In this document: positions 1 to 53,782 of the stretch, one piece after another | How positions within the stretch are numbered: the stretch's first letter is position 1 | Layout: each line of letters opens with the position of its first letter | From: Acetofilamentum sp. | GTDB lineage: Bacteria; Bacteroidota; Bacteroidia; Bacteroidales; DYOH01 | Assembly: GCA_020720625.1 (NCBI GenBank) | Contig: DYOH01000013.1 | Coordinates: 1-53,782, forward strand | Direction of reading: 5' to 3' | Length of the DNA stretch: 53,782 nucleotides | The notes under the pieces: model-generated | Told to the model about the DNA's origin: nothing | What the model saw: only the letters and a program-made list of their open reading frames with translations | Databases searched by the model: none | Made by a program: the position numbers and the translations under genes

Positions 1-241
1 GTGCTTAAAAAACCTTATTTGCTATTTACACCTTAGTACACAATATTGTAAAAGGAATAGCAATACCTTATTATTTACCCAAAGAGATGAAAACCAATTT
101 CTGAGATTATAGTTCAAAATCATGCTATTTAAGTTTTTCAGCAGACCCTAATTAAGAACATTTAAGAGATAATTTTTTTTGATATTTTAAAATTAACCAC
201 AAAATGAATATACAACTCACTATATTTTACCTTGTAATAAA
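1..241. other. Left-edge noncoding stretch
   Basis: AT-rich sequence with no convincing reading frame on either strand. The gene it belongs to, if any, lies outside the window. Confidence 0.5.
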
Positions 242-275
242 AAAGCCCCGAATTATTATTGAAATTCGGGGCTTT
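242..275 (-). terminator. Rho-independent terminator of the vWA lipoprotein gene
   Basis: A perfect 13-bp stem (242-254 with 263-275, core AAAGCCCCGAATT) closes an 8-nt loop. Read on the minus strand it is followed by a U-rich tract (complement of 236-244). It sits directly after the stop codon of the minus-strand gene ending at 288. Confidence 0.85.
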
Positions 276-287
276 AGATAAATGATA

Positions 288-1916
288 TTATTCTTCGGGT
301 ATTTCGGTATTTATGGAAAGTAATTTCGCAGATTCTACCAAACGGATAAATTGGGCTCTATCACCAAATTCGTCTTTTCCGATCGATTTCTTAGCCAATT
401 CAATAACATTTTCGTATGATGCAGTGCCTTTAAATTCTGAATTACGCAGAATTAAGCCCCACTGGGCAACGGCTGCACTAAAACGAAAATTGTTACTGGT
501 TTCTGCAAGTTTTAAAGGATTATCGGAAACCGGCATCGCGATTAATTTGCTGGTTTCTTCCTTTAAGGGCTTGTAGCGCAATTTTACAGTCATAACTTCG
601 TCGCTGCTGCTGGCTGTTGTTGTTTGGGTAGACTGATATTTCAGCTCTCCCGCTTTTGGTATTTCTTCCTTGGAACTTGCAGGTATTATTTCGTAAAGAG
701 CAGTAACTGTATGACCTGCACCAAGTTCACCAGCATCTTTTTTATCATTCTCAAAATCTTCGTTTTGCATCACTCTGTTTTCGTAACCAATTAATCTATA
801 CGCCTTAACTTTGTTCGGATTAAATTCAATCTGAATTTTTACATCTTTGGCGATAGTAAACATATTGGCCCTCATTTCGCGCACAAATACTTTTTCGGCC
901 TCCTTAATTTCGTCGATATAAAAATAATTACCGTTGCCTGAGTTACTGATTTCTTCCATGCGGTAATCTTTGTAATTGCCCATGCCAAAACCTAAAATTG
1001 TGAGATAGATATTTTTGGATGCATGCTCACGAACCATATCGATGAGTTGGTCGGTAGAAGATGCTCCTACGTTAAAATCGCCGTCGGTGGCCAAAATTAC
1101 CCTGTTGTTGCCATCGGAAATGAGGTTGTCTGTTGCTACCTTGTAGGCCAATTGAATACCTTCGCCGCCTGCAGTAGAACCACCAGCCTCAAGTTTATTA
1201 AGTGCTTTTAGGATAGTATTTTTTTCGGTTGCCGGGGTAGATTCCAGAACCAATCCGGCGCTACCGGCATAAGCTACAATTGCCACGCGGTCTTTCTCGC
1301 TCAATTGGTCGAGCAAAAGTGCGAGAGATTTTTTGAGTAAAGGCAATTTATTGTCGTAATCCATTGAGCCTGATGCGTCGATGAGAAAAACCAAATTTGA
1401 TGGTTTAAGGTTTTGATAATCAAGATTTTTACCTTGGATGCCGATATGAATAAGTTGCCTCTGGTTGTTCCAGGGGCATTCTCCAATTTCAGTCATCACC
1501 GAGAAGGGGTGTTCGCCTGTTGGATTGGGATATTCGTAATCAAAGTAATTAATCATTTCTTCGATTCGCACTGCTCCGGCAGGTGGCAATTGGCTGTTAT
1601 CAACATAACGCCTTATATTTGAATAAGATGCATTATCTACGTCAATAGAAAAAGTACTAAGCGGATTTTGCTTTACATCTTTAAAGTTATTTTCCGTAAT
1701 TTTACTGTATTCCTCTGTATTATTTTCTACTGGAATTCCTTCCATTGGCTCATCTTTCATGGTAGGAGTAGCTAATTCGTCTACGGCAACTGCATAATTT
1801 CCGGCTTCTTCTTCGGCAGTATAACTGGCCTGTTTTTCGTAATGAGTTTGCCCGCACGAAATAGTAAGCAAGCTCATTGAAACGAACACGATAAAGTAAG
1901 CAAACGTATTTTTCAT
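288..1916 (-). CDS. vWA domain lipoprotein (YfbK-like, DUF3520 C-terminus)
   Basis: A 542-residue secreted lipoprotein. The N-terminus has a hydrophobic segment ending LTISC, so Cys21 is the probable lipidation site. Residues about 85-130 match the N-terminal module that accompanies this family (PLSTFSIDVDNASYS...). The von Willebrand A domain follows with an intact metal-binding site: DASGS at Asp180-Ser184 and a later ATDGDFNVG loop. The C-terminal third fits DUF3520. The family is YfbK/vWA envelope proteins of unknown function; metal-dependent protein binding is the family expectation, not shown here. It is transcribed alone, with a strong terminator behind it. Confidence 0.9.
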   Translation of the reverse strand: MKNTFAYFIVFVSMSLLTISCGQTHYEKQASYTAEEEAGNYAVAVDELATPTMKDEPMEGIPVENNTEEYSKITENNFKDVKQNPLSTFSIDVDNASYSNIRRYVDNSQLPPAGAVRIEEMINYFDYEYPNPTGEHPFSVMTEIGECPWNNQRQLIHIGIQGKNLDYQNLKPSNLVFLIDASGSMDYDNKLPLLKKSLALLLDQLSEKDRVAIVAYAGSAGLVLESTPATEKNTILKALNKLEAGGSTAGGEGIQLAYKVATDNLISDGNNRVILATDGDFNVGASSTDQLIDMVREHASKNIYLTILGFGMGNYKDYRMEEISNSGNGNYFYIDEIKEAEKVFVREMRANMFTIAKDVKIQIEFNPNKVKAYRLIGYENRVMQNEDFENDKKDAGELGAGHTVTALYEIIPASSKEEIPKAGELKYQSTQTTTASSSDEVMTVKLRYKPLKEETSKLIAMPVSDNPLKLAETSNNFRFSAAVAQWGLILRNSEFKGTASYENVIELAKKSIGKDEFGDRAQFIRLVESAKLLSINTEIPEE

Positions 1917-1975
1917 TATTTAAAGTTTTAGTTTTTATATGGATGCAAAAGAGCTGAAAATCCACAAAAAGCTAA

Positions 1976-2773
1976 TTATTTTTCCTTCTCTTTCTTTTCT
2001 TTTTCAGGTTCTTCAGTTTCTTGCTCTTCTTTGTATTTCGGATATTTCATTTTAAGCTCTTTTAGGGTATCAATGATTGCATTGGCTATATAAAACTCTT
2101 TATACCATTTTTGATCCGAGGGAACAATTTGCCAAGGAAATTCATCGCTGCATTCTTCAAAAACTTCTTCGTAATATTTTCTATAGCTAGGCCAATCTTT
2201 CGATGTTTTTAAATCGTTCGGATTGTATTTCCAGTTTTTGCGCGGATCTTCTAATCGTTCTTTAAATCGCTCTGCTTGTTCTTCTTCGGAGATGTGAAGA
2301 TAAAATTTTAGTACAATGGTATCGTTACTTTGGAGCAGTTTTTCAAACATATTTATCTGTTTGAATCTTTCTTTGGCCGTTTTATCGTCGATAATTCCCA
2401 ATACACGTGTGGCAAGAACATCTTCGTAATGCGACCGGTTAAAAATATGTATCATGCCTTTTTCCGGCACTTTACTATGTATTCTCCATAAAAAATCGTG
2501 GGCTTTTTCTTCCTCGTTTGGCGCTTTGAAAGAAAAAACACGCATTCCTAAAGGATTTACCTCGTTGAAAACGCCTTTTACTGCACCATCTTTTCCACTG
2601 GCATCAAGCCCCTGCAAAATTACGAGCAAACTATATTTACCTTGTGCATACATCAGATTTTGTAATTCTTTTAGCTCTAAATTTAGTTCGTCTAACTTTA
2701 GTTTGGATTCGTCTTTATCTATGCCTTTGGGTGCTCGTGTGGAAATTTTTTCCAGTTCAATTTTTTTACTCAT
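1976..2773 (-). CDS. ppk2: Polyphosphate kinase 2 family phosphotransferase
   Basis: A 265-residue cytosolic enzyme of the PPK2 family, which moves phosphate between polyphosphate and nucleotides. The Walker A loop GLDASGKDG lies near residue 55. The Walker B-like segment NRSHYEDVLATRV follows near 115, and a basic lid (ERLEDPRKNWKYNPNDL) lies near 175-190. The length is normal for a single-domain PPK2. Whether it prefers AMP, ADP or GDP cannot be decided by eye. The last 20 or so residues are an unusual Glu/Lys-only tail (EEPEKEKKEKEK) that is not part of the fold. The gene sits 59 nt upstream of the vWA gene on the same strand. Confidence 0.92.
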   Translation of the reverse strand: MSKKIELEKISTRAPKGIDKDESKLKLDELNLELKELQNLMYAQGKYSLLVILQGLDASGKDGAVKGVFNEVNPLGMRVFSFKAPNEEEKAHDFLWRIHSKVPEKGMIHIFNRSHYEDVLATRVLGIIDDKTAKERFKQINMFEKLLQSNDTIVLKFYLHISEEEQAERFKERLEDPRKNWKYNPNDLKTSKDWPSYRKYYEEVFEECSDEFPWQIVPSDQKWYKEFYIANAIIDTLKELKMKYPKYKEEQETEEPEKEKKEKEK

Positions 2774-2895
2774 ATTTATTTTTTTTACAATTTAATAATA
2801 TATTCACACAAAATCAAGCGAATCTTAATAAAAAATAGCAAATCATAAAAAAATGGAAAATTTGTGAAGCGCTTTCTTATTTGCTTTAATTGATT

Positions 2896-2903
2896 TATCT
2901 TTG
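2896..2903 (+). promoter_or_regulatory. Bacteroidota -7 element before bamD
   Basis: TATCTTTG matches the phylum consensus TAnnTTTG and lies 17 nt before the bamD ATG. I see no convincing -33 TTTG at the preferred distance, so only the -7 half is supported. Confidence 0.5.
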
Positions 2904-2920
2904 CCGATTATTGTATAATT

Positions 2921-3712
2921 ATGAAAAAACTACTTTACGTTTTGGTTTTGCTTAGTGTTTTTCCTGCTTGCAGCGAGTATCAAAAAGTGCTAAAATCAGA
3001 TAACCACGAAGCCAAATACGAAATGGCTCAAAAACTCTATCAGGAAGAGAAATTCGGAAAATTAATCCCTTTACTCGAAGACATTATTTACCTTTACAAG
3101 GGTACAGATAAAGGGGCGGATTTAATGTTTCAGTTAGCTCAAAGTTATTATAAATCTGGTGATTATATACTGGCGGGCTATTATTATCGGCGCTTTGTTT
3201 CGGACTATCCAAAGAATGAACATGCGGAAGAGTCTCAATTTCTAAGTGCCTTTTGTTATTATCTCGATGCTCCGAGAGCTACACTAGACCAAAGTCCTAC
3301 GATGAGAGCAATACGTGAGTTTCAGATTTTTATCAGAAAATATCCTAATAGCGAAAAAATTGCCGAATGCAATATTTATGTTGATGAATTGTATAAGAAA
3401 TTACAAGATAAATCTTATTTAAATGCAAAGTTTTATTTTGAATTAGAGAATTACAATGCAGCCAATGTTGCATTAAAAAATAGTCTGGAAGAGTATCCCG
3501 ACTCTCCACACCGCGAAGAATTATATTTTTTACTGGTAAAATCAAATTACCTTTTGGCAAGGAATAGCATTTTTACAAAGCAAAAAGAAAGGTTTGAAGA
3601 AACTTTAAAAGTGATTGAGAGTTTTAAGTTGGAATTTCCACAAACCAATTATGCCAAAGAAACCGAGAAATTAGCATCTGATGCTGAAAAAAGATTAAAA
3701 GAGTTAATTTAA
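2921..3712 (+). CDS. bamD: Outer membrane protein assembly lipoprotein BamD
   Basis: A 263-residue lipoprotein of the BamD/YfiO family, the TPR component of the BAM complex that inserts beta-barrels into the outer membrane. A short signal peptide ends FPACS (Cys17 is the likely lipidation site). The rest is a run of tetratricopeptide helices, with YEMAQKLYQEEKFGKLIPLLEDI opening the first repeat and a second unit around YYKSGDYILAGYYYRRF. The length is normal. It is first in a tightly spaced plus-strand cluster (13 nt to the omega gene), the usual arrangement in Bacteroidota. Confidence 0.93.
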   Translation: MKKLLYVLVLLSVFPACSEYQKVLKSDNHEAKYEMAQKLYQEEKFGKLIPLLEDIIYLYKGTDKGADLMFQLAQSYYKSGDYILAGYYYRRFVSDYPKNEHAEESQFLSAFCYYLDAPRATLDQSPTMRAIREFQIFIRKYPNSEKIAECNIYVDELYKKLQDKSYLNAKFYFELENYNAANVALKNSLEEYPDSPHREELYFLLVKSNYLLARNSIFTKQKERFEETLKVIESFKLEFPQTNYAKETEKLASDAEKRLKELI

Positions 3713-3725
3713 TTGCGAGAAATAT

Positions 3726-4067
3726 ATGAAGGAAGTAAAAAAATCATCGGCATCGTTAACCACCATAACGCGCGATGTGCACGAGATAGAGCAAATTGGC
3801 GGAATTTCTATTTATGAGGCAATTGCCATTATGGCAAAAAGGTCTAATCAAATAAGCAGCGAAATTAAAGAGGAGCTTCGTTATAAGCTCGAAGAGTTTG
3901 CCTCTGTGAACGATAATTTAGAAGAAATTCATGAAAACAGGGAGCAAATCGAAATTTCTAAATATTACGAAAGACTTCCTAAGCCTTCTTTGATGGCCAT
4001 TGATGAATTTATGCGCGAAAAAATTTATTTTCGAAAACCTGATCCTGAACAGGAGAGCAACGATTAA
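3726..4067 (+). CDS. rpoZ: DNA-directed RNA polymerase omega subunit (Rpb6 type)
   Basis: A 113-residue protein matching the Bacteroidota form of RNA polymerase omega/Rpb6. The conserved segment is SIYEAIAIMAKRSNQIS at residues about 28-44, which is the MArRAxQI-like omega motif, followed by a Glu/Lys helix (EELRYKLEEFA). It binds beta-prime and helps core assembly. The gene lies between bamD and coaBC with gaps of 13 and 5 nt, so it is almost certainly cotranscribed with them. This position is conserved in the phylum. Confidence 0.9.
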   Translation: MKEVKKSSASLTTITRDVHEIEQIGGISIYEAIAIMAKRSNQISSEIKEELRYKLEEFASVNDNLEEIHENREQIEISKYYERLPKPSLMAIDEFMREKIYFRKPDPEQESND

Positions 4068-4072
4068 TTTTT

Positions 4073-4627
4073 ATGCAGGGAAAAAAGATTCTCTTAGGCG
4101 TAACAGGCAGCATTGCAGCTTATAAAGCTGCATTGCTTGTGCGCGAATTTGTTAAAGCGGGTGCTCAGGTGCGTGTGCTTATGACAGATTATGCCAAAGA
4201 ATTTATTTCGCCGCTTACACTCTCTGCTCTTTCTAAAAATCCGGTAGAAAGCTTACATTTCGATCAAACATCCGGAAAATGGAATTCGCATATCGACTTG
4301 GGATTATGGGCCGATGTTTTTCTGATTGCTCCCGCAACAGCAAACACAATGGCCAAAATGGCCCATGGAATTGCCGATAATTTGCTGCTTACTACTTATT
4401 TGTCGGCCAGATGTCCGGTGTATATTGCTCCGGCAATGGATTTAGATATGTTTCAGCATCCGGCAACGCAAAGGAATATCGAAATTTTAAAATCATACGG
4501 TAATTATATTATCGAACCTGCCAGCGGTGAATTGGCTAGTGGATTAATGGGTAAAGGCCGAATGCAAGAGCCTGATCTTATTTATAAAGAAATTGAGCAG
4601 GGGTTTAGTAAAAAAAAAAGCTTCTAA
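4073..4627 (+). CDS. coaBC: CoaC half of CoaBC: phosphopantothenoylcysteine decarboxylase
   Basis: The 184-residue N-terminal half of the bifunctional CoA enzyme. The flavoprotein fold starts GVTGSIAAYKAA (residues about 9-20). The decarboxylase motifs IAPATANTMAKMAHGIADN (near 90) and APAMDLDMF (near 125) are intact. The frame runs into an A10 tract at 4610-4619 and stops six codons later at TAA 4625-4627. That is exactly where the linker to the CoaB domain should begin, so this is not a complete gene but one side of a frame break (see 4610-4619). The decarboxylase domain itself looks whole and could fold alone. Confidence 0.88.
   Translation: MQGKKILLGVTGSIAAYKAALLVREFVKAGAQVRVLMTDYAKEFISPLTLSALSKNPVESLHFDQTSGKWNSHIDLGLWADVFLIAPATANTMAKMAHGIADNLLLTTYLSARCPVYIAPAMDLDMFQHPATQRNIEILKSYGNYIIEPASGELASGLMGKGRMQEPDLIYKEIEQGFSKKKSF
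4610..4619 (+). other. A10 frame-break site in coaBC
   Basis: Ten consecutive A residues separate the CoaC frame from the CoaB frame. Going from one to the other needs a -1 shift or one extra A. Frame 1 is open from 4612 and reads KKKLLNKHFLLSAGPTYEK, which is the expected start of CoaB. The candidates are a deleted base (real or a homopolymer sequencing error), RNA polymerase slippage on the A run, or ribosomal -1 slippage at A AAA AAA G. Confidence 0.8.
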
Positions 4628-4710
4628 ATAAGCATTTTCTCCTTTCCGCCGGCCCAACTTACGAAAAAATTGATCCTGTACGATTTATTGGTAATTTTTC
4701 ATCTGGAAAA

Positions 4711-5277
4711 ATGGGTTATGCCATTGCCGAAGCTCTGGCAGAAAATGGCGCCAAAGTTACATTGGTAAGCGGACCTACGCATCTTAAAATACAACATCCA
4801 GGCATAGAACTAATTAATGTAATGCAAGCTGAAGAAATGTATCAGCAATGCATAAAAGTATTTCCAAGCTGCCATGGAGCAGTAATGTCGGCGGCTGTGG
4901 CCGATTTTACACCTGTGCAGAAAGCAAATCAGAAAACTAAGCGTGGTAAAGAAAATTGGCATATTGAACTGGAGCCTACTCAGGATATTGCGGCCACTTT
5001 AGGTGCGATGAAAGTTGAAAAGCAATTGCTTGTTGGATTTGCTCTCGAAACTAACAACGAAGAGTTTAATGCCCAAAAGAAACTTGCTTCCAAAAATCTC
5101 GACTTTATTGTACTAAATTCTTTGCAAGTTCAGGGAGCCGGTTTTCAGCACGATACAAATAAAATAACTATCTTTGATCGGCTTGGATACAAAATTGATT
5201 ATCCATTAAAATCTAAAAAGCAAGTGGCCGAAGATATTGTTAATAAAATAATTACTTACTTTGATACCGAAGTTTAA
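4711..5277 (+). CDS. coaBC: CoaB half of CoaBC: phosphopantothenate-cysteine ligase
   Basis: The C-terminal synthetase half. The first ATG in this frame is at 4711, but homology clearly continues upstream without a start codon back to about 4612: SAGPTYEKIDPVRF and NFSSGKMGYAIAE are CoaB signature motifs that straddle the ATG. Starting at 4711 would remove the nucleotide-binding loop, so the intact product must be read from the CoaC frame through the A10 tract. Downstream motifs are complete (SAAVADF, QTKRGKENWHIELEPTQDI, VGFALETNN). The reaction joins 4-phosphopantothenate and cysteine using CTP. The next gene starts 11 nt after the stop. Confidence 0.85.
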   Translation: MGYAIAEALAENGAKVTLVSGPTHLKIQHPGIELINVMQAEEMYQQCIKVFPSCHGAVMSAAVADFTPVQKANQKTKRGKENWHIELEPTQDIAATLGAMKVEKQLLVGFALETNNEEFNAQKKLASKNLDFIVLNSLQVQGAGFQHDTNKITIFDRLGYKIDYPLKSKKQVAEDIVNKIITYFDTEV

Positions 5278-5288
5278 ATATTTTTAAA

Positions 5289-6209
5289 ATGAATAAAATA
5301 ATCTGTTGTATGGCCATTTTTTTTAGCATTATTATCGGTGCTGAAAATACTAGTGCACAAGAATTAAATTGTCAGGTTCAAGTTGTGCATCAGAAAGTTA
5401 CAGGTGCCAACGAAGAGCTTTTCAAAAAAATGCAACGAGATATTTATGATTTTCTAAATAACAGGCACTGGACTGAGCATATTTTTGCTCAAAACGAGAA
5501 AATTGAGTGCAGCTTTTTAATCAATATTGTGAAACAGAATTCAAGCGACCAATTTGAAGCTACCTTGCAGGTTACATCGCGCAGGCCGGTTTATAATTCA
5601 TCTTATAACACATCAATGCTCAATTTTAAAGAGAAAGAGAGCAATTTTATTTTTAAATACTCCGAAGGATTACCGCTGGAGTTTAATCTGAATGTTTTTA
5701 GCAGCTTAACAAGTACATTGGCGTTTTATGCATACATTATTATCGGCATAGATTACGACTCTTTTGGAATGCTTGGTGGTACAGAATATTTTCAGAATGC
5801 TTTGAAAATTGCAAATCTCGGACAAAGTGCCGGCGAGCGCGGATGGTTACCTTACGAAGACCAAAAAGAGAATAACCGGTATTGGTTGGCCGACGCTTTT
5901 ACAAACGATGTGTATGAAGATTTGAGGCGTATAAACTATCTGTATCATCGATTAGGTCTCGACCAGATGGCAGATAATCTTACTTCGGGAAGAAGGGTTA
6001 TCTCGGAGAGCTTGCAAACCATGAAAAAAAGCTATACCAGAAGACCTAATGCCCTTATTTATAAACTGTTTTTTACCAATAAATCAGAGGAGTTGATTCA
6101 AATTTTTAAAGAATCGCAGCCTACAGAGAAGACTTTGGCATACAATACATTGGTGGAGATGGATATAGCCAATCAATCGAAATATGAAGTTTTAAAAAAT
6201 GCTAACTGA
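5289..6209 (+). CDS. porD: DUF4835 family protein, PorD-like type IX secretion accessory protein
   Basis: A 306-residue secreted protein with a signal peptide (MNKIICCMAIFFSIIIGAENTSA, then QELNCQV). The body matches the DUF4835 family: early ELNCQVQVVHQKV, an NRHWTEHIFAQNEKIECSFLI strand region and the central FYAYIIIGIDYDSFGMLGG motif. In Porphyromonas this family is known as PorD, linked to type IX secretion; that role is by family only. Its place between coaBC and recN is the conserved one for the phylum. No other type IX component is visible in the window. Confidence 0.82.
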   Translation: MNKIICCMAIFFSIIIGAENTSAQELNCQVQVVHQKVTGANEELFKKMQRDIYDFLNNRHWTEHIFAQNEKIECSFLINIVKQNSSDQFEATLQVTSRRPVYNSSYNTSMLNFKEKESNFIFKYSEGLPLEFNLNVFSSLTSTLAFYAYIIIGIDYDSFGMLGGTEYFQNALKIANLGQSAGERGWLPYEDQKENNRYWLADAFTNDVYEDLRRINYLYHRLGLDQMADNLTSGRRVISESLQTMKKSYTRRPNALIYKLFFTNKSEELIQIFKESQPTEKTLAYNTLVEMDIANQSKYEVLKNAN

Positions 6210-6215
6210 CAAAAT

Positions 6216-7886
6216 ATGCTCAAATCGCTCATTATTCAGAATTATGCTTTAATAGATTCCGTAGAAATTCAATTTTTTAACGGTTTTTCCGTGATTACTG
6301 GCGAAACCGGAGCCGGAAAATCTATTCTATTGGGCGCATTGTCTTTAGTACTCGGAAATAGGGCCGATACCGCAGTTTTAAAGAATAAGGAAGAAAAATG
6401 TTTGGTGGAAGCGCATTTCTCTATCAAAAATTATGGCTTAAAAGATTTTTTTAAAGCCAATGAACTCGAATATGAAAACGATACCATTATTCGACGAACA
6501 ATTGCTCCAAGTGGAAAATCCAGAGCTTTTATTAACGACGAACCGGTTAATTTGAATATTCTCAAAGAACTTGGAGATTTTTTAATTGATATACACTCGC
6601 AACATCATAATTTATTGCTTCATTCCGGTAATTTTCAGCTTCAGGTGGTCGATAGTTTTGCCGGTATTGGCGAATTGCTTGCCCTTTATCGGCAAAAATT
6701 TAGTCAATATAAAAAAATACAAAAAAATCTCGACGAACTGCAAGCTGATTTTGTGAAACAGCAAAGCGATTATGAGTATAATTTGCATAGATATAAAATA
6801 CTTGAGCTTGCCAATCTGGAGCAAATTGTTTTAGAAGATATTGAATCCGAGCGCGATAAACTGGCTAATGCCGAAGAAATTAAGCTTGCACTTGCTCAGG
6901 CATACTTGTTTTTGGCCGGAGAGCCCGAAATGAATATGCTTTCAAAATCTAAAGAAATTACATCTCAGTTCAATAAGTTAACTCCTGTTTATAAAACTGC
7001 CGGCGAATTAGCCCAAAGGTTAGATAGCGTGAGAATTGAATTAAAGGATATTAGCGATATTATTCATCATGAATTGGAAGCGGCATTCGACAATCCGGAT
7101 GCCTTGCAAACGCTGAATAGTAAGATTGATTCTATTTATGGGCTTTTTCAAAATTTTAGGGTAAAATCGATTGCCGAACTTATCGAAATCAGAGATTTTC
7201 ATAAAGCCAAGCTCGATGTGGTTGAGAATTTTGAATTTAAAATTGGCGAAATTAAAAAAGAGATGGAGCTTGCCGAAAGCGAGTTGGATGTTCTTGCTCA
7301 GCAGATTAGTTTTAAACGAAAAGATGCCGCTCCCCGGGTGCAGGAGTATATTAATAAGTTATTACGCATGCTCGGAATGCCTAATGCAAATTTTGTGGTG
7401 GAAATTAAGCCGGCCGAATTATTCCTAAATTCCGGAAAGGATGAATTGGTTTTTATGTTTTCGGCCAATAAAAATATTGAATACCAGGAAATAGCAAAGG
7501 TAGCTTCGGGTGGGGAAATTTCGAGATTAATGCTTACAATTAAGTCTTTGCTATCAAGGCACTCTAATTTGCCTACGATTATTTTCGACGAAATCGATAC
7601 GGGCGTAAGTGGAGATATTGCTAGTAAAATGGGGCAAATTATGCAAGAGATGGGACAACAGATGCAGGTGATATCTATTACGCATTTACCCCAGGTTGCC
7701 GCACGCGGAAAAAGACATTATGTAGTATATAAATCTGATAACCAAATATCTACAACTACCAATATTGCTTTATTAACCGATGAGCAAAGGGTGGAACAAC
7801 TGGCCAAAATGTTAAGCGGCGAGGCCTTAAGTAATGCCGCTATCGAAAATGCAAAAGAGCTGCTGGCTGGTGCAGGTTTAATCTAA
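6216..7886 (+). CDS. recN: DNA repair protein RecN
   Basis: A 556-residue SMC-like ATPase for double-strand break repair. The N-terminal head has Walker A GETGAGKS (near residue 30) and the RecN-typical IDIHSQHHNLLL. A central coiled coil of about 300 residues follows. The C-terminal head has the signature VASGGEISRLML and Walker B TIIFDEIDTGVSG, then the switch HLPQVAA. All ATPase motifs are intact and the length is normal. It starts 6 nt after porD and ends 9 nt before the next gene, so it is inside the operon. Confidence 0.96.
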   Translation: MLKSLIIQNYALIDSVEIQFFNGFSVITGETGAGKSILLGALSLVLGNRADTAVLKNKEEKCLVEAHFSIKNYGLKDFFKANELEYENDTIIRRTIAPSGKSRAFINDEPVNLNILKELGDFLIDIHSQHHNLLLHSGNFQLQVVDSFAGIGELLALYRQKFSQYKKIQKNLDELQADFVKQQSDYEYNLHRYKILELANLEQIVLEDIESERDKLANAEEIKLALAQAYLFLAGEPEMNMLSKSKEITSQFNKLTPVYKTAGELAQRLDSVRIELKDISDIIHHELEAAFDNPDALQTLNSKIDSIYGLFQNFRVKSIAELIEIRDFHKAKLDVVENFEFKIGEIKKEMELAESELDVLAQQISFKRKDAAPRVQEYINKLLRMLGMPNANFVVEIKPAELFLNSGKDELVFMFSANKNIEYQEIAKVASGGEISRLMLTIKSLLSRHSNLPTIIFDEIDTGVSGDIASKMGQIMQEMGQQMQVISITHLPQVAARGKRHYVVYKSDNQISTTTNIALLTDEQRVEQLAKMLSGEALSNAAIENAKELLAGAGLI

Positions 7887-7895
7887 TATTGAATT

Positions 7896-10067
7896 ATGAT
7901 GGTAAATAAATTGATGCATTTTATTTTAGGAAATAAAAACCTGCTGCTAAGAATTTTTTTATTTATTCTTACCGGTATTATTATAGTTTATCAAATACCT
8001 AAAGAATATCGGTTTAGTTATGAATATACCAAAGGAGCTCCTTGGCTACACGAAAATTTAATTGCTCCTTACGATTTCCCCATTTATAAACTCGAGTCGG
8101 ATTTTTTTCTCGAAAAGGATAGTATTGAACGCAGTTTTATCCCTTTTTTTAGTTTAGATAAATCAGTGCAAAATATTCAAATTCAGGGATACCGAAATAA
8201 ACTTTTTCAGGAATGGGCACTCGCGAATACAACAGAAGCCGGAACTTCATACAAAAGTGCAGATTCTTTGACAATGCTCAGTCGTAAGATTAATCAGGGT
8301 ATTATTTTGCTTACACAAAAACTCGATAATCTATATACCCAAGGCATTCTCGAAGGCAGCAAAGAAACCGACCAACTGTTACAAGGCAAGATATATTTGC
8401 GCATGCGTCAGGACGAAATTTCGAGCAATGTGCTAATTGGTCGCCTTAATACCGAAAAATCGGCTTATTTGCAAATGAATAGCTTTATCGATTCAATTGC
8501 TGATATTTTTGTGGTTGACTCCAATAGAAAGAAGTTTATGCAACTAATGAGCAATGCTTCTGTTTCTGACTTTATTCGACCGAATATTTATTTTGATAAT
8601 GCTACTACCCAAAAAATGCTCAAAGCTGCACTGCAGTCCATTTCTCCTTCGCTTGGAATTGTGCAAAAGGGTGAAGCAATAATTCTAAAAGGCGAAATTG
8701 TTACCGAATCAAAATACCGTAGATTGGAGTCGTATCGAAAAGAATTTGAGAATTTATCGGGTATCGGCTTAAATGTGATGCTCATTGTTTTGGCTCAGAT
8801 TGTTTTAATTGGACTAATGTTGTTGATATTATTCTTATTTCTTTATCAGTTTCGAAAAGCACTTTACGATAAACTAAACGTTATTCTGTTTTTACTCTTG
8901 CTGCTGCTTATTGAAATTACCATTACCCGCGTTTTTGTGAGTACTGAGCTGTTGCATGTTTATCTTATTCCGTACATTATTTTTCCCTTGTTGATAAAGT
9001 CTTATTTTGATGCCCGAACGGCGGTTTTTTTTCACATGATTAGCATTTTACTTACTGCTTTTCTGGTTGCAAATAGCAACGAATTTATTGTTTTGCAAAT
9101 GCTCACAGGCTTTTTGGCTATTTTTAGCCTCGAGAATATGAAGAAAAGGAGTCAGTTGTTTGAGCTTTCTTTTTTGGTTTTTTCGGCCTATAGCATTATA
9201 TATCTTGCTTTTTCTATTACTTATGGTGAAACTTTTCGTAGCTTTAAATGGGACATTGTCTCTTATTTTGCCATTAACAGTTTGCTATTGCTTTTGGCGT
9301 ATCCGCTTATTTACTTATTCGAAAAGATGTTTGGTTTTATTAGCGACCTAACGCTTATTGAACTGGCAGATACAAACAATCCATTGTTGAGAAACCTGGC
9401 CGAAAAAGCGGCAGGTACTTTTCAGCATAGTTTGCAGGTTTCTAATTTGGCCGAACAAGCCATTGTAAAACTTCGCGGCAACAGCTTGCTTGTGCGTGTA
9501 GGAGCGCTTTATCATGACATAGGAAAACTCTCTGCCCCTGAATATTTTACTGAGAATCAGGCCAATAATTTTAATCCGCACAACCAGTTGTCGGAAATAG
9601 AGAGTGCAAAAGTGATTATAAAACACGTTACCGAAGGAGAAAAGATGGCTCGTAAAGCCAAATTACCACAGGCCATAATCGATTTTATAGTTACACACCA
9701 TGGAACCACTAGAACAGAGTATTTTTATCGGACTTTTAAAACTAAACATCCGGAAAAACTTGTAGATGAATCTGTTTTTACTTATCCAGGACCAAAACCA
9801 TTCTCTAAAGAAACGGCTGTGCTTATGATGGCAGATTCGGTTGAGGCGGCTTCGCGCAGTTTAAAATCATATACGCATCAGGATATTGACCAATTAGTCG
9901 ACAAAATAATTGATTACCAAATTGAACGTGGGCAGTTCGATAATTCACCTATTTCTTTTCGTCATGTTAGCATCATAAAAGCTACTTTTAAACAAAAACT
10001 GAAAAATATTTATCACAGCAGAATTGCTTATCCCGAAGAGGTAAAGGAACATAATGTAGTAGTTTGA
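7896..10067 (+). CDS. pgpH: 7TM-HD phosphohydrolase, PgpH-like c-di-AMP phosphodiesterase
   Basis: A 723-residue membrane protein. One transmembrane helix (about 13-30) leads into an extracytoplasmic 7TMR-HDED domain (about 50-290). A block of about seven hydrophobic helices (290-480) follows, then a cytosolic HD domain. The HD motif YHDIGK is preceded by QHSLQVSNLAEQA and followed by HHGTTRTEYF, as in PgpH. PgpH hydrolyses cyclic di-AMP; the substrate here is inferred from the family. The start is the first of two adjacent ATGs. It is the last gene of the plus-strand operon and has a terminator behind it. Confidence 0.9.
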   Translation: MMVNKLMHFILGNKNLLLRIFLFILTGIIIVYQIPKEYRFSYEYTKGAPWLHENLIAPYDFPIYKLESDFFLEKDSIERSFIPFFSLDKSVQNIQIQGYRNKLFQEWALANTTEAGTSYKSADSLTMLSRKINQGIILLTQKLDNLYTQGILEGSKETDQLLQGKIYLRMRQDEISSNVLIGRLNTEKSAYLQMNSFIDSIADIFVVDSNRKKFMQLMSNASVSDFIRPNIYFDNATTQKMLKAALQSISPSLGIVQKGEAIILKGEIVTESKYRRLESYRKEFENLSGIGLNVMLIVLAQIVLIGLMLLILFLFLYQFRKALYDKLNVILFLLLLLLIEITITRVFVSTELLHVYLIPYIIFPLLIKSYFDARTAVFFHMISILLTAFLVANSNEFIVLQMLTGFLAIFSLENMKKRSQLFELSFLVFSAYSIIYLAFSITYGETFRSFKWDIVSYFAINSLLLLLAYPLIYLFEKMFGFISDLTLIELADTNNPLLRNLAEKAAGTFQHSLQVSNLAEQAIVKLRGNSLLVRVGALYHDIGKLSAPEYFTENQANNFNPHNQLSEIESAKVIIKHVTEGEKMARKAKLPQAIIDFIVTHHGTTRTEYFYRTFKTKHPEKLVDESVFTYPGPKPFSKETAVLMMADSVEAASRSLKSYTHQDIDQLVDKIIDYQIERGQFDNSPISFRHVSIIKATFKQKLKNIYHSRIAYPEEVKEHNVVV

Positions 10068-10085
10068 TTATTGCAATAAAAAAGA

Positions 10086-10123
10086 AAACACAGAACGCTC
10101 TATTATTAAATTGTTCTGTGTTT
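10086..10123. terminator. Bidirectional terminator between pgpH and the secreted unknown
   Basis: A perfect 11-bp inverted repeat (10086-10096 AAACACAGAAC with 10113-10123) with a 16-nt loop lies between two convergent genes. A-rich sequence on the left and T-rich on the right suit both directions. Confidence 0.75.
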
Positions 10124-10139
10124 AAATTCTGGAAGCATA

Positions 10140-10766
10140 TTACTTAAGAGCTTCGGCTGTTTTTTTGCTAACTTCGCTCAACACTTGAGAAAATTGTGGA
10201 TTGCTTAAAATAGATTTGTCAAAAGAATTCATTTCTATTCCGCCCACTTTAATAATGGTGTGCTCAAACTCGATTCTTTCTGTTGTTACGGCTTCTTCTA
10301 CAATTTTCTTGAGCTTCTTTCCGGTAGCGTCGTAAGCAATTAGCTCTATTCTAACCATTACTTTCGATTGCGATTTATGTTTACCTGCACCCAGACCACC
10401 GGAAGAAATTACATTCGAACCACCTTTGATAAATCCTGAAGGATAAACAGTAACGAAAATCGTGTAGTAATTTTGAGCAATTTTGCTTTTGGCAGCTCTT
10501 TTCGGAGTTCCTACCGGATACTCCAGGTTATTGTAATTTACGTAGTTGTGAAGCGTATCTTTACTGAAAAACTCAATGTTGGTAGAACTATTAATTTCGT
10601 TTCGTAAAGCTTCATAAATAGCGTCGTACAAATCGGGGTCTTTAGATACGCCAAAATCTTCATGCAAATTTACAGTAAACAAGTGCATCGCGGCGGTTCT
10701 TTCTTTTTGTTGAGCAAAAGCGTTTATCCATACAGATAATAAAACAAACAGGATTATCTTTTTCAT
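10140..10766 (-). CDS. Secreted protein of unknown function
   Basis: 208 residues. I start it at the ATG at 10766, because MKKIILFVLLSVWINAFAQQ from there is a clean signal peptide. An upstream in-frame ATG at 10844 would add 26 implausible residues overlapping the preceding terminator. The mature part is a mixed alpha/beta sequence with no Cys and no recognised motif. Noticeable segments are DPDLYDAIYEALRNEIN and a Gly-rich SSGGLGAGKHKSQS turn before a MVRIELIAYDATGKKL strand. Probably periplasmic or surface. I cannot name a family. Confidence 0.75.
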   Translation of the reverse strand: MKKIILFVLLSVWINAFAQQKERTAAMHLFTVNLHEDFGVSKDPDLYDAIYEALRNEINSSTNIEFFSKDTLHNYVNYNNLEYPVGTPKRAAKSKIAQNYYTIFVTVYPSGFIKGGSNVISSGGLGAGKHKSQSKVMVRIELIAYDATGKKLKKIVEEAVTTERIEFEHTIIKVGGIEMNSFDKSILSNPQFSQVLSEVSKKTAEALK

Positions 10767-10819
10767 GCATTTAAGTTTTAAGAATTTCGGATAAAAATAT
10801 ATTTTTTTCTGAAAATACA

Positions 10820-10851
10820 AAAGCCGATAACAAATTTTTATCATCGGCTTT
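10820..10851 (-). terminator. Terminator after the DUF5606 gene
   Basis: A 9-bp stem AAAGCCGAT/ATCGGCTTT (10820-10828 with 10843-10851). On the minus strand it follows the DUF5606 stop codon and is followed by a moderately U-rich stretch. The secreted unknown downstream would therefore need its own promoter or partial readthrough. Confidence 0.65.
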
Positions 10852-10872
10852 AAAATATTTATTACTTGTGGC

Positions 10873-11316
10873 TTATTCTGCTGTTTTTTCTTCTTGTTCA
10901 GCTTCCGTTTTTTCTTCGGCAGATTCGTCTTTTAATTGCAGCATATTATTTGTTTGCAGCAAGTTATACCAATTGAGCAATCGTTTCATATCAGAAACAT
11001 ATACTCTATCCTGATCGTAATTGGGTAAGATTTGCTCAAAATAAGCCTTAATCTCTTTGTTATCTGCTTTATGAGAAACAGTTGTAGCTTTGCCTTCTTC
11101 TTTTTCATAGATTTTTCTCATTACTTTCCCCAATTGCACATCGCCATCGTTGGTGTAAATGGCAATATCTTCCAGTGCACTAATTTTGGCCGAGGCATAA
11201 GCCGGAAAACGTTTACCGTCCGTAATGGATTCAACAATAATACTGTTTTTCGATTGTTTTACCATTTTGTATAATCCGGGCTCTCCCGAAATGGCTAAAA
11301 TTCCTTTTAGTTCCAT
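10873..11316 (-). CDS. DUF5606 domain protein
   Basis: A 147-residue cytosolic protein. Residues 1-75 (MELKGILAISGEPGLYKMV... and the ITDGKRFPAYASAKISALEDIAIYT strand) match DUF5606, a small Bacteroidota-specific domain of unknown function. The C-terminal half continues with a KAYFEQILPNYDQDRVYVSDMKRLLNWYN region, then a Glu/Thr/Lys-rich tail (EKTEAEQEEKTAE). It lies 52 nt downstream of the TerB-DnaJ gene. Confidence 0.8.
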   Translation of the reverse strand: MELKGILAISGEPGLYKMVKQSKNSIIVESITDGKRFPAYASAKISALEDIAIYTNDGDVQLGKVMRKIYEKEEGKATTVSHKADNKEIKAYFEQILPNYDQDRVYVSDMKRLLNWYNLLQTNNMLQLKDESAEEKTEAEQEEKTAE

Positions 11317-11368
11317 AATTTTTAAGATTTCTAATTTCTAAATAAATTTTACTTTTTTTCTTTAATAC

Positions 11369-12184
11369 TTAAACAAAACCTTTCTTTTGTTTCAATTTTT
11401 CATAAGCTTCCGTAATTTTTTTAAATTTTTCGGTTGCTTCCATCTGAACTTCATCACCTAAATAGCTTACCTTATCGGGATGAAATTCTTTGGCTAGTTT
11501 TCTATATGATGCTTTTATTTCGTCATTGGTTGCATCTTTCGAAATTTGTAGTATTTCATAAGGCGATTCTTCGTTTTGCAAAAACATGGCCTTTATTGAA
11601 AGATAGTCTTTATCAGTAATTTGCAATCCACGGCTTATAACGTCTATTCTTTTTATTTTTTCTGTGTGAATTTCGCCATCCGATTGGGCTAAGCCAAAAA
11701 GAAAATGCACCAGTTGCAAACGAGAATAATAATCAAGATTTGAACAAATTTGTTCGGTTACTTCGTATATTGGTATTTGTTTGTTTAGTAGTATTTTAAG
11801 TATACGAAGTGCTTCTGATGTTTTATCTTCGCCAAATTTTTCGTTAAAATACTTTTTTACGTAATTAAGTTCCGATTTTAGTATGGAACCGTCTGCTTTC
11901 ATTACATCTGCAATGAGAATGAGCATGCTAACCATAAAATCGCCCAGTTGCGTAGGCATACCGTAAGAATAGTTTGTTTTTCGGTATTCGGTTTTGGGCT
12001 TTTGATAATAGGTTTCTGTATGTTTTCCGGTAAATTTGGTTTGCGTTTTTTCTTTGTACTCTCCTTGTCCGAGCTTTTTTATATCGCTGCTATCAACCGC
12101 CGAACCTACTAGAAAGCCTATAATTCCGCCAATCGGGCCTAAAAGTACCCAGCCTAATCCTCCTAAAATCCATTTAGTATTCAT
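11369..12184 (-). CDS. TerB-like and DnaJ domain protein (DjlA-like)
   Basis: 271 residues. The N-terminus is a Gly-rich hydrophobic segment ([20 protein letters not shown]) likely to be membrane-associated. A TerB-like helical domain covers about 75-190 ([22 protein letters not shown]). The last 65 residues are a J domain with an intact HPD motif (EFHPDKV). This arrangement is that of DjlA-type cochaperones, which stimulate DnaK at the inner membrane; the partner is inferred. It sits between coaE and the DUF5606 gene. Confidence 0.88.
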
Positions 12185-12261
12185 CTATTTCAGTTTGATT
12201 GTTTTTACTTTTAAATATTTTTTTAATTTTTAAAAATAGGATTTTTTGTTAAATTCTAGTA

Positions 12262-12846
12262 CTAATTTTTCATAATTTCTTGATGAATCCCGATAATTTG
12301 TGGCAAGAGCATTTCTTTTTCGTTGTTGTATATGATGAAATCGGCCTTCTTTGCCAATTCTTGTTGATTAGCTTGATTATTCATTCTTTTCATAATTTCT
12401 TCGGGCGGCACACTATCTCTTTGTGTGGCTCTTTTTATGCGTAATTCGTCGGGAGCTACAACTAATATTGTGGCATTTAGCAGTTTATAGGCACCAATTT
12501 CGAATAGGATGGCAGATTCCTGAAGCACGTAGTGCCCATGCTGTTTTTCGGCCCATTCATTAAAGTCGGTTCTAACTACCGGATGAACAATTGCGTTTAA
12601 GCTGGCAATGAGCTCTTTGTTGGAAAATATTTTGTTTGCCAGATAATTTCTGTTTAGTGTATTTTCTTCTGTATATACTTCATATCCGAATAAGGATATA
12701 AGCGCTTTTCTTATTCCGTCGTGTTCGTTCATTAATCTTTTGGCTTCTGTATCGGAATAGTAAACTGCCACATCTAGTTTTTCGAAAATATTGGCAATAA
12801 AGCTTTTTCCAGAGCCAATGCCTCCGGTTAGTCCTATTTTTTTCAT
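12262..12846 (-). CDS. coaE: Dephospho-CoA kinase
   Basis: 194 residues, the normal length. It catalyses the last step of coenzyme A synthesis, phosphorylating the 3'-hydroxyl of dephospho-CoA. The P-loop is GLTGGIGSGKS at residues 5-15. The substrate region is YSDTEAKRLM, and LANKIFSNKELIASLNAIVHPVV is the typical CoaE helix pair. Its ATG overlaps the end of the ybbR gene by 4 nt, so the two are translationally coupled. coaBC, an earlier step of the same pathway, lies 7 kb away on the other strand. Confidence 0.95.
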   Translation of the reverse strand: MKKIGLTGGIGSGKSFIANIFEKLDVAVYYSDTEAKRLMNEHDGIRKALISLFGYEVYTEENTLNRNYLANKIFSNKELIASLNAIVHPVVRTDFNEWAEKQHGHYVLQESAILFEIGAYKLLNATILVVAPDELRIKRATQRDSVPPEEIMKRMNNQANQQELAKKADFIIYNNEKEMLLPQIIGIHQEIMKN

Positions 12847-13859
12847 TTTTTTTCTTGAAGTAAATATTCTGCAAAATGTGGCGAAAATCTGAGAAAAAAG
12901 ATATTGGTGTTATTGGTGTTTATTTCAATTTCGGCATATTTATCGCCTGGCTTTATTTTGTAATAATCTATTTTGGAGTTTATTAAGTCTTTGTTAACGT
13001 GTTTATAATCTTCCACAAAAACACTAAATGTGAGTTGTACTTTAGATGGGAAAGTTATTATTTCTAAATTTTTGGGTGTGTTTTCAAAGTCAATCGGAAT
13101 TTGTATCGAAATATCTGTAAATTCGGCAATATGTGCCTTAACGATGCACGACTTTACGGGGCTTGAAATTTGCGGAGGTAATGTAATGCCAATATTTTGG
13201 TTTATATCGCTTTTAAGGTTATTTTTTGTGTAGGAAAAAAGTTGTACAGAATCTATTTTTTCCATCAGATAATCGGGTCCTTCCACAACGATACTGTCGG
13301 GAGCTAATTCTATTTTTCCTTTTACGGCAAATCCGGGCGCTGTGTTTAGCTTGATATTGGCTTTTATGGCAATTTTTTTCTCTACTTTTTGTGTGAGTAA
13401 AAAGGCAAGTGTATCTGGCTCAATATCCAAAATTTTTAGACTCTGACCATATTGTGGCTGCAATTCTGTTTTTATGGTATTTGTATAAAAATACCAATTG
13501 TAATTGCTTTGGTTTTTGATTAGGTTCAGGTTGCCAATGTCGATATCTGCCTGATTCGAAAATATTCTTATTTTTTCTCTGAAAATGGTGTATCCGTTGC
13601 CTTCAACTTGCAGGAGAATAGTTCTTTTAAACATTTTCGGGTTTTTGATACTAAAATTTTCGTAGTTTCCGGTAAAATTAAGATGTAGTTTTATACTGCT
13701 GGTATAGTTTTTATTAAGTGCTTGAACTATCCAAAGTAAGAATGAGATGCTAAAGAAGAATAAAAAAATAATGACCTGTTTTCTTACTTTAAAATTTTTA
13801 AGAAATGGCAGGACATTATCTATTACTTTATTTTTTACCTTCGCTATTTGCTGTTGCAT
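12843..13859 (-). CDS. YbbR/CdaR-like membrane protein
   Basis: 338 residues. One transmembrane helix (about 28-46, VIIFLFFFSISFLLWIVQAL) is followed by an extracytoplasmic part made of repeated beta-rich units, as in YbbR domains (for example IDSVQLFSYTKNNLKSD and FVEDYKHVNKDLINSKI). In Firmicutes the homologue CdaR regulates the diadenylate cyclase CdaA; here no cyclase gene is adjacent. Coupling to coaE by a 4-nt overlap is common in this phylum. A c-di-AMP link is possible because a PgpH-like enzyme is also in the window, but that is inference. Confidence 0.8.
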   Translation of the reverse strand: MQQQIAKVKNKVIDNVLPFLKNFKVRKQVIIFLFFFSISFLLWIVQALNKNYTSSIKLHLNFTGNYENFSIKNPKMFKRTILLQVEGNGYTIFREKIRIFSNQADIDIGNLNLIKNQSNYNWYFYTNTIKTELQPQYGQSLKILDIEPDTLAFLLTQKVEKKIAIKANIKLNTAPGFAVKGKIELAPDSIVVEGPDYLMEKIDSVQLFSYTKNNLKSDINQNIGITLPPQISSPVKSCIVKAHIAEFTDISIQIPIDFENTPKNLEIITFPSKVQLTFSVFVEDYKHVNKDLINSKIDYYKIKPGDKYAEIEINTNNTNIFFLRFSPHFAEYLLQEKK

Positions 13860-13863
13860 TGGG

Positions 13864-13871
13864 CAAAATTA
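13864..13871 (-). promoter_or_regulatory. Possible -7 element before ybbR-coaE
   Basis: On the minus strand this reads TAATTTTG, a match to TAnnTTTG. It is only 5 nt before the ybbR ATG, so if used it would make an almost leaderless transcript. It also lies in the 27-nt gap after the propeller gene. Confidence 0.3.
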
Positions 13872-13886
13872 GCAAAAGAAACGGAA

Positions 13887-16800
13887 TTATATGCGAAAAC
13901 CGATAACCAAAACATCGTCAATTTGTTCAAGATTGCCTTTCCATTCGCTAAAAAAATCGTCGAGTATTTGTTTTTGTTCTTTCATGGGGAGATGCGAAAT
14001 TTCGGTTAACTTTTCTCTAAACGGTTTGTATTTAAGTTTTTTCATATTATCGCCACCAAACTGATCGGCAAAACCATCGGAGAAAATATAGTAAACATCA
14101 CCTTTTTGCATTTCAACAGTGGTAGAAGAGAAGGAGTCCATGATATCGAAAATGGCAATAGGCATTTTATCGGGTTTAAAAATCTCGTCGGTTTTATTTC
14201 TAATCAAATACATGGGATTATTGGCTCCGGAAAATTCGAGCGTAAGCGAATGTTTATCAATGCTCACAAGTGCTAAATCCATACCATCCTTCGATTGGTC
14301 GTCTTCCTGGCTTTGATGTAATTGGTCTATTACATTGCTTCTAAGTCGGTTTAGAATTTCGTCGGATTTGTCGATGCCTTTTTCGTTTACAATTTTGTTT
14401 AGGAAACTAATTCCGAGCATACTCATAAAAGCACCCGGAACTCCATGTCCTGTGCAGTCGGCAGCGGCAATTATAAGTTTGTTTTCTGTTTCGCCCACCC
14501 AGTAAAAATCTCCGCTTACAATGTCTTTGGGTTTAAAGAGAACAAAGGAGTCAGAAATTATCTTGTTTGTAAAGTTTTCCGGAGGCAAAGTGGCTTTTTG
14601 TATTCGTTCGGCATATTTTATACTGTCGGTAATTTCCTTTTTTTGCAGCATAATTTGGTCTCTTTGTTTTTCTGCCAGATTTCTTTGTATTTGAATTTCT
14701 TCCAAGTGTGCCTGAATTTGTTCTTTTTGAGCCACTACTTCGGCAGTTCTTTCTTTTACAAGTCTTTCGAGAATTTTCTTTTGATTTTCGATGCGGGCAA
14801 TTCTGGCTCTAACGGCCGCAAAAATTAAGAGAATTAGCAGTAATACAGCGCCAACCCTTGCTATGGTGGTTTGCCACCAAGCCGGATGAATAATGATTCG
14901 CAAGGTTTTGCCTTTTTCGTTCCAAACGCCATCGTTATTGGTTCCTATTACTCTAAATGTGTAGTTTCCGGGGGGCAAATTTGTATAGTTGGCAAATCGG
15001 CGGTATTTTACCCGGTTCCAATCTTTATCGTAGCCTTCGAGTTGGTAGGCATATTGATTTTTTTCTGAGAAGATATAGTTTAGTGCAACAAATTCAAAGG
15101 AGATAAAGTTTTCGTCGTATCTTAATTCTATTTCATCTTTTACGGTAATATTGGAGTCAAGTTCGTAATCGTTGTTGAAAACCTGAAATTTGGTAATTAA
15201 AATGTCGGGAACATAAGGATTATCTTTAATATTTTCCGGATAAAAAGCATTTAAGCCATTTACACCTCCAAAAAGAATTTTTCCGTCGGAAGCTTTAAAG
15301 TAGGAACCAACCAGAAATTCGTTGCTTTGCAAACCGTCGTTTACATCGTAGTTTCTGGTACTATAGTCCGATTTGTTTAATTTGCATAATCCGCCATTTG
15401 TGCTAAGCCACAAGTAATTATTATTATCTTCGATTATTCCCATTACCACGTTATTGGGCAAGCCATCTTTTTCGGTAAATTGTTTGAATGTTTTGCTTGA
15501 TGGGTCAAATCTGGATAATCCTCCGCCTTTAGTGCCCACCCAGATAATTCCATCTTTATCTTCTAAAATAGAATAAATGCGGTTCTCGCCAAGCGAGTTA
15601 GGGTCAGTTGGATTGTTTTCGTATTTTTGAAAAGTTTTTGATGCGCCGTCCCAAATGTTTATTCCTCCGCCATAAGTTCCAATCCAGTACATACCGTTTT
15701 TGTCTTGTATAATGCAGGTAACATAATTGCTGCTAAGCGATTGCGGGTCGTTTGCTTTATGTTGGTAGGAGGTAAAAGTTTGGGTTTCGGCGTTAAATTT
15801 GTTTATTCCGCCGCCATAAGTGGCAATCCATAGCTGATTACTTTTATCCTCATAAATTCTGAAAATATTATTGGAGCTTAAGCTGTTGGAGTCTTTTGGA
15901 TTATTTGTAAATGTTTTAAAAAGATTGGTATTTCTGTCGAATAAACTCAGGCCACCGCCATCTGTTCCAACCCAGAAATTTCCGCGCGAGTCTTCGAATA
16001 TGGCTCTTACATGGTTGTTAGGCAGAGATTTTGTATTTCCTGCACGGTATTTAAAGTGAGTAAAAGTATTGTCTTCATCTATCCATTTATTCAGTCCGCC
16101 ATCAACGGTTCCAACCCAAAAAATACCGCTTTTATCTTCGAAGATTGTTCGTATCTGACTGGTGGATAATGAATTGCTGTCGTAAGGATTATGTCTAAAA
16201 ATGTCCATCCCTTGAACAGTTTTATTCCATTTATTAATACCTCCGAGCGAAGTTCCTACCCATAAAACGCCTGTTTTGTCCTGAAAAAGCGATATAACTT
16301 TATCAACACTCAAGCTAAATGCAAATGTGGGGTCGTGGGTATAACTGATAAACTTGTTTTTCTGAGGATTGAATAAATTTAATCCACCTTTTTCAGTTCC
16401 CAGCCACAATAATCCTTCCTGGTCAAAAAGCAGGCAATTAATCTGGTCGTCGATAAGATTATTTTTTTCATCGGCATAGAATTCTTGCAGAATTTCCAGG
16501 TCGTTTTTTTTCGCTTCTGCCCGAAAAAGCCCTTTAGTTGTTGCAATCCAGAAAATGTTTTGGGCATCAATTGCCACTTGCTTAACTTGGTTGGCAAGTT
16601 CGATTTTGCTGTGTATTAAAAAATTGGAGAACTGACCTTGGGTTTTATCAAAACGGCTAAGTCCTTTTTGTGTTCCCACCCAAATATTTTTGTTTATGTC
16701 TTCGAAAATGTAGTTAATCTCGCTTGATGCAATGCTAAAAGAATTTCCTTGCGAGAATTTAAATTCCATAACGGTTTTTGTTTTTCTGTTCAGGTAAAAA

Positions 16801-17270
16801 AGGCCATCGCTTGTGCCAATCCACATATTTTTTTCAGAATCTTCAAAAATGGCTTTTATGTTGGCTTCTAAAGGCGAAATTTGGCTTTTGCGCGTATAGC
16901 TAACCGTAAAAAAACGGTCTTTTATGCGGTTGTAAATGGCAAGCCCTTGATTTTGCGTACCAAGCCAAATAAGGCCTTCGTGATCTTCGTAAATTACATT
17001 GATAGAATTTCCGATAATTGAATAGGGGTTATCGGGTTGATGATGATATATGGTATTTTCGTATCCGTTAAATTTATTGAGTCCGTCTATGGTTCCAAAC
17101 CACATTAATCCGTAACTGTCTTGAATAATGGCGTTTACAGTGCTTTGAGAAAGACCTTCTTCTATTGATAAATGTTCAAATTTTATGCTGTTGTTTTGTG
17201 CTTGCAATAATTTTGCGAAAAGTCCGGCATATAAAAGTATTATGACTAAAACAAGGGTTTGCGTGCGCAT
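13887..17270 (-). CDS. Beta-propeller sensor with SpoIIE-type PP2C phosphatase output
   Basis: A 1127-residue membrane receptor. A signal peptide (ends LLQAQ) precedes about 14 propeller repeats with the signature LWIGT...GLNKF (to about residue 700). A Y_Y_Y domain follows (FEFVALNYIFSEKNQYAYQLEGYD...NLPPGNYTFRVIG). Then come one transmembrane helix (about 812-830) and a long coiled coil. The C-terminal SpoIIE phosphatase has all metal-binding Asp motifs: SGDFYW, ADCTGHGVPGAFMSM, FSDGFADQFGG and IDDVLVIGF. Most proteins with this ectodomain end in a histidine kinase; this one should instead dephosphorylate a serine/threonine target, classically an anti-sigma antagonist. No such partner is encoded nearby. 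A paralogue lies at 46612-50025. Confidence 0.9.
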   Translation of the reverse strand: MRTQTLVLVIILLYAGLFAKLLQAQNNSIKFEHLSIEEGLSQSTVNAIIQDSYGLMWFGTIDGLNKFNGYENTIYHHQPDNPYSIIGNSINVIYEDHEGLIWLGTQNQGLAIYNRIKDRFFTVSYTRKSQISPLEANIKAIFEDSEKNMWIGTSDGLFYLNRKTKTVMEFKFSQGNSFSIASSEINYIFEDINKNIWVGTQKGLSRFDKTQGQFSNFLIHSKIELANQVKQVAIDAQNIFWIATTKGLFRAEAKKNDLEILQEFYADEKNNLIDDQINCLLFDQEGLLWLGTEKGGLNLFNPQKNKFISYTHDPTFAFSLSVDKVISLFQDKTGVLWVGTSLGGINKWNKTVQGMDIFRHNPYDSNSLSTSQIRTIFEDKSGIFWVGTVDGGLNKWIDEDNTFTHFKYRAGNTKSLPNNHVRAIFEDSRGNFWVGTDGGGLSLFDRNTNLFKTFTNNPKDSNSLSSNNIFRIYEDKSNQLWIATYGGGINKFNAETQTFTSYQHKANDPQSLSSNYVTCIIQDKNGMYWIGTYGGGINIWDGASKTFQKYENNPTDPNSLGENRIYSILEDKDGIIWVGTKGGGLSRFDPSSKTFKQFTEKDGLPNNVVMGIIEDNNNYLWLSTNGGLCKLNKSDYSTRNYDVNDGLQSNEFLVGSYFKASDGKILFGGVNGLNAFYPENIKDNPYVPDILITKFQVFNNDYELDSNITVKDEIELRYDENFISFEFVALNYIFSEKNQYAYQLEGYDKDWNRVKYRRFANYTNLPPGNYTFRVIGTNNDGVWNEKGKTLRIIIHPAWWQTTIARVGAVLLLILLIFAAVRARIARIENQKKILERLVKERTAEVVAQKEQIQAHLEEIQIQRNLAEKQRDQIMLQKKEITDSIKYAERIQKATLPPENFTNKIISDSFVLFKPKDIVSGDFYWVGETENKLIIAAADCTGHGVPGAFMSMLGISFLNKIVNEKGIDKSDEILNRLRSNVIDQLHQSQEDDQSKDGMDLALVSIDKHSLTLEFSGANNPMYLIRNKTDEIFKPDKMPIAIFDIMDSFSSTTVEMQKGDVYYIFSDGFADQFGGDNMKKLKYKPFREKLTEISHLPMKEQKQILDDFFSEWKGNLEQIDDVLVIGFRI

Positions 17271-17423
17271 ATGGCGTTTGTTTTATAAAATTATATATTC
17301 TCCAAATGAAGATTTTGCCTCATGGTAAATTCGACTACAAATTACAAATTTCGTGCAAATAAATAAACATTTTGCCAGATAAAATAAAGTACTCGACAAA
17401 TTATTTTATTTTTGAGAAATACT

Positions 17424-17457
17424 TTTGTCTAAATAGCTTTATTTTGAATTATATTTG
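17424..17457 (+). promoter_or_regulatory. Bacteroidota-type promoter for the histidine kinase pair
   Basis: TTTG at 17424-17427 and TATATTTG at 17450-17457 are 22 nt apart, close to the -33/-7 layout used by the phylum's primary sigma factor. The ATG follows 53 nt later. A second TAnnTTTG match (TACTTTTG, 17420-17427) overlaps the -33 element. Confidence 0.6.
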
Positions 17458-17510
17458 AGATAGAGAATAATGAGTAGATTGAGATTAAATTTTTATCAGG
17501 CATCAATCAA

Positions 17511-20459
17511 ATGAATCAGATTAGCCGTAAATGGCCTTTTTTTTGTTTTAATAATTCTGTCGGAATGGCCTTATATTCCGATAAGCTCGAATCTCTTCAG
17601 TCGAACGATATCTTTTTGTCGATCTTAAATTATCTGAATATTTCGCGCGAGTTTCATAAGGCTCTAAAGTTTGCTTATGCCCGCAAAATTAACGGCGATT
17701 TTTTGCTTAAACCCGATAAGCAAAAAATTATTAGAAGCTATTACTCTACCATAAAATGGAATTCCGGAACATATGTAGTACTTAATATTGATTTTTTTAT
17801 CAATGATATTCGTATTATTTATGATTTCGATTGTTTAGGAAAAAACACTGCGGTTTTATTGTTTGGCAGGAATGGAATTTTTTTTTCTAATCTTACTTTT
17901 CTCAACGAAATAGACCAATCTGTGAGATTATCGAAGCCTGTGGATGTATTGAATTTAATTCACCCATTGCATCAAAAGCGCATCAATAAAGAATTTACGG
18001 CTTGGATGGATAGCGATTTACGGGAGGCAGAATTTTTTTTTAATATAGCCAATGCTTATGGACAAATAAAGGAGGCATCGGCAAAGGTTAGCAAGCGTAA
18101 TTACTTCGGCCAGGATGTTTTTGCCTGTTTTATCAATTATAAATCTGTTGAAAACAGCCAACTCGAAGAAATAAATTTGCAAAGAAAAGCCACAAAAAAA
18201 ATTCTCGGAATTATTACCGAAATTTATTGGGAATTGGATTTTTCTAGCAACTTTATTTGGTTTAGTAAGCCGGTTTCGAATCTAGAATCTTTTTCTAATC
18301 AGCAGATTAGTTTGAAAAGGTTTTTTCGATTGATTCATTTATCCGATTATCAAAAAATAAGGCTTATTGTGGAAAGGATAAAAGAAGGCATTAAAAAAGA
18401 GTTCCATATAGAAATTAGGATTTTGCAAGATGCAGGACTCTATTCCTGGTTTTTGCTTAAAGGAAGCTTAAATTTAGAAAAAGATAGGCCAGTCACTTTT
18501 ATTAGGGGTAGTTTATTGCCTATAGATTCTTATATTAGAGAAAAGCATGCTTACCAAGAACTCCAAAGTGCCATTCGAAATTTTATTCGGGCGCATAATT
18601 TGCCTATGGCCGTTTTTCTGCGAAAGAATGATACCGATACTTGGAATAGTGCTACTTTGTATGGTTATAACCATGAGTTTATACAACTTATGGAAGTAGA
18701 TTCTGAGCCTGTTATGGGTAAAGAATATTTGATTGATTTACATTTGCTCAGCCAGAGGTTTCATATCGATTTGGATGCTTTTTACTCCGATAAATGGACG
18801 ATGGAAGGGGATATTATTTCGTTGATTAAACTGAACCGGCATTTGCTATTTTTTATCTACAGAAATGAGCATGAATTTAAAGATGTTGATAGACTGATTT
18901 TTAGTCAGAATTTGAATCGGGGCCAAATTTCTATAAATAAGTTTGATTTTCAGGGAGGGAAGGATTTTTTAAACATGGTTCCGGCAAGTTTTATACTTTT
19001 GGATAAATACTTTCAAATTAGGGTATTCAATAGCGAGGCGCAAAAGATTTTGAGTCAGATTACGGATCAAAGCGTAAGTGAGTTGCATGTGTTGAGCGAA
19101 TATTTTCAAACAGAGCAGGCAATGGTATTATCGAATTTATTTCGGGCTGCACTAAAAGGAAAAGATAAAACGGATGAACTCGAATTTACTAAACTTCAGG
19201 GCGAAAAGTTTTGGCTGCAATTGAGGTTTAAGCCCGTATGGCTAGATTCGCGACAAGTTGATTTTGTTGCATTTATGGCGCATGATATTACAAATTACAA
19301 AAAGCTTGAACATTTGTTGATTTATGCCAAAGAGAAGGCCGAAACTGCCGACCGTTTGAAAACCGAATTTGTGAGTAATATGTCGCACGAAATTAGAACT
19401 CCGATGAATGCCATTGTTGGATTTTCTGAATTACTCTCTATGGAAATAACAAATCCCGAACATCTCGAATATCTTGGTATTATTATCGAAAGTGGTCAGA
19501 ATTTGCTTGCCCTTATCGAGGAAATTATCGATATTTCTAAGATCGAATCCGGCGAAGTGGCGCTCAACGAATCACCCCGAAATCTGAATAAACTGCTTTT
19601 AGAAATTCATCATTTGTTTAAAAACGAAATTTCCCGGCGAAAGAAGGCTAATGTTCGATTGCTTTTGAGCAGAGGTCTCTCCGAGAGGCAGGCAGAGATT
19701 TATATTGATGAGCAAAAAATAAAACAAGTTTTAACCAATTTGATAAATAATGCCATTAAATTTACGGAACAGGGATTTATAGAATTTGGCGTTGAACTTT
19801 CGTCGAATTTGCAGACCCTGAAATTCTATGTAAAAGATACAGGTATTGGCATTAGCGAAAAGCAAAAGGAATATATTTTTCAACGTTTTGCTCAGGCCGA
19901 TGGGTCTATTAAGCGAAAGTATGGAGGCACTGGTCTGGGGTTGGCCATAAGTGTGGCCCTGGTAGAGATTATGGGTGGAAAGTTAATGGTAGAAAGCGTT
20001 GAAAATCAGGGCAGTATTTTTAGTTTTGAACTGCCGTATAAAACCATGCATCAATCGGGTGCTTATCTGATGCTCGACGACAATATTACAAAGGATTGGT
20101 CGGATTACCATCTATTAATATATTCCGACGATCATAAACTAATCTCTTTGGTAAAGCAGGAATTTGTATCAAACCGGTTGCGGATTTTTACTAGTGCAAG
20201 TCCGGAAACTGCATTGGAAATGCTTATGAGTCAAGATAAAATAGATTTCTTTATTTTTAATTGTCAAGGTATTACGCAAGATTTATTGCATTTTATGGCA
20301 AAAAAGAAACATCATTATAAAACTATTTGTATATTTAATGACGCTTCGGACGACGAGATGCAATTTTTTCTAAAACATAATTTTGATGATTTTTGTCTAA
20401 AAACCAATATTATTTCTTCAATATCGCAGATACTTATTAAATATATTCAAAATGAATGA
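17511..20459 (+). CDS. PAS sensor histidine kinase with degenerate receiver
   Basis: 982 residues with no obvious transmembrane segment, so probably cytosolic. The first 480 residues are poorly recognisable sensory sequence with PAS-like stretches, then a clearer PAS (about 485-600, ending FMAHDITNYKKLEH). HisKA follows with phospho-acceptor His626 (NMSHEIRTP). The ATPase domain has Asn747, DTGIG and GGTGLGLAIS, so the kinase looks active. The last 120 residues have receiver-like spacing (YSDDHKL, then FFIFNCQG), but the acceptor Asp is Asn917, so this receiver cannot be phosphorylated in the usual way. The stop overlaps the next kinase's start by 8 nt. Confidence 0.9.
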   Translation: MNQISRKWPFFCFNNSVGMALYSDKLESLQSNDIFLSILNYLNISREFHKALKFAYARKINGDFLLKPDKQKIIRSYYSTIKWNSGTYVVLNIDFFINDIRIIYDFDCLGKNTAVLLFGRNGIFFSNLTFLNEIDQSVRLSKPVDVLNLIHPLHQKRINKEFTAWMDSDLREAEFFFNIANAYGQIKEASAKVSKRNYFGQDVFACFINYKSVENSQLEEINLQRKATKKILGIITEIYWELDFSSNFIWFSKPVSNLESFSNQQISLKRFFRLIHLSDYQKIRLIVERIKEGIKKEFHIEIRILQDAGLYSWFLLKGSLNLEKDRPVTFIRGSLLPIDSYIREKHAYQELQSAIRNFIRAHNLPMAVFLRKNDTDTWNSATLYGYNHEFIQLMEVDSEPVMGKEYLIDLHLLSQRFHIDLDAFYSDKWTMEGDIISLIKLNRHLLFFIYRNEHEFKDVDRLIFSQNLNRGQISINKFDFQGGKDFLNMVPASFILLDKYFQIRVFNSEAQKILSQITDQSVSELHVLSEYFQTEQAMVLSNLFRAALKGKDKTDELEFTKLQGEKFWLQLRFKPVWLDSRQVDFVAFMAHDITNYKKLEHLLIYAKEKAETADRLKTEFVSNMSHEIRTPMNAIVGFSELLSMEITNPEHLEYLGIIIESGQNLLALIEEIIDISKIESGEVALNESPRNLNKLLLEIHHLFKNEISRRKKANVRLLLSRGLSERQAEIYIDEQKIKQVLTNLINNAIKFTEQGFIEFGVELSSNLQTLKFYVKDTGIGISEKQKEYIFQRFAQADGSIKRKYGGTGLGLAISVALVEIMGGKLMVESVENQGSIFSFELPYKTMHQSGAYLMLDDNITKDWSDYHLLIYSDDHKLISLVKQEFVSNRLRIFTSASPETALEMLMSQDKIDFFIFNCQGITQDLLHFMAKKKHHYKTICIFNDASDDEMQFFLKHNFDDFCLKTNIISSISQILIKYIQNE

Positions 20460-23301
20460 GCTATCGATGTTTGATGTATTTGAATTTGCTGGCTCACTTT
20501 TTTCGCACATAAAAAGCTTTGCTGAAGAACAAATTCCAGAGAATCATTTTTTTGCGGATTCTTTCGAAGAGTTTGATAATGAATTTCTTTCGAAAAATCA
20601 GATTTCGGTTCAGCTCCTTTCCGATAGAGACATTGTGTGGAAAAGTAAATTTGTGCATCAAAATTTAAAAAGTGAATTAAAGTTTCAATCCAAAGAGGTT
20701 TTTAATCCTATTTCTGTTCAACAAAAATCAACACTGAAGTTTGGGCCTATAAACCCCGCATATTACAAAAAGCTTGATTATTCATTTGTTCTCGAAAGTG
20801 CATTTTTTGAGCGCTTTTATGTTCTGCTATCGGGTATTGCTCAGTCGGAAATGCAAATTATGGTTGTTTTTAATTTGTCGAAATTACTAGCAAGTGCAAT
20901 TACTCCATTTTCTCAGGTTTTGTTGGCCAAAGAATTGTTCGACAATACCGAAGAAATGTATTTCATGGTAGATAAAAATGCCCATTTTATTCTTAAAAAT
21001 AAGGCCTTTATTGCTTTCGAATCGCAGATATTTAGTTTAACAAACTACGAGCTTACTGCGCTTTGGCTGAGAAACATAAAGGAACATCTTGCCAAAATTA
21101 CCGAAAGCAAGCAAAAGCTCGGAATAGAAACAAAATACATCATCGGCGAAAAAAAAATTATTTTGCGCTGCCAATACACTCCGTTTTATATCGACAACGA
21201 ATTATTGGTAATTGCTACCTATATTGACATTACCGAGCAAGCTATTAAAAAGTTGAAGCTAGTGAAGGAACTAAGTTTTTTGCACAAATTTCTCGAATTT
21301 TCTAATATTGGCTACCTTTTTTTCGACGAAAAAAATCAACTTATATCATATAATAAACGAGCTCAAGAGTTTCTTCCTTCCCATGTTTTGCACCATAATC
21401 GTTCTAAAGAGGAGATACTTGATGCCATTAGGCCAAAAATTGATAAGCATTCCTACGATCGCTTATGCAAAATAGTATATCATACAGATGCAAGTGCTTG
21501 CGACGAATTGAATTTGATTTATCAAAAGTCATTTTTGAAATTATCGAAGAGTATAATCTCATACAAGAAAGATAGTTACGTTGCCTATTCTCTTGAGAAT
21601 ATTTCGGCACTCAAAAGACAGACTTTTGCGCTCGAACGACAGAACAATTTTTTGTCGATTTTGGCCTATATTGGAAATAATCTTTTGAAAATTCATTCAC
21701 AAAGTGAACTTTTTGAAAATCTCAACTGGGTGCTAAATGATACCCTTGGGCCGAATTATTTTATTGTTTCATTTAAGTACGATTCCGCTGAAAATATTTT
21801 TTTCGATTATCATTTTTTAGGCATTAATCTGGAGCCAATTTTGCATTTTTCATCAGAAAATCAAGTGGATAATCTTAATGTGGCCAATCTGATTGAGCCA
21901 CTGCAATTGAATACAAAATTGATGACAGAACTTTCTGATTATGCGTTTTTAAGTCCCCTATTTGAAGTTTTGGGTTGGAAATTTCCAAGTAAAGATTTAT
22001 TTAAACTCTATTTGCGGCAGTTTGCCGACGACAACAGGCGCTATTATTGCTCATTAATTGGAACTATTGAAGATTCGGACGATATTGTTCTAAATTATCT
22101 CGAAAGTATTTTTAATCAGTTCTACGGTCGCTTAATATCTATTCTACAGTTTAATCAGATTATTGAGCAGCGCGAAAGTGCTATTAATCTGAGTAAAGCA
22201 AAGTCCGACTTTGTTTCAAATATTACGCATGAGATTAAAAATCCGATGAGTTCTATATTGGGATTTAGCAGGCTGCTCGAAAAAAGCGATCTCGAACCCA
22301 AAGCAATGGATTATGCCCGAATAATCAGAAAAAACACCGAACAGTTGCTAAAAATTATTCAGGATTTGTCGGATATCAGTAGAATCGAATCCAATACCTT
22401 GAAAATTAACATGGAAGAGATCGATTTACTCAGTTTGTTCAACGAGCTTAAGGAGTTGTATATACATTATTGCGAAATAAACGAAAAGGTTCAGCTATAT
22501 TTTGATTTTAACGAATTTACGCATGTTTTTATTTATGCAGATTTTATCCGCCTAAAACAAATCCTGATTAATTTTATTAGTAATGCACTTAAATATACAC
22601 CCGATGGGTATGTTAAAGTTAGCTACACTTTGCTAAGTAATGGAAAAGTGAAAATTTTTGTGGAAGATAGCGGACCCGGACTTTCGAATGAAGATGCCAA
22701 ACGGATTTTTAATAGATACGAAAGGGCAAAGGCAAAACTTAGAAATAAAGAAGGTGTTGGAATCGGATTATCTATTGCCCAGGAATTAGCGCTAAAAATG
22801 GGTACAGAGATTACCCTAAGCTTCGAATTGGGGCTTGGCAGCATTTTTTCTATTGTTTTCGAAAAAGTCATAGAAAAGGAATTCAATCAGAATATTCTGG
22901 TGGCAAACGATAATAATGTATTGTCGGACAGAAAATTAATGGTTGTCGAAGACGATATTAATACAATACAGTTTTATAAATTCTTTTTTAGTGAATTGCA
23001 AATAGATTTTATTATATGCAAAAATGCTTTTGAAGCTGAAATTGCTTTGAAAAAAAATCTGCCCGATATCATTTTTTGTGATATAAGAATGCCCGGGAAA
23101 AATGGCCTAGAGTTTTTCGAAGAGAATAAACAATTAATTGGGGATATTCCGTTTTATTTTATTACCGCCGACAGCTCGTCTGAAATTAAGAATCAGGCAA
23201 TGGAGCTTGGTGCGCGCGAAGTGATGTATAAACCGATTGATCCGCAAAAAATTAAACAGGTGCTTATTCAGTATCAATTTACGATAAGAGATATTTTGTA
23301 A
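20452..23301 (+). CDS. Hybrid sensor histidine kinase with functional receiver
   Basis: 949 residues, cytosolic by appearance. Two PAS-like regions (about 165-265 and 280-390) and a GAF-like stretch (400-570) precede HisKA, with His593 in NITHEIKNP. The ATPase domain has Asn711, DSGPG and GVGIGLSIA. The C-terminal receiver (828-945) is complete: VVEDD, acceptor Asp877 in FCDIRMPG, FITADSS and Lys927 in YKPIDP. It overlaps the upstream kinase by 8 nt, so the two are translationally coupled. They probably form a relay in which only this protein has a working receiver. No DNA-binding response regulator follows. Confidence 0.92.
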   Translation: MNELSMFDVFEFAGSLFSHIKSFAEEQIPENHFFADSFEEFDNEFLSKNQISVQLLSDRDIVWKSKFVHQNLKSELKFQSKEVFNPISVQQKSTLKFGPINPAYYKKLDYSFVLESAFFERFYVLLSGIAQSEMQIMVVFNLSKLLASAITPFSQVLLAKELFDNTEEMYFMVDKNAHFILKNKAFIAFESQIFSLTNYELTALWLRNIKEHLAKITESKQKLGIETKYIIGEKKIILRCQYTPFYIDNELLVIATYIDITEQAIKKLKLVKELSFLHKFLEFSNIGYLFFDEKNQLISYNKRAQEFLPSHVLHHNRSKEEILDAIRPKIDKHSYDRLCKIVYHTDASACDELNLIYQKSFLKLSKSIISYKKDSYVAYSLENISALKRQTFALERQNNFLSILAYIGNNLLKIHSQSELFENLNWVLNDTLGPNYFIVSFKYDSAENIFFDYHFLGINLEPILHFSSENQVDNLNVANLIEPLQLNTKLMTELSDYAFLSPLFEVLGWKFPSKDLFKLYLRQFADDNRRYYCSLIGTIEDSDDIVLNYLESIFNQFYGRLISILQFNQIIEQRESAINLSKAKSDFVSNITHEIKNPMSSILGFSRLLEKSDLEPKAMDYARIIRKNTEQLLKIIQDLSDISRIESNTLKINMEEIDLLSLFNELKELYIHYCEINEKVQLYFDFNEFTHVFIYADFIRLKQILINFISNALKYTPDGYVKVSYTLLSNGKVKIFVEDSGPGLSNEDAKRIFNRYERAKAKLRNKEGVGIGLSIAQELALKMGTEITLSFELGLGSIFSIVFEKVIEKEFNQNILVANDNNVLSDRKLMVVEDDINTIQFYKFFFSELQIDFIICKNAFEAEIALKKNLPDIIFCDIRMPGKNGLEFFEENKQLIGDIPFYFITADSSSEIKNQAMELGAREVMYKPIDPQKIKQVLIQYQFTIRDIL

Positions 23302-23372
23302 GGTCTAAATGCCTGCTTATCAATTCAAAAAGAAAGAATTTAAAATAAACTATGCAATACTTTTACCCAATG

Positions 23373-23888
23373 ATGAGAAAATTAATTTATGTTTTTATAC
23401 TGATTTCTTTAAATTCGGCTTATGCACAGAAAAATATTTCAGCCGAAGACATTCCATTAAAAGAGAAATTTTTTTTGGGTGGAAATATGGGATTGCAATT
23501 TGGCACCTATACCTATATTGAAGTAGCCCCCTTGGCAGGTATTCATTTAAAACCAAATTTAGATTGGGCGGCCGGGCTTATGTATACTTATTTAAATAAT
23601 TCTATTACAGATTATTCCAGTCAAATGTATGGTTTTAATACCTACTTTCAGTATACCGTTTTTCAGCCAATTGTTTTTCATACGCAAGCCGAGATAATAA
23701 ATTCCGATTTTTTTGATACCCAAGGATATATTCGTCGCGATTGGTTTGAGGCCGTATTGGTAGGGGGTGGATTGAAGCAGAAAATTGGCGTAAATTCTTA
23801 TTCTTTTTTACTGATTTTATGGAATCTAAATACTTCTTATAATTCTCCATATCAAAATCCTGTTATAAAAGTTGGCGTAATTTTTTGA
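23373..23888 (+). CDS. Small outer-membrane beta-barrel-like protein
   Basis: About 171 residues from the ATG at 23373, which opens a clean signal peptide (MRKLIYVFILISLNSAYAQ). In-frame ATGs at 23352 and 23370 would only lengthen it. The mature protein alternates short hydrophobic/aromatic strands and turns (GGNMGLQFGTYTYIEVAPLAGI, FNTYFQYTVFQPIVFHTQAEI) and ends VIKVGVIF with a terminal Phe, as outer-membrane barrels do. The size suits an eight-stranded barrel. It follows the kinase pair by 71 nt and could be in the same transcript. Function unknown. Confidence 0.7.
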   Translation: MRKLIYVFILISLNSAYAQKNISAEDIPLKEKFFLGGNMGLQFGTYTYIEVAPLAGIHLKPNLDWAAGLMYTYLNNSITDYSSQMYGFNTYFQYTVFQPIVFHTQAEIINSDFFDTQGYIRRDWFEAVLVGGGLKQKIGVNSYSFLLILWNLNTSYNSPYQNPVIKVGVIF

Positions 23889-24082
23889 ATTTATTTTTTT
23901 CGAAAAAAATGCAAAATGCTTTTGTGAAGGCTAAAAAAAACTATCAGAAAAAATGAAATTCTATTTTTTCGGAATAGATTTTGCTTTATACGTTAAGGAT
24001 TTTGTAATTTGCTTAAAAAAGCTTAATTTTATTTCATATTCCAGAATCCCCGAACTGTTCATCATCATTATTATTGATTGGT

Positions 24083-25297
24083 ATGAGAAAACTTGAACTT
24101 CATTGGCAAATTCTTATTGCCTTGATTTTTAGTGTGTTATATGGAGTGTATTTATCGGAATACATCGGATGGGTTTCATGGTTGGGCGCTATCTTTATGA
24201 AAGCGCTGAAAATGATTATAGTACCTCTGGTGCTAACTTCCATTATTTCGGGTGTGGCTAATTTGGGTAATGCCGAAAACCTTGGGCGATTGGGATTAAA
24301 AACAATAACCTATTATCTTTCTACTAGCTTATTGGCTATATTTACGGGCTTGTTTTTTGTGAATATGATAAAACCCGGTATCGGAGTTGATATTGGTTTA
24401 GCCCGGAATATAGAGGAGATTGAAAGTACCAGCTCCAGTTTTAAAGAGACATTGATGGATATTATTCCCGAAAATATTTTTGAAGCATTTGCCCGTGGAG
24501 AGATGCTTTCCATCATATTTTTTGCCATTCTTTTTGGCTATTTCATTACCCGCATTTCGCAAAAAGACCAGCAAATGCTTACAAGTTTTTTTAATTCCAC
24601 TTTCGAAGTAATGATGAAACTTACCATGTTTATCATCAAATTTACGCCTTTTGGTATTTTTGGAATTGTGGCTAGCGTAATTGCCGAAAACTTAAATAAT
24701 TTACAGGAACTGGCCAGCGGAATGGGCAGATATATGATTACCGTAATTCTGGCTTTGGCAGTGCATTTTTTCTTTACCTTACCCATATTACTAAAATTGA
24801 TTGCTAAGGCAAATCCCTTTAAACATTTTAGGGTAATGCGCAGTACCTTACTAACTGCATTTTCTACATCATCTAGCGGTGCTACACTTTCGTTAACCAT
24901 GGAGTCGGTAGAGCATGGTGCAGGTGTATCTAGTAAGATTACCAGTTTTACATTGCCGCTAGGGGCTACTGTAAATATGGATGGAACTGCCCTTTACGAG
25001 TGCGTTGCGGCTATTTTTATTGCACAGGCTTATGGCTACGATTTATCTTTTCTCGATCAGGGGATTATTGTTGTTACTTCTCTGCTTGCATCTATTGGTG
25101 CTGCATCTATTCCAATGGCCGGACTTGTTATGATTACCATAATACTTAGCGCAGTAGGTCTGCCTTTAGATGGTGTAGGATTAATTTTGGCTGTTGATAG
25201 GGTGCTTGATATGCTCAGAACTGCAACCAATGTTTGGAGCGATAGCTGTGGGGCTGTTACTGTTGCTAAATCGGAAGGCGAAACTTTGAAAGTATAG
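24083..25297 (+). CDS. Dicarboxylate/amino acid:cation symporter (DAACS family)
   Basis: 404 residues from the ATG at 24083; an in-frame TTG at 24074 is less likely. An inner-membrane transporter of the GltP/DctA/EAAT type with 8 helices and two re-entrant loops. The family hallmarks are present: the serine-rich hairpin TAFSTSSSGATLSLTME, the NMDGTALYE motif in helix 7, and the second hairpin ASIGAASIPMAGLVM. The C-terminal VDRVLDMLRTATNVWSDSCGAV carries the conserved Asp and Asn of helix 8. It imports glutamate, aspartate or C4-dicarboxylates with Na+ or H+; the exact substrate is not decidable here. Confidence 0.93.
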   Translation: MRKLELHWQILIALIFSVLYGVYLSEYIGWVSWLGAIFMKALKMIIVPLVLTSIISGVANLGNAENLGRLGLKTITYYLSTSLLAIFTGLFFVNMIKPGIGVDIGLARNIEEIESTSSSFKETLMDIIPENIFEAFARGEMLSIIFFAILFGYFITRISQKDQQMLTSFFNSTFEVMMKLTMFIIKFTPFGIFGIVASVIAENLNNLQELASGMGRYMITVILALAVHFFFTLPILLKLIAKANPFKHFRVMRSTLLTAFSTSSSGATLSLTMESVEHGAGVSSKITSFTLPLGATVNMDGTALYECVAAIFIAQAYGYDLSFLDQGIIVVTSLLASIGAASIPMAGLVMITIILSAVGLPLDGVGLILAVDRVLDMLRTATNVWSDSCGAVTVAKSEGETLKV

Positions 25298-25406
25298 GCT
25301 TAATGGATAAAATTGCCGTCCGTTTTTACCTTTTTATTGCTATTCAATTTGCCTAGAATAATACTTTAGATTATACAAATTTCAGGAATTTGGATAATCT
25401 AAGTAT

Positions 25407-25537
25407 GAGTCTAGTCTAAAAACCCTGCCAGCGTTGATTTTTATAAAATGCTGTAACTGTACTAAACAGTTTATAAGTCAATTAAGAAAACGCTGGCAGG
25501 GGTATAATCATTTTTTCAATCTTTTTAGACTGAACTC
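25407..25537. repeat. Nested palindromic element between convergent genes
   Basis: Inner arms CCCTGCCAGCGTT (25423-25435) and its exact complement (25489-25501) form a 13-bp GC-rich stem. Further pairing lies inside (AACTGT/ACAGTT at 25455-25460 and 25466-25471). A second, imperfect 16-nt inverted pair lies outside (25407-25422 with 25522-25537, two mismatches). It lies between the converging symporter and trxB genes. It could be a two-way terminator or the remains of a miniature transposable element. Confidence 0.65.
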
Positions 25538-25585
25538 AAGTATTCTAGCCAAAATGAACTTATTTTGCATTGCTGAAAGCCATTT

Positions 25586-26503
25586 TTATTGCAATACTGC
25601 TTGCATGGCAGCTAATGCAGCCCTTGTTCCATCTGCTACTGCTGTGGTTATTTGTCGTGTATCTGTATCGCGGGCATCGCCGGCGGCAAACACATTTTTT
25701 AAATTGGTTTCCAACTTTTTAGTGGTTATAATTTCGCCCCACTCATTTAATGCTACAACTCCTTTTATTGCCTCGGTATTGGGCACGTAGCCAATAAAGA
25801 TAAACGTGCCGTCTATGGGCATTTCGGTGATTATTCCACTTGTAATATGCTTGATTTTGGCTGCTCTAAGTGAATCTTCACCCACAAATTCGACAATGGT
25901 AGATTCCATTACGAAATTAATTTTCGGGTTTTCTTTGGCGCGGTCTACAGCATGCTGAAATGCTTGAAAATGATCGAATTGATGAACAATCGTTACTTTA
26001 GATGCATATTTAGTTAGTTCAACAGCTTCTTCGAGTGCGGAGTTTCCGCCACCCACAACAATTATTTCTCTATCCTGAAAAAAATCGCCATCGCAAGTGG
26101 CACAATAGGAGATTCCGCGTCCGGTAAATTCTTTCTCTCCGGGCACATTTAATGCCCTGGATCTGCCTCCCGGACTTAAGATAACAGCTTTGGCATTAAA
26201 TTCATCACCATTTTCCAAAACCACGATTTTTGTTTCTCCTGCAAAATCGAGCGTTTTAATTTTTGCGTTTGATTTTATGATGCAGCCGAATTTTTGCGCC
26301 TGTTTTTTCATGGTAGATGCCAGCATATAACCACTAATGCTCTCTATTCCAGGATAGTTCTCTACTAAATGGGTAAGGTTTATCTGACCCCCGGGCATTC
26401 CATGGTCAAGAATTAAAACACTTGCTTTTGCTCTTGCCAGGTAAATTCCTGCGGTTAGGCCTGCAGCTCCTGCCCCCAAAATGATTACGTCAAATTCTTT
26501 CAT
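25586..26503 (-). CDS. trxB: Thioredoxin-disulfide reductase-like flavoprotein
   Basis: 305 residues from the ATG at 26503 (MKEFDVIILGAGAAG). The upstream in-frame ATG at 26551 adds residues overlapping the preceding terminator. The FAD loop GAGAAGLTAGIY and redox-active CATC (in SYCATCDGDFF) are intact, as is the C-terminal AAGDARD FAD motif. The NAD(P)H loop GGGNSALEE is present, but the arginine-rich HRRxxxR motif that holds the NADPH phosphate in classical TrxB reads HQFDHFQ. Use of NADH or another electron donor is therefore possible. The neighbouring atypical thioredoxin-like gene may encode its partner. Confidence 0.9.
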   Translation of the reverse strand: MKEFDVIILGAGAAGLTAGIYLARAKASVLILDHGMPGGQINLTHLVENYPGIESISGYMLASTMKKQAQKFGCIIKSNAKIKTLDFAGETKIVVLENGDEFNAKAVILSPGGRSRALNVPGEKEFTGRGISYCATCDGDFFQDREIIVVGGGNSALEEAVELTKYASKVTIVHQFDHFQAFQHAVDRAKENPKINFVMESTIVEFVGEDSLRAAKIKHITSGIITEMPIDGTFIFIGYVPNTEAIKGVVALNEWGEIITTKKLETNLKNVFAAGDARDTDTRQITTAVADGTRAALAAMQAVLQ

Positions 26504-26523
26504 TGCTTCATGCTTTTCATTAA

Positions 26524-26569
26524 AAAAAGCCGACGATGCAATTAGATTCAAACGTCAGCCTTTTTTTGT
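26524..26569 (-). terminator. Terminator after the thioredoxin-like gene
   Basis: Imperfect hairpin between about 26524 and 26569 (A-run plus GCCGACG pairing with CGTCAGCC plus T-run, one bulge and one mismatch). It reads as stem plus U-tract in both directions and lies between the thioredoxin-like stop and the trxB start. Confidence 0.6.
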
Positions 26570-26582
26570 ATTTCTAATAAAA

Positions 26583-26927
26583 TTAAAAATGGGCGTTCAA
26601 AATTTCCTGAATCTGTTCGGATGTTTGAATACTGCTTGTAGCTTTTACTACTTTTGCGTTTTTATAATATACTGTAAATGGTAATCCCATAAAACCGCGG
26701 CATTCGGGTAAACCACGAATTACTTTTGAATCGGGTAAATCGAACAACATATCGTAAAACTGAATATGTTTGTATTGTATTTCCAATTCTTCGGCGGCAT
26801 CGTATACAGGCACACACATTGGACCCATTCGTCCACAGATTATCATTACATTTTCGTTCTCCTGAAGCACTTTGTTATATTCTGCTTCGCTAGCAATATG
26901 CTTTAAATTAGTCATTAATGTAGACAT
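26583..26927 (-). CDS. Atypical thioredoxin-fold protein
   Basis: 114 residues with a thioredoxin-like layout: strand VMII, an active-site-like loop, then helix and the cis-proline segment GLPFTVYYKN (Pro83). The loop reads CGRMGPMC (Cys31-Cys38). Where thioredoxin has WCGPC this protein has RMGPM, with both catalytic Cys positions replaced by Met and cysteines displaced to either side. A third Cys is at 76. It therefore cannot use the standard CXXC chemistry. It is upstream of trxB on the same strand, which suggests a redox role, but the terminator between them argues against simple cotranscription. Confidence 0.7.
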   Translation of the reverse strand: MSTLMTNLKHIASEAEYNKVLQENENVMIICGRMGPMCVPVYDAAEELEIQYKHIQFYDMLFDLPDSKVIRGLPECRGFMGLPFTVYYKNAKVVKATSSIQTSEQIQEILNAHF

Positions 26928-26955
26928 AGTTCTATAGATTTAATATTTTCGGATG

Positions 26956-26963
26956 CAAATATA
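26956..26963 (-). promoter_or_regulatory. -7 element before the thioredoxin-like gene
   Basis: Reads TATATTTG on the minus strand, matching TAnnTTTG, 28 nt before the ATG at 26927. A TTTTG lies 15 nt further upstream, shorter than the usual spacing. Confidence 0.45.
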
Positions 26964-27095
26964 TAAAAACCTGCATGTCAAAAGAGCGAAAAAAAACTGC
27001 CTATAAATGGAGTTATTGATTTATAGACAGTTATGTGTATTCTAATACTTAAAATTTAATATTTTTTAATATCTCACATCAAAATTAACGATTGA

Positions 27096-28493
27096 TTAAT
27101 GATTTACCAGTTTATTGATTTTGTCAACGAATTCTGCCGCAAGTTCATCTGCCCTTTTTTGCGATAAAGCTTCGGAATAAATACGAATAATGGGCTCTGT
27201 GTTTGATTTTCGCATGTGTACCCATTCTTTTTGTGCGTCGAAATCTAATTTTACACCATCTATGGTGTTTATTCTGGCTATTCCGGTTGCCAAGGCTTTT
27301 AATTTTTCTAAAATGGTATCAGGTTCCACATTTTCGGGCAGTTGCACTTTATTTTTCGACATATAAAAGGCCGGAAATTCATTTTTCAACACAGAACAGG
27401 TCATTTTTTTCTCTGCCAGATAACTCAAAAATAATGCAATTCCAACCAAAGCATCCCTACCGTAGTGCAGCTCGGGCAAAATAATACCACCGTTGCCTTC
27501 GCCGCCAATAATTGCTCCAATTTCTTTCATTTTCGCTACAACATTTACCTCGCCAACTGCTGCTGCTTCGTACTTTACGCCATGTTTTTGACTAACTTCA
27601 AATAAAGCCCTTGTTGAGCTAAGGTTTGAAACCGTATTGCCCGGCTTTTTGCTTAAAATATAATCTGCCACGGCAACCAGTGTGTATTCTTCGCCAAACA
27701 TAGAGCCATCCTGGTTTACAATAGCCAGACGGTCAACATCGGGGTCAACCACAAAACCCAAATGGGCATTGGTTTTGCGCACCATTTCCGATAATTCGGT
27801 TAAATGTTCGGGCAATGGTTCCGGATTGTGCGGAAATTGGCCGTTTGGAGTGGTATATAGTTCTACCACTTCAACACCCAATTTTTCTAAAAGGGGTGGA
27901 ATGGCAATGCCTCCTACCGAATTTACGGCATCAATAACGACTTTAAATTTTGCATTTCTAATGGCATTTATGTTTACTAAATCCAATTCCAGAATTTTTT
28001 CGATATGCTTGTGGTGATAATCAGAAATCAGGGTTTCTTTGCCAATCTCATCAATATAAGCATATTCAATAGCAGGATTTTCGCTTAATTCGAGAATTTT
28101 TTCGCCTTCTTTTGCGTCTAGAAATTCACCTTTGGCATTGAGTAGTTTCAGCGCATTCCATTGCTTGGGATTGTGGCTGGCTGTAATAATTATGCCACCA
28201 TCGGCATTTTCCATCATTACCGCCATCTCGGTGGTGGGAGTGGTTGCTAAACCTATGTTTACCACATCCAAACCCATGGCCATTAAGGTGGAGCTAATTA
28301 GCGCTTCAACAATGGGGCCTGAAATTCGGGCATCGCGCCCTAAAATAATTTTATAGCTTTTCTTGGGATTGTTTTCTTTGATAAATGCAGCATAAGCCGT
28401 GCTGAATTTTACAATATCAATTGGAGTAAGGTTATGAGATTGCACGCCGCCAATGGTGCCGCGAATGCCTGAGATTGATTTAATTAACGACAT
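27096..28493 (-). CDS. glmM: Phosphoglucosamine mutase-type phosphohexomutase
   Basis: 465 residues, four-domain alpha-D-phosphohexomutase. The catalytic phosphoserine is in TASHNP (Ser106). The metal loop is DPDVDRLAI near residue 250, and the sugar-binding loop is GEGNGG. The phosphate-binding loop is near the C-terminus (RKSNTEPIIRIYSEA). This GEGNGG form is commonly annotated GlmM in Bacteroidota. GlmM interconverts glucosamine-6-P and glucosamine-1-P for peptidoglycan and LPS, although phosphomannomutase activity cannot be excluded from sequence. A single-gene unit by spacing. Confidence 0.88.
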   Translation of the reverse strand: MSLIKSISGIRGTIGGVQSHNLTPIDIVKFSTAYAAFIKENNPKKSYKIILGRDARISGPIVEALISSTLMAMGLDVVNIGLATTPTTEMAVMMENADGGIIITASHNPKQWNALKLLNAKGEFLDAKEGEKILELSENPAIEYAYIDEIGKETLISDYHHKHIEKILELDLVNINAIRNAKFKVVIDAVNSVGGIAIPPLLEKLGVEVVELYTTPNGQFPHNPEPLPEHLTELSEMVRKTNAHLGFVVDPDVDRLAIVNQDGSMFGEEYTLVAVADYILSKKPGNTVSNLSSTRALFEVSQKHGVKYEAAAVGEVNVVAKMKEIGAIIGGEGNGGIILPELHYGRDALVGIALFLSYLAEKKMTCSVLKNEFPAFYMSKNKVQLPENVEPDTILEKLKALATGIARINTIDGVKLDFDAQKEWVHMRKSNTEPIIRIYSEALSQKRADELAAEFVDKINKLVNH

Positions 28494-28510
28494 ATTTCTA
28501 AATTTTTGCC

Positions 28511-28518
28511 CAAAAGTA
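28511..28518 (-). promoter_or_regulatory. -7 element before glmM
   Basis: Reads TACTTTTG on the minus strand, matching TAnnTTTG, 17 nt upstream of the glmM ATG. No clear -33 element. Confidence 0.45.
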
Positions 28519-28562
28519 ATACTTTTTTATAAAGCTTGTGGGCTATTTGCTGATGTATTTAT

Positions 28563-28700
28563 TTAGATGGCGTGCTTTATTTCTTCCGCCTTGCAAAGTC
28601 TCTTTTTTTTATTGGCCGTAGCTCTGCATTTTTTGCATACGTATTGCGGATTTTCTACGATCTTAGGGTTTTTCTTTTCGCACATTTTTTCTTTCGACAT
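28563..28700 (-). CDS. 45-residue cysteine-rich basic protein
   Basis: A short frame from ATG 28700 to TAA 28563. It has four cysteines: Cys7, then YVCKKC (Cys22 and Cys25), then RLCK (Cys36). The rest is strongly Lys-rich, and the segment KNPKIVENPQYVCKKC looks like a compact zinc-ribbon or zinc-knuckle core. Composition, the CXXC and the clean ATG/TAA argue for a real gene rather than chance. I recall similar short CKKC proteins in the phylum but cannot confirm this. A plus-strand frame across the same bases is Phe/Leu-rich and is judged a shadow. Confidence 0.6.
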   Translation of the reverse strand: MSKEKMCEKKNPKIVENPQYVCKKCRATANKKKRLCKAEEIKHAI

Positions 28701-28958
28701 ACGCTTTTTTTTGCTAAGATATTTTTGTTCCTAATAATTATTATATATAAGATGATGGTTTGATTATATTTTGAGATTTAATCTGTTTTAAATTAATAAC
28801 TTATGTTGATTTGTATTTAGACTAAGAATTTTTACCCATTCATGTTGTTTGATGTTTTATACCAGAATAATTGATGTATCTATTTGTAATTGAGTTTTCT
28901 GTGTGATAAAGAAAAAAAGTGTTCATTAGTAGTGAATAAAAGTGTTCGTTTATAATGA
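28701..28958. other. Leader region before the AAA ATPase
   Basis: AT-rich. It contains two GTGTTC-started half-repeats (near 28919 and 28942) and a 7-bp inverted pair GTTCATT/AATGAAC (28921-28927 and 28954-28960). No coding potential seen. Confidence 0.4.
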
Positions 28959-28997
28959 ACAATTTTGTGCTTTAGTGTTGCACAAAATTGTCTTTTT
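28959..28997 (+). promoter_or_regulatory. Hairpin plus T-tract in the ATPase leader (attenuator- or terminator-like)
   Basis: A perfect 12-bp inverted repeat (ACAATTTTGTGC at 28959-28970 with its complement at 28980-28991) closes a 9-nt loop. It is followed by TCTTTTTT, the form of an intrinsic terminator on the plus strand, yet no plus-strand gene lies upstream. It overlaps the probable -33 element of the following promoter, so it could equally be an operator. Confidence 0.6.
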
Positions 28998-29007
28998 TGT
29001 ATATTTG
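28978..29007 (+). promoter_or_regulatory. Probable promoter of the AAA/DUF4143 ATPase
   Basis: TTG at 28978-28980 and TATATTTG at 29000-29007 with a 19-nt spacer match the phylum consensus. The ATG follows 22 nt after the -7 box. Confidence 0.55.
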
Positions 29008-29028
29008 TATAATGCAAATCTAAAATAT

Positions 29029-30267
29029 ATGGTATTAAAATCAGTATTAAGAGAAGTAATTGAAAGCCAACTTGATTTTTTAGAACATCAAGAGTTAGGA
29101 ACTGAACGTTTAAAAACCGGTTTTTTAGTAAAGGCTGAGAGTCATATTACTGTGGTGGCCGGAATACGAAGGTGCGGTAAAAGTACAATGCTGAGGCAGA
29201 TAATGAACAAAAAGCCGGATGTGCCTAAGATATTCATTAATTTTGAAGATGCTCGTTTAAGTAATTTTGATGTTGCTGATTTTCAAAAGCTTCTGGTAGT
29301 GGTTAATGAGAATTATCCTCATGCTGAGTGTTATTTTGATGAAATTCAGAATGTAAACGAATGGGAGCGCTTAATCAGACCATTGCATGATGCCGGTAAA
29401 TGCATTTATATTACCGGTTCTAATGCCTCTTTATTAAGTTCTGAACTTGGCACCAGGCTTACCGGTAGGTATTTACTTTCTAGATTGTATCCATTTTCTT
29501 ATTCAGAATTTTTACATTTTTTCCAAACGGAAGCTGGAAACAAATCCTTTGAGGAATACTTGTTTTTAGGGGGCTTTCCTGATTACCTTAAAAGCAAAAA
29601 TCCTGAAATTTTGCATCAATTGTTCAATGATATTTTGGTTCGTGATATTAGTGTTCGTTATGGGGTTAAAGATCAACGATTATTACAGCAATTGGGAGTA
29701 TATATGCTTTCTAACGCAGGCAAGGAATTTTCCTATCATAGTTTGCGGAAAACTTTTCAAATAGGCTCTGTGAATACGGTGGTAAATTATATAAACTATT
29801 TCGAAAACAGTTTTTTATTGTTTCAGGTACCTTTGATGAGCTGGTCTTTGAAGAAGCAAATCGCTAATCCCAAAAAAATCTATGTTTGTGATAACGGATT
29901 GATAAAGAATATTTCGCTAAGTTTTTCTGAAGATAGAGGTCGATTGTTGGAGAATATTGTTTTTATGATGCTTAAAAATGCCGGCAAGGAAATATATTAC
30001 TTCCGTGAAACAAACGAATGTGATTTTGTTTATAAAGATGGGAACAAATTTCAGGGAGCAATTCAGGTTTGTTTTCAGCTTACGACAGAAAATTTTGAGC
30101 GTGAGTCTAAGGGATTGCTCGATGCCATGGAAATATTAAACTTTTCTGAGGGATATATTCTTACAATGGACGAAACAGATTGTTTTGTTTTTGATGATAA
30201 AACAATTTATGTAAAACCAGTTTGGAAATGGTACCTGGAAAATCTTTCCGGAAACTATTATTTTTGA
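29029..30267 (+). CDS. AAA_14 / DUF4143 ATPase
   Basis: 412 residues from the ATG at 29029 (MVLKSVLREVIESQLDF). The longer frame from 28942 runs through the promoter and hairpin and is rejected. The N-terminal AAA domain has Walker A GIRRCGKST (near residue 45), Walker B YFDEIQNV and a sensor-like ITGSNASLL. The C-terminal DUF4143 domain includes the GGFPDYLKS segment, a winged-helix-like middle (SYHSLRKTFQIGSVNTVVNYINYFE) and a nuclease-like fold near the end (YYFRETNECDFVYKDG). The family is widespread, usually monocistronic and horizontally mobile; its cellular job is not established. Confidence 0.88.
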   Translation: MVLKSVLREVIESQLDFLEHQELGTERLKTGFLVKAESHITVVAGIRRCGKSTMLRQIMNKKPDVPKIFINFEDARLSNFDVADFQKLLVVVNENYPHAECYFDEIQNVNEWERLIRPLHDAGKCIYITGSNASLLSSELGTRLTGRYLLSRLYPFSYSEFLHFFQTEAGNKSFEEYLFLGGFPDYLKSKNPEILHQLFNDILVRDISVRYGVKDQRLLQQLGVYMLSNAGKEFSYHSLRKTFQIGSVNTVVNYINYFENSFLLFQVPLMSWSLKKQIANPKKIYVCDNGLIKNISLSFSEDRGRLLENIVFMMLKNAGKEIYYFRETNECDFVYKDGNKFQGAIQVCFQLTTENFERESKGLLDAMEILNFSEGYILTMDETDCFVFDDKTIYVKPVWKWYLENLSGNYYF

Positions 30268-30273
30268 AGAAAG

Positions 30274-30308
30274 AGGATTTAATAAATGAATAACACTTAT
30301 TAAATCCT
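30274..30308. terminator. Bidirectional terminator between ATPase and Old Yellow Enzyme genes
   Basis: A perfect 12-bp stem AGGATTTAATAA (30274-30285) with its complement (30297-30308) and an 11-nt loop. It lies in the 47-nt gap between convergent genes and is followed on the plus strand by TCTATTTT. Confidence 0.75.
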
Positions 30309-30314
30309 TCTATT

Positions 30315-32174
30315 TTATGCCATTACAATAGCTGCCAACCTTCCGCTTCTGATGGCATCTTCGGCTTTTGCAACCTGAAAAGCATCTCCGGCAAGCATAT
30401 ATTTTATCTGCTGTTTTTTTAGTTCTTCTTCTAATGGATTAAATGGTTTCATACCGGCGGCCAATACTATTAAATCTATGTTTTCGAGAATCATTTCGTT
30501 GTCGCCTTCCAAAAATACTTTGTCCTGTTCAACTTTTACTACTTGGGTATTAAGATATACTGGCACATTGGCTTCTTTGATATGTTGCAGAATAAATTTA
30601 CCTTCGATCATTTCAATGCCCCTGGCAATTTGTCCCATCATTTCTACAATACTCACTTTATTTTGTGCAAGCAATAGGTGTTGGGCCACTTCGGTGCCAA
30701 TAAGGCCGCCGCCAATGATAAGAATATTTTTATTGTGCGGGAGGTTTCTCTCTTCAAGTACTTCGGCCCAAACATAATGATTAAGTCCTTCAATCTGCGG
30801 ATGAATTGGTTTAGACCCGGATGCCAGGATTACCCCATCAAAAGAGCTTAAATCCATAATCTCTGCTTCTTTGTTAATTAGCTTTATTTTGCGCTTTTCT
30901 ATTTGACTGATATAGAAATCGACCAGTTTTTTTAGACTATTTTTTTTGTTGGGTAAATAGGCCAGATTGAATTGTCCGCCTAATTGTTCCTTTTCGAAAA
31001 TAGTTACCTCGTGGCCGATCATATTTAATTGCAGTGCAGCTTCCATGCCTGCCAGTCCTGCCCCAACAACGGCAATTTTTTGCGCTTGTTGCGTTACCGA
31101 ATAAGCGTATTCATCTTCGCCAACTTCCGGATTTACAAGGCAATGTAGCGTTCGGCCGGTTTTAACGCCACCCAAACAACCATCGCTGCATGCCAGGCAA
31201 GGCCGAATAATATCCTTTATTTGCCCTGTGTATTTACCCACAAAATCGGGGTCGGCCACCATGGCACGTCCAAGTGCAATATAATCGGCATTGAATTCGG
31301 TTTCCAATTCATGAATATCGTCGGCAGTATTTATTTGGCCCATAAATATAACCGGAACATCTGCATTTTTTTTGATTTTGGCAGCCAATTCCCAACTTTT
31401 TTTCTTGGGCACAAACATGTGTTGATAATACCAGGCGGCCGTGCTGCAAACCGAACCCAAAGTTACATGTATTGCTTCTACTCCTTTGTCTTTGAGTATT
31501 TTGGCCAATTCTATCATCTCTTCGGCTTGAATTCCGTCGGACAACATTTCGGAAGCACTCAGTCTTACAATAAGCGGAATATTTACCGATTTTTTAATGG
31601 TATCGAAAACATCAAGAGCCAGTCGCGAGCGATTTTCGAAGCTACCTCCGTATTCATCGGTTCTAATATTTACTTTTGGTGATAAGAATTGTGCCACCAA
31701 GTAGCCATATCCGAATTGTAGCTCCAAGGCATCAAAACCGGCTTTTTCGGCGCGCACAGCTGCATCTTTCCATAATTCTATGGCTTTTGCAATTTCATCC
31801 TTGGTCATTATTTGTGGTTTGGCACCTCCATTTTCGCAAGCCTGGTCGGTTGCCGATAAAAAATAATTGCCCTTTATAACCGGATTGGCCATTCTTCCAG
31901 GGTGATTCAGGTGAGCAATGGCCTTGGCACCGCCTTGATGTATTGCATGGGCGAGTAGTTTTAATCCATCTATCATTTCATCGCTATGAATGCCTATTTG
32001 TACAGGCAATTCGCGCAAGCCTTTGTCAATATAGAATGGTTCGGGAATGATGGCTCCAATGTATTTTGCCCGTCTGACATAAAATTGGATGTGTTTGGGG
32101 GTGATTTCTCCATTGGTATTTCCATAAGCCGTTTTTATTGGCGGCATGATAAATTTGTTCTTTAGTGATAACAT
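30315..32174 (-). CDS. Old Yellow Enzyme-family NADH:flavin oxidoreductase with Fe-S and FAD domains
   Basis: 619 residues, arranged as in 2,4-dienoyl-CoA reductase (FadH) and trimethylamine dehydrogenase. An FMN TIM barrel spans 1-330 (HLNHPGRMANP, QFGYGYLVAQFLSPKVN). A four-cysteine 4Fe-4S motif follows near 340 (CLACSDGC, then HCLVNP). An FAD/NAD(P) domain has GAGLAGMEAAL and GGGLIGTEVAQHL. It passes electrons from NAD(P)H through FAD and the cluster to FMN to reduce an activated double bond. The true substrate is unknown. The gene stands alone. Confidence 0.9.
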   Translation of the reverse strand: MLSLKNKFIMPPIKTAYGNTNGEITPKHIQFYVRRAKYIGAIIPEPFYIDKGLRELPVQIGIHSDEMIDGLKLLAHAIHQGGAKAIAHLNHPGRMANPVIKGNYFLSATDQACENGGAKPQIMTKDEIAKAIELWKDAAVRAEKAGFDALELQFGYGYLVAQFLSPKVNIRTDEYGGSFENRSRLALDVFDTIKKSVNIPLIVRLSASEMLSDGIQAEEMIELAKILKDKGVEAIHVTLGSVCSTAAWYYQHMFVPKKKSWELAAKIKKNADVPVIFMGQINTADDIHELETEFNADYIALGRAMVADPDFVGKYTGQIKDIIRPCLACSDGCLGGVKTGRTLHCLVNPEVGEDEYAYSVTQQAQKIAVVGAGLAGMEAALQLNMIGHEVTIFEKEQLGGQFNLAYLPNKKNSLKKLVDFYISQIEKRKIKLINKEAEIMDLSSFDGVILASGSKPIHPQIEGLNHYVWAEVLEERNLPHNKNILIIGGGLIGTEVAQHLLLAQNKVSIVEMMGQIARGIEMIEGKFILQHIKEANVPVYLNTQVVKVEQDKVFLEGDNEMILENIDLIVLAAGMKPFNPLEEELKKQQIKYMLAGDAFQVAKAEDAIRSGRLAAIVMA

Positions 32175-32697
32175 TTTTCTACTTTTTTTACAAAGCTACA
32201 AAATAAATATTTCGATATATGTCTGATTGCATGCAAAAATCGACATGTTTTTTTATGTTGTAGATACGATTATTTTTGAGTTGAGAAATTTTAGAATTTG
32301 ATATGGAATCGAAATTAATCATGCTAAGCATCCTGATTTTCTCATTCTATTCCGACATTGTCTCATTTTGTTATTTTACTGCTGGAGTCGGTATTTTTTT
32401 TATTAGGTTATGTTTCCCTAAATATTCAGGAAACGGATAATTTGTGTAAGATTTTGTGTTTTTTTTCGCCGGATAAATTTTATATCTGAGATTGGATAAA
32501 CTGTTGTAGTTTGATTTTTTGTTCTACAACATAAAAATTCAGTTTGCAATCGATTTAATTGGCTTATTAATAGCCAGAATAAGGCGTTTTGCGATGGCTT
32601 ATAGATATATTTATGTTTTTAAATATTTTTGACATCGCTTCAAAATCGCTTAAATTAGCCTTGCAAACAACAAGAATTTTAACTTAATAAACTTAAT
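32175..32697. other. 523-nt gap between divergent genes
   Basis: No coding frame seen. A minus-strand TAnnTTTG match (TAGCTTTG, 32191-32198) lies 17 nt before the oxidoreductase ATG. Two small inverted repeats occur: GTTTCC/GGAAAC near 32411-32434 and TGTTGTAG/CTACAACA at 32502-32509 and 32524-32531. A near-consensus plus-strand -7 (TAGCCTTG, 32656-32663) precedes mdh. Confidence 0.45.
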
Positions 32698-33633
32698 ATG
32701 AAAGTATCTGTTATTGGTGCAGGAAACGTTGGCGCCACTGTGGCTGATGTATTAGCACAAGGCGATTTTTTAAAAGAAGTAATTCTTCTGGACATTAAAG
32801 AAAATTTTGCAGAAGGTAAAGCCCTTGATATGTGGCAAACTGCTCCAGTAAGAATGAGCGACACTATCTTAAAAGGTGTAACTAATGATTATAGCGCAAC
32901 TGCCGATTCTGATATCGTTGTGATTACTTCTGGATTACCCAGAAAACCCGGTATGAGCCGCGACGATTTGATTGGTACCAATGCTAAAATTGTGAAATCT
33001 GTTACCGAAAACGTGGTAAAATACTCTCCAAATGCCATTATTATTGTGGTTTCTAATCCTTTGGATGTAATGAGCTATACGGCTTATCTTACTGCTAAGA
33101 TAGACAAAAGTAAAGTTTTTGGTATGGCAGGTATTTTGGATACTGCCCGTTATCGTGCTTTTATCGCCACTGAATTAAATGTTTCGCCTAAAGACATTCA
33201 GGCTTTATTGATGGGCGGACATGGTGATACCATGGTTCCACTTCCAAGATATACTACTGTTGCGGGTATTCCATTAACCCAATTAATGTCTAAAGAAAAA
33301 ATTGATGCTATCGTTACCAGAACCAAAAACGGTGGTGGCGAAATTGTTAAACTTTTGGGTACTTCGGCTTGGTATGCTCCGGGAGCTGCTGCTGCTCAGA
33401 TGGTTGAAGCTATTGCTAAAAATCAAAACCGTATTTTCCCCGTTTGTGCTTATCTTGACGGTGAATATGGTTTAAACAATGTATTTCTTGGTGTACCCGT
33501 TGTTCTTGGCAAAAACGGTATTGAGAGAATAATCGAAATTGAATTGAACGAGGTGGAGCGTGCCGATTTGGATGCTTCGAATAAGGCTGTTAAAGAAGTA
33601 ATGTCTGTTTTAGATAATATGAATTTGTTTTAA
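32698..33633 (+). CDS. mdh: Malate dehydrogenase
   Basis: 311 residues, the lactate dehydrogenase-like type of NAD-dependent malate dehydrogenase (TCA cycle). The Rossmann loop is GAGNVGAT at residues 7-14. The acidic residue after strand 2 (LLDIKENFAEGKALDMWQ) indicates NAD rather than NADP. The substrate-loop arginines lie in SGLPRKPGMSRDDL and the catalytic His in GGHGDTMVPL. All key residues are present. It is monocistronic with a strong terminator, as expected for a highly expressed gene. Confidence 0.96.
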   Translation: MKVSVIGAGNVGATVADVLAQGDFLKEVILLDIKENFAEGKALDMWQTAPVRMSDTILKGVTNDYSATADSDIVVITSGLPRKPGMSRDDLIGTNAKIVKSVTENVVKYSPNAIIIVVSNPLDVMSYTAYLTAKIDKSKVFGMAGILDTARYRAFIATELNVSPKDIQALLMGGHGDTMVPLPRYTTVAGIPLTQLMSKEKIDAIVTRTKNGGGEIVKLLGTSAWYAPGAAAAQMVEAIAKNQNRIFPVCAYLDGEYGLNNVFLGVPVVLGKNGIERIIEIELNEVERADLDASNKAVKEVMSVLDNMNLF

Positions 33634-33658
33634 TGGATTTTTTACGCCTTTTTTTATT

Positions 33659-33693
33659 AGTCCTTTCGGTTTTTCTGAAAGGACTTTTTTTTT
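33659..33693 (+). terminator. Rho-independent terminator of mdh
   Basis: Stem AGTCCTTTC (33659-33667) with GAAAGGACT (33677-33685), 9-nt loop, followed by a run of nine T. Begins 26 nt after the mdh stop. Confidence 0.93.
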
Positions 33694-33782
33694 GAAATAT
33701 TCGCTTTTTGCTATTTTTCCGGTATTATGCTCTCTTTTTCACTTTTATTGGTTTTAATAGGGGTTTTGAAGATGGTTTAAAT

Positions 33783-34095
33783 AAATGTTTGCGCGTATTG
33801 GAGGTTTAAACTGCAGCGTTTGAACCTGAATTTGAAGTAAAAATCAATTTCTATATTGACTTGGCGGTTAGTTAATGAAGACATCCGATGGCATACGGCC
33901 GACAATTGGAATTATTCTGTACCCTGAGAAAAACAATTTTGATGTAGCATTTATTTAAACGTCATACAATAAACCGATGGGAGTAGCCCTATATTTTTTG
34001 CCAAAGAATTGCCGGATCAAATTAAAGGTAAATTCTTAAGCACAAACGAAATTAGACAAAAGCTGTTTAATGAAGCGTTGATAAATAAGCCGTAA
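33783..34095 (+). pseudogene. Decayed C-terminus of a DUF1016 (YhcG) PDDEXK nuclease
   Basis: Three successive plus-strand frames give adjoining pieces of the DUF1016 C-terminal domain. One is KCLRVLEV..AAFEPEFEVKINFYIDLAV (frame of 33816). The second is DGIRPTIGIILYPEKNNFDV..NKPMGVALYFLPK (frame of 33887). The third is ELPDQIKGKFLSTNEIRQKL, ending at TAA 34093-34095. The order and spacing match intact YhcG proteins (FKPEFAGKMNFYL, then a PSIGLILC-like strand, KPIGVSEY, LP..LKG). There are internal stops (33807-33809, after the first piece, and TAA near 33956) and at least two frameshifts. The N-terminal part is absent. Confidence 0.75.
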
Positions 34096-34132
34096 TAAAA
34101 CATTCATGTTGCATTTGCGTTTTCGCTAGTCG

Positions 34133-34224
34133 AAACAAATAAACGAATAAACGAATAAACGAATAAACGAATAAACGAATAAACGAATAAACGAATAAAC
34201 GAATAAACGAATAAACGAATAAAC
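34133..34224. repeat. Octamer microsatellite, AAACGAAT x about 11
   Basis: Ten perfect tandem copies of AAACGAAT (34141-34220), preceded by one copy with a single mismatch (34133-34140) and followed by a partial AAAC. It ends 4 nt from the stop codon of the minus-strand lipoprotein gene. The unit is not a multiple of three. Confidence 0.97.
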
Positions 34225-34228
34225 TATC

Positions 34229-35893
34229 TTAATCTAACTTCCTGATGCTTAGTGCATCTACTTTATCAAATCTGAAATTTTTAAATGCAGCGGGGATTTC
34301 TATGGTCGAAAGTTTTGTTTTGCCAATTATTTCGGATTTTGCACCCATGTCGTGGTCAAAAACGCCAATGCTTAAAAGTGGATATTCCTCGTAACTGTAT
34401 ATTTCTACCACATCCATGTTTTTATAAACCGAGCTACTTTTGCTTACTTTCGATTGCCAGAATAAGGTATTTTCGGGATAAAATACGGCCCAAAAAATAT
34501 CGGCAGTTCCGCCGTTTTGTTTCAGTGAAAAATCTACGTTTGCATGTCTGTTTATATGTATTTCTTGCAGTTCAATGATGTTTGTATAAATAACGGGAAC
34601 TTTTATCTTGAAACGCAATTTGGCCCAAAGCCATTTTTCTTTTTTATCAATATATACCATATTCAAACTCGATTTCTTTCTCTCTTCGAATGCCTGAGAA
34701 TATGGTCGTTGGTATATGTACAGGCTTAATTCGTGCTCTCCTGTTCCTAATTCCTTGAATGCATATTTGGGAATTTTGATTTGCGAAACATAATTTTTTG
34801 CCGGCTGTTTTTGACCTAACTCAGTAAAGAAAAAATAGGCACTTTCGGTATATAATTTTCCGAGATTGTATTTTTTTAATTGGGCTGGAGCTTCAAGTAT
34901 TTTGCCTTGGTAGAAAATTTTATAGTTAAAAAATCCGGCATTGATGATTTTTTGATAGAGAGAGTCTGTTCCTGAAGGAAAATCTTTTGGAATTTCAATT
35001 TTTAGTTCAATGAACAATTCTTTATCCTTGTCTTTTATGTTGAGTTTTACAATTTCGTCGCTGAAATAGAGCGATTGTGTTTCTTTCTGATATTGCCATT
35101 TCAACAAATAATCCATTCTGCCGGCTTTTGATGCTTCTGTTTTGCTTAGATAAACCGTATTCTGACTAAAATTGTATTCATAGATGGTGTAATATTCTCC
35201 TTGCCAAAGCTTTAGCCTGTCGGGCGAAGTTTCTGTAAATAGAAATTCAAATTTGTCGAATTTATCGAGACCAGCGATGCTCGAGTTTTCTCTAAAATGA
35301 GCAATTTCTGATTGTTCAGAGGCCGATGATCCCCAGGAATAGCTTCCTTTAAGCAAATTCTGATTGATATATGTTTTTAGTATCTTTTCAATTTCTGAGT
35401 TTTTCTCCAGGGTTTTAATTTTTCGGTAATTGTTTATATCAATTAGTTTATTTTCAGTATCGTAAGTTTTAATTTGTAGCACCGTATCTGTCGACGAAAC
35501 AGAAAAAATCAGGAACATCCTGTTCTCGGATTCGGTGTTTTTTGCAAACTCAAAAATGTAGCCATTATTCACTTGCCTTAAAATGAGCGGTTTTATTGTT
35601 TGTGTTTTTTTATTGTTGATGGTTTCAATGGGCAAGGTATCGTTTCTAAGACTTAAATAGTCGATTTTAAAAAGGAGTAGATTTTTGTTTGTTTTTAGGG
35701 CTTTTGCTATGCTTTTTTCTTTTTCTAAGTTTTGAATAAAGTTATCTTCCAGCCAAAAACCTTCGGCAATGGAGCGTGTTGTTTGCAGGAAATTGAATTT
35801 AGTGTTCTCAACAGTTTGATTTTGATTTTCCTGGCAAGAGCCCAGGCAAATAAATATCAAAAAAAGTCCTGTAAGATTCCTTAAATTTTGCAT
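34229..35893 (-). CDS. Lipoprotein with C-terminal C2-like domain (paralogue A)
   Basis: A 554-residue predicted lipoprotein (signal ends CLGSC, Cys20). No family recognised for the N-terminal 270 residues. The last roughly 280 residues align with the neighbouring lipoprotein at 35899-36855: IPKYAFKELGTGEHELSLYIYQ versus IPKIAFHQLPRGKNTISLHIFQ, and DFSLKQNGGTADIFWAVFYP versus DFTLINRGYADVFWQL. The final 100 residues look like a C2 domain, with LLSIGVFDHDMGAKSEIIGKTKL resembling the C2 Asp loop and DxIG segment. It is the last gene of an apparent lptD operon (5-nt gap). Confidence 0.8.
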   Translation of the reverse strand: MQNLRNLTGLFLIFICLGSCQENQNQTVENTKFNFLQTTRSIAEGFWLEDNFIQNLEKEKSIAKALKTNKNLLLFKIDYLSLRNDTLPIETINNKKTQTIKPLILRQVNNGYIFEFAKNTESENRMFLIFSVSSTDTVLQIKTYDTENKLIDINNYRKIKTLEKNSEIEKILKTYINQNLLKGSYSWGSSASEQSEIAHFRENSSIAGLDKFDKFEFLFTETSPDRLKLWQGEYYTIYEYNFSQNTVYLSKTEASKAGRMDYLLKWQYQKETQSLYFSDEIVKLNIKDKDKELFIELKIEIPKDFPSGTDSLYQKIINAGFFNYKIFYQGKILEAPAQLKKYNLGKLYTESAYFFFTELGQKQPAKNYVSQIKIPKYAFKELGTGEHELSLYIYQRPYSQAFEERKKSSLNMVYIDKKEKWLWAKLRFKIKVPVIYTNIIELQEIHINRHANVDFSLKQNGGTADIFWAVFYPENTLFWQSKVSKSSSVYKNMDVVEIYSYEEYPLLSIGVFDHDMGAKSEIIGKTKLSTIEIPAAFKNFRFDKVDALSIRKLD

Positions 35894-35898
35894 TTTTT

Positions 35899-36855
35899 TT
35901 AATTGATTTTTGTTTCATCCGAAATTTTGATGGATAAATGTTTTACATTGTGAAACTGTAAGATACGATGATTTTGAGTGGAATCGAAATGTGATAAAAG
36001 GCCATCCCAATGTCCCTGATAATCATTTTTACTTAGTGCATCCCAATCCCAAACGTAAATGCCTATTTTTTGATGCTCAAATAAATAGTAGTAATTAAAA
36101 ATATCCGTTTGATTATATATTTTGGTCTGATTCACCACTTTCGACTGAAAATAGCTTCTGTTTTCGTTATCGCATAGTTGCCAGAAAACATCGGCATAGC
36201 CTCTGTTTATTAGGGTAAAATCAGCATTCACGGTTTCAATTAGCTCAATACTATCGAGTTGAACTAGGCGCTGAAATATTGACGGCACATCGAGTTCTAT
36301 GGAAACTCTGCCTTCGAAAAGTGTCTTTGCTTCGCCTTTTATTTCTTGATAAGTCATAATTTGTCCGTGCTGCTGCTGATAAAAGAGACTATCCTGAAAA
36401 ATATGCAGAGAAATGGTGTTTTTTCCGCGTGGTAATTGATGAAACGCAATTTTAGGTATTTCGAAGTCCAGAAGAATTTTGTTGTTTTTTAGCTGCATTT
36501 TGGGTGTAAGGAATAACATTTTTACTGAATCTGCCAGGAATCTTATTTTTTCTTGCTGAAAAAATAGGGTATCTAATGCAATAATATTTCCTTGATATTC
36601 CACTTCGAAAAAAAAATCACAAATGCTTAGTGTATCCTTTGCAGGCGTAATCGGAAGAGAGTACTTTTTTGTAAAATCGAGCTCAAAGCGAAACAAAACA
36701 GAATAATCGGAAACAATGGTTCTAAATTGCGCATTTACAGAATCCATCGCCGGTGATTTTTGAATCCATCGTGTTTCTTCCTTACCTGTAAACAATTCGC
36801 TACAGGCCGAAAAGTTCAGAAATAGTATAATGGCTATGATCGTATTTCTGAACAT
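35899..36855 (-). CDS. Lipoprotein with C2-like domain (paralogue B)
   Basis: A 318-residue predicted lipoprotein (signal ends FSACS, Cys18). It corresponds to the C-terminal half of the adjacent 554-residue protein, so the two are paralogues. Shared segments include the EYQGN-type strand, IPKIAFHQLPRGKNTISLHIFQ, LIETVNADFTLINRGYADVFWQ and FQSKVVNQTKIYNQ. The C2-like Asp loop is IGIYVWDWDALSKNDYQG. It starts 5 nt after lptD and ends 5 nt before paralogue A. An accessory role for LptD or the outer membrane is suggested only by position. Confidence 0.8.
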   Translation of the reverse strand: MFRNTIIAIILFLNFSACSELFTGKEETRWIQKSPAMDSVNAQFRTIVSDYSVLFRFELDFTKKYSLPITPAKDTLSICDFFFEVEYQGNIIALDTLFFQQEKIRFLADSVKMLFLTPKMQLKNNKILLDFEIPKIAFHQLPRGKNTISLHIFQDSLFYQQQHGQIMTYQEIKGEAKTLFEGRVSIELDVPSIFQRLVQLDSIELIETVNADFTLINRGYADVFWQLCDNENRSYFQSKVVNQTKIYNQTDIFNYYYLFEHQKIGIYVWDWDALSKNDYQGHWDGLLSHFDSTQNHRILQFHNVKHLSIKISDETKIN

Positions 36856-36860
36856 AATTT

Positions 36861-39473
36861 TTATAAGTTATCGTACCAGGATTCTTCGCGTTTAAATTCT
36901 AATCCTTCTAAAATAGCTGATTTTAGGTTAATCTGAAAGAAATAACTTTTTCTGATGCCAAACGGAACCCATTTGAACTGCATTTGCCAGCAATGTAAGT
37001 CGCGGGTTATATTCAGGCTGGTGGTGGTAGCTTTTTTTCCGGTAAAATCGTAACCGGAGTTAAAACTTAGTTTCCAATTTTCTGTAATTGTAAGGTTTCC
37101 GCCGTATCTGATACTGCTTGTAATGGATGGTTCAAATTCTTTTGTCTCAGGATTATATTTGTTTTTGGATATCGATAGTGAATAATCAGCCCGAACATTC
37201 CACGGAATACTGAAATCAACATATCCATTATCATAAAAATCTTGTTTATTCTCTATTTCAGGCTCAAATGCAGCGCCTGCATCTTTTTGTCCCTTGCCTG
37301 TTTCTTGCTGGCCATCTTCTTTTTTGAATAGTTTATTGGAGTTTAGTGTAATGCCGGTAGATAAACTGGCATTAATGAGTCTGCCTATTTTCTGATGCTC
37401 GTTCCAGTAGAACTTATTAATTCTGGTCCCGGTGCTTTCGTTGTAGCTGTATGGATCGAAACTCGAAGCAAAATTAATAGTAAACATATCGAGCAATCTG
37501 GTGCTTCCGCTTAGCGAAATATTGGCTAAATTCAAGGAGTCTGCAGCTAAATTATAGGAACTGCTTATGTTTAGTCTGTCGAGCAAAATTACTTTTTTTA
37601 ATCCGGCTTCTGATGTATCTTTTTTCGATTTTACTTTCATTTCCAGGTTATTGCTAAGCGAGAAATTGATATTTCCCGATTTACCTTTTGGAGCAGTGCC
37701 GTAAATTCCGTTATCGAAGTATGAGTATTGCGAGGGAGTTGTATCGGTGGCATTGTCGTAGTAATAATCGTAGTAGCTGTATTTGTCCTGACTAAAATCA
37801 GGGCGGTAGCTAAACCCAACACTGGGTGTAACCTTATGCCTGATGGCTTTTACGGGTCCCAGATGTTTGAAATTGAACATACCGTAAAGTGTTGTACTAA
37901 ACGGCACATTAATGTCCCAGTCGTACACATGGTTAATACCTTTTAGCGTATCTGTAACCAATCGTCCGTTTTCGTAGGTAGAATCTTCTGTATTAAAATA
38001 AAGCTTATCGTCCCAATATTTTCTGATGGAGTTTGTATACACTCTTCCCTTGTAATTAAAGCCCGGAGATAAGTCAATATATTTTAGTATTTTAAGCGAA
38101 GTAGAAACGGGTATGCTGTGTTGAAATCCATTCCGAAATTTGCTTAGTGTAGAGCTTGTAAATAGCAGGGTATCGAGTGTAGAAACCGTATTGCTGAAAG
38201 CTGCACTATAGGAAATACCGATACGCTCGTAAAATTTACCTTTACTGGTTTTATTTACCTTTGCAAAAGGATATTGTTTGGCCATGTTGAAAGTTAGTAA
38301 TGGTAAACTTAAATCAACCAAACTTGTATTTGTATTTTGCGAACCTTTCATATTGGCAGAGAAAATAAATGGTGTACCAAGGAATCTTTTTGTGTAGTTG
38401 ATGCTCGAAGATTTCGTGTTTTTAAGAAAATCGCCTATGTTTTGTTCGTTGTATTTATTATATGAACTCGAACTAAAATCTACATTGGCAGTGATTGACC
38501 TCGATGGATTTGCTTTGGGATCTTGCTGATGTGTCCAGTTTATTTTAAATTCTTTTTTGGCATTATAATTCTCAAGCCCTTTTTCACCAATCACATTTTT
38601 ATTTAAACTAAGCTGCATACTTCCGCTAAATCGATAGCGCAGTTTATATTTAGTATTCATGTAAACTGCCCAGCTTCCGTAAGAGTAAATGTCTCCGCTG
38701 AGTATTAAATCGGCATAATCGCTAAGTGCAAAATAGTAACCCAGGTTTTTGAGATAAAAACCACGTAGAGATTCCTCTCCATAACCGGGGGTTAAAATTC
38801 CGGATGAACGTTTGGGCCTGTTTGGAAAGTAACCAAAGGGCAATGCAATGGGTGTGGGAATATCTTCTATTACAAAGTAAAAAGGTCCTGTAACAATTTT
38901 ATTTCCATCAACTACTTTGGCTTTAGTCATTTTTATGTAATAATGCGGATGGTCGGGATGCGAACAGGTGGTATACCTGCCGTTAGCAAAATGGTATTCG
39001 CCATTATCCTGCATTTTGGCCTGTTCCGCAAAAAGATAGCCATCTTGTTGCTCGGTTCTTACCCCTTTTACCGTTCCTTTTCTGGATTTGTAATCGTAAA
39101 TTACCTCGTCGGCGATAAAAGTTTCGGCACCCTCAGAATATTCTGGTTTTTGAACGATGGTACCTGTGCTATCGGCAATTCCGCGGGCATAGATGATTTG
39201 TTTTTTAAAATCAACTTCAATATAGCCCGATTTTAACTCAAAACTACCCATTTTAAGATAAGCCGTGCCAAAGAGAAATGCCTTTTGACTGTATAGGTCG
39301 AAAAACAAAGAATCTTCGGAACCATAATCTACCGGATCTTTTATGCCTTCGTCTTTTTTTGTTTTTAGAGAATCGGCAGTGGCAACCAATAATGTATCCT
39401 GCGCACTTAGCGCTGTTGCTGCAAAAATAAGCAGCAAAACCAAATTATATTTAAAAAAGCCGTGAATATGCAA
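36861..39473 (-). CDS. lptD: LPS-assembly outer membrane protein LptD
   Basis: 870 residues. A signal peptide (ends ALSAQ) is followed by an OstA/LptA-like jellyroll (about 50-200: LKSGYIEVDFKKQIIYARG, EVIYDYKSRKGTVKGV). A large beta-barrel follows, with the LptD-typical PFGYFPNRPKRSSGILTPGYG segment at the junction. It inserts lipopolysaccharide into the outer leaflet. Barrel strands rich in aromatic and Asn/Ser residues continue to the C-terminus (EESWYDNL). The length and layout fit Bacteroidota LptD. It is divergent from the amidase gene and leads a three-gene operon with the C2-like lipoproteins. Confidence 0.9.
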   Translation of the reverse strand: MHIHGFFKYNLVLLLIFAATALSAQDTLLVATADSLKTKKDEGIKDPVDYGSEDSLFFDLYSQKAFLFGTAYLKMGSFELKSGYIEVDFKKQIIYARGIADSTGTIVQKPEYSEGAETFIADEVIYDYKSRKGTVKGVRTEQQDGYLFAEQAKMQDNGEYHFANGRYTTCSHPDHPHYYIKMTKAKVVDGNKIVTGPFYFVIEDIPTPIALPFGYFPNRPKRSSGILTPGYGEESLRGFYLKNLGYYFALSDYADLILSGDIYSYGSWAVYMNTKYKLRYRFSGSMQLSLNKNVIGEKGLENYNAKKEFKINWTHQQDPKANPSRSITANVDFSSSSYNKYNEQNIGDFLKNTKSSSINYTKRFLGTPFIFSANMKGSQNTNTSLVDLSLPLLTFNMAKQYPFAKVNKTSKGKFYERIGISYSAAFSNTVSTLDTLLFTSSTLSKFRNGFQHSIPVSTSLKILKYIDLSPGFNYKGRVYTNSIRKYWDDKLYFNTEDSTYENGRLVTDTLKGINHVYDWDINVPFSTTLYGMFNFKHLGPVKAIRHKVTPSVGFSYRPDFSQDKYSYYDYYYDNATDTTPSQYSYFDNGIYGTAPKGKSGNINFSLSNNLEMKVKSKKDTSEAGLKKVILLDRLNISSSYNLAADSLNLANISLSGSTRLLDMFTINFASSFDPYSYNESTGTRINKFYWNEHQKIGRLINASLSTGITLNSNKLFKKEDGQQETGKGQKDAGAAFEPEIENKQDFYDNGYVDFSIPWNVRADYSLSISKNKYNPETKEFEPSITSSIRYGGNLTITENWKLSFNSGYDFTGKKATTTSLNITRDLHCWQMQFKWVPFGIRKSYFFQINLKSAILEGLEFKREESWYDNL

Positions 39474-39483
39474 TTTATAATAC

Positions 39484-39491
39484 TAATTTTG
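39484..39491 (+). promoter_or_regulatory. -7 element before the amidase gene
   Basis: TAATTTTG matches TAnnTTTG, 50 nt before the chosen ATG at 39542. No clear -33 element. Confidence 0.4.
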
Positions 39492-39541
39492 TGTTAGAAC
39501 TAAAAAAATATCTGCCAAAACTAACGAAAATTATTATAAGA

Positions 39542-40654
39542 ATGCAATATTTGGTTTTTAAAACTTTCATAAAAGAGATACTGTTTTTGAAATTAATTCT
39601 ATTATTCTTTGTAAGCTGTTTAATGTCAGTAGATTTATATGCTCAGGCAAAAATAACGAAAGTAGTTATTGATGCCGGTCATGGAGGAAAAGACCCGGGT
39701 GCCGTTGGTTTAAAATCCAAGGAAAAAGATATAGTGCTGGCGATTGCCCTTAAATTAGGCAATTATATAGAAACGCTTATGGAAGGAGTAGAAGTAGTTT
39801 ATACCCGAAAAACCGATGTTTTTGTAGAGCTTAAAGAACGCGCAGAGATTGCAAATAGGAATAATGCCGATTTGATGATTTCTATTCACGTAAATTCCAC
39901 GAAAAATTCGACAGTATATGGCGCATCTACTTTTGTTATGGGCTTGGGAAAGGCCGACGACAATTTGTATGTTGCCGGACTCGAAAATTCGGCCCTTCGC
40001 TTTGAAGAGAATGTTAAAGAGCGTTACAAAGATTTTCAGAATGATACCATGCCTACGCATATTGTGAATTCATTTATTCAGACCAAAAATCTGGAGTATA
40101 GTCTGGCTTTTGCCAAATTGATTCAGCATCAGTTTAAAACAAGGGTCGGACGCAAAGATTTAGGCATTATGCAAGACAATTTGGTTGTGCTTTGGTTTAC
40201 AACCATGCCGAGCGTGCTTATCGAAACCGGCTTTATTTCAAATGCTGCCGAAGAAAAGTATTTGATGTCGGCGCAGGGACAGGATTTTCTTGCATCGGCA
40301 ATTTTTAGGGCCTTTCGCGATTATAAAGCCAAGTACGATGCCGGAACTCTCGTTTTTAATGCCGGTAAAGTGCAAAATTATAAACCTTTGGATATTGCCT
40401 ACCATGTTCAAATAAAAAGCAGCCCCAAACCAATAGATTTTAAATCGAAAGAGTTTAAGGGCATTGTGGGTATAAAAGAATTGCAATACGGCGGCAGATA
40501 TAATTATATTGTGGGCCACGAGTACGAGATGAGTAAAGCTATCAGCAAGCAGAATCAGGTGAGAAAGCTTTTCCCTGATGCATATTTAATTGCAACAAAA
40601 AATGGAAAATATATAACTTTGCAGGAAGCAAAACGCCTTATTAACGAAAAATAA
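39542..40654 (+). CDS. N-acetylmuramoyl-L-alanine amidase (Amidase_3) with SPOR-like tail
   Basis: 370 residues from the ATG at 39542, preferred over a GTG at 39491 because it opens directly into the signal anchor (LKLILLFFVSCLMSVDLYAQ). The Amidase_3 zinc site is intact: VIDAGHGGKDPG, a Glu in the following region, ISIHVNST and LIETGFISNAAEE. It cleaves the bond between muramic acid and the peptide during cell separation or turnover. The last 90 residues (YHVQIKSSPKPID to LFPDAYLIATKNGKYITLQEAK) resemble a SPOR peptidoglycan-binding domain. It is 9 nt upstream of the MCE gene, so an operon is likely. Confidence 0.9.
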   Translation: MQYLVFKTFIKEILFLKLILLFFVSCLMSVDLYAQAKITKVVIDAGHGGKDPGAVGLKSKEKDIVLAIALKLGNYIETLMEGVEVVYTRKTDVFVELKERAEIANRNNADLMISIHVNSTKNSTVYGASTFVMGLGKADDNLYVAGLENSALRFEENVKERYKDFQNDTMPTHIVNSFIQTKNLEYSLAFAKLIQHQFKTRVGRKDLGIMQDNLVVLWFTTMPSVLIETGFISNAAEEKYLMSAQGQDFLASAIFRAFRDYKAKYDAGTLVFNAGKVQNYKPLDIAYHVQIKSSPKPIDFKSKEFKGIVGIKELQYGGRYNYIVGHEYEMSKAISKQNQVRKLFPDAYLIATKNGKYITLQEAKRLINEK

Positions 40655-40663
40655 TTGTGTAAA

Positions 40664-41707
40664 ATGGAACAACGAAATAAATTCATCAAAATAGGAACCT
40701 TAGCATTAGTGGCATTTGTTCTGCTATATTGGGGGGTAAGTTTTTTAAAAGGAAATAATATTTTTACCGACGAACAACAATACTATGCCTTTTACGATAA
40801 GGTAGACGGCTTGTCTGTATCGAGTGTGGTTACCGTGAATGGTTTTAAGGTAGGACAGGTAAATGATATTCATTTTATTCCGGGCGGTTCCGGTAAATTG
40901 ATGGTTGGATTCACCATGGGCGGTGATTTTAACGTACCTCTAAAATCGGTGGCCTATATTTATAGCAGCGATATTATGGGAACTAAAGGTATTAAGCTGG
41001 TATACAGTGCCGAAAAAAGTTTTCATCAATCGGGCGATACCTTGAGCAGTGCAATCGAAGGCGATTTAAAAGACCAGGTGAGCATGCAAATGTTGCCTCT
41101 AAAATACAAAGTTGAAGGTTTATTGCTTTCTATGGATTCGGTTTTGGCCGTAGTGCAAAACATTTTCAACGAGCAAACACGCGAAAATTTGTCGCAAAGT
41201 TTTGCAAGTATCGAAAATACCATTCGAAATCTCGAAAGTACTACCTATCAGCTCGATTTTTTTGCTAAAAAAGAAACCGGTACCATAGAAGGTGTTTTGG
41301 GAAATGTAGAGGCAATTACGTTTAATTTGAAGCAAAGCAACGATGATATTTCGGCTACACTAAGAAATCTCGAAGCCTTTTCCGATTCTTTGGCAAGCAG
41401 TGAGCTTAAAGATGCTATCCAAAATACTAATTTGGCCGTAGCCCAATTAAATACTATGTTGCTGGCCATTAACGAAGGTGATGGAACACTTTCGCAACTT
41501 ATTAATAACGACACACTATATACTTACATAACAAACGTAACTTTAAATTTGAATCGCTTATTGCGCGATTTACGCGAAAATCCAAAACGATATGTGCACT
41601 TTTCGGCTATCGACATGGGCAGAACTGTGCTTGTGGTGGAAAAGGAAAAAGAAGAGCCTAAAGAGAAAGAGAAAGAGAAAAAGAAAAAGAAAAAGAAGGA
41701 GAAATAG
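40664..41707 (+). CDS. MlaD-family (MCE) lipid transport protein
   Basis: 347 residues from the ATG at 40664; the frame extends to a TTG at 40655. One N-terminal transmembrane helix (about 9-25) anchors an MCE domain (about 35-115, AFYDKVDGLSVSSVVTVNGFKVGQV). A coiled-coil region (about 155-290) then fits the family's role in phospholipid shuttling between membranes. The protein ends in a purely Glu/Lys tail (EEPKEKEKEKKKKKKKEK) encoded by a GAAAAA-rich tract. The upstream amidase pairing is common in the phylum. The usual ABC ATPase and permease partners (MlaE, MlaF) are not in the window. Confidence 0.9.
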   Translation: MEQRNKFIKIGTLALVAFVLLYWGVSFLKGNNIFTDEQQYYAFYDKVDGLSVSSVVTVNGFKVGQVNDIHFIPGGSGKLMVGFTMGGDFNVPLKSVAYIYSSDIMGTKGIKLVYSAEKSFHQSGDTLSSAIEGDLKDQVSMQMLPLKYKVEGLLLSMDSVLAVVQNIFNEQTRENLSQSFASIENTIRNLESTTYQLDFFAKKETGTIEGVLGNVEAITFNLKQSNDDISATLRNLEAFSDSLASSELKDAIQNTNLAVAQLNTMLLAINEGDGTLSQLINNDTLYTYITNVTLNLNRLLRDLRENPKRYVHFSAIDMGRTVLVVEKEKEEPKEKEKEKKKKKKKEK

Positions 41708-41875
41708 TTAATCAATATTTTGGTTGGCTAAAAAGTTCATTTTTTTCTTTTATGGTATTTTGAAATCATCCAAAAATATTGATATTTGTTATTGTGAAAG
41801 TTGTTTACCAATTTACTCTTTGCACCAAGAATATCTGAATATTTTGCTTTGAATTATTTGCAAATTTTCCTGATT

Positions 41876-44038
41876 ATGAAACTAAAAAATATCGTTCTTT
41901 CTGCCGCTTTTTTCGGTTTTTCTTTACTATTTGGGTATTTTTTGGCCCCAAAAGTAAATAATTATATGGGTATTTCATTTAAGGAAAAAAATGTAGCCCA
42001 AATACCGGGCATTGGGCAAATACTAATCGATAATTCCGACACCATTGCCGGAAAGCTAATGCAATTTAGGCTGATAGACATGGGCGGCGTTGGTATTTTA
42101 CCCGATTCTGCAAACTGGGGGAATAGTTATTCGCATAATGTAGAGCGATTTAGCGACGTAATTCTGAGTAAGGAACCTTTTATTGACTCACTTAAGTTTT
42201 TAAGGGTTAAAAATCAATGGGAGAATTACATCAATAAAATGCAAAGATTTGATTTTAATGGTATTGTATTTAGCGGCTTTTTAGAATTTGTTTTGTTTGA
42301 TAAAGTGGGCAATGGCTATGAAATATATCCGGAAGGAAATGTATACAGAGAAAGACATAAGGTGCTAAAAGCCAAATTCGATGAACTTTTTAAATATGCC
42401 CGTTATAAAAATCTGAAAGTATATTTATATACTGATATGGTGGCATTTACACCCTTATTAAGAGATTATTTTATTCATAAGTTCGGAAAAATTGACGTAG
42501 ATAATCCGGCGTTCTGGAAAATTTACCAATCGGGCTTAGAAGAGCTTTTTGAAACGATGAATATTGATGGCTTAATGATACGCATTGGGGAAGCGGGTGC
42601 AATTTACAATAAAAAAGATTGGGATTATAGCAGCGAGCTATATGTAAAAACAGACAAATCGGTTGAACTAATGCTAAAAAGTATGCTTCAAACGGCCGAA
42701 AAAAGCAATAAACAAATAATTTTCAGAACCTGGTCGGTTGGAATTGGTCAAATTGGCGATATGCATACCAATCCAAAAACTTACGAAAGAGTGCTCTCAA
42801 ATATTAGTTCTCCCAATTTTATTGTCTCTACTAAATACTGTATGGGTGATTTTGATAGCTATTTACCGCTAAATCCAACATTGTTTAAGGGCAAACATAA
42901 AAGAATTACTGAATTACAGGCCCGAAGAGAATTTGAAGCATTTAATGCATTTCCGCTATATGTGGCTCCGCTTTATCAAATGGCCCTGAGAGAATTTGTA
43001 AGCAAAAACCCAAATTTTGACGGTGTTTGGTTGTGGACACAGGAAGGTGGACCGCTCAGGGCTGGACCAATGTCAATATACCCGTTTCATGGATTCAACC
43101 TAATCACCGATTTAAATGTATATGCTATCTCAAGGCTGATTCAAGATCCTAATCAATACCTTGTTGATATTACAAAAGACTGGATTAGCGAAACTTTTGG
43201 CGACGATAGTTTATTACTCGATACATTAAGCTTACTTTTGCTTCAGTCGCATCAAACAGCTGTTAAGGGCTTGTATATTAAGGAATTTGCGCAATGGGAA
43301 GTACGTGCACTGGGGCTTGAGCCGCCGCCAATGTTGTGGATTTTTAAATGGGATATTGTTGGGGGTGGCAGTTCTGTTTTGAGTAATATTTATTACATCA
43401 GCAGGAATAATCTCGATAGTGCTATTGATGAAGGATATCAGGCTGTTAAAGAAGCCGAAAAATACAAGCAAATGGCCATCTCGGTTAAAACTAAGGTAAA
43501 TAAAAACCTTGAGCAATATAATCAACTTATAGCATCTATTGATTATCAGATTAATTTATTTAAAACCTTGGCATACTATAGAAATTATTTTTTAAAATAT
43601 TATCAATGGTTGGATAGCGGAGATAAGGATGCATATAAAGAATGGATATTGGCCTTAGATAACTTTATGATTGCTTATGAGGTACATCAGGATAAATATC
43701 AAGGAAATTTGGATTTTCCGGCCTATAATTTTACCGAAGCATTGGCCGGAATTAAAATTGCAGGGCGAAGTAATACAATGATTGGATTATCCAGATTAAT
43801 TTTTATTTTAATGCTTTTTACCGTGTTCGCCGGATTACCCATTTTGCAAAGAAAATATAGCTTTTACCCATTAAAATCAATTGGAGCAATGTTTTGGACT
43901 GCTTTATTTTCTCCCCTAAGTAGTTTCCAAAAAAGAAAGGGCTTTTGTATTCCGGCTCTCGGCATATTTTGGTATTTTTTGCTTATTCTATCCTCTATTT
44001 TAGTTTTTACTTCTTTTGCGGCCCCCCAATTTGCATAG
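41876..44038 (+). CDS. Membrane-anchored GH67-like TIM-barrel protein
   Basis: 720 residues from the ATG at 41876 (MKLKNIVLSAAFFGFSLLFG, a signal anchor). A longer frame from 41801 is less plausible. Residues about 120-430 have glycosidase TIM-barrel features: LFKYARYKNLKVYLYTD, FWKIYQSGLEELFETMNIDG and WSVGIGQIGDMHTNPKTY. The last resembles alpha-glucuronidases of family GH67, though I cannot confirm catalytic acids. A helical region (about 540-650) and transmembrane segments follow. The ORF stops at TAG (44036-44038), and after one more codon the same frame reopens at ATG 44042. The two ORFs may be one gene with a nonsense codon. Confidence 0.65.
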   Translation: MKLKNIVLSAAFFGFSLLFGYFLAPKVNNYMGISFKEKNVAQIPGIGQILIDNSDTIAGKLMQFRLIDMGGVGILPDSANWGNSYSHNVERFSDVILSKEPFIDSLKFLRVKNQWENYINKMQRFDFNGIVFSGFLEFVLFDKVGNGYEIYPEGNVYRERHKVLKAKFDELFKYARYKNLKVYLYTDMVAFTPLLRDYFIHKFGKIDVDNPAFWKIYQSGLEELFETMNIDGLMIRIGEAGAIYNKKDWDYSSELYVKTDKSVELMLKSMLQTAEKSNKQIIFRTWSVGIGQIGDMHTNPKTYERVLSNISSPNFIVSTKYCMGDFDSYLPLNPTLFKGKHKRITELQARREFEAFNAFPLYVAPLYQMALREFVSKNPNFDGVWLWTQEGGPLRAGPMSIYPFHGFNLITDLNVYAISRLIQDPNQYLVDITKDWISETFGDDSLLLDTLSLLLLQSHQTAVKGLYIKEFAQWEVRALGLEPPPMLWIFKWDIVGGGSSVLSNIYYISRNNLDSAIDEGYQAVKEAEKYKQMAISVKTKVNKNLEQYNQLIASIDYQINLFKTLAYYRNYFLKYYQWLDSGDKDAYKEWILALDNFMIAYEVHQDKYQGNLDFPAYNFTEALAGIKIAGRSNTMIGLSRLIFILMLFTVFAGLPILQRKYSFYPLKSIGAMFWTALFSPLSSFQKRKGFCIPALGIFWYFLLILSSILVFTSFAAPQFA

Positions 44039-44041
44039 CTT

Positions 44042-44593
44042 ATGTTTACATCTCTAAGCATTTACATTGCGGGTTTGTTTTTGCTTAATTATAAACAGTC
44101 AGCTGCAAAATCTATCGAATTAGTTTCCGTGTTGGCTCCTATTATTATTATACTGGCCATCGTTATGGCTTTCTCGGCGATTAGAGGTCCTTTCTATTTT
44201 TGGCAATTATTTTGGGTAAGTAATTCGTTCAGACTATTTTTTATCAGCCTGTTTGTAGCCTTAATATTTTATGCCTATTGGGTTTTGTATTTTCGACAAA
44301 AGCGTTTGTTTGAACTCAATCATTTACAAACAATAGCTCGCGTATTAGTAATTCAAGGCATACAGTTTTTTGCACTTGGTTTTGCCGGGCGATGGATTGG
44401 TCTGGAAAAATCTTTGACTGCGCTTAACGACGAATTGCTTGTTTTGCCCGGCGGATTATCACGGATTTTAGGAATTACCACGCATTTAGGAATTCCGAAG
44501 CAAATTCCGGATTATTTGCTATTAGCTGCCGCTATTCTTTTGGTTTTTGCTTTATTATTTCAAATTATTCATACAGTGGTGAAAAAGAAATAG
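44042..44593 (+). CDS. Polytopic membrane protein, possibly the continuation of the preceding ORF
   Basis: 183 residues with about five hydrophobic helices (VLAPIIIILAIVMAFSA, FRLFFISLFVALIFYAYWVLYF, LLLAAAILLVFALLFQII) and a basic C-terminus (VVKKK). It shares the reading frame of the upstream GH67-like ORF, separated only by TAG and CTT. The upstream ORF ends in the middle of what looks like a multi-helix membrane domain. It is either translated on its own from ATG 44042, coupled to the upstream stop, or it is the C-terminal part of a roughly 905-residue protein interrupted by a stop. No family recognised. Confidence 0.6.
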   Translation: MFTSLSIYIAGLFLLNYKQSAAKSIELVSVLAPIIIILAIVMAFSAIRGPFYFWQLFWVSNSFRLFFISLFVALIFYAYWVLYFRQKRLFELNHLQTIARVLVIQGIQFFALGFAGRWIGLEKSLTALNDELLVLPGGLSRILGITTHLGIPKQIPDYLLLAAAILLVFALLFQIIHTVVKKK

Positions 44594-45070
44594 CATCGAT
44601 TTTTTTTGATTTATGAGTTGATTTGAAAATGGATAATATAGTTAAAAATTATACATTTAATACCCGAAAACCTGTAAAACCTGGTTTTTGATTAGCATTG
44701 ATTTTTATTAAGCAAAATGCTTAATACAGCATGCTTATCTTTTTTACAGTTTCGACGCTTTTAGATTGCAATTATCTAATCCTTAGGTGTTTGGTCGCAT
44801 CGTTTTATGGGTTTAATAGTTGTTTCGTTGAAGCTCTAAAAATTTTCCACGATGTGGGTTACTTCATTTGTTGAATTTTTTTCTATCGTCGATAGCAGTA
44901 TGATTTAGTTCGGCAAAGGCCCGAAAAAAATTGGGGCAGATTCAACAGATTTGTGTTTAATGTATTTAGATTCATAATTCGAAATGTTTATGAATAATGC
45001 AGCTTAACAATAATTAAGCTTTTTTCTTTGAATTTATTTAATTAGAATGATTCTAAATAAAGAATTTTAA
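44594..45070. other. Gap with palindromes before the nitroreductase gene
   Basis: No coding frame seen. A perfect 9-bp palindrome TATTAAGCA-AAA-TGCTTAATA lies at 44706-44726. TTAAGCA can also pair with TGCTTA at 44733-44738, which is followed by TCTTTTTT and would be terminator-like for the membrane gene. A 13-nt palindrome CTATCGTCGATAG lies at 44883-44895. Confidence 0.4.
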
Positions 45071-45078
45071 TACTTTTG
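45071..45078 (+). promoter_or_regulatory. -7 element before the nitroreductase gene
   Basis: TACTTTTG, a full match to TAnnTTTG, 30 nt before the ATG at 45109. No convincing -33. Confidence 0.45.
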
Positions 45079-45108
45079 AGCTTTCTTTTCAATCATTATT
45101 TTATAAAA

Positions 45109-45657
45109 ATGAATAAAAAAACAACATTATATCCTGTTCAGGAATTAATACAAAAGCGTTATAGTCCAAAGGCTTATGATGATAAAGCCATAACAAGCGA
45201 AATTCTGAATTCTATTTTTGAAGCCGCACGCTGGGCTCCATCGTCGCACAACAGGCAACCCTGGAAATTTCTTTACGCCCACAAGTCCGAAACCGGCAAA
45301 TTTAATCGCATGGTAGATGCGCTCAACGAAAGCAATATTGTTTGGGCAAAAAACGCTGCGGTTTTGGTGCTTGCTATGGCTGAAGATATGGAGAACAATT
45401 CTAAAGCTGCTTTCGATTTGGGAACAGCTGTGGCATTTATGAATATGCAGGCATTATCGCACAATATTTATATGCGACACATGGGTGGATTTAATAAGGA
45501 TGTTATGAAAGACCATTTCGCAATTCCCAATGAATTAACACCTTTTGTAGTTTTGGCTTTTGGTTATAAAGGCAATGCCGATATGCTTAACGAAGAGTTA
45601 AAAAGCAGGGAGCTGGCTCCACAAAGCAGAAAAGATTTCGATCAATTATTTTTCTAA
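45109..45657 (+). CDS. Nitroreductase family FMN oxidoreductase
   Basis: 182 residues from the ATG at 45109; a TTG-initiated longer frame overlaps the promoter. The FMN-binding signatures are RYSPKAYDD near the N-terminus and ARWAPSSHNRQPWKF (about residues 37-51), with a later LGTAVAFMNMQALSHNI helix and VVLAFGYKG. The family reduces quinones, nitro compounds or enones with NAD(P)H as an FMN-bound homodimer. The substrate is unknown. A CDGSH protein gene follows after 15 nt, suggesting a small redox operon. Confidence 0.9.
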   Translation: MNKKTTLYPVQELIQKRYSPKAYDDKAITSEILNSIFEAARWAPSSHNRQPWKFLYAHKSETGKFNRMVDALNESNIVWAKNAAVLVLAMAEDMENNSKAAFDLGTAVAFMNMQALSHNIYMRHMGGFNKDVMKDHFAIPNELTPFVVLAFGYKGNADMLNEELKSRELAPQSRKDFDQLFF

Positions 45658-45672
45658 AAAAAATCTAAACAC

Positions 45673-45915
45673 ATGGAAAAAAAATTACCAAAAATTGCAT
45701 CAACTCGCCCATTTAAAGGCGAACTAGAGCCTGGAATATATTTTTATTGTGCCTGTGGCGAAAGTAAAACTCAGCCCTTTTGCGATGGCTCGCATCATGG
45801 AACAGAATTTACACCCATCGAATTCGAAATTAAAGAAAAAGAAGAAGTGCATTTATGCAATTGCAAACGAACAAGATCTCAACCTTTTTGTGATGGAATG
45901 CATAAACGACTGTAA
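45673..45915 (+). CDS. CDGSH iron-sulfur protein (two-motif type)
   Basis: 80 residues with two tandem CDGSH-type 2Fe-2S sites. The first, CACGESKTQPFCDGSHHG, is canonical. The second, CNCKRTRSQPFCDGMHKRL, keeps the three Cys and His ligands but has Met for Ser in the loop. Tandem CDGSH proteins of this size are common in bacteria and are thought to act in redox or Fe-S handling. The close spacing with the nitroreductase gene suggests a joint role, possibly electron transfer, which is inference. Confidence 0.9.
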   Translation: MEKKLPKIASTRPFKGELEPGIYFYCACGESKTQPFCDGSHHGTEFTPIEFEIKEKEEVHLCNCKRTRSQPFCDGMHKRL

Positions 45916-45978
45916 TTAATTTTTCGAATTATCGTTACTCTTTTGCAAGTTTGTACGATATTTGCTTAGGATTTTATC

Positions 45979-46560
45979 ATGATAATTCGAAATATTAAAA
46001 AAGTAATTGTTGCTGTTATAGCTATACTCTTGATAATGAATGAGTCAAGGGCGCAGGTGAATTTGCAGGACACCGCAAGCCTGATTATTAAACCACCCAT
46101 AGTATATTGGGGATTTACGAGTGTTACCTTTAGACTGAACACAAAAACCCGGGATATCATGTACTTTGTAAAGCCCACAAGTACCCGGATTTATTTTGGT
46201 GACGAAATAGCGTTTGTTAGGAATTTGTGGGACGAAGGCCGAAATAAAAGACTTACTTTAGGTCCATACTGGGACGAACAGCAAGCTAATCTGGCCATGA
46301 ATATATATCAGATGTACAGCCGCATATCTCCTCTCAAAATTGCTTACGACCCCGACAGGGTGGTGTACTGGTTTTATATTAATCTGGAAGAAAAACGTGC
46401 CGGATTTAGATGGAAAACCACCGAAGCCGGAATTTCCAGCGGAAATATAGACGAATTTCGGCTAAATCTGAAAAATGGAACTGAGGTAGGCTTGCTTGCT
46501 ATAGGGCCATTTTTTCATTACGTAGAAGTGCAATCTGCTTTCGAAATTTTTAGTAAATAA
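45979..46560 (+). CDS. Secreted protein of unknown function
   Basis: 193 residues with a signal peptide (MIIRNIKKVIVAVIAILLIMNESRAQ). The mature part has strand-rich sequence with several aromatic positions (IVYWGFTSVTFRL, RIYFGDEIAFVRNLWDEG, YDPDRVVYWFYINLEEKRAGFRW). It contains no Cys and no motif I recognise. It starts 63 nt after the CDGSH gene and ends 51 nt before the second propeller/SpoIIE gene, so it might be transcribed with either. Confidence 0.75.
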   Translation: MIIRNIKKVIVAVIAILLIMNESRAQVNLQDTASLIIKPPIVYWGFTSVTFRLNTKTRDIMYFVKPTSTRIYFGDEIAFVRNLWDEGRNKRLTLGPYWDEQQANLAMNIYQMYSRISPLKIAYDPDRVVYWFYINLEEKRAGFRWKTTEAGISSGNIDEFRLNLKNGTEVGLLAIGPFFHYVEVQSAFEIFSK

Positions 46561-46584
46561 TCTGCCATTTTATAAAACTTTATC

Positions 46585-46592
46585 TATATTTG
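46585..46592 (+). promoter_or_regulatory. -7 element before the second propeller/SpoIIE gene
   Basis: TATATTTG, a full match to TAnnTTTG, 19 nt before the ATG at 46612 and after the stop of the preceding gene. The -33 region has no clear TTTG. Confidence 0.5.
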
Positions 46593-46611
46593 AGAATTAT
46601 TGCCCTTAAGT

Positions 46612-49600
46612 ATGAAACCAACAAAATGGCAGATTTTGTATTTTCTTGTTTTTATATGCTTTTATGGTGAGTTAAAGGCTCAACAACAAGATATTAAATT
46701 TCATTTTAACCATATCTCTTCAGAGCAAGGATTATCTAATAGCTCTGTGTATACTATTCTTCAGGATAACCAAGGTTATTTATGGTTTGGAACCGCCGAT
46801 GGCCTAAATAAATACGATGGAAACAGATTTACTGTTTTTAAACATCAACCTTTTAATGCAAACAGTCTTTCTAATAATTGGATAACTGCTTTGGCGGTTG
46901 ATAAGTATTATAATCTGTGGATTGGTACGTATGGCGGAGGTCTCGACATGCTGAACACGCGAACCATGCAATTCGAAAATTTTAGTGTGGAGTCGGAGAG
47001 GGTACTTCATATTAATCATAATCTGATTAGAACATTATATTACGATAAAAATGATATTCTTTGGATTGGCACTGACGCAGGATTAAATGCTTATGATGCG
47101 CAGAACAAAAGGCTAATGTCTATTGGCATTGATAGCTCGGAGATTGGCAAAATAGTTAGAAATGAATCCGTTAATGCTATAATCTTACGCGATTCTTTGC
47201 TCTACCTTGGTATGTGGGGCGATGGACTTATTCGTTTGAATTTGAATAATAAGCAGTTAACTCGTGTTTTTTTTCATAAGCACGATAAAGACAGGAATAA
47301 TTTTAATCAGATAAAATCTATTGTTCCGGCAGGTCCAAACTCACTGTTTATTGCCACACGTGGTGGTGGCGTTTTTGAACTAAGCGAAACCGACCTTTCT
47401 GTTGTGCGCCAATTTACTTCCGAAAATTCCACTTTAAGCCATAATATGATTTATTCAATGGTGGATTATGGTGATGATTTACTTTGGATTGGTACTTTTT
47501 ACAATGGTCTTAACCTGCTAAACAAAAAAACAAACAACATAACAAACTTTTTTGCATCAAAATTTGAAAAAAACAGTGTATCGGGTAATTGGATTCCCGG
47601 CTTATTTATAGACCGAACAAATGTGCTTTGGGTAGGAACCGACAAGGGGGTGAGCTATTTGCCTTTGCAAGGTGCCGGATTTAGACATTACAGTATAAAC
47701 AGTTCTAACCTGAATCTCGAATTTGAAGCCAATATAAACGCACTTTTCGAAGACCAGAACGGCGACATTTGGGTGGGAACCTGGGGGCATGGTTTAATAA
47801 AGTACGATATTAAATCCAAAACTTACCAACAGTTTATGCCCAAAATGAATCAAAATTCTATTCAGTCGGAAAGGGTTTGGGCTGTTCTTCAGGACAAGAA
47901 CGGAATGCTCTGGATTGGCACTGCCGCATCGCTCGATTTATTTGATCCAATTAAAAATCAATTTTATCATTATAGTTGTTATGTGGACGAAAATGGTTAC
48001 GGAAAAATTCCGGCAAACAATATCTCTTCACTTTGTTTTATGGGCGATACAAGCCTTTTAGTGGGCACTTGGGGCGGAGGACTTTCGGCAATTGATATTC
48101 GTACAAGAAAGGTTATCGGATTTGATAATTCTATGATTAAAGGTAGCCGAATAAAGAGTTTGTATGTGGATAAGGATAAAAAATTGTGGATTGGCTCTTC
48201 TTCCGAAGGAATTAGTATTTATAATACCACAGAAAATAGCTGGCAATATCTGGTAAACGAAGCAGAAAATAAAAAATCATTATCGGCTAACGATATTGAA
48301 GGTTTTGCCGAAGACGAAACATCAATTTGGGTGGCTACAAACAATAGCGGATTGAACAAAATTAATAAGCGCTCTTTGAATATCGACCATTATTTTTTGG
48401 AAGACGGACTTGCCAGTAATAGTTTGCGAAGGATTGTGGTTGACAAAACCGGCAATTTGTGGATTAGCAGTCAGAATGGTATTTCGAGGCTAAATCCGCA
48501 AACCGAAGAGATTCGAAACTTTGACCAAACCGACGGATTGCAAGGGAATGAATTTACAAGAGGATATCTTATGCTAAAAAATGGCGAGATAGCTTTTGGC
48601 GGTAACAACGGATTTAATGTTTTTGAACCTAATTCGTTGATTATTAATAAAACACTGCCAAAAATTGTCATCTCCAGATTTTATAAATTTAACCAGGAAC
48701 TTAATTTGTATAATGAGTTGGATGCCGCTGGCCAATTGGTTTTGCGTACATCCGACAATATGGTTTCTTTTGAATTTAGGGCGCTGGATTTTAACGCTCC
48801 CCAAAAAAACCAGTATTTGTATAAGCTCGAAGGGTTCGACAAAAATTGGCGAAAACCCCTCAGCGAACCTATTGCTACTTATACCAATTTGCCTGCCGGA
48901 AAATATATCTTTCGGGTAATTGCCAGCAACAACCATGGGTTTTGGAATACCGACGGTATTAGCCTGAAAGTACGTGTGTATCCACCAATTTACTTAACAT
49001 GGCAATTTTTTGTTGCTTTGTTTTTGGTCGGAATTGTTCTTTCTGTGGCTTTTTTAAAGAAACGAGAACTATATTTAAGAATGGCGGCGGCCAGATTAGA
49101 AAGGCTTATTAACGAAAAAACGGAAGAAATTCGTTTAAAAAATGAGATTCTCGAAGATCAGAATGCCGAAATTGTGCAGCAAAGAGATGAGATAGAGCTG
49201 CAAAAGCAAGAAGCTCTGGCACAGCGCGATGATATTCAGAAACACCGCGATTTAGTTCAGGAACAAAAAGAACAGCTTACGGACAGTATTTTGTATGCGC
49301 AAACTATACAGATGGCTATGATGCCCGATCAGAGAGCCTTGAATGCTTTTTTGCAGAAATCGTTTTTGTTGTTTTTGCCCAAAGACATTGTTAGTGGCGA
49401 CTTTGTTTGGCTTAAAGAGTTAAATAACCTGAAATATATTGCCGTGGCCGATTGTACCGGACATGGTGTGCCGGGCGGTTTTATGAGTATGTTTGGTATT
49501 TCAATACTTAACGAGCTGGTTTTGCACGAAAATATGCGTTCGGCCTCCGAGATTCTGGAGAGTTTGCGTACCCGTTTAATTCAAACTGCCGCCTATAAAA

Positions 49601-50025
49601 AAGATAAATACTCTAATCACGACGGAATTGACATTGCCATGTGTATTTATGATGAGAAAAATGCAATGATTCGCTTTTCCGGTGCCCATATTCCATTATA
49701 CCTTATCCGAAAAAATGAGATTCACGAATTTGCCGCCGATAAAATGTCTGTTGGCCCTTATGTTAAGTATCAGGCATTTACCGAACAAAGTTTTCCTGTG
49801 GTAAAGGGCGATAAAGTATATCTTTTTACCGACGGATACTCCGACCAATTTGGTGGAAATCATGACCGAAAGTTTATGAAAAGCAATTTGAAACAGCTTA
49901 TTCTCGATATGCACCAATCGGATATGCTGGAGCAGGAGGTAATTTTTGCCAACCGCATGAAAACCTGGCGCGGCATTTTAGAGCAAGTTGATGATATTAC
50001 CGGATTGGGTTTTATGATTGTTTAG
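46612..50025 (+). CDS. Second beta-propeller sensor with SpoIIE-type PP2C phosphatase output
   Basis: 1137 residues from the ATG at 46612; a TTG at 46600 is in frame but unlikely. Same architecture as 13887-17270. A signal peptide (ends GELKAQ) is followed by propeller repeats (YLWFGTADGLNKYDG, NLWIGTYGGGLDML) to about residue 690, then a Y_Y_Y domain (FEFRALDFNAPQKNQYLYKLEGFD). One transmembrane helix (LTWQFFVALFLVGIVLSVAFL), a coiled coil and a C-terminal SpoIIE phosphatase follow. The metal sites are intact: SGDFVWL, ADCTGHGVPGGFMSM, FTDGYSDQFGG and VDDITGLGF. It probably turns an extracellular or periplasmic signal into dephosphorylation of a cytosolic Ser/Thr target; the target is unknown. 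Confidence 0.9.
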   Translation: MKPTKWQILYFLVFICFYGELKAQQQDIKFHFNHISSEQGLSNSSVYTILQDNQGYLWFGTADGLNKYDGNRFTVFKHQPFNANSLSNNWITALAVDKYYNLWIGTYGGGLDMLNTRTMQFENFSVESERVLHINHNLIRTLYYDKNDILWIGTDAGLNAYDAQNKRLMSIGIDSSEIGKIVRNESVNAIILRDSLLYLGMWGDGLIRLNLNNKQLTRVFFHKHDKDRNNFNQIKSIVPAGPNSLFIATRGGGVFELSETDLSVVRQFTSENSTLSHNMIYSMVDYGDDLLWIGTFYNGLNLLNKKTNNITNFFASKFEKNSVSGNWIPGLFIDRTNVLWVGTDKGVSYLPLQGAGFRHYSINSSNLNLEFEANINALFEDQNGDIWVGTWGHGLIKYDIKSKTYQQFMPKMNQNSIQSERVWAVLQDKNGMLWIGTAASLDLFDPIKNQFYHYSCYVDENGYGKIPANNISSLCFMGDTSLLVGTWGGGLSAIDIRTRKVIGFDNSMIKGSRIKSLYVDKDKKLWIGSSSEGISIYNTTENSWQYLVNEAENKKSLSANDIEGFAEDETSIWVATNNSGLNKINKRSLNIDHYFLEDGLASNSLRRIVVDKTGNLWISSQNGISRLNPQTEEIRNFDQTDGLQGNEFTRGYLMLKNGEIAFGGNNGFNVFEPNSLIINKTLPKIVISRFYKFNQELNLYNELDAAGQLVLRTSDNMVSFEFRALDFNAPQKNQYLYKLEGFDKNWRKPLSEPIATYTNLPAGKYIFRVIASNNHGFWNTDGISLKVRVYPPIYLTWQFFVALFLVGIVLSVAFLKKRELYLRMAAARLERLINEKTEEIRLKNEILEDQNAEIVQQRDEIELQKQEALAQRDDIQKHRDLVQEQKEQLTDSILYAQTIQMAMMPDQRALNAFLQKSFLLFLPKDIVSGDFVWLKELNNLKYIAVADCTGHGVPGGFMSMFGISILNELVLHENMRSASEILESLRTRLIQTAAYKKDKYSNHDGIDIAMCIYDEKNAMIRFSGAHIPLYLIRKNEIHEFAADKMSVGPYVKYQAFTEQSFPVVKGDKVYLFTDGYSDQFGGNHDRKFMKSNLKQLILDMHQSDMLEQEVIFANRMKTWRGILEQVDDITGLGFMIV

Positions 50026-50033
50026 CAGCGTGT

Positions 50034-51407
50034 TTACTTATTTGTTTTTTGTAGTTTACTCCTTTGGCTTTCAAGTTTTTCGATAAGCTCTTTTATTTCG
50101 GCTTCGCCGTTCCATTCGCTCAACACCTTTTTTTCACTGTCGAGCAGAAACAAAATGGGGGTGCTCGTAACGTAATATTTTGAGTGATAGTTATTCTTGT
50201 CGAGTGGGTCGTAAATATTGGTCCATAAATTTCTTACATCCTGTTCTACTAAAAATTTCTCCCAGTCGTTTTTATCTTCTTTGGTAAATACCGCCCAAAT
50301 GGCCACATCTAAATTATCGGTTTGATCGTAGAATTTTTTTAAATCCTTTATCGCAGTGGTGCAATGTCCGCAACCGGTTTTCCAAAAAAGTAATAAGGTG
50401 AGTTTTTCTGTAATGTCGTATAAATGAGCACTATCTCCATCAATGGTAAGCATCGATAAATTCGGAGCAATTTTTCCTATATCGGCCGATGTCCATTCGT
50501 CGGCGGTTTTTTTGATAATATCTTTTGCCTCGTAAGGAAGCCAATTAACCTTGGGGCTTAGAGCATATTGGTAGGCCAAATGATAAAACACCTTGTTTAG
50601 CCCTGTTTTTTGATATTTATAGAAAAAATCGAGCAAATAATTGAAACTGTATTTGAAAATTTCGTCGCTGGCTTGCGCTTTGTTTAGAAAACTATCTATC
50701 TCGGCCGTAATAATATGTGGTGGTTTCACATTGTTTACGTTGCGCACTAAAAGCGACTGTAAACTGCGGTAAATAACAGGGGTATAGAGCAAGCGGGCAT
50801 CATTAAAATTGATATTCCCGAAGTTCTGTCCGGCTGGCTGATTAAAGGCTCTGAGCAGGCTGCTTAAAAAATTATCGGCATTTTTTTGGGCTACCACTTG
50901 CCACATTTCTTCAGCTCTTTTTGCACTTTCGTCGAGCTTATTTTGGTAGAATTGTGTGCTATCGGCCGATAGCGATTTGTTTTTTAGTTTTTCGAGGTAT
51001 TCTTGTTGCAATACAATTTCGTTTCCTACACTTAATTGGTAATTGATAAAGTTGGTGTTTACATTCGAATTTTTAAATTCCACAGTCTGTATCGGAAATT
51101 CATAGCTCAGTTTTAAGGAAAACTTTTGATTTTCGGGCATGATAAAATCCATGCTTTTTTGCGAAAAAATAAAGCTATAAAGGCCTTGCGGCAGCGCTTT
51201 ACTATTTTTAAAAACGGCCTTTCCTTTAGCATCTATTTTGGCACTATCGGCAATAAACTGATTTTCGGCAAAATAATATACCATTAGTATGGTGCTGTCT
51301 TTTATATCTTTAAATTCCAGTTTTATCTCATAACCCTGTGCAAAAATACCCAGCTTCATTAATATCAGCGTTAATAAGGCAACTATTTTCATCGACATTT
51401 TTTTCAT
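50034..51407 (-). CDS. TlpA-type thiol:disulfide oxidoreductase with DUF4369-like N-terminus
   Basis: 457 residues with a signal peptide (ends LGIFAQ). The N-terminal 110 residues resemble the DUF4369 beta domain (IKLEFKDIKDSTILMVYYFAENQ). A helical middle (about 130-310) suggests DUF5106. The C-terminal thioredoxin fold has an intact redox motif FWKTGCGHCTTAIKDL and cis-Pro in STPILFLLD. Periplasmic proteins of this kind reduce or oxidise cysteines of envelope proteins. It is convergent with the propeller/SpoIIE gene (8-nt gap) and has no visible terminator between them. Confidence 0.87.
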   Translation of the reverse strand: MKKMSMKIVALLTLILMKLGIFAQGYEIKLEFKDIKDSTILMVYYFAENQFIADSAKIDAKGKAVFKNSKALPQGLYSFIFSQKSMDFIMPENQKFSLKLSYEFPIQTVEFKNSNVNTNFINYQLSVGNEIVLQQEYLEKLKNKSLSADSTQFYQNKLDESAKRAEEMWQVVAQKNADNFLSSLLRAFNQPAGQNFGNINFNDARLLYTPVIYRSLQSLLVRNVNNVKPPHIITAEIDSFLNKAQASDEIFKYSFNYLLDFFYKYQKTGLNKVFYHLAYQYALSPKVNWLPYEAKDIIKKTADEWTSADIGKIAPNLSMLTIDGDSAHLYDITEKLTLLLFWKTGCGHCTTAIKDLKKFYDQTDNLDVAIWAVFTKEDKNDWEKFLVEQDVRNLWTNIYDPLDKNNYHSKYYVTSTPILFLLDSEKKVLSEWNGEAEIKELIEKLESQRSKLQKTNK

Positions 51408-51442
51408 TGTAAAAATTTTGCTTCTAAAGATTTTGTGTGAAG

Positions 51443-51450
51443 CAAATATA
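51443..51450 (-). promoter_or_regulatory. -7 element before the TlpA-type gene
   Basis: Reads TATATTTG on the minus strand, matching TAnnTTTG, 35 nt before the ATG at 51407. Confidence 0.45.
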
Positions 51451-51696
51451 ACAAAAACTTATGGCCGTTTTAGTAAAAAAAAGTTAAACATATTTCATTA
51501 TGATATAATGGGCTGAAAAACTAGATTTTGGCGTGTATTTTACATTCAAAGTACTATTTCTTTTGCTAAATTGCTTTACTCATTTTGGCTAAATGTTTAA
51601 GTAATTGTGTGCAGATGTTCATTTTGGTTTTATCTCATGTATACATGGGTAATTGAATTTATGAAAGCGTTTTTTCAATAAAAAAGGAAACAAAAG

Positions 51697-51760
51697 TTTT
51701 TTTTCATAGTTTGTTGGTTTTAGGTAAAGCTTAGAAAGGGCACTTTGGATCCCTTTTTTT
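51697..51760 (+). ncRNA. Candidate small RNA, copy 1 (conserved 33-nt block plus terminator)
   Basis: The 33 nt at 51697-51729 (eight T, then a block starting CATAGTTTGTTGG and ending AGGTAAAG) recur exactly at 51933-51965. In this copy they are followed after 5 nt by stem AAAGGG (51735-51740)/CCCTTT (51751-51756) and a T-run, the form of an intrinsic terminator. The hairpin loop differs from copy 2. No open reading frame is present. The transcript start is not clear, because ATAGTTTG only partly fits the -7 consensus. Confidence 0.5.
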
Positions 51761-51932
51761 GTTTTTCTTGCGAAAGAAACTTTTTCTCGAAAATATTTCG
51801 GAAAAAAATATGGTTACTTATTGGAGATAGTTGGAAAAATGTACTTTTCTTGAAAAAATCTTCTGTTTTTATCAAAAAAATGAAACATCTTTTTTTTAGT
51901 AGCGTATACGAGAGTATAGGTTAAGAAATAAA
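51761..51932. other. Spacer between the two RNA-like copies
   Basis: AT-rich with no reading frame. I see no extension of the repeat into this spacer apart from weak A-rich similarity just before each T8 run. Confidence 0.35.
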
Positions 51933-51995
51933 TTTTTTTTCATAGTTTGTTGGTTTTAGGTAAAGGTTAAAAGGGCTCGACGGAGCCTTTTTTTT
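51933..51995 (+). ncRNA. Candidate small RNA, copy 2 (conserved 33-nt block plus strong terminator)
   Basis: An exact repeat of the 33-nt block, 236 nt downstream of copy 1. It continues GTTAAAAGGGC, nearly as in copy 1, and ends in a strong hairpin GGCTC-GACG-GAGCC (51974-51987) flanked by A-run and T-run. The stem sequence differs from copy 1 while the stem-plus-T-run form is kept, which is what selection on a terminated RNA would produce. Confidence 0.5.
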
Positions 51996-52346
51996 ATGCT
52001 TTGTTCTAGTAATAAATCAGTTTTTTACGCTTGAGATGTGGCGTTAATTCTTTTCTTCATTTTTCGTCATGTTCAATAACTTTGTGAATTGACAAATCGG
52101 TGCTTTCCGAAAGCTTAAGCCATTCTTCGGCATCGTCGAAATAACCAAGAATTTAGAATAAGGACTTCTATAAAGAAATTAGTTCGTTTTTTTAAATAGA
52201 ATTTCGTAAAAAAAAGTTTTGAGATGGAAATTTTTCTAAAATTGAAAAGTATTTATATTTGTTGTTAAGTATATATCCGTGCAAATGATAAGTTCCCTTG
52301 CTAAAAAATATAGGTATAATACTTAATGTTTAATAATCAGTAAACT
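51996..52346. other. Gap before the MORN/TonB-C-like gene
   Basis: Mostly noncoding. A minus-strand stretch at 52057-52152 reads as 31 protein-like residues (FDDAEEWLKLSESTDLSIHK) but has no start codon and is preceded by a stop. It may be the remnant of a gene. Confidence 0.3.
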
Positions 52347-53522
52347 ATGAAAAAATCTATCGTATTATTAATTGTACTTTTTTGTGCAGCCTATCCTGTA
52401 TTTTCGCAGCAATTCGAGATTAAAGAATACTTCAAACCCGACAGTAACGGGCTAATAAACGGCGCATACTTACTGAAATGTAACGATACCTTGCTTACAA
52501 AAGGCTACTTTCAGGATGGCAAGAAATTCGGCAGGTGGACATTCTATAATTACCGTGGTGAAAAAACTATCGATGGTTTTTTTCTCAACGATTCACTGCA
52601 CGGGCAATGGACCTATTATAAAAATAATAAAAAAATGAGCCTGATAAATTATAATCAGGGTACACTGCACGGAAAAGTTGCATCATACTATCCAAATGGT
52701 AATTTGCGAATTTCGAGTACATATAATAACGGTATGATTGATGATACCTTAAGCGCTTACGACGAAAATGGGGTAAAGAAAATTGAAGTTGTTTTCGATC
52801 ATAATAGACCTGTTTCTATATTGAAAAGTGAAATAAGCAACAACATTTATTTTGGCTTTGCCGGTGATTTAATAAATGGAAATGGAAAGTATGTTTTTCT
52901 GGCACAATACATGGGTGCAATGATAAAGCTAGAAGAAAGGAATTATGTAAGTGGAAAACTACACGGAAAATATGAATCCAAAGAATATAATGTAAGAAGT
53001 GTAGCAGGATATATAGAAAGTGATTTACTAACAGGAACTTGGACGTTTCTTGATGAAAATGGAACTTTAGTAGAAGAAAAGGAATATCAAATGTCTGATA
53101 GTATCCCTTTTTCATTTATATCAGAATATGAACAAACGGCTAATAAGCAAATTTTATTGAACAAACCATTATATTTTGCAGAGGAATATCCTAAATTTTT
53201 AGGCGACAGTATTTTTAGAAAATCAAGGAGCTATTATCCGGTAGAAAACATTCGGAAAATATCACCAAATGAAACCATGCTCAGACAATATTTAAAAACT
53301 CAAATGGCACATTTTGATATACCTACAAAAGGCACTTTCAGAATCAGGTTTATTATTGGTAAATTAGGCGAAATTAACTCTGTGCAAATAATACAAAATA
53401 ATCTTAGTGAGGAAATTGAATCTGAAATCATTTCTATTATTTCAAATCTCCCATTTTTTGAACCTGCATACGAAAACGGATTTCCTGTTAATTTTATCCA
53501 TTTTGAAAATTTTAGTTATTGA
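52347..53522 (+). CDS. Secreted MORN-repeat (YwqK-like) protein with TonB-C-like end
   Basis: 391 residues with a signal peptide (ends YPVFSQQ). Residues about 25-150 contain MORN/YwqK-type repeats (KKFGRWTFYNYRGEKTIDG, LHGQWTYYKNN, LHGKVASYYPNGNL), and another run occurs around 200-240 (LHGKYESKEY, LTGTWTFLDENG). The C-terminal 85 residues (KGTFRIRFIIGKLGEINSVQIIQN to NLPFFEPAYENGFPVNF) look like a TonB C-terminal domain. Such proteins are often called antitoxin YwqK-like or TonB-like in this phylum, but the real role is unknown. The gene stands alone. Confidence 0.75.
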   Translation: MKKSIVLLIVLFCAAYPVFSQQFEIKEYFKPDSNGLINGAYLLKCNDTLLTKGYFQDGKKFGRWTFYNYRGEKTIDGFFLNDSLHGQWTYYKNNKKMSLINYNQGTLHGKVASYYPNGNLRISSTYNNGMIDDTLSAYDENGVKKIEVVFDHNRPVSILKSEISNNIYFGFAGDLINGNGKYVFLAQYMGAMIKLEERNYVSGKLHGKYESKEYNVRSVAGYIESDLLTGTWTFLDENGTLVEEKEYQMSDSIPFSFISEYEQTANKQILLNKPLYFAEEYPKFLGDSIFRKSRSYYPVENIRKISPNETMLRQYLKTQMAHFDIPTKGTFRIRFIIGKLGEINSVQIIQNNLSEEIESEIISIISNLPFFEPAYENGFPVNFIHFENFSY

Positions 53523-53782
53523 AAATGATTCTTTTATGTATACTTTGAAATAAGAATATTAATATGTCGCCTTTTTATAGAAATTTAAAAGTCTAGAAAT
53601 TGGCGACATTGTTTGTTCCAAATCTTTTATGCTGAAAATTCATCGGTGAAAAAAATGAAAAAAATGGCAATTTTAAAGCCTTAAAAAAAACAGCGTAAAA
53701 ATTTAAGATAGCGCTTTGCCATCTCATCCATTTCAATTTTTTAACTAATTTCAAGGCCTGAATTTTCAATATTCTTTGTAGA

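Follow-up and report, generated by a model that had tools for sequence, protein, structure and literature searches.

Two tandem repeats with their own terminators as putative FopS-like small RNA genes antisense to translation starts in Acetofilamentum

Introduction

FopS small RNAs are known from the Bacteroidaceae, where their paralogous genes are dispersed and the RNAs repress transporters of glycans. Bacteroides thetaiotaomicron carries 14 copies of these 65-70 nt RNAs, which keep susC mRNAs from being translated by pairing at their start codons and which are bound and antagonised by the RRM protein RbpB (PMC11697453). GibS similarly binds translation start regions and represses the operon adjoining its own gene (PMC7366714), and for both RNAs the mechanism has been demonstrated experimentally in Bacteroides (PMC11697453; PMC7366714).

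Here we compare with these systems a locus near the end of the window (i.e., the whole 53,782-nt stretch of DNA that was analysed). A first-pass annotation had read two repeats in this locus as a possible pair of small RNAs with terminator ends, and this reading is now supported by the orphan state of the terminators and by the recurrence of the pair at another locus in a second genome of the genus (G001). Judged on their sequence, the two copies are probably tandem plus-strand genes for FopS-like small RNAs that would block start codons. The pair is a diverged FopS-like variant that lies outside the FopS family (RF04319) by Rfam score—we call it a variant rather than a member because its anatomy is FopS-like and its scores fall below the family threshold.

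Results

A duplicated block in a non-coding gap

The repeat is an exact 33-nt duplicate on the plus strand (51697-51729 and 51933-51965), with copies spaced 236 nt apart that remain about 70% identical over the next 10 bases 3' of the block, as the first-pass annotation had described. The block opens with a T-run of 8 bases, which leaves an informative core of 25 nt. At 33 nt the duplicate is almost twice as long as the longest repeat of shuffled sequence (maximum 16-18 nt in 15 Markov shuffles of the whole window; no more than 15 nt when the 0.94-kb gap was shuffled 50 times). That gap (51408-52346) is flanked by divergent genes, and every ORF within it is shorter than 60 aa, in agreement with the earlier statement that no protein is encoded there. 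The features of the locus are as follows.

50034-51407, minus strand: gene for a DUF4369/thioredoxin-like protein, left flank of the gap
51674-51696, plus strand: A-rich stretch 5' of copy 1, loosely like its counterpart at copy 2; either a 5' leader or DNA close to the promoter
51697-51729, plus strand: block copy 1 (U-run, CAUAG, UUUGUUGGUUUUAGGUAAAG), proposed to act as an unpaired seed complementary to start codons; exact repeat, also present in G001
51735-51760, plus strand: terminator of copy 1, whose inner stem is weak; -9.4 kcal/mol, z -1.08, aligned to the model hairpin
51910-51932, plus strand: A-rich stretch 5' of copy 2 (GCATARGTAAAGAAATTAAA), conserved with both G001 copies
51933-51965, plus strand: block copy 2, proposed seed; exact repeat, aligns to RF04319
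51969-51995, plus strand: terminator of copy 2; 10 pairs, loop GACG, -13.4 kcal/mol, z -3.07
52335-52355, plus strand: translation start of the MORN_2 gene, candidate target; 21 contiguous pairs with the block (G-U allowed), start codon included
52347-53522, plus strand: gene for a MORN_2 protein, right flank of the gap

Elsewhere in the window, an 8-bp unit is repeated in about 10 tandem copies at 34138-34222, between the convergent genes 32698-33633 (plus) and 34229-35893 (minus).

Terminators and promoters

Each copy had been assigned a hairpin followed by a T-run. On the plus strand this holds strongly for copy 2; the hairpin of copy 1 is present but weaker, and its terminator was missed by the terminator scan of the sequence. 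The copy 1 stem pairs AAAGGG with CCCTTT around two inner mismatches, and a competing fold arises once the block is included in the folding. The annotation holds no plus-strand gene directly upstream of the two terminators and, because the genes flanking the gap are divergent, no annotated gene needs them and both are orphans.

A search for sigma-ABfr promoters returned nothing significant 5' of either window copy and a weak one at copy A of G001. A sigma-70 scan is uninformative in Bacteroidota. FopS loci above threshold carry TAnnTTTG about 12 nt before CAT, and in FopS a sigma-ABfr promoter places the start at the U-run.

Copies in the same genome and in a sister genome

The first-pass annotation had proposed searching related genomes for the block. 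In G001, the only other genome of the genus examined, the block occurs as two tandem copies 228 nt apart, each with a terminator; an adk-like gene lies on one side of them and an M18 peptidase gene on the other. The M18 gene of the window genome is on another contig, and the stretch examined around it has no block; the locus of the pair is therefore not the same in the two genomes. Copy 2 and both G001 copies are also conserved for about 25 nt 5' of the block. The hairpins of copy 2 and of the G001 copies (GGGCTC-GACG-GAGCCT, GGGCTC-AACG-GAGCCC and GGCTCAA-AA-TTGAGCC) differ in sequence and keep their pairing, which extends to G001 the earlier observation that the hairpins share a form and not a sequence. 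The one genome examined from a second genus of the family (G002) yielded no copy, and an exact 20-mer match in Schleiferia, encountered in a scan of genome contigs, lies within a protein-coding gene and was discarded as chance.

Within the window genome (3.8 Mb, 143 contigs), no further copy of the block was found at up to three mismatches. This result bears on the main alternative of the first-pass annotation, a repeated element or transposon end, which would account for near-identical copies 236 nt apart and for the different position of the pair in the window genome and in G001. Yet the block occurs only twice in 3.8 Mb, both copies end in a terminator and their hairpins are unlike one another, which makes repeat or transposon-end sequences an extremely improbable explanation.

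The copies could also be tandem leader attenuators controlling the downstream plus-strand gene at 52347, given that tandem terminator-bearing copies lie 5' of a same-strand gene in both the window and G001. However, these downstream genes are unlike (MORN_2 and M18 peptidase), the gene downstream of comparable units in G167, G186, G113, G065 and G017 is on the opposite strand, and the conserved part has no aptamer-like fold; we consider attenuation very unlikely.

Small RNA genes of the FopS kind exist as multicopy paralogues, and the window genome likewise holds, beside its two tandem copies, a third, diverged FopS-like unit (G000:C42:5010-5093, i.e., L180 1011-1094, minus strand) that scores 45.5 bits with a covariance model described below (R2). 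This C42 unit consists of CATAGGTTAAGGTTAGGTTAATA and a terminator and is divergent from a response-regulator-like gene.

Match to the FopS family

The window copies have no match in Rfam at gathering thresholds. In a permissive Rfam scan, RF04319 aligned to 51933-51999 over model positions 1-71 (22.0 bits, E 0.6) and in full length to 51696-51763 (18.8 bits, E 2.4), both far below its gathering score of 56 bits; taken alone, these scores would be at chance level. Nor does RF04319 alone single out the window copies in their own genome, where the sub-threshold matches C139, C70 and C28 proved to be gene starts or ambiguous and were rejected. The top RF04319 match in G001 is its copy B (33.4 bits, E 0.0048). 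At E of 1 or less, RF04319 had matches in 39 of 41 relatives and, among 14 genomes of well-known bacteria used as controls, in Bacteroides ihuae and B. subtilis only, an excess that must come partly from gene starts of the phylum that resemble the reverse complement of the motif. BTnc231 (RF04180) aligned weakly over copy 2 (16.0 bits against a threshold of 80.4), which lends no real support.

We also used a covariance model trained on the window copies (W1 and W2) and GB, all from this genus (R1). Its matches in other families score 30-41 bits, and their number is close to the chance expectation for 198 genomes; the case for these loci rests on anatomy and context. RF04319 was trained elsewhere and not on the genus of R1, and R1 loci that are also best RF04319 matches comprise L028 (38.1 bits), L020 (37.2), L032 (30.1; less sure, with an antisense frame open for 125 aa) and a G017 unit (43). 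Conversely, R1 recovers units that had been found with RF04319 in G017 (33.1 and 27.8 bits) and G012 (27.0 bits). The broader model R2, which includes some RF04319-derived units and is only partly independent of that family, finds above-threshold FopS loci in the correct place and on the correct strand (L036, L037, L038, L040 and L041, and also L042), with E values for those FopS loci of 0.01-0.3 in 111 kb. The terminator helix covaries at 9 of 9 pairs in a 21-unit alignment that was itself fitted to that structure.

In anatomy, the window copies share with FopS a U-run, CAU(A/G)G, a U/G-rich single-stranded antisense part containing AGGU and a terminator with a U-run, as well as the presence of more than one copy per genome and of an encoded RRM_1 protein. 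They differ from FopS in their seed (CAUAGUUUGUUGGUUUUAGGUAAAG as opposed to CAUgGUAUUAGAUUUAAGGUUAA), in their arrangement (two tandem units and one distant unit vs. 12-15 dispersed copies), in their RF04319 score (18.8-22.0 vs. 56 bits) and in that no SusC bias was seen among the leaders of the window genome. With GibS they share a long single-stranded 5' seed predicted to pair over start codons, whereas the length of GibS (about 145 nt) is accompanied by a second seed and middle hairpins, neither of which was seen in the window copies. Common descent with FopS, rather than convergence on an antisense-to-start design, appears likely.

Complementarity to translation starts

The reverse complement of the block (AAACCAACAAACTATGAAAAA; ACCAACAAACTATGAAAA; CTTTACCTAAAACCAACAAACTATGAAAAAAAA) resembles a Bacteroidota gene start. 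The block thus reads as antisense to a Bacteroidota-type translation start—a property that the first-pass annotation left unremarked—and, as in FopS, a U-run is joined to a CAU seed with predicted pairing to starts. A rival reading takes the block for what is left of gene starts on the minus strand (ATGAAAAAA), or for their antisense, with a terminator adjacent. The block does open MKKNFCFLFY and MKKNLFLNLYSRIRY on the minus strand, and many model matches in other classes of the phylum are ATGAAA starts beside a terminator. However, the ORFs opened in this way are only 10 and 15 aa long in the window and 34 and 25 aa in G001, with frames that do not agree between the two, the terminators are on the plus strand with no plus-strand gene upstream, and conservation lies in the block with no peptide conserved. 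We accordingly assign a very low probability to a gene-start origin.

Pairing of the block with start sites was assessed in 324 genes of the window genome, drawn from 0.4 Mb of sampled stretches. The in-register pairing of the part after CAU, upstream of AUG, has a mean run of 1.03 compared with 0.727 (sd 0.036) in shuffles, and exceeds all 300 of 300 shuffles. Eight genes reach 14 contiguous pairs against a shuffle mean of 2.0, a count of eight being reached in 20 of 500 shuffles. The top in-register gene, at G000:C8:11227, encodes a SIMPL-family protein (23 pairs) and the second is the neighbour at 52347 (21 pairs). By free duplex energy, internal ATG windows scored as well as start regions, and the extremes of the real RNA were equalled by the best of the shuffled ones; a ranking of targets by duplex energy was dropped, because only its third-best value, which surpassed 80 shuffles, stood out from the controls. 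Visual inspection of the leaders of seven SusC-like genes that pass the family cut-off showed no special complementarity, and the regulon may for this reason differ from SusC-type targets.

These results also weigh on the possibility that the copies encode trans-acting small RNAs whose conserved part mainly binds an RbpB-like RRM protein or RNA (as a sponge), without blocking start codons. RbpB does bind FopS RNAs (PMC11697453), the window genome has a single gene for an RRM_1 protein (99 aa), and unconstrained duplex energies at start sites equal those of controls. Set against this are the in-register complementarity of start sites above shuffles and the fact that FopS works via start-codon pairing (PMC11697453), and we regard a mainly protein-binding or sponge role as unlikely.

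FopS-like units elsewhere in the order

FopS-like units were found across the order, several of them as tandem arrays: four units in G167, two in G012, two in G017, and in G031 at least five at one locus and two at another. The G167 array (L145 2254-3099, on G167:C12) has a spacing of about 255 nt, and three of its units carry a TTTG-N18-TAnnTTTG promoter 29-31 nt upstream of CAT. Genes on both sides of this array, and of single units in G186 and G113, are on the opposite strand. Given these promoters and opposite-strand flanks, the unit there stands as a small gene of its own and belongs to no 3' UTR or leader.

Two further observations concern these arrays. In G167, a repeated GTTTAAC..GCTTAAC-type motif that resembles a regulator binding site lies 5' of each promoter. 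In G031 (L149 3039-5553, G031:C35), the array of at least five variant units has TTCTTCATAGAATAAGGGTTAAGGTTAGGTTA in place of the TTTTTTCATAG form.

R2 matches in other classes of the phylum were not counted as family members, many of them being minus-strand gene starts beside a terminator; the look-alikes are ATGAAA starts of proteins of 149-511 aa with the terminator adjacent. At the loci L153, L155, L158, L160, L162, L166, L172, L175 and L177, the matches are often antisense of signal-peptide gene starts by a terminator. Signal-peptide gene starts beside terminators are thus a trap for automated searches of this FopS-like family.

Discussion

Under the reading as start-codon-blocking small RNAs, each copy would give rise to a short RNA composed of an unstructured part (U-run, CAUAG and UUUGUUGGUUUUAGGUAAAG) and then the terminator hairpin; depending on where transcription starts, this RNA would measure about 60-105 nt or somewhat more. 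The unstructured part, antisense of ..CCAACAAACUAUGAAAA, would cover the AUG of target mRNAs by base pairing and block ribosome loading, like FopS and GibS in Bacteroides, and an RbpB-like RRM protein could modulate the RNAs. The neighbouring gene at 52347 would be the first candidate target; if it is indeed a target, the pair would resemble GibS in repressing an adjoining gene. We infer that the copies are transcribed, where their RNAs start, that these RNAs pair with mRNAs in vivo, which genes they target and that the RRM protein has a role and, by analogy, a mode of action for the window pair that would be the same as that of FopS and GibS.

More tentatively, Bacteroidales beyond the Bacteroidaceae might widely carry tandem arrays of autonomous small RNAs antisense to start codons, with FopS as one branch and with lineage-specific seeds that track the start context. 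We hold this to be possible and rather doubtful; if such arrays are widespread, control of translation initiation by these RNAs would be a general feature of the order.

If the window pair and its counterparts are distant relatives of FopS, then start-codon-blocking small RNAs would be older and more widespread in the order, would also occur as arrays, and would include units that the current Rfam threshold misses. For an unstudied lineage, the analysis provides concrete, testable targets.
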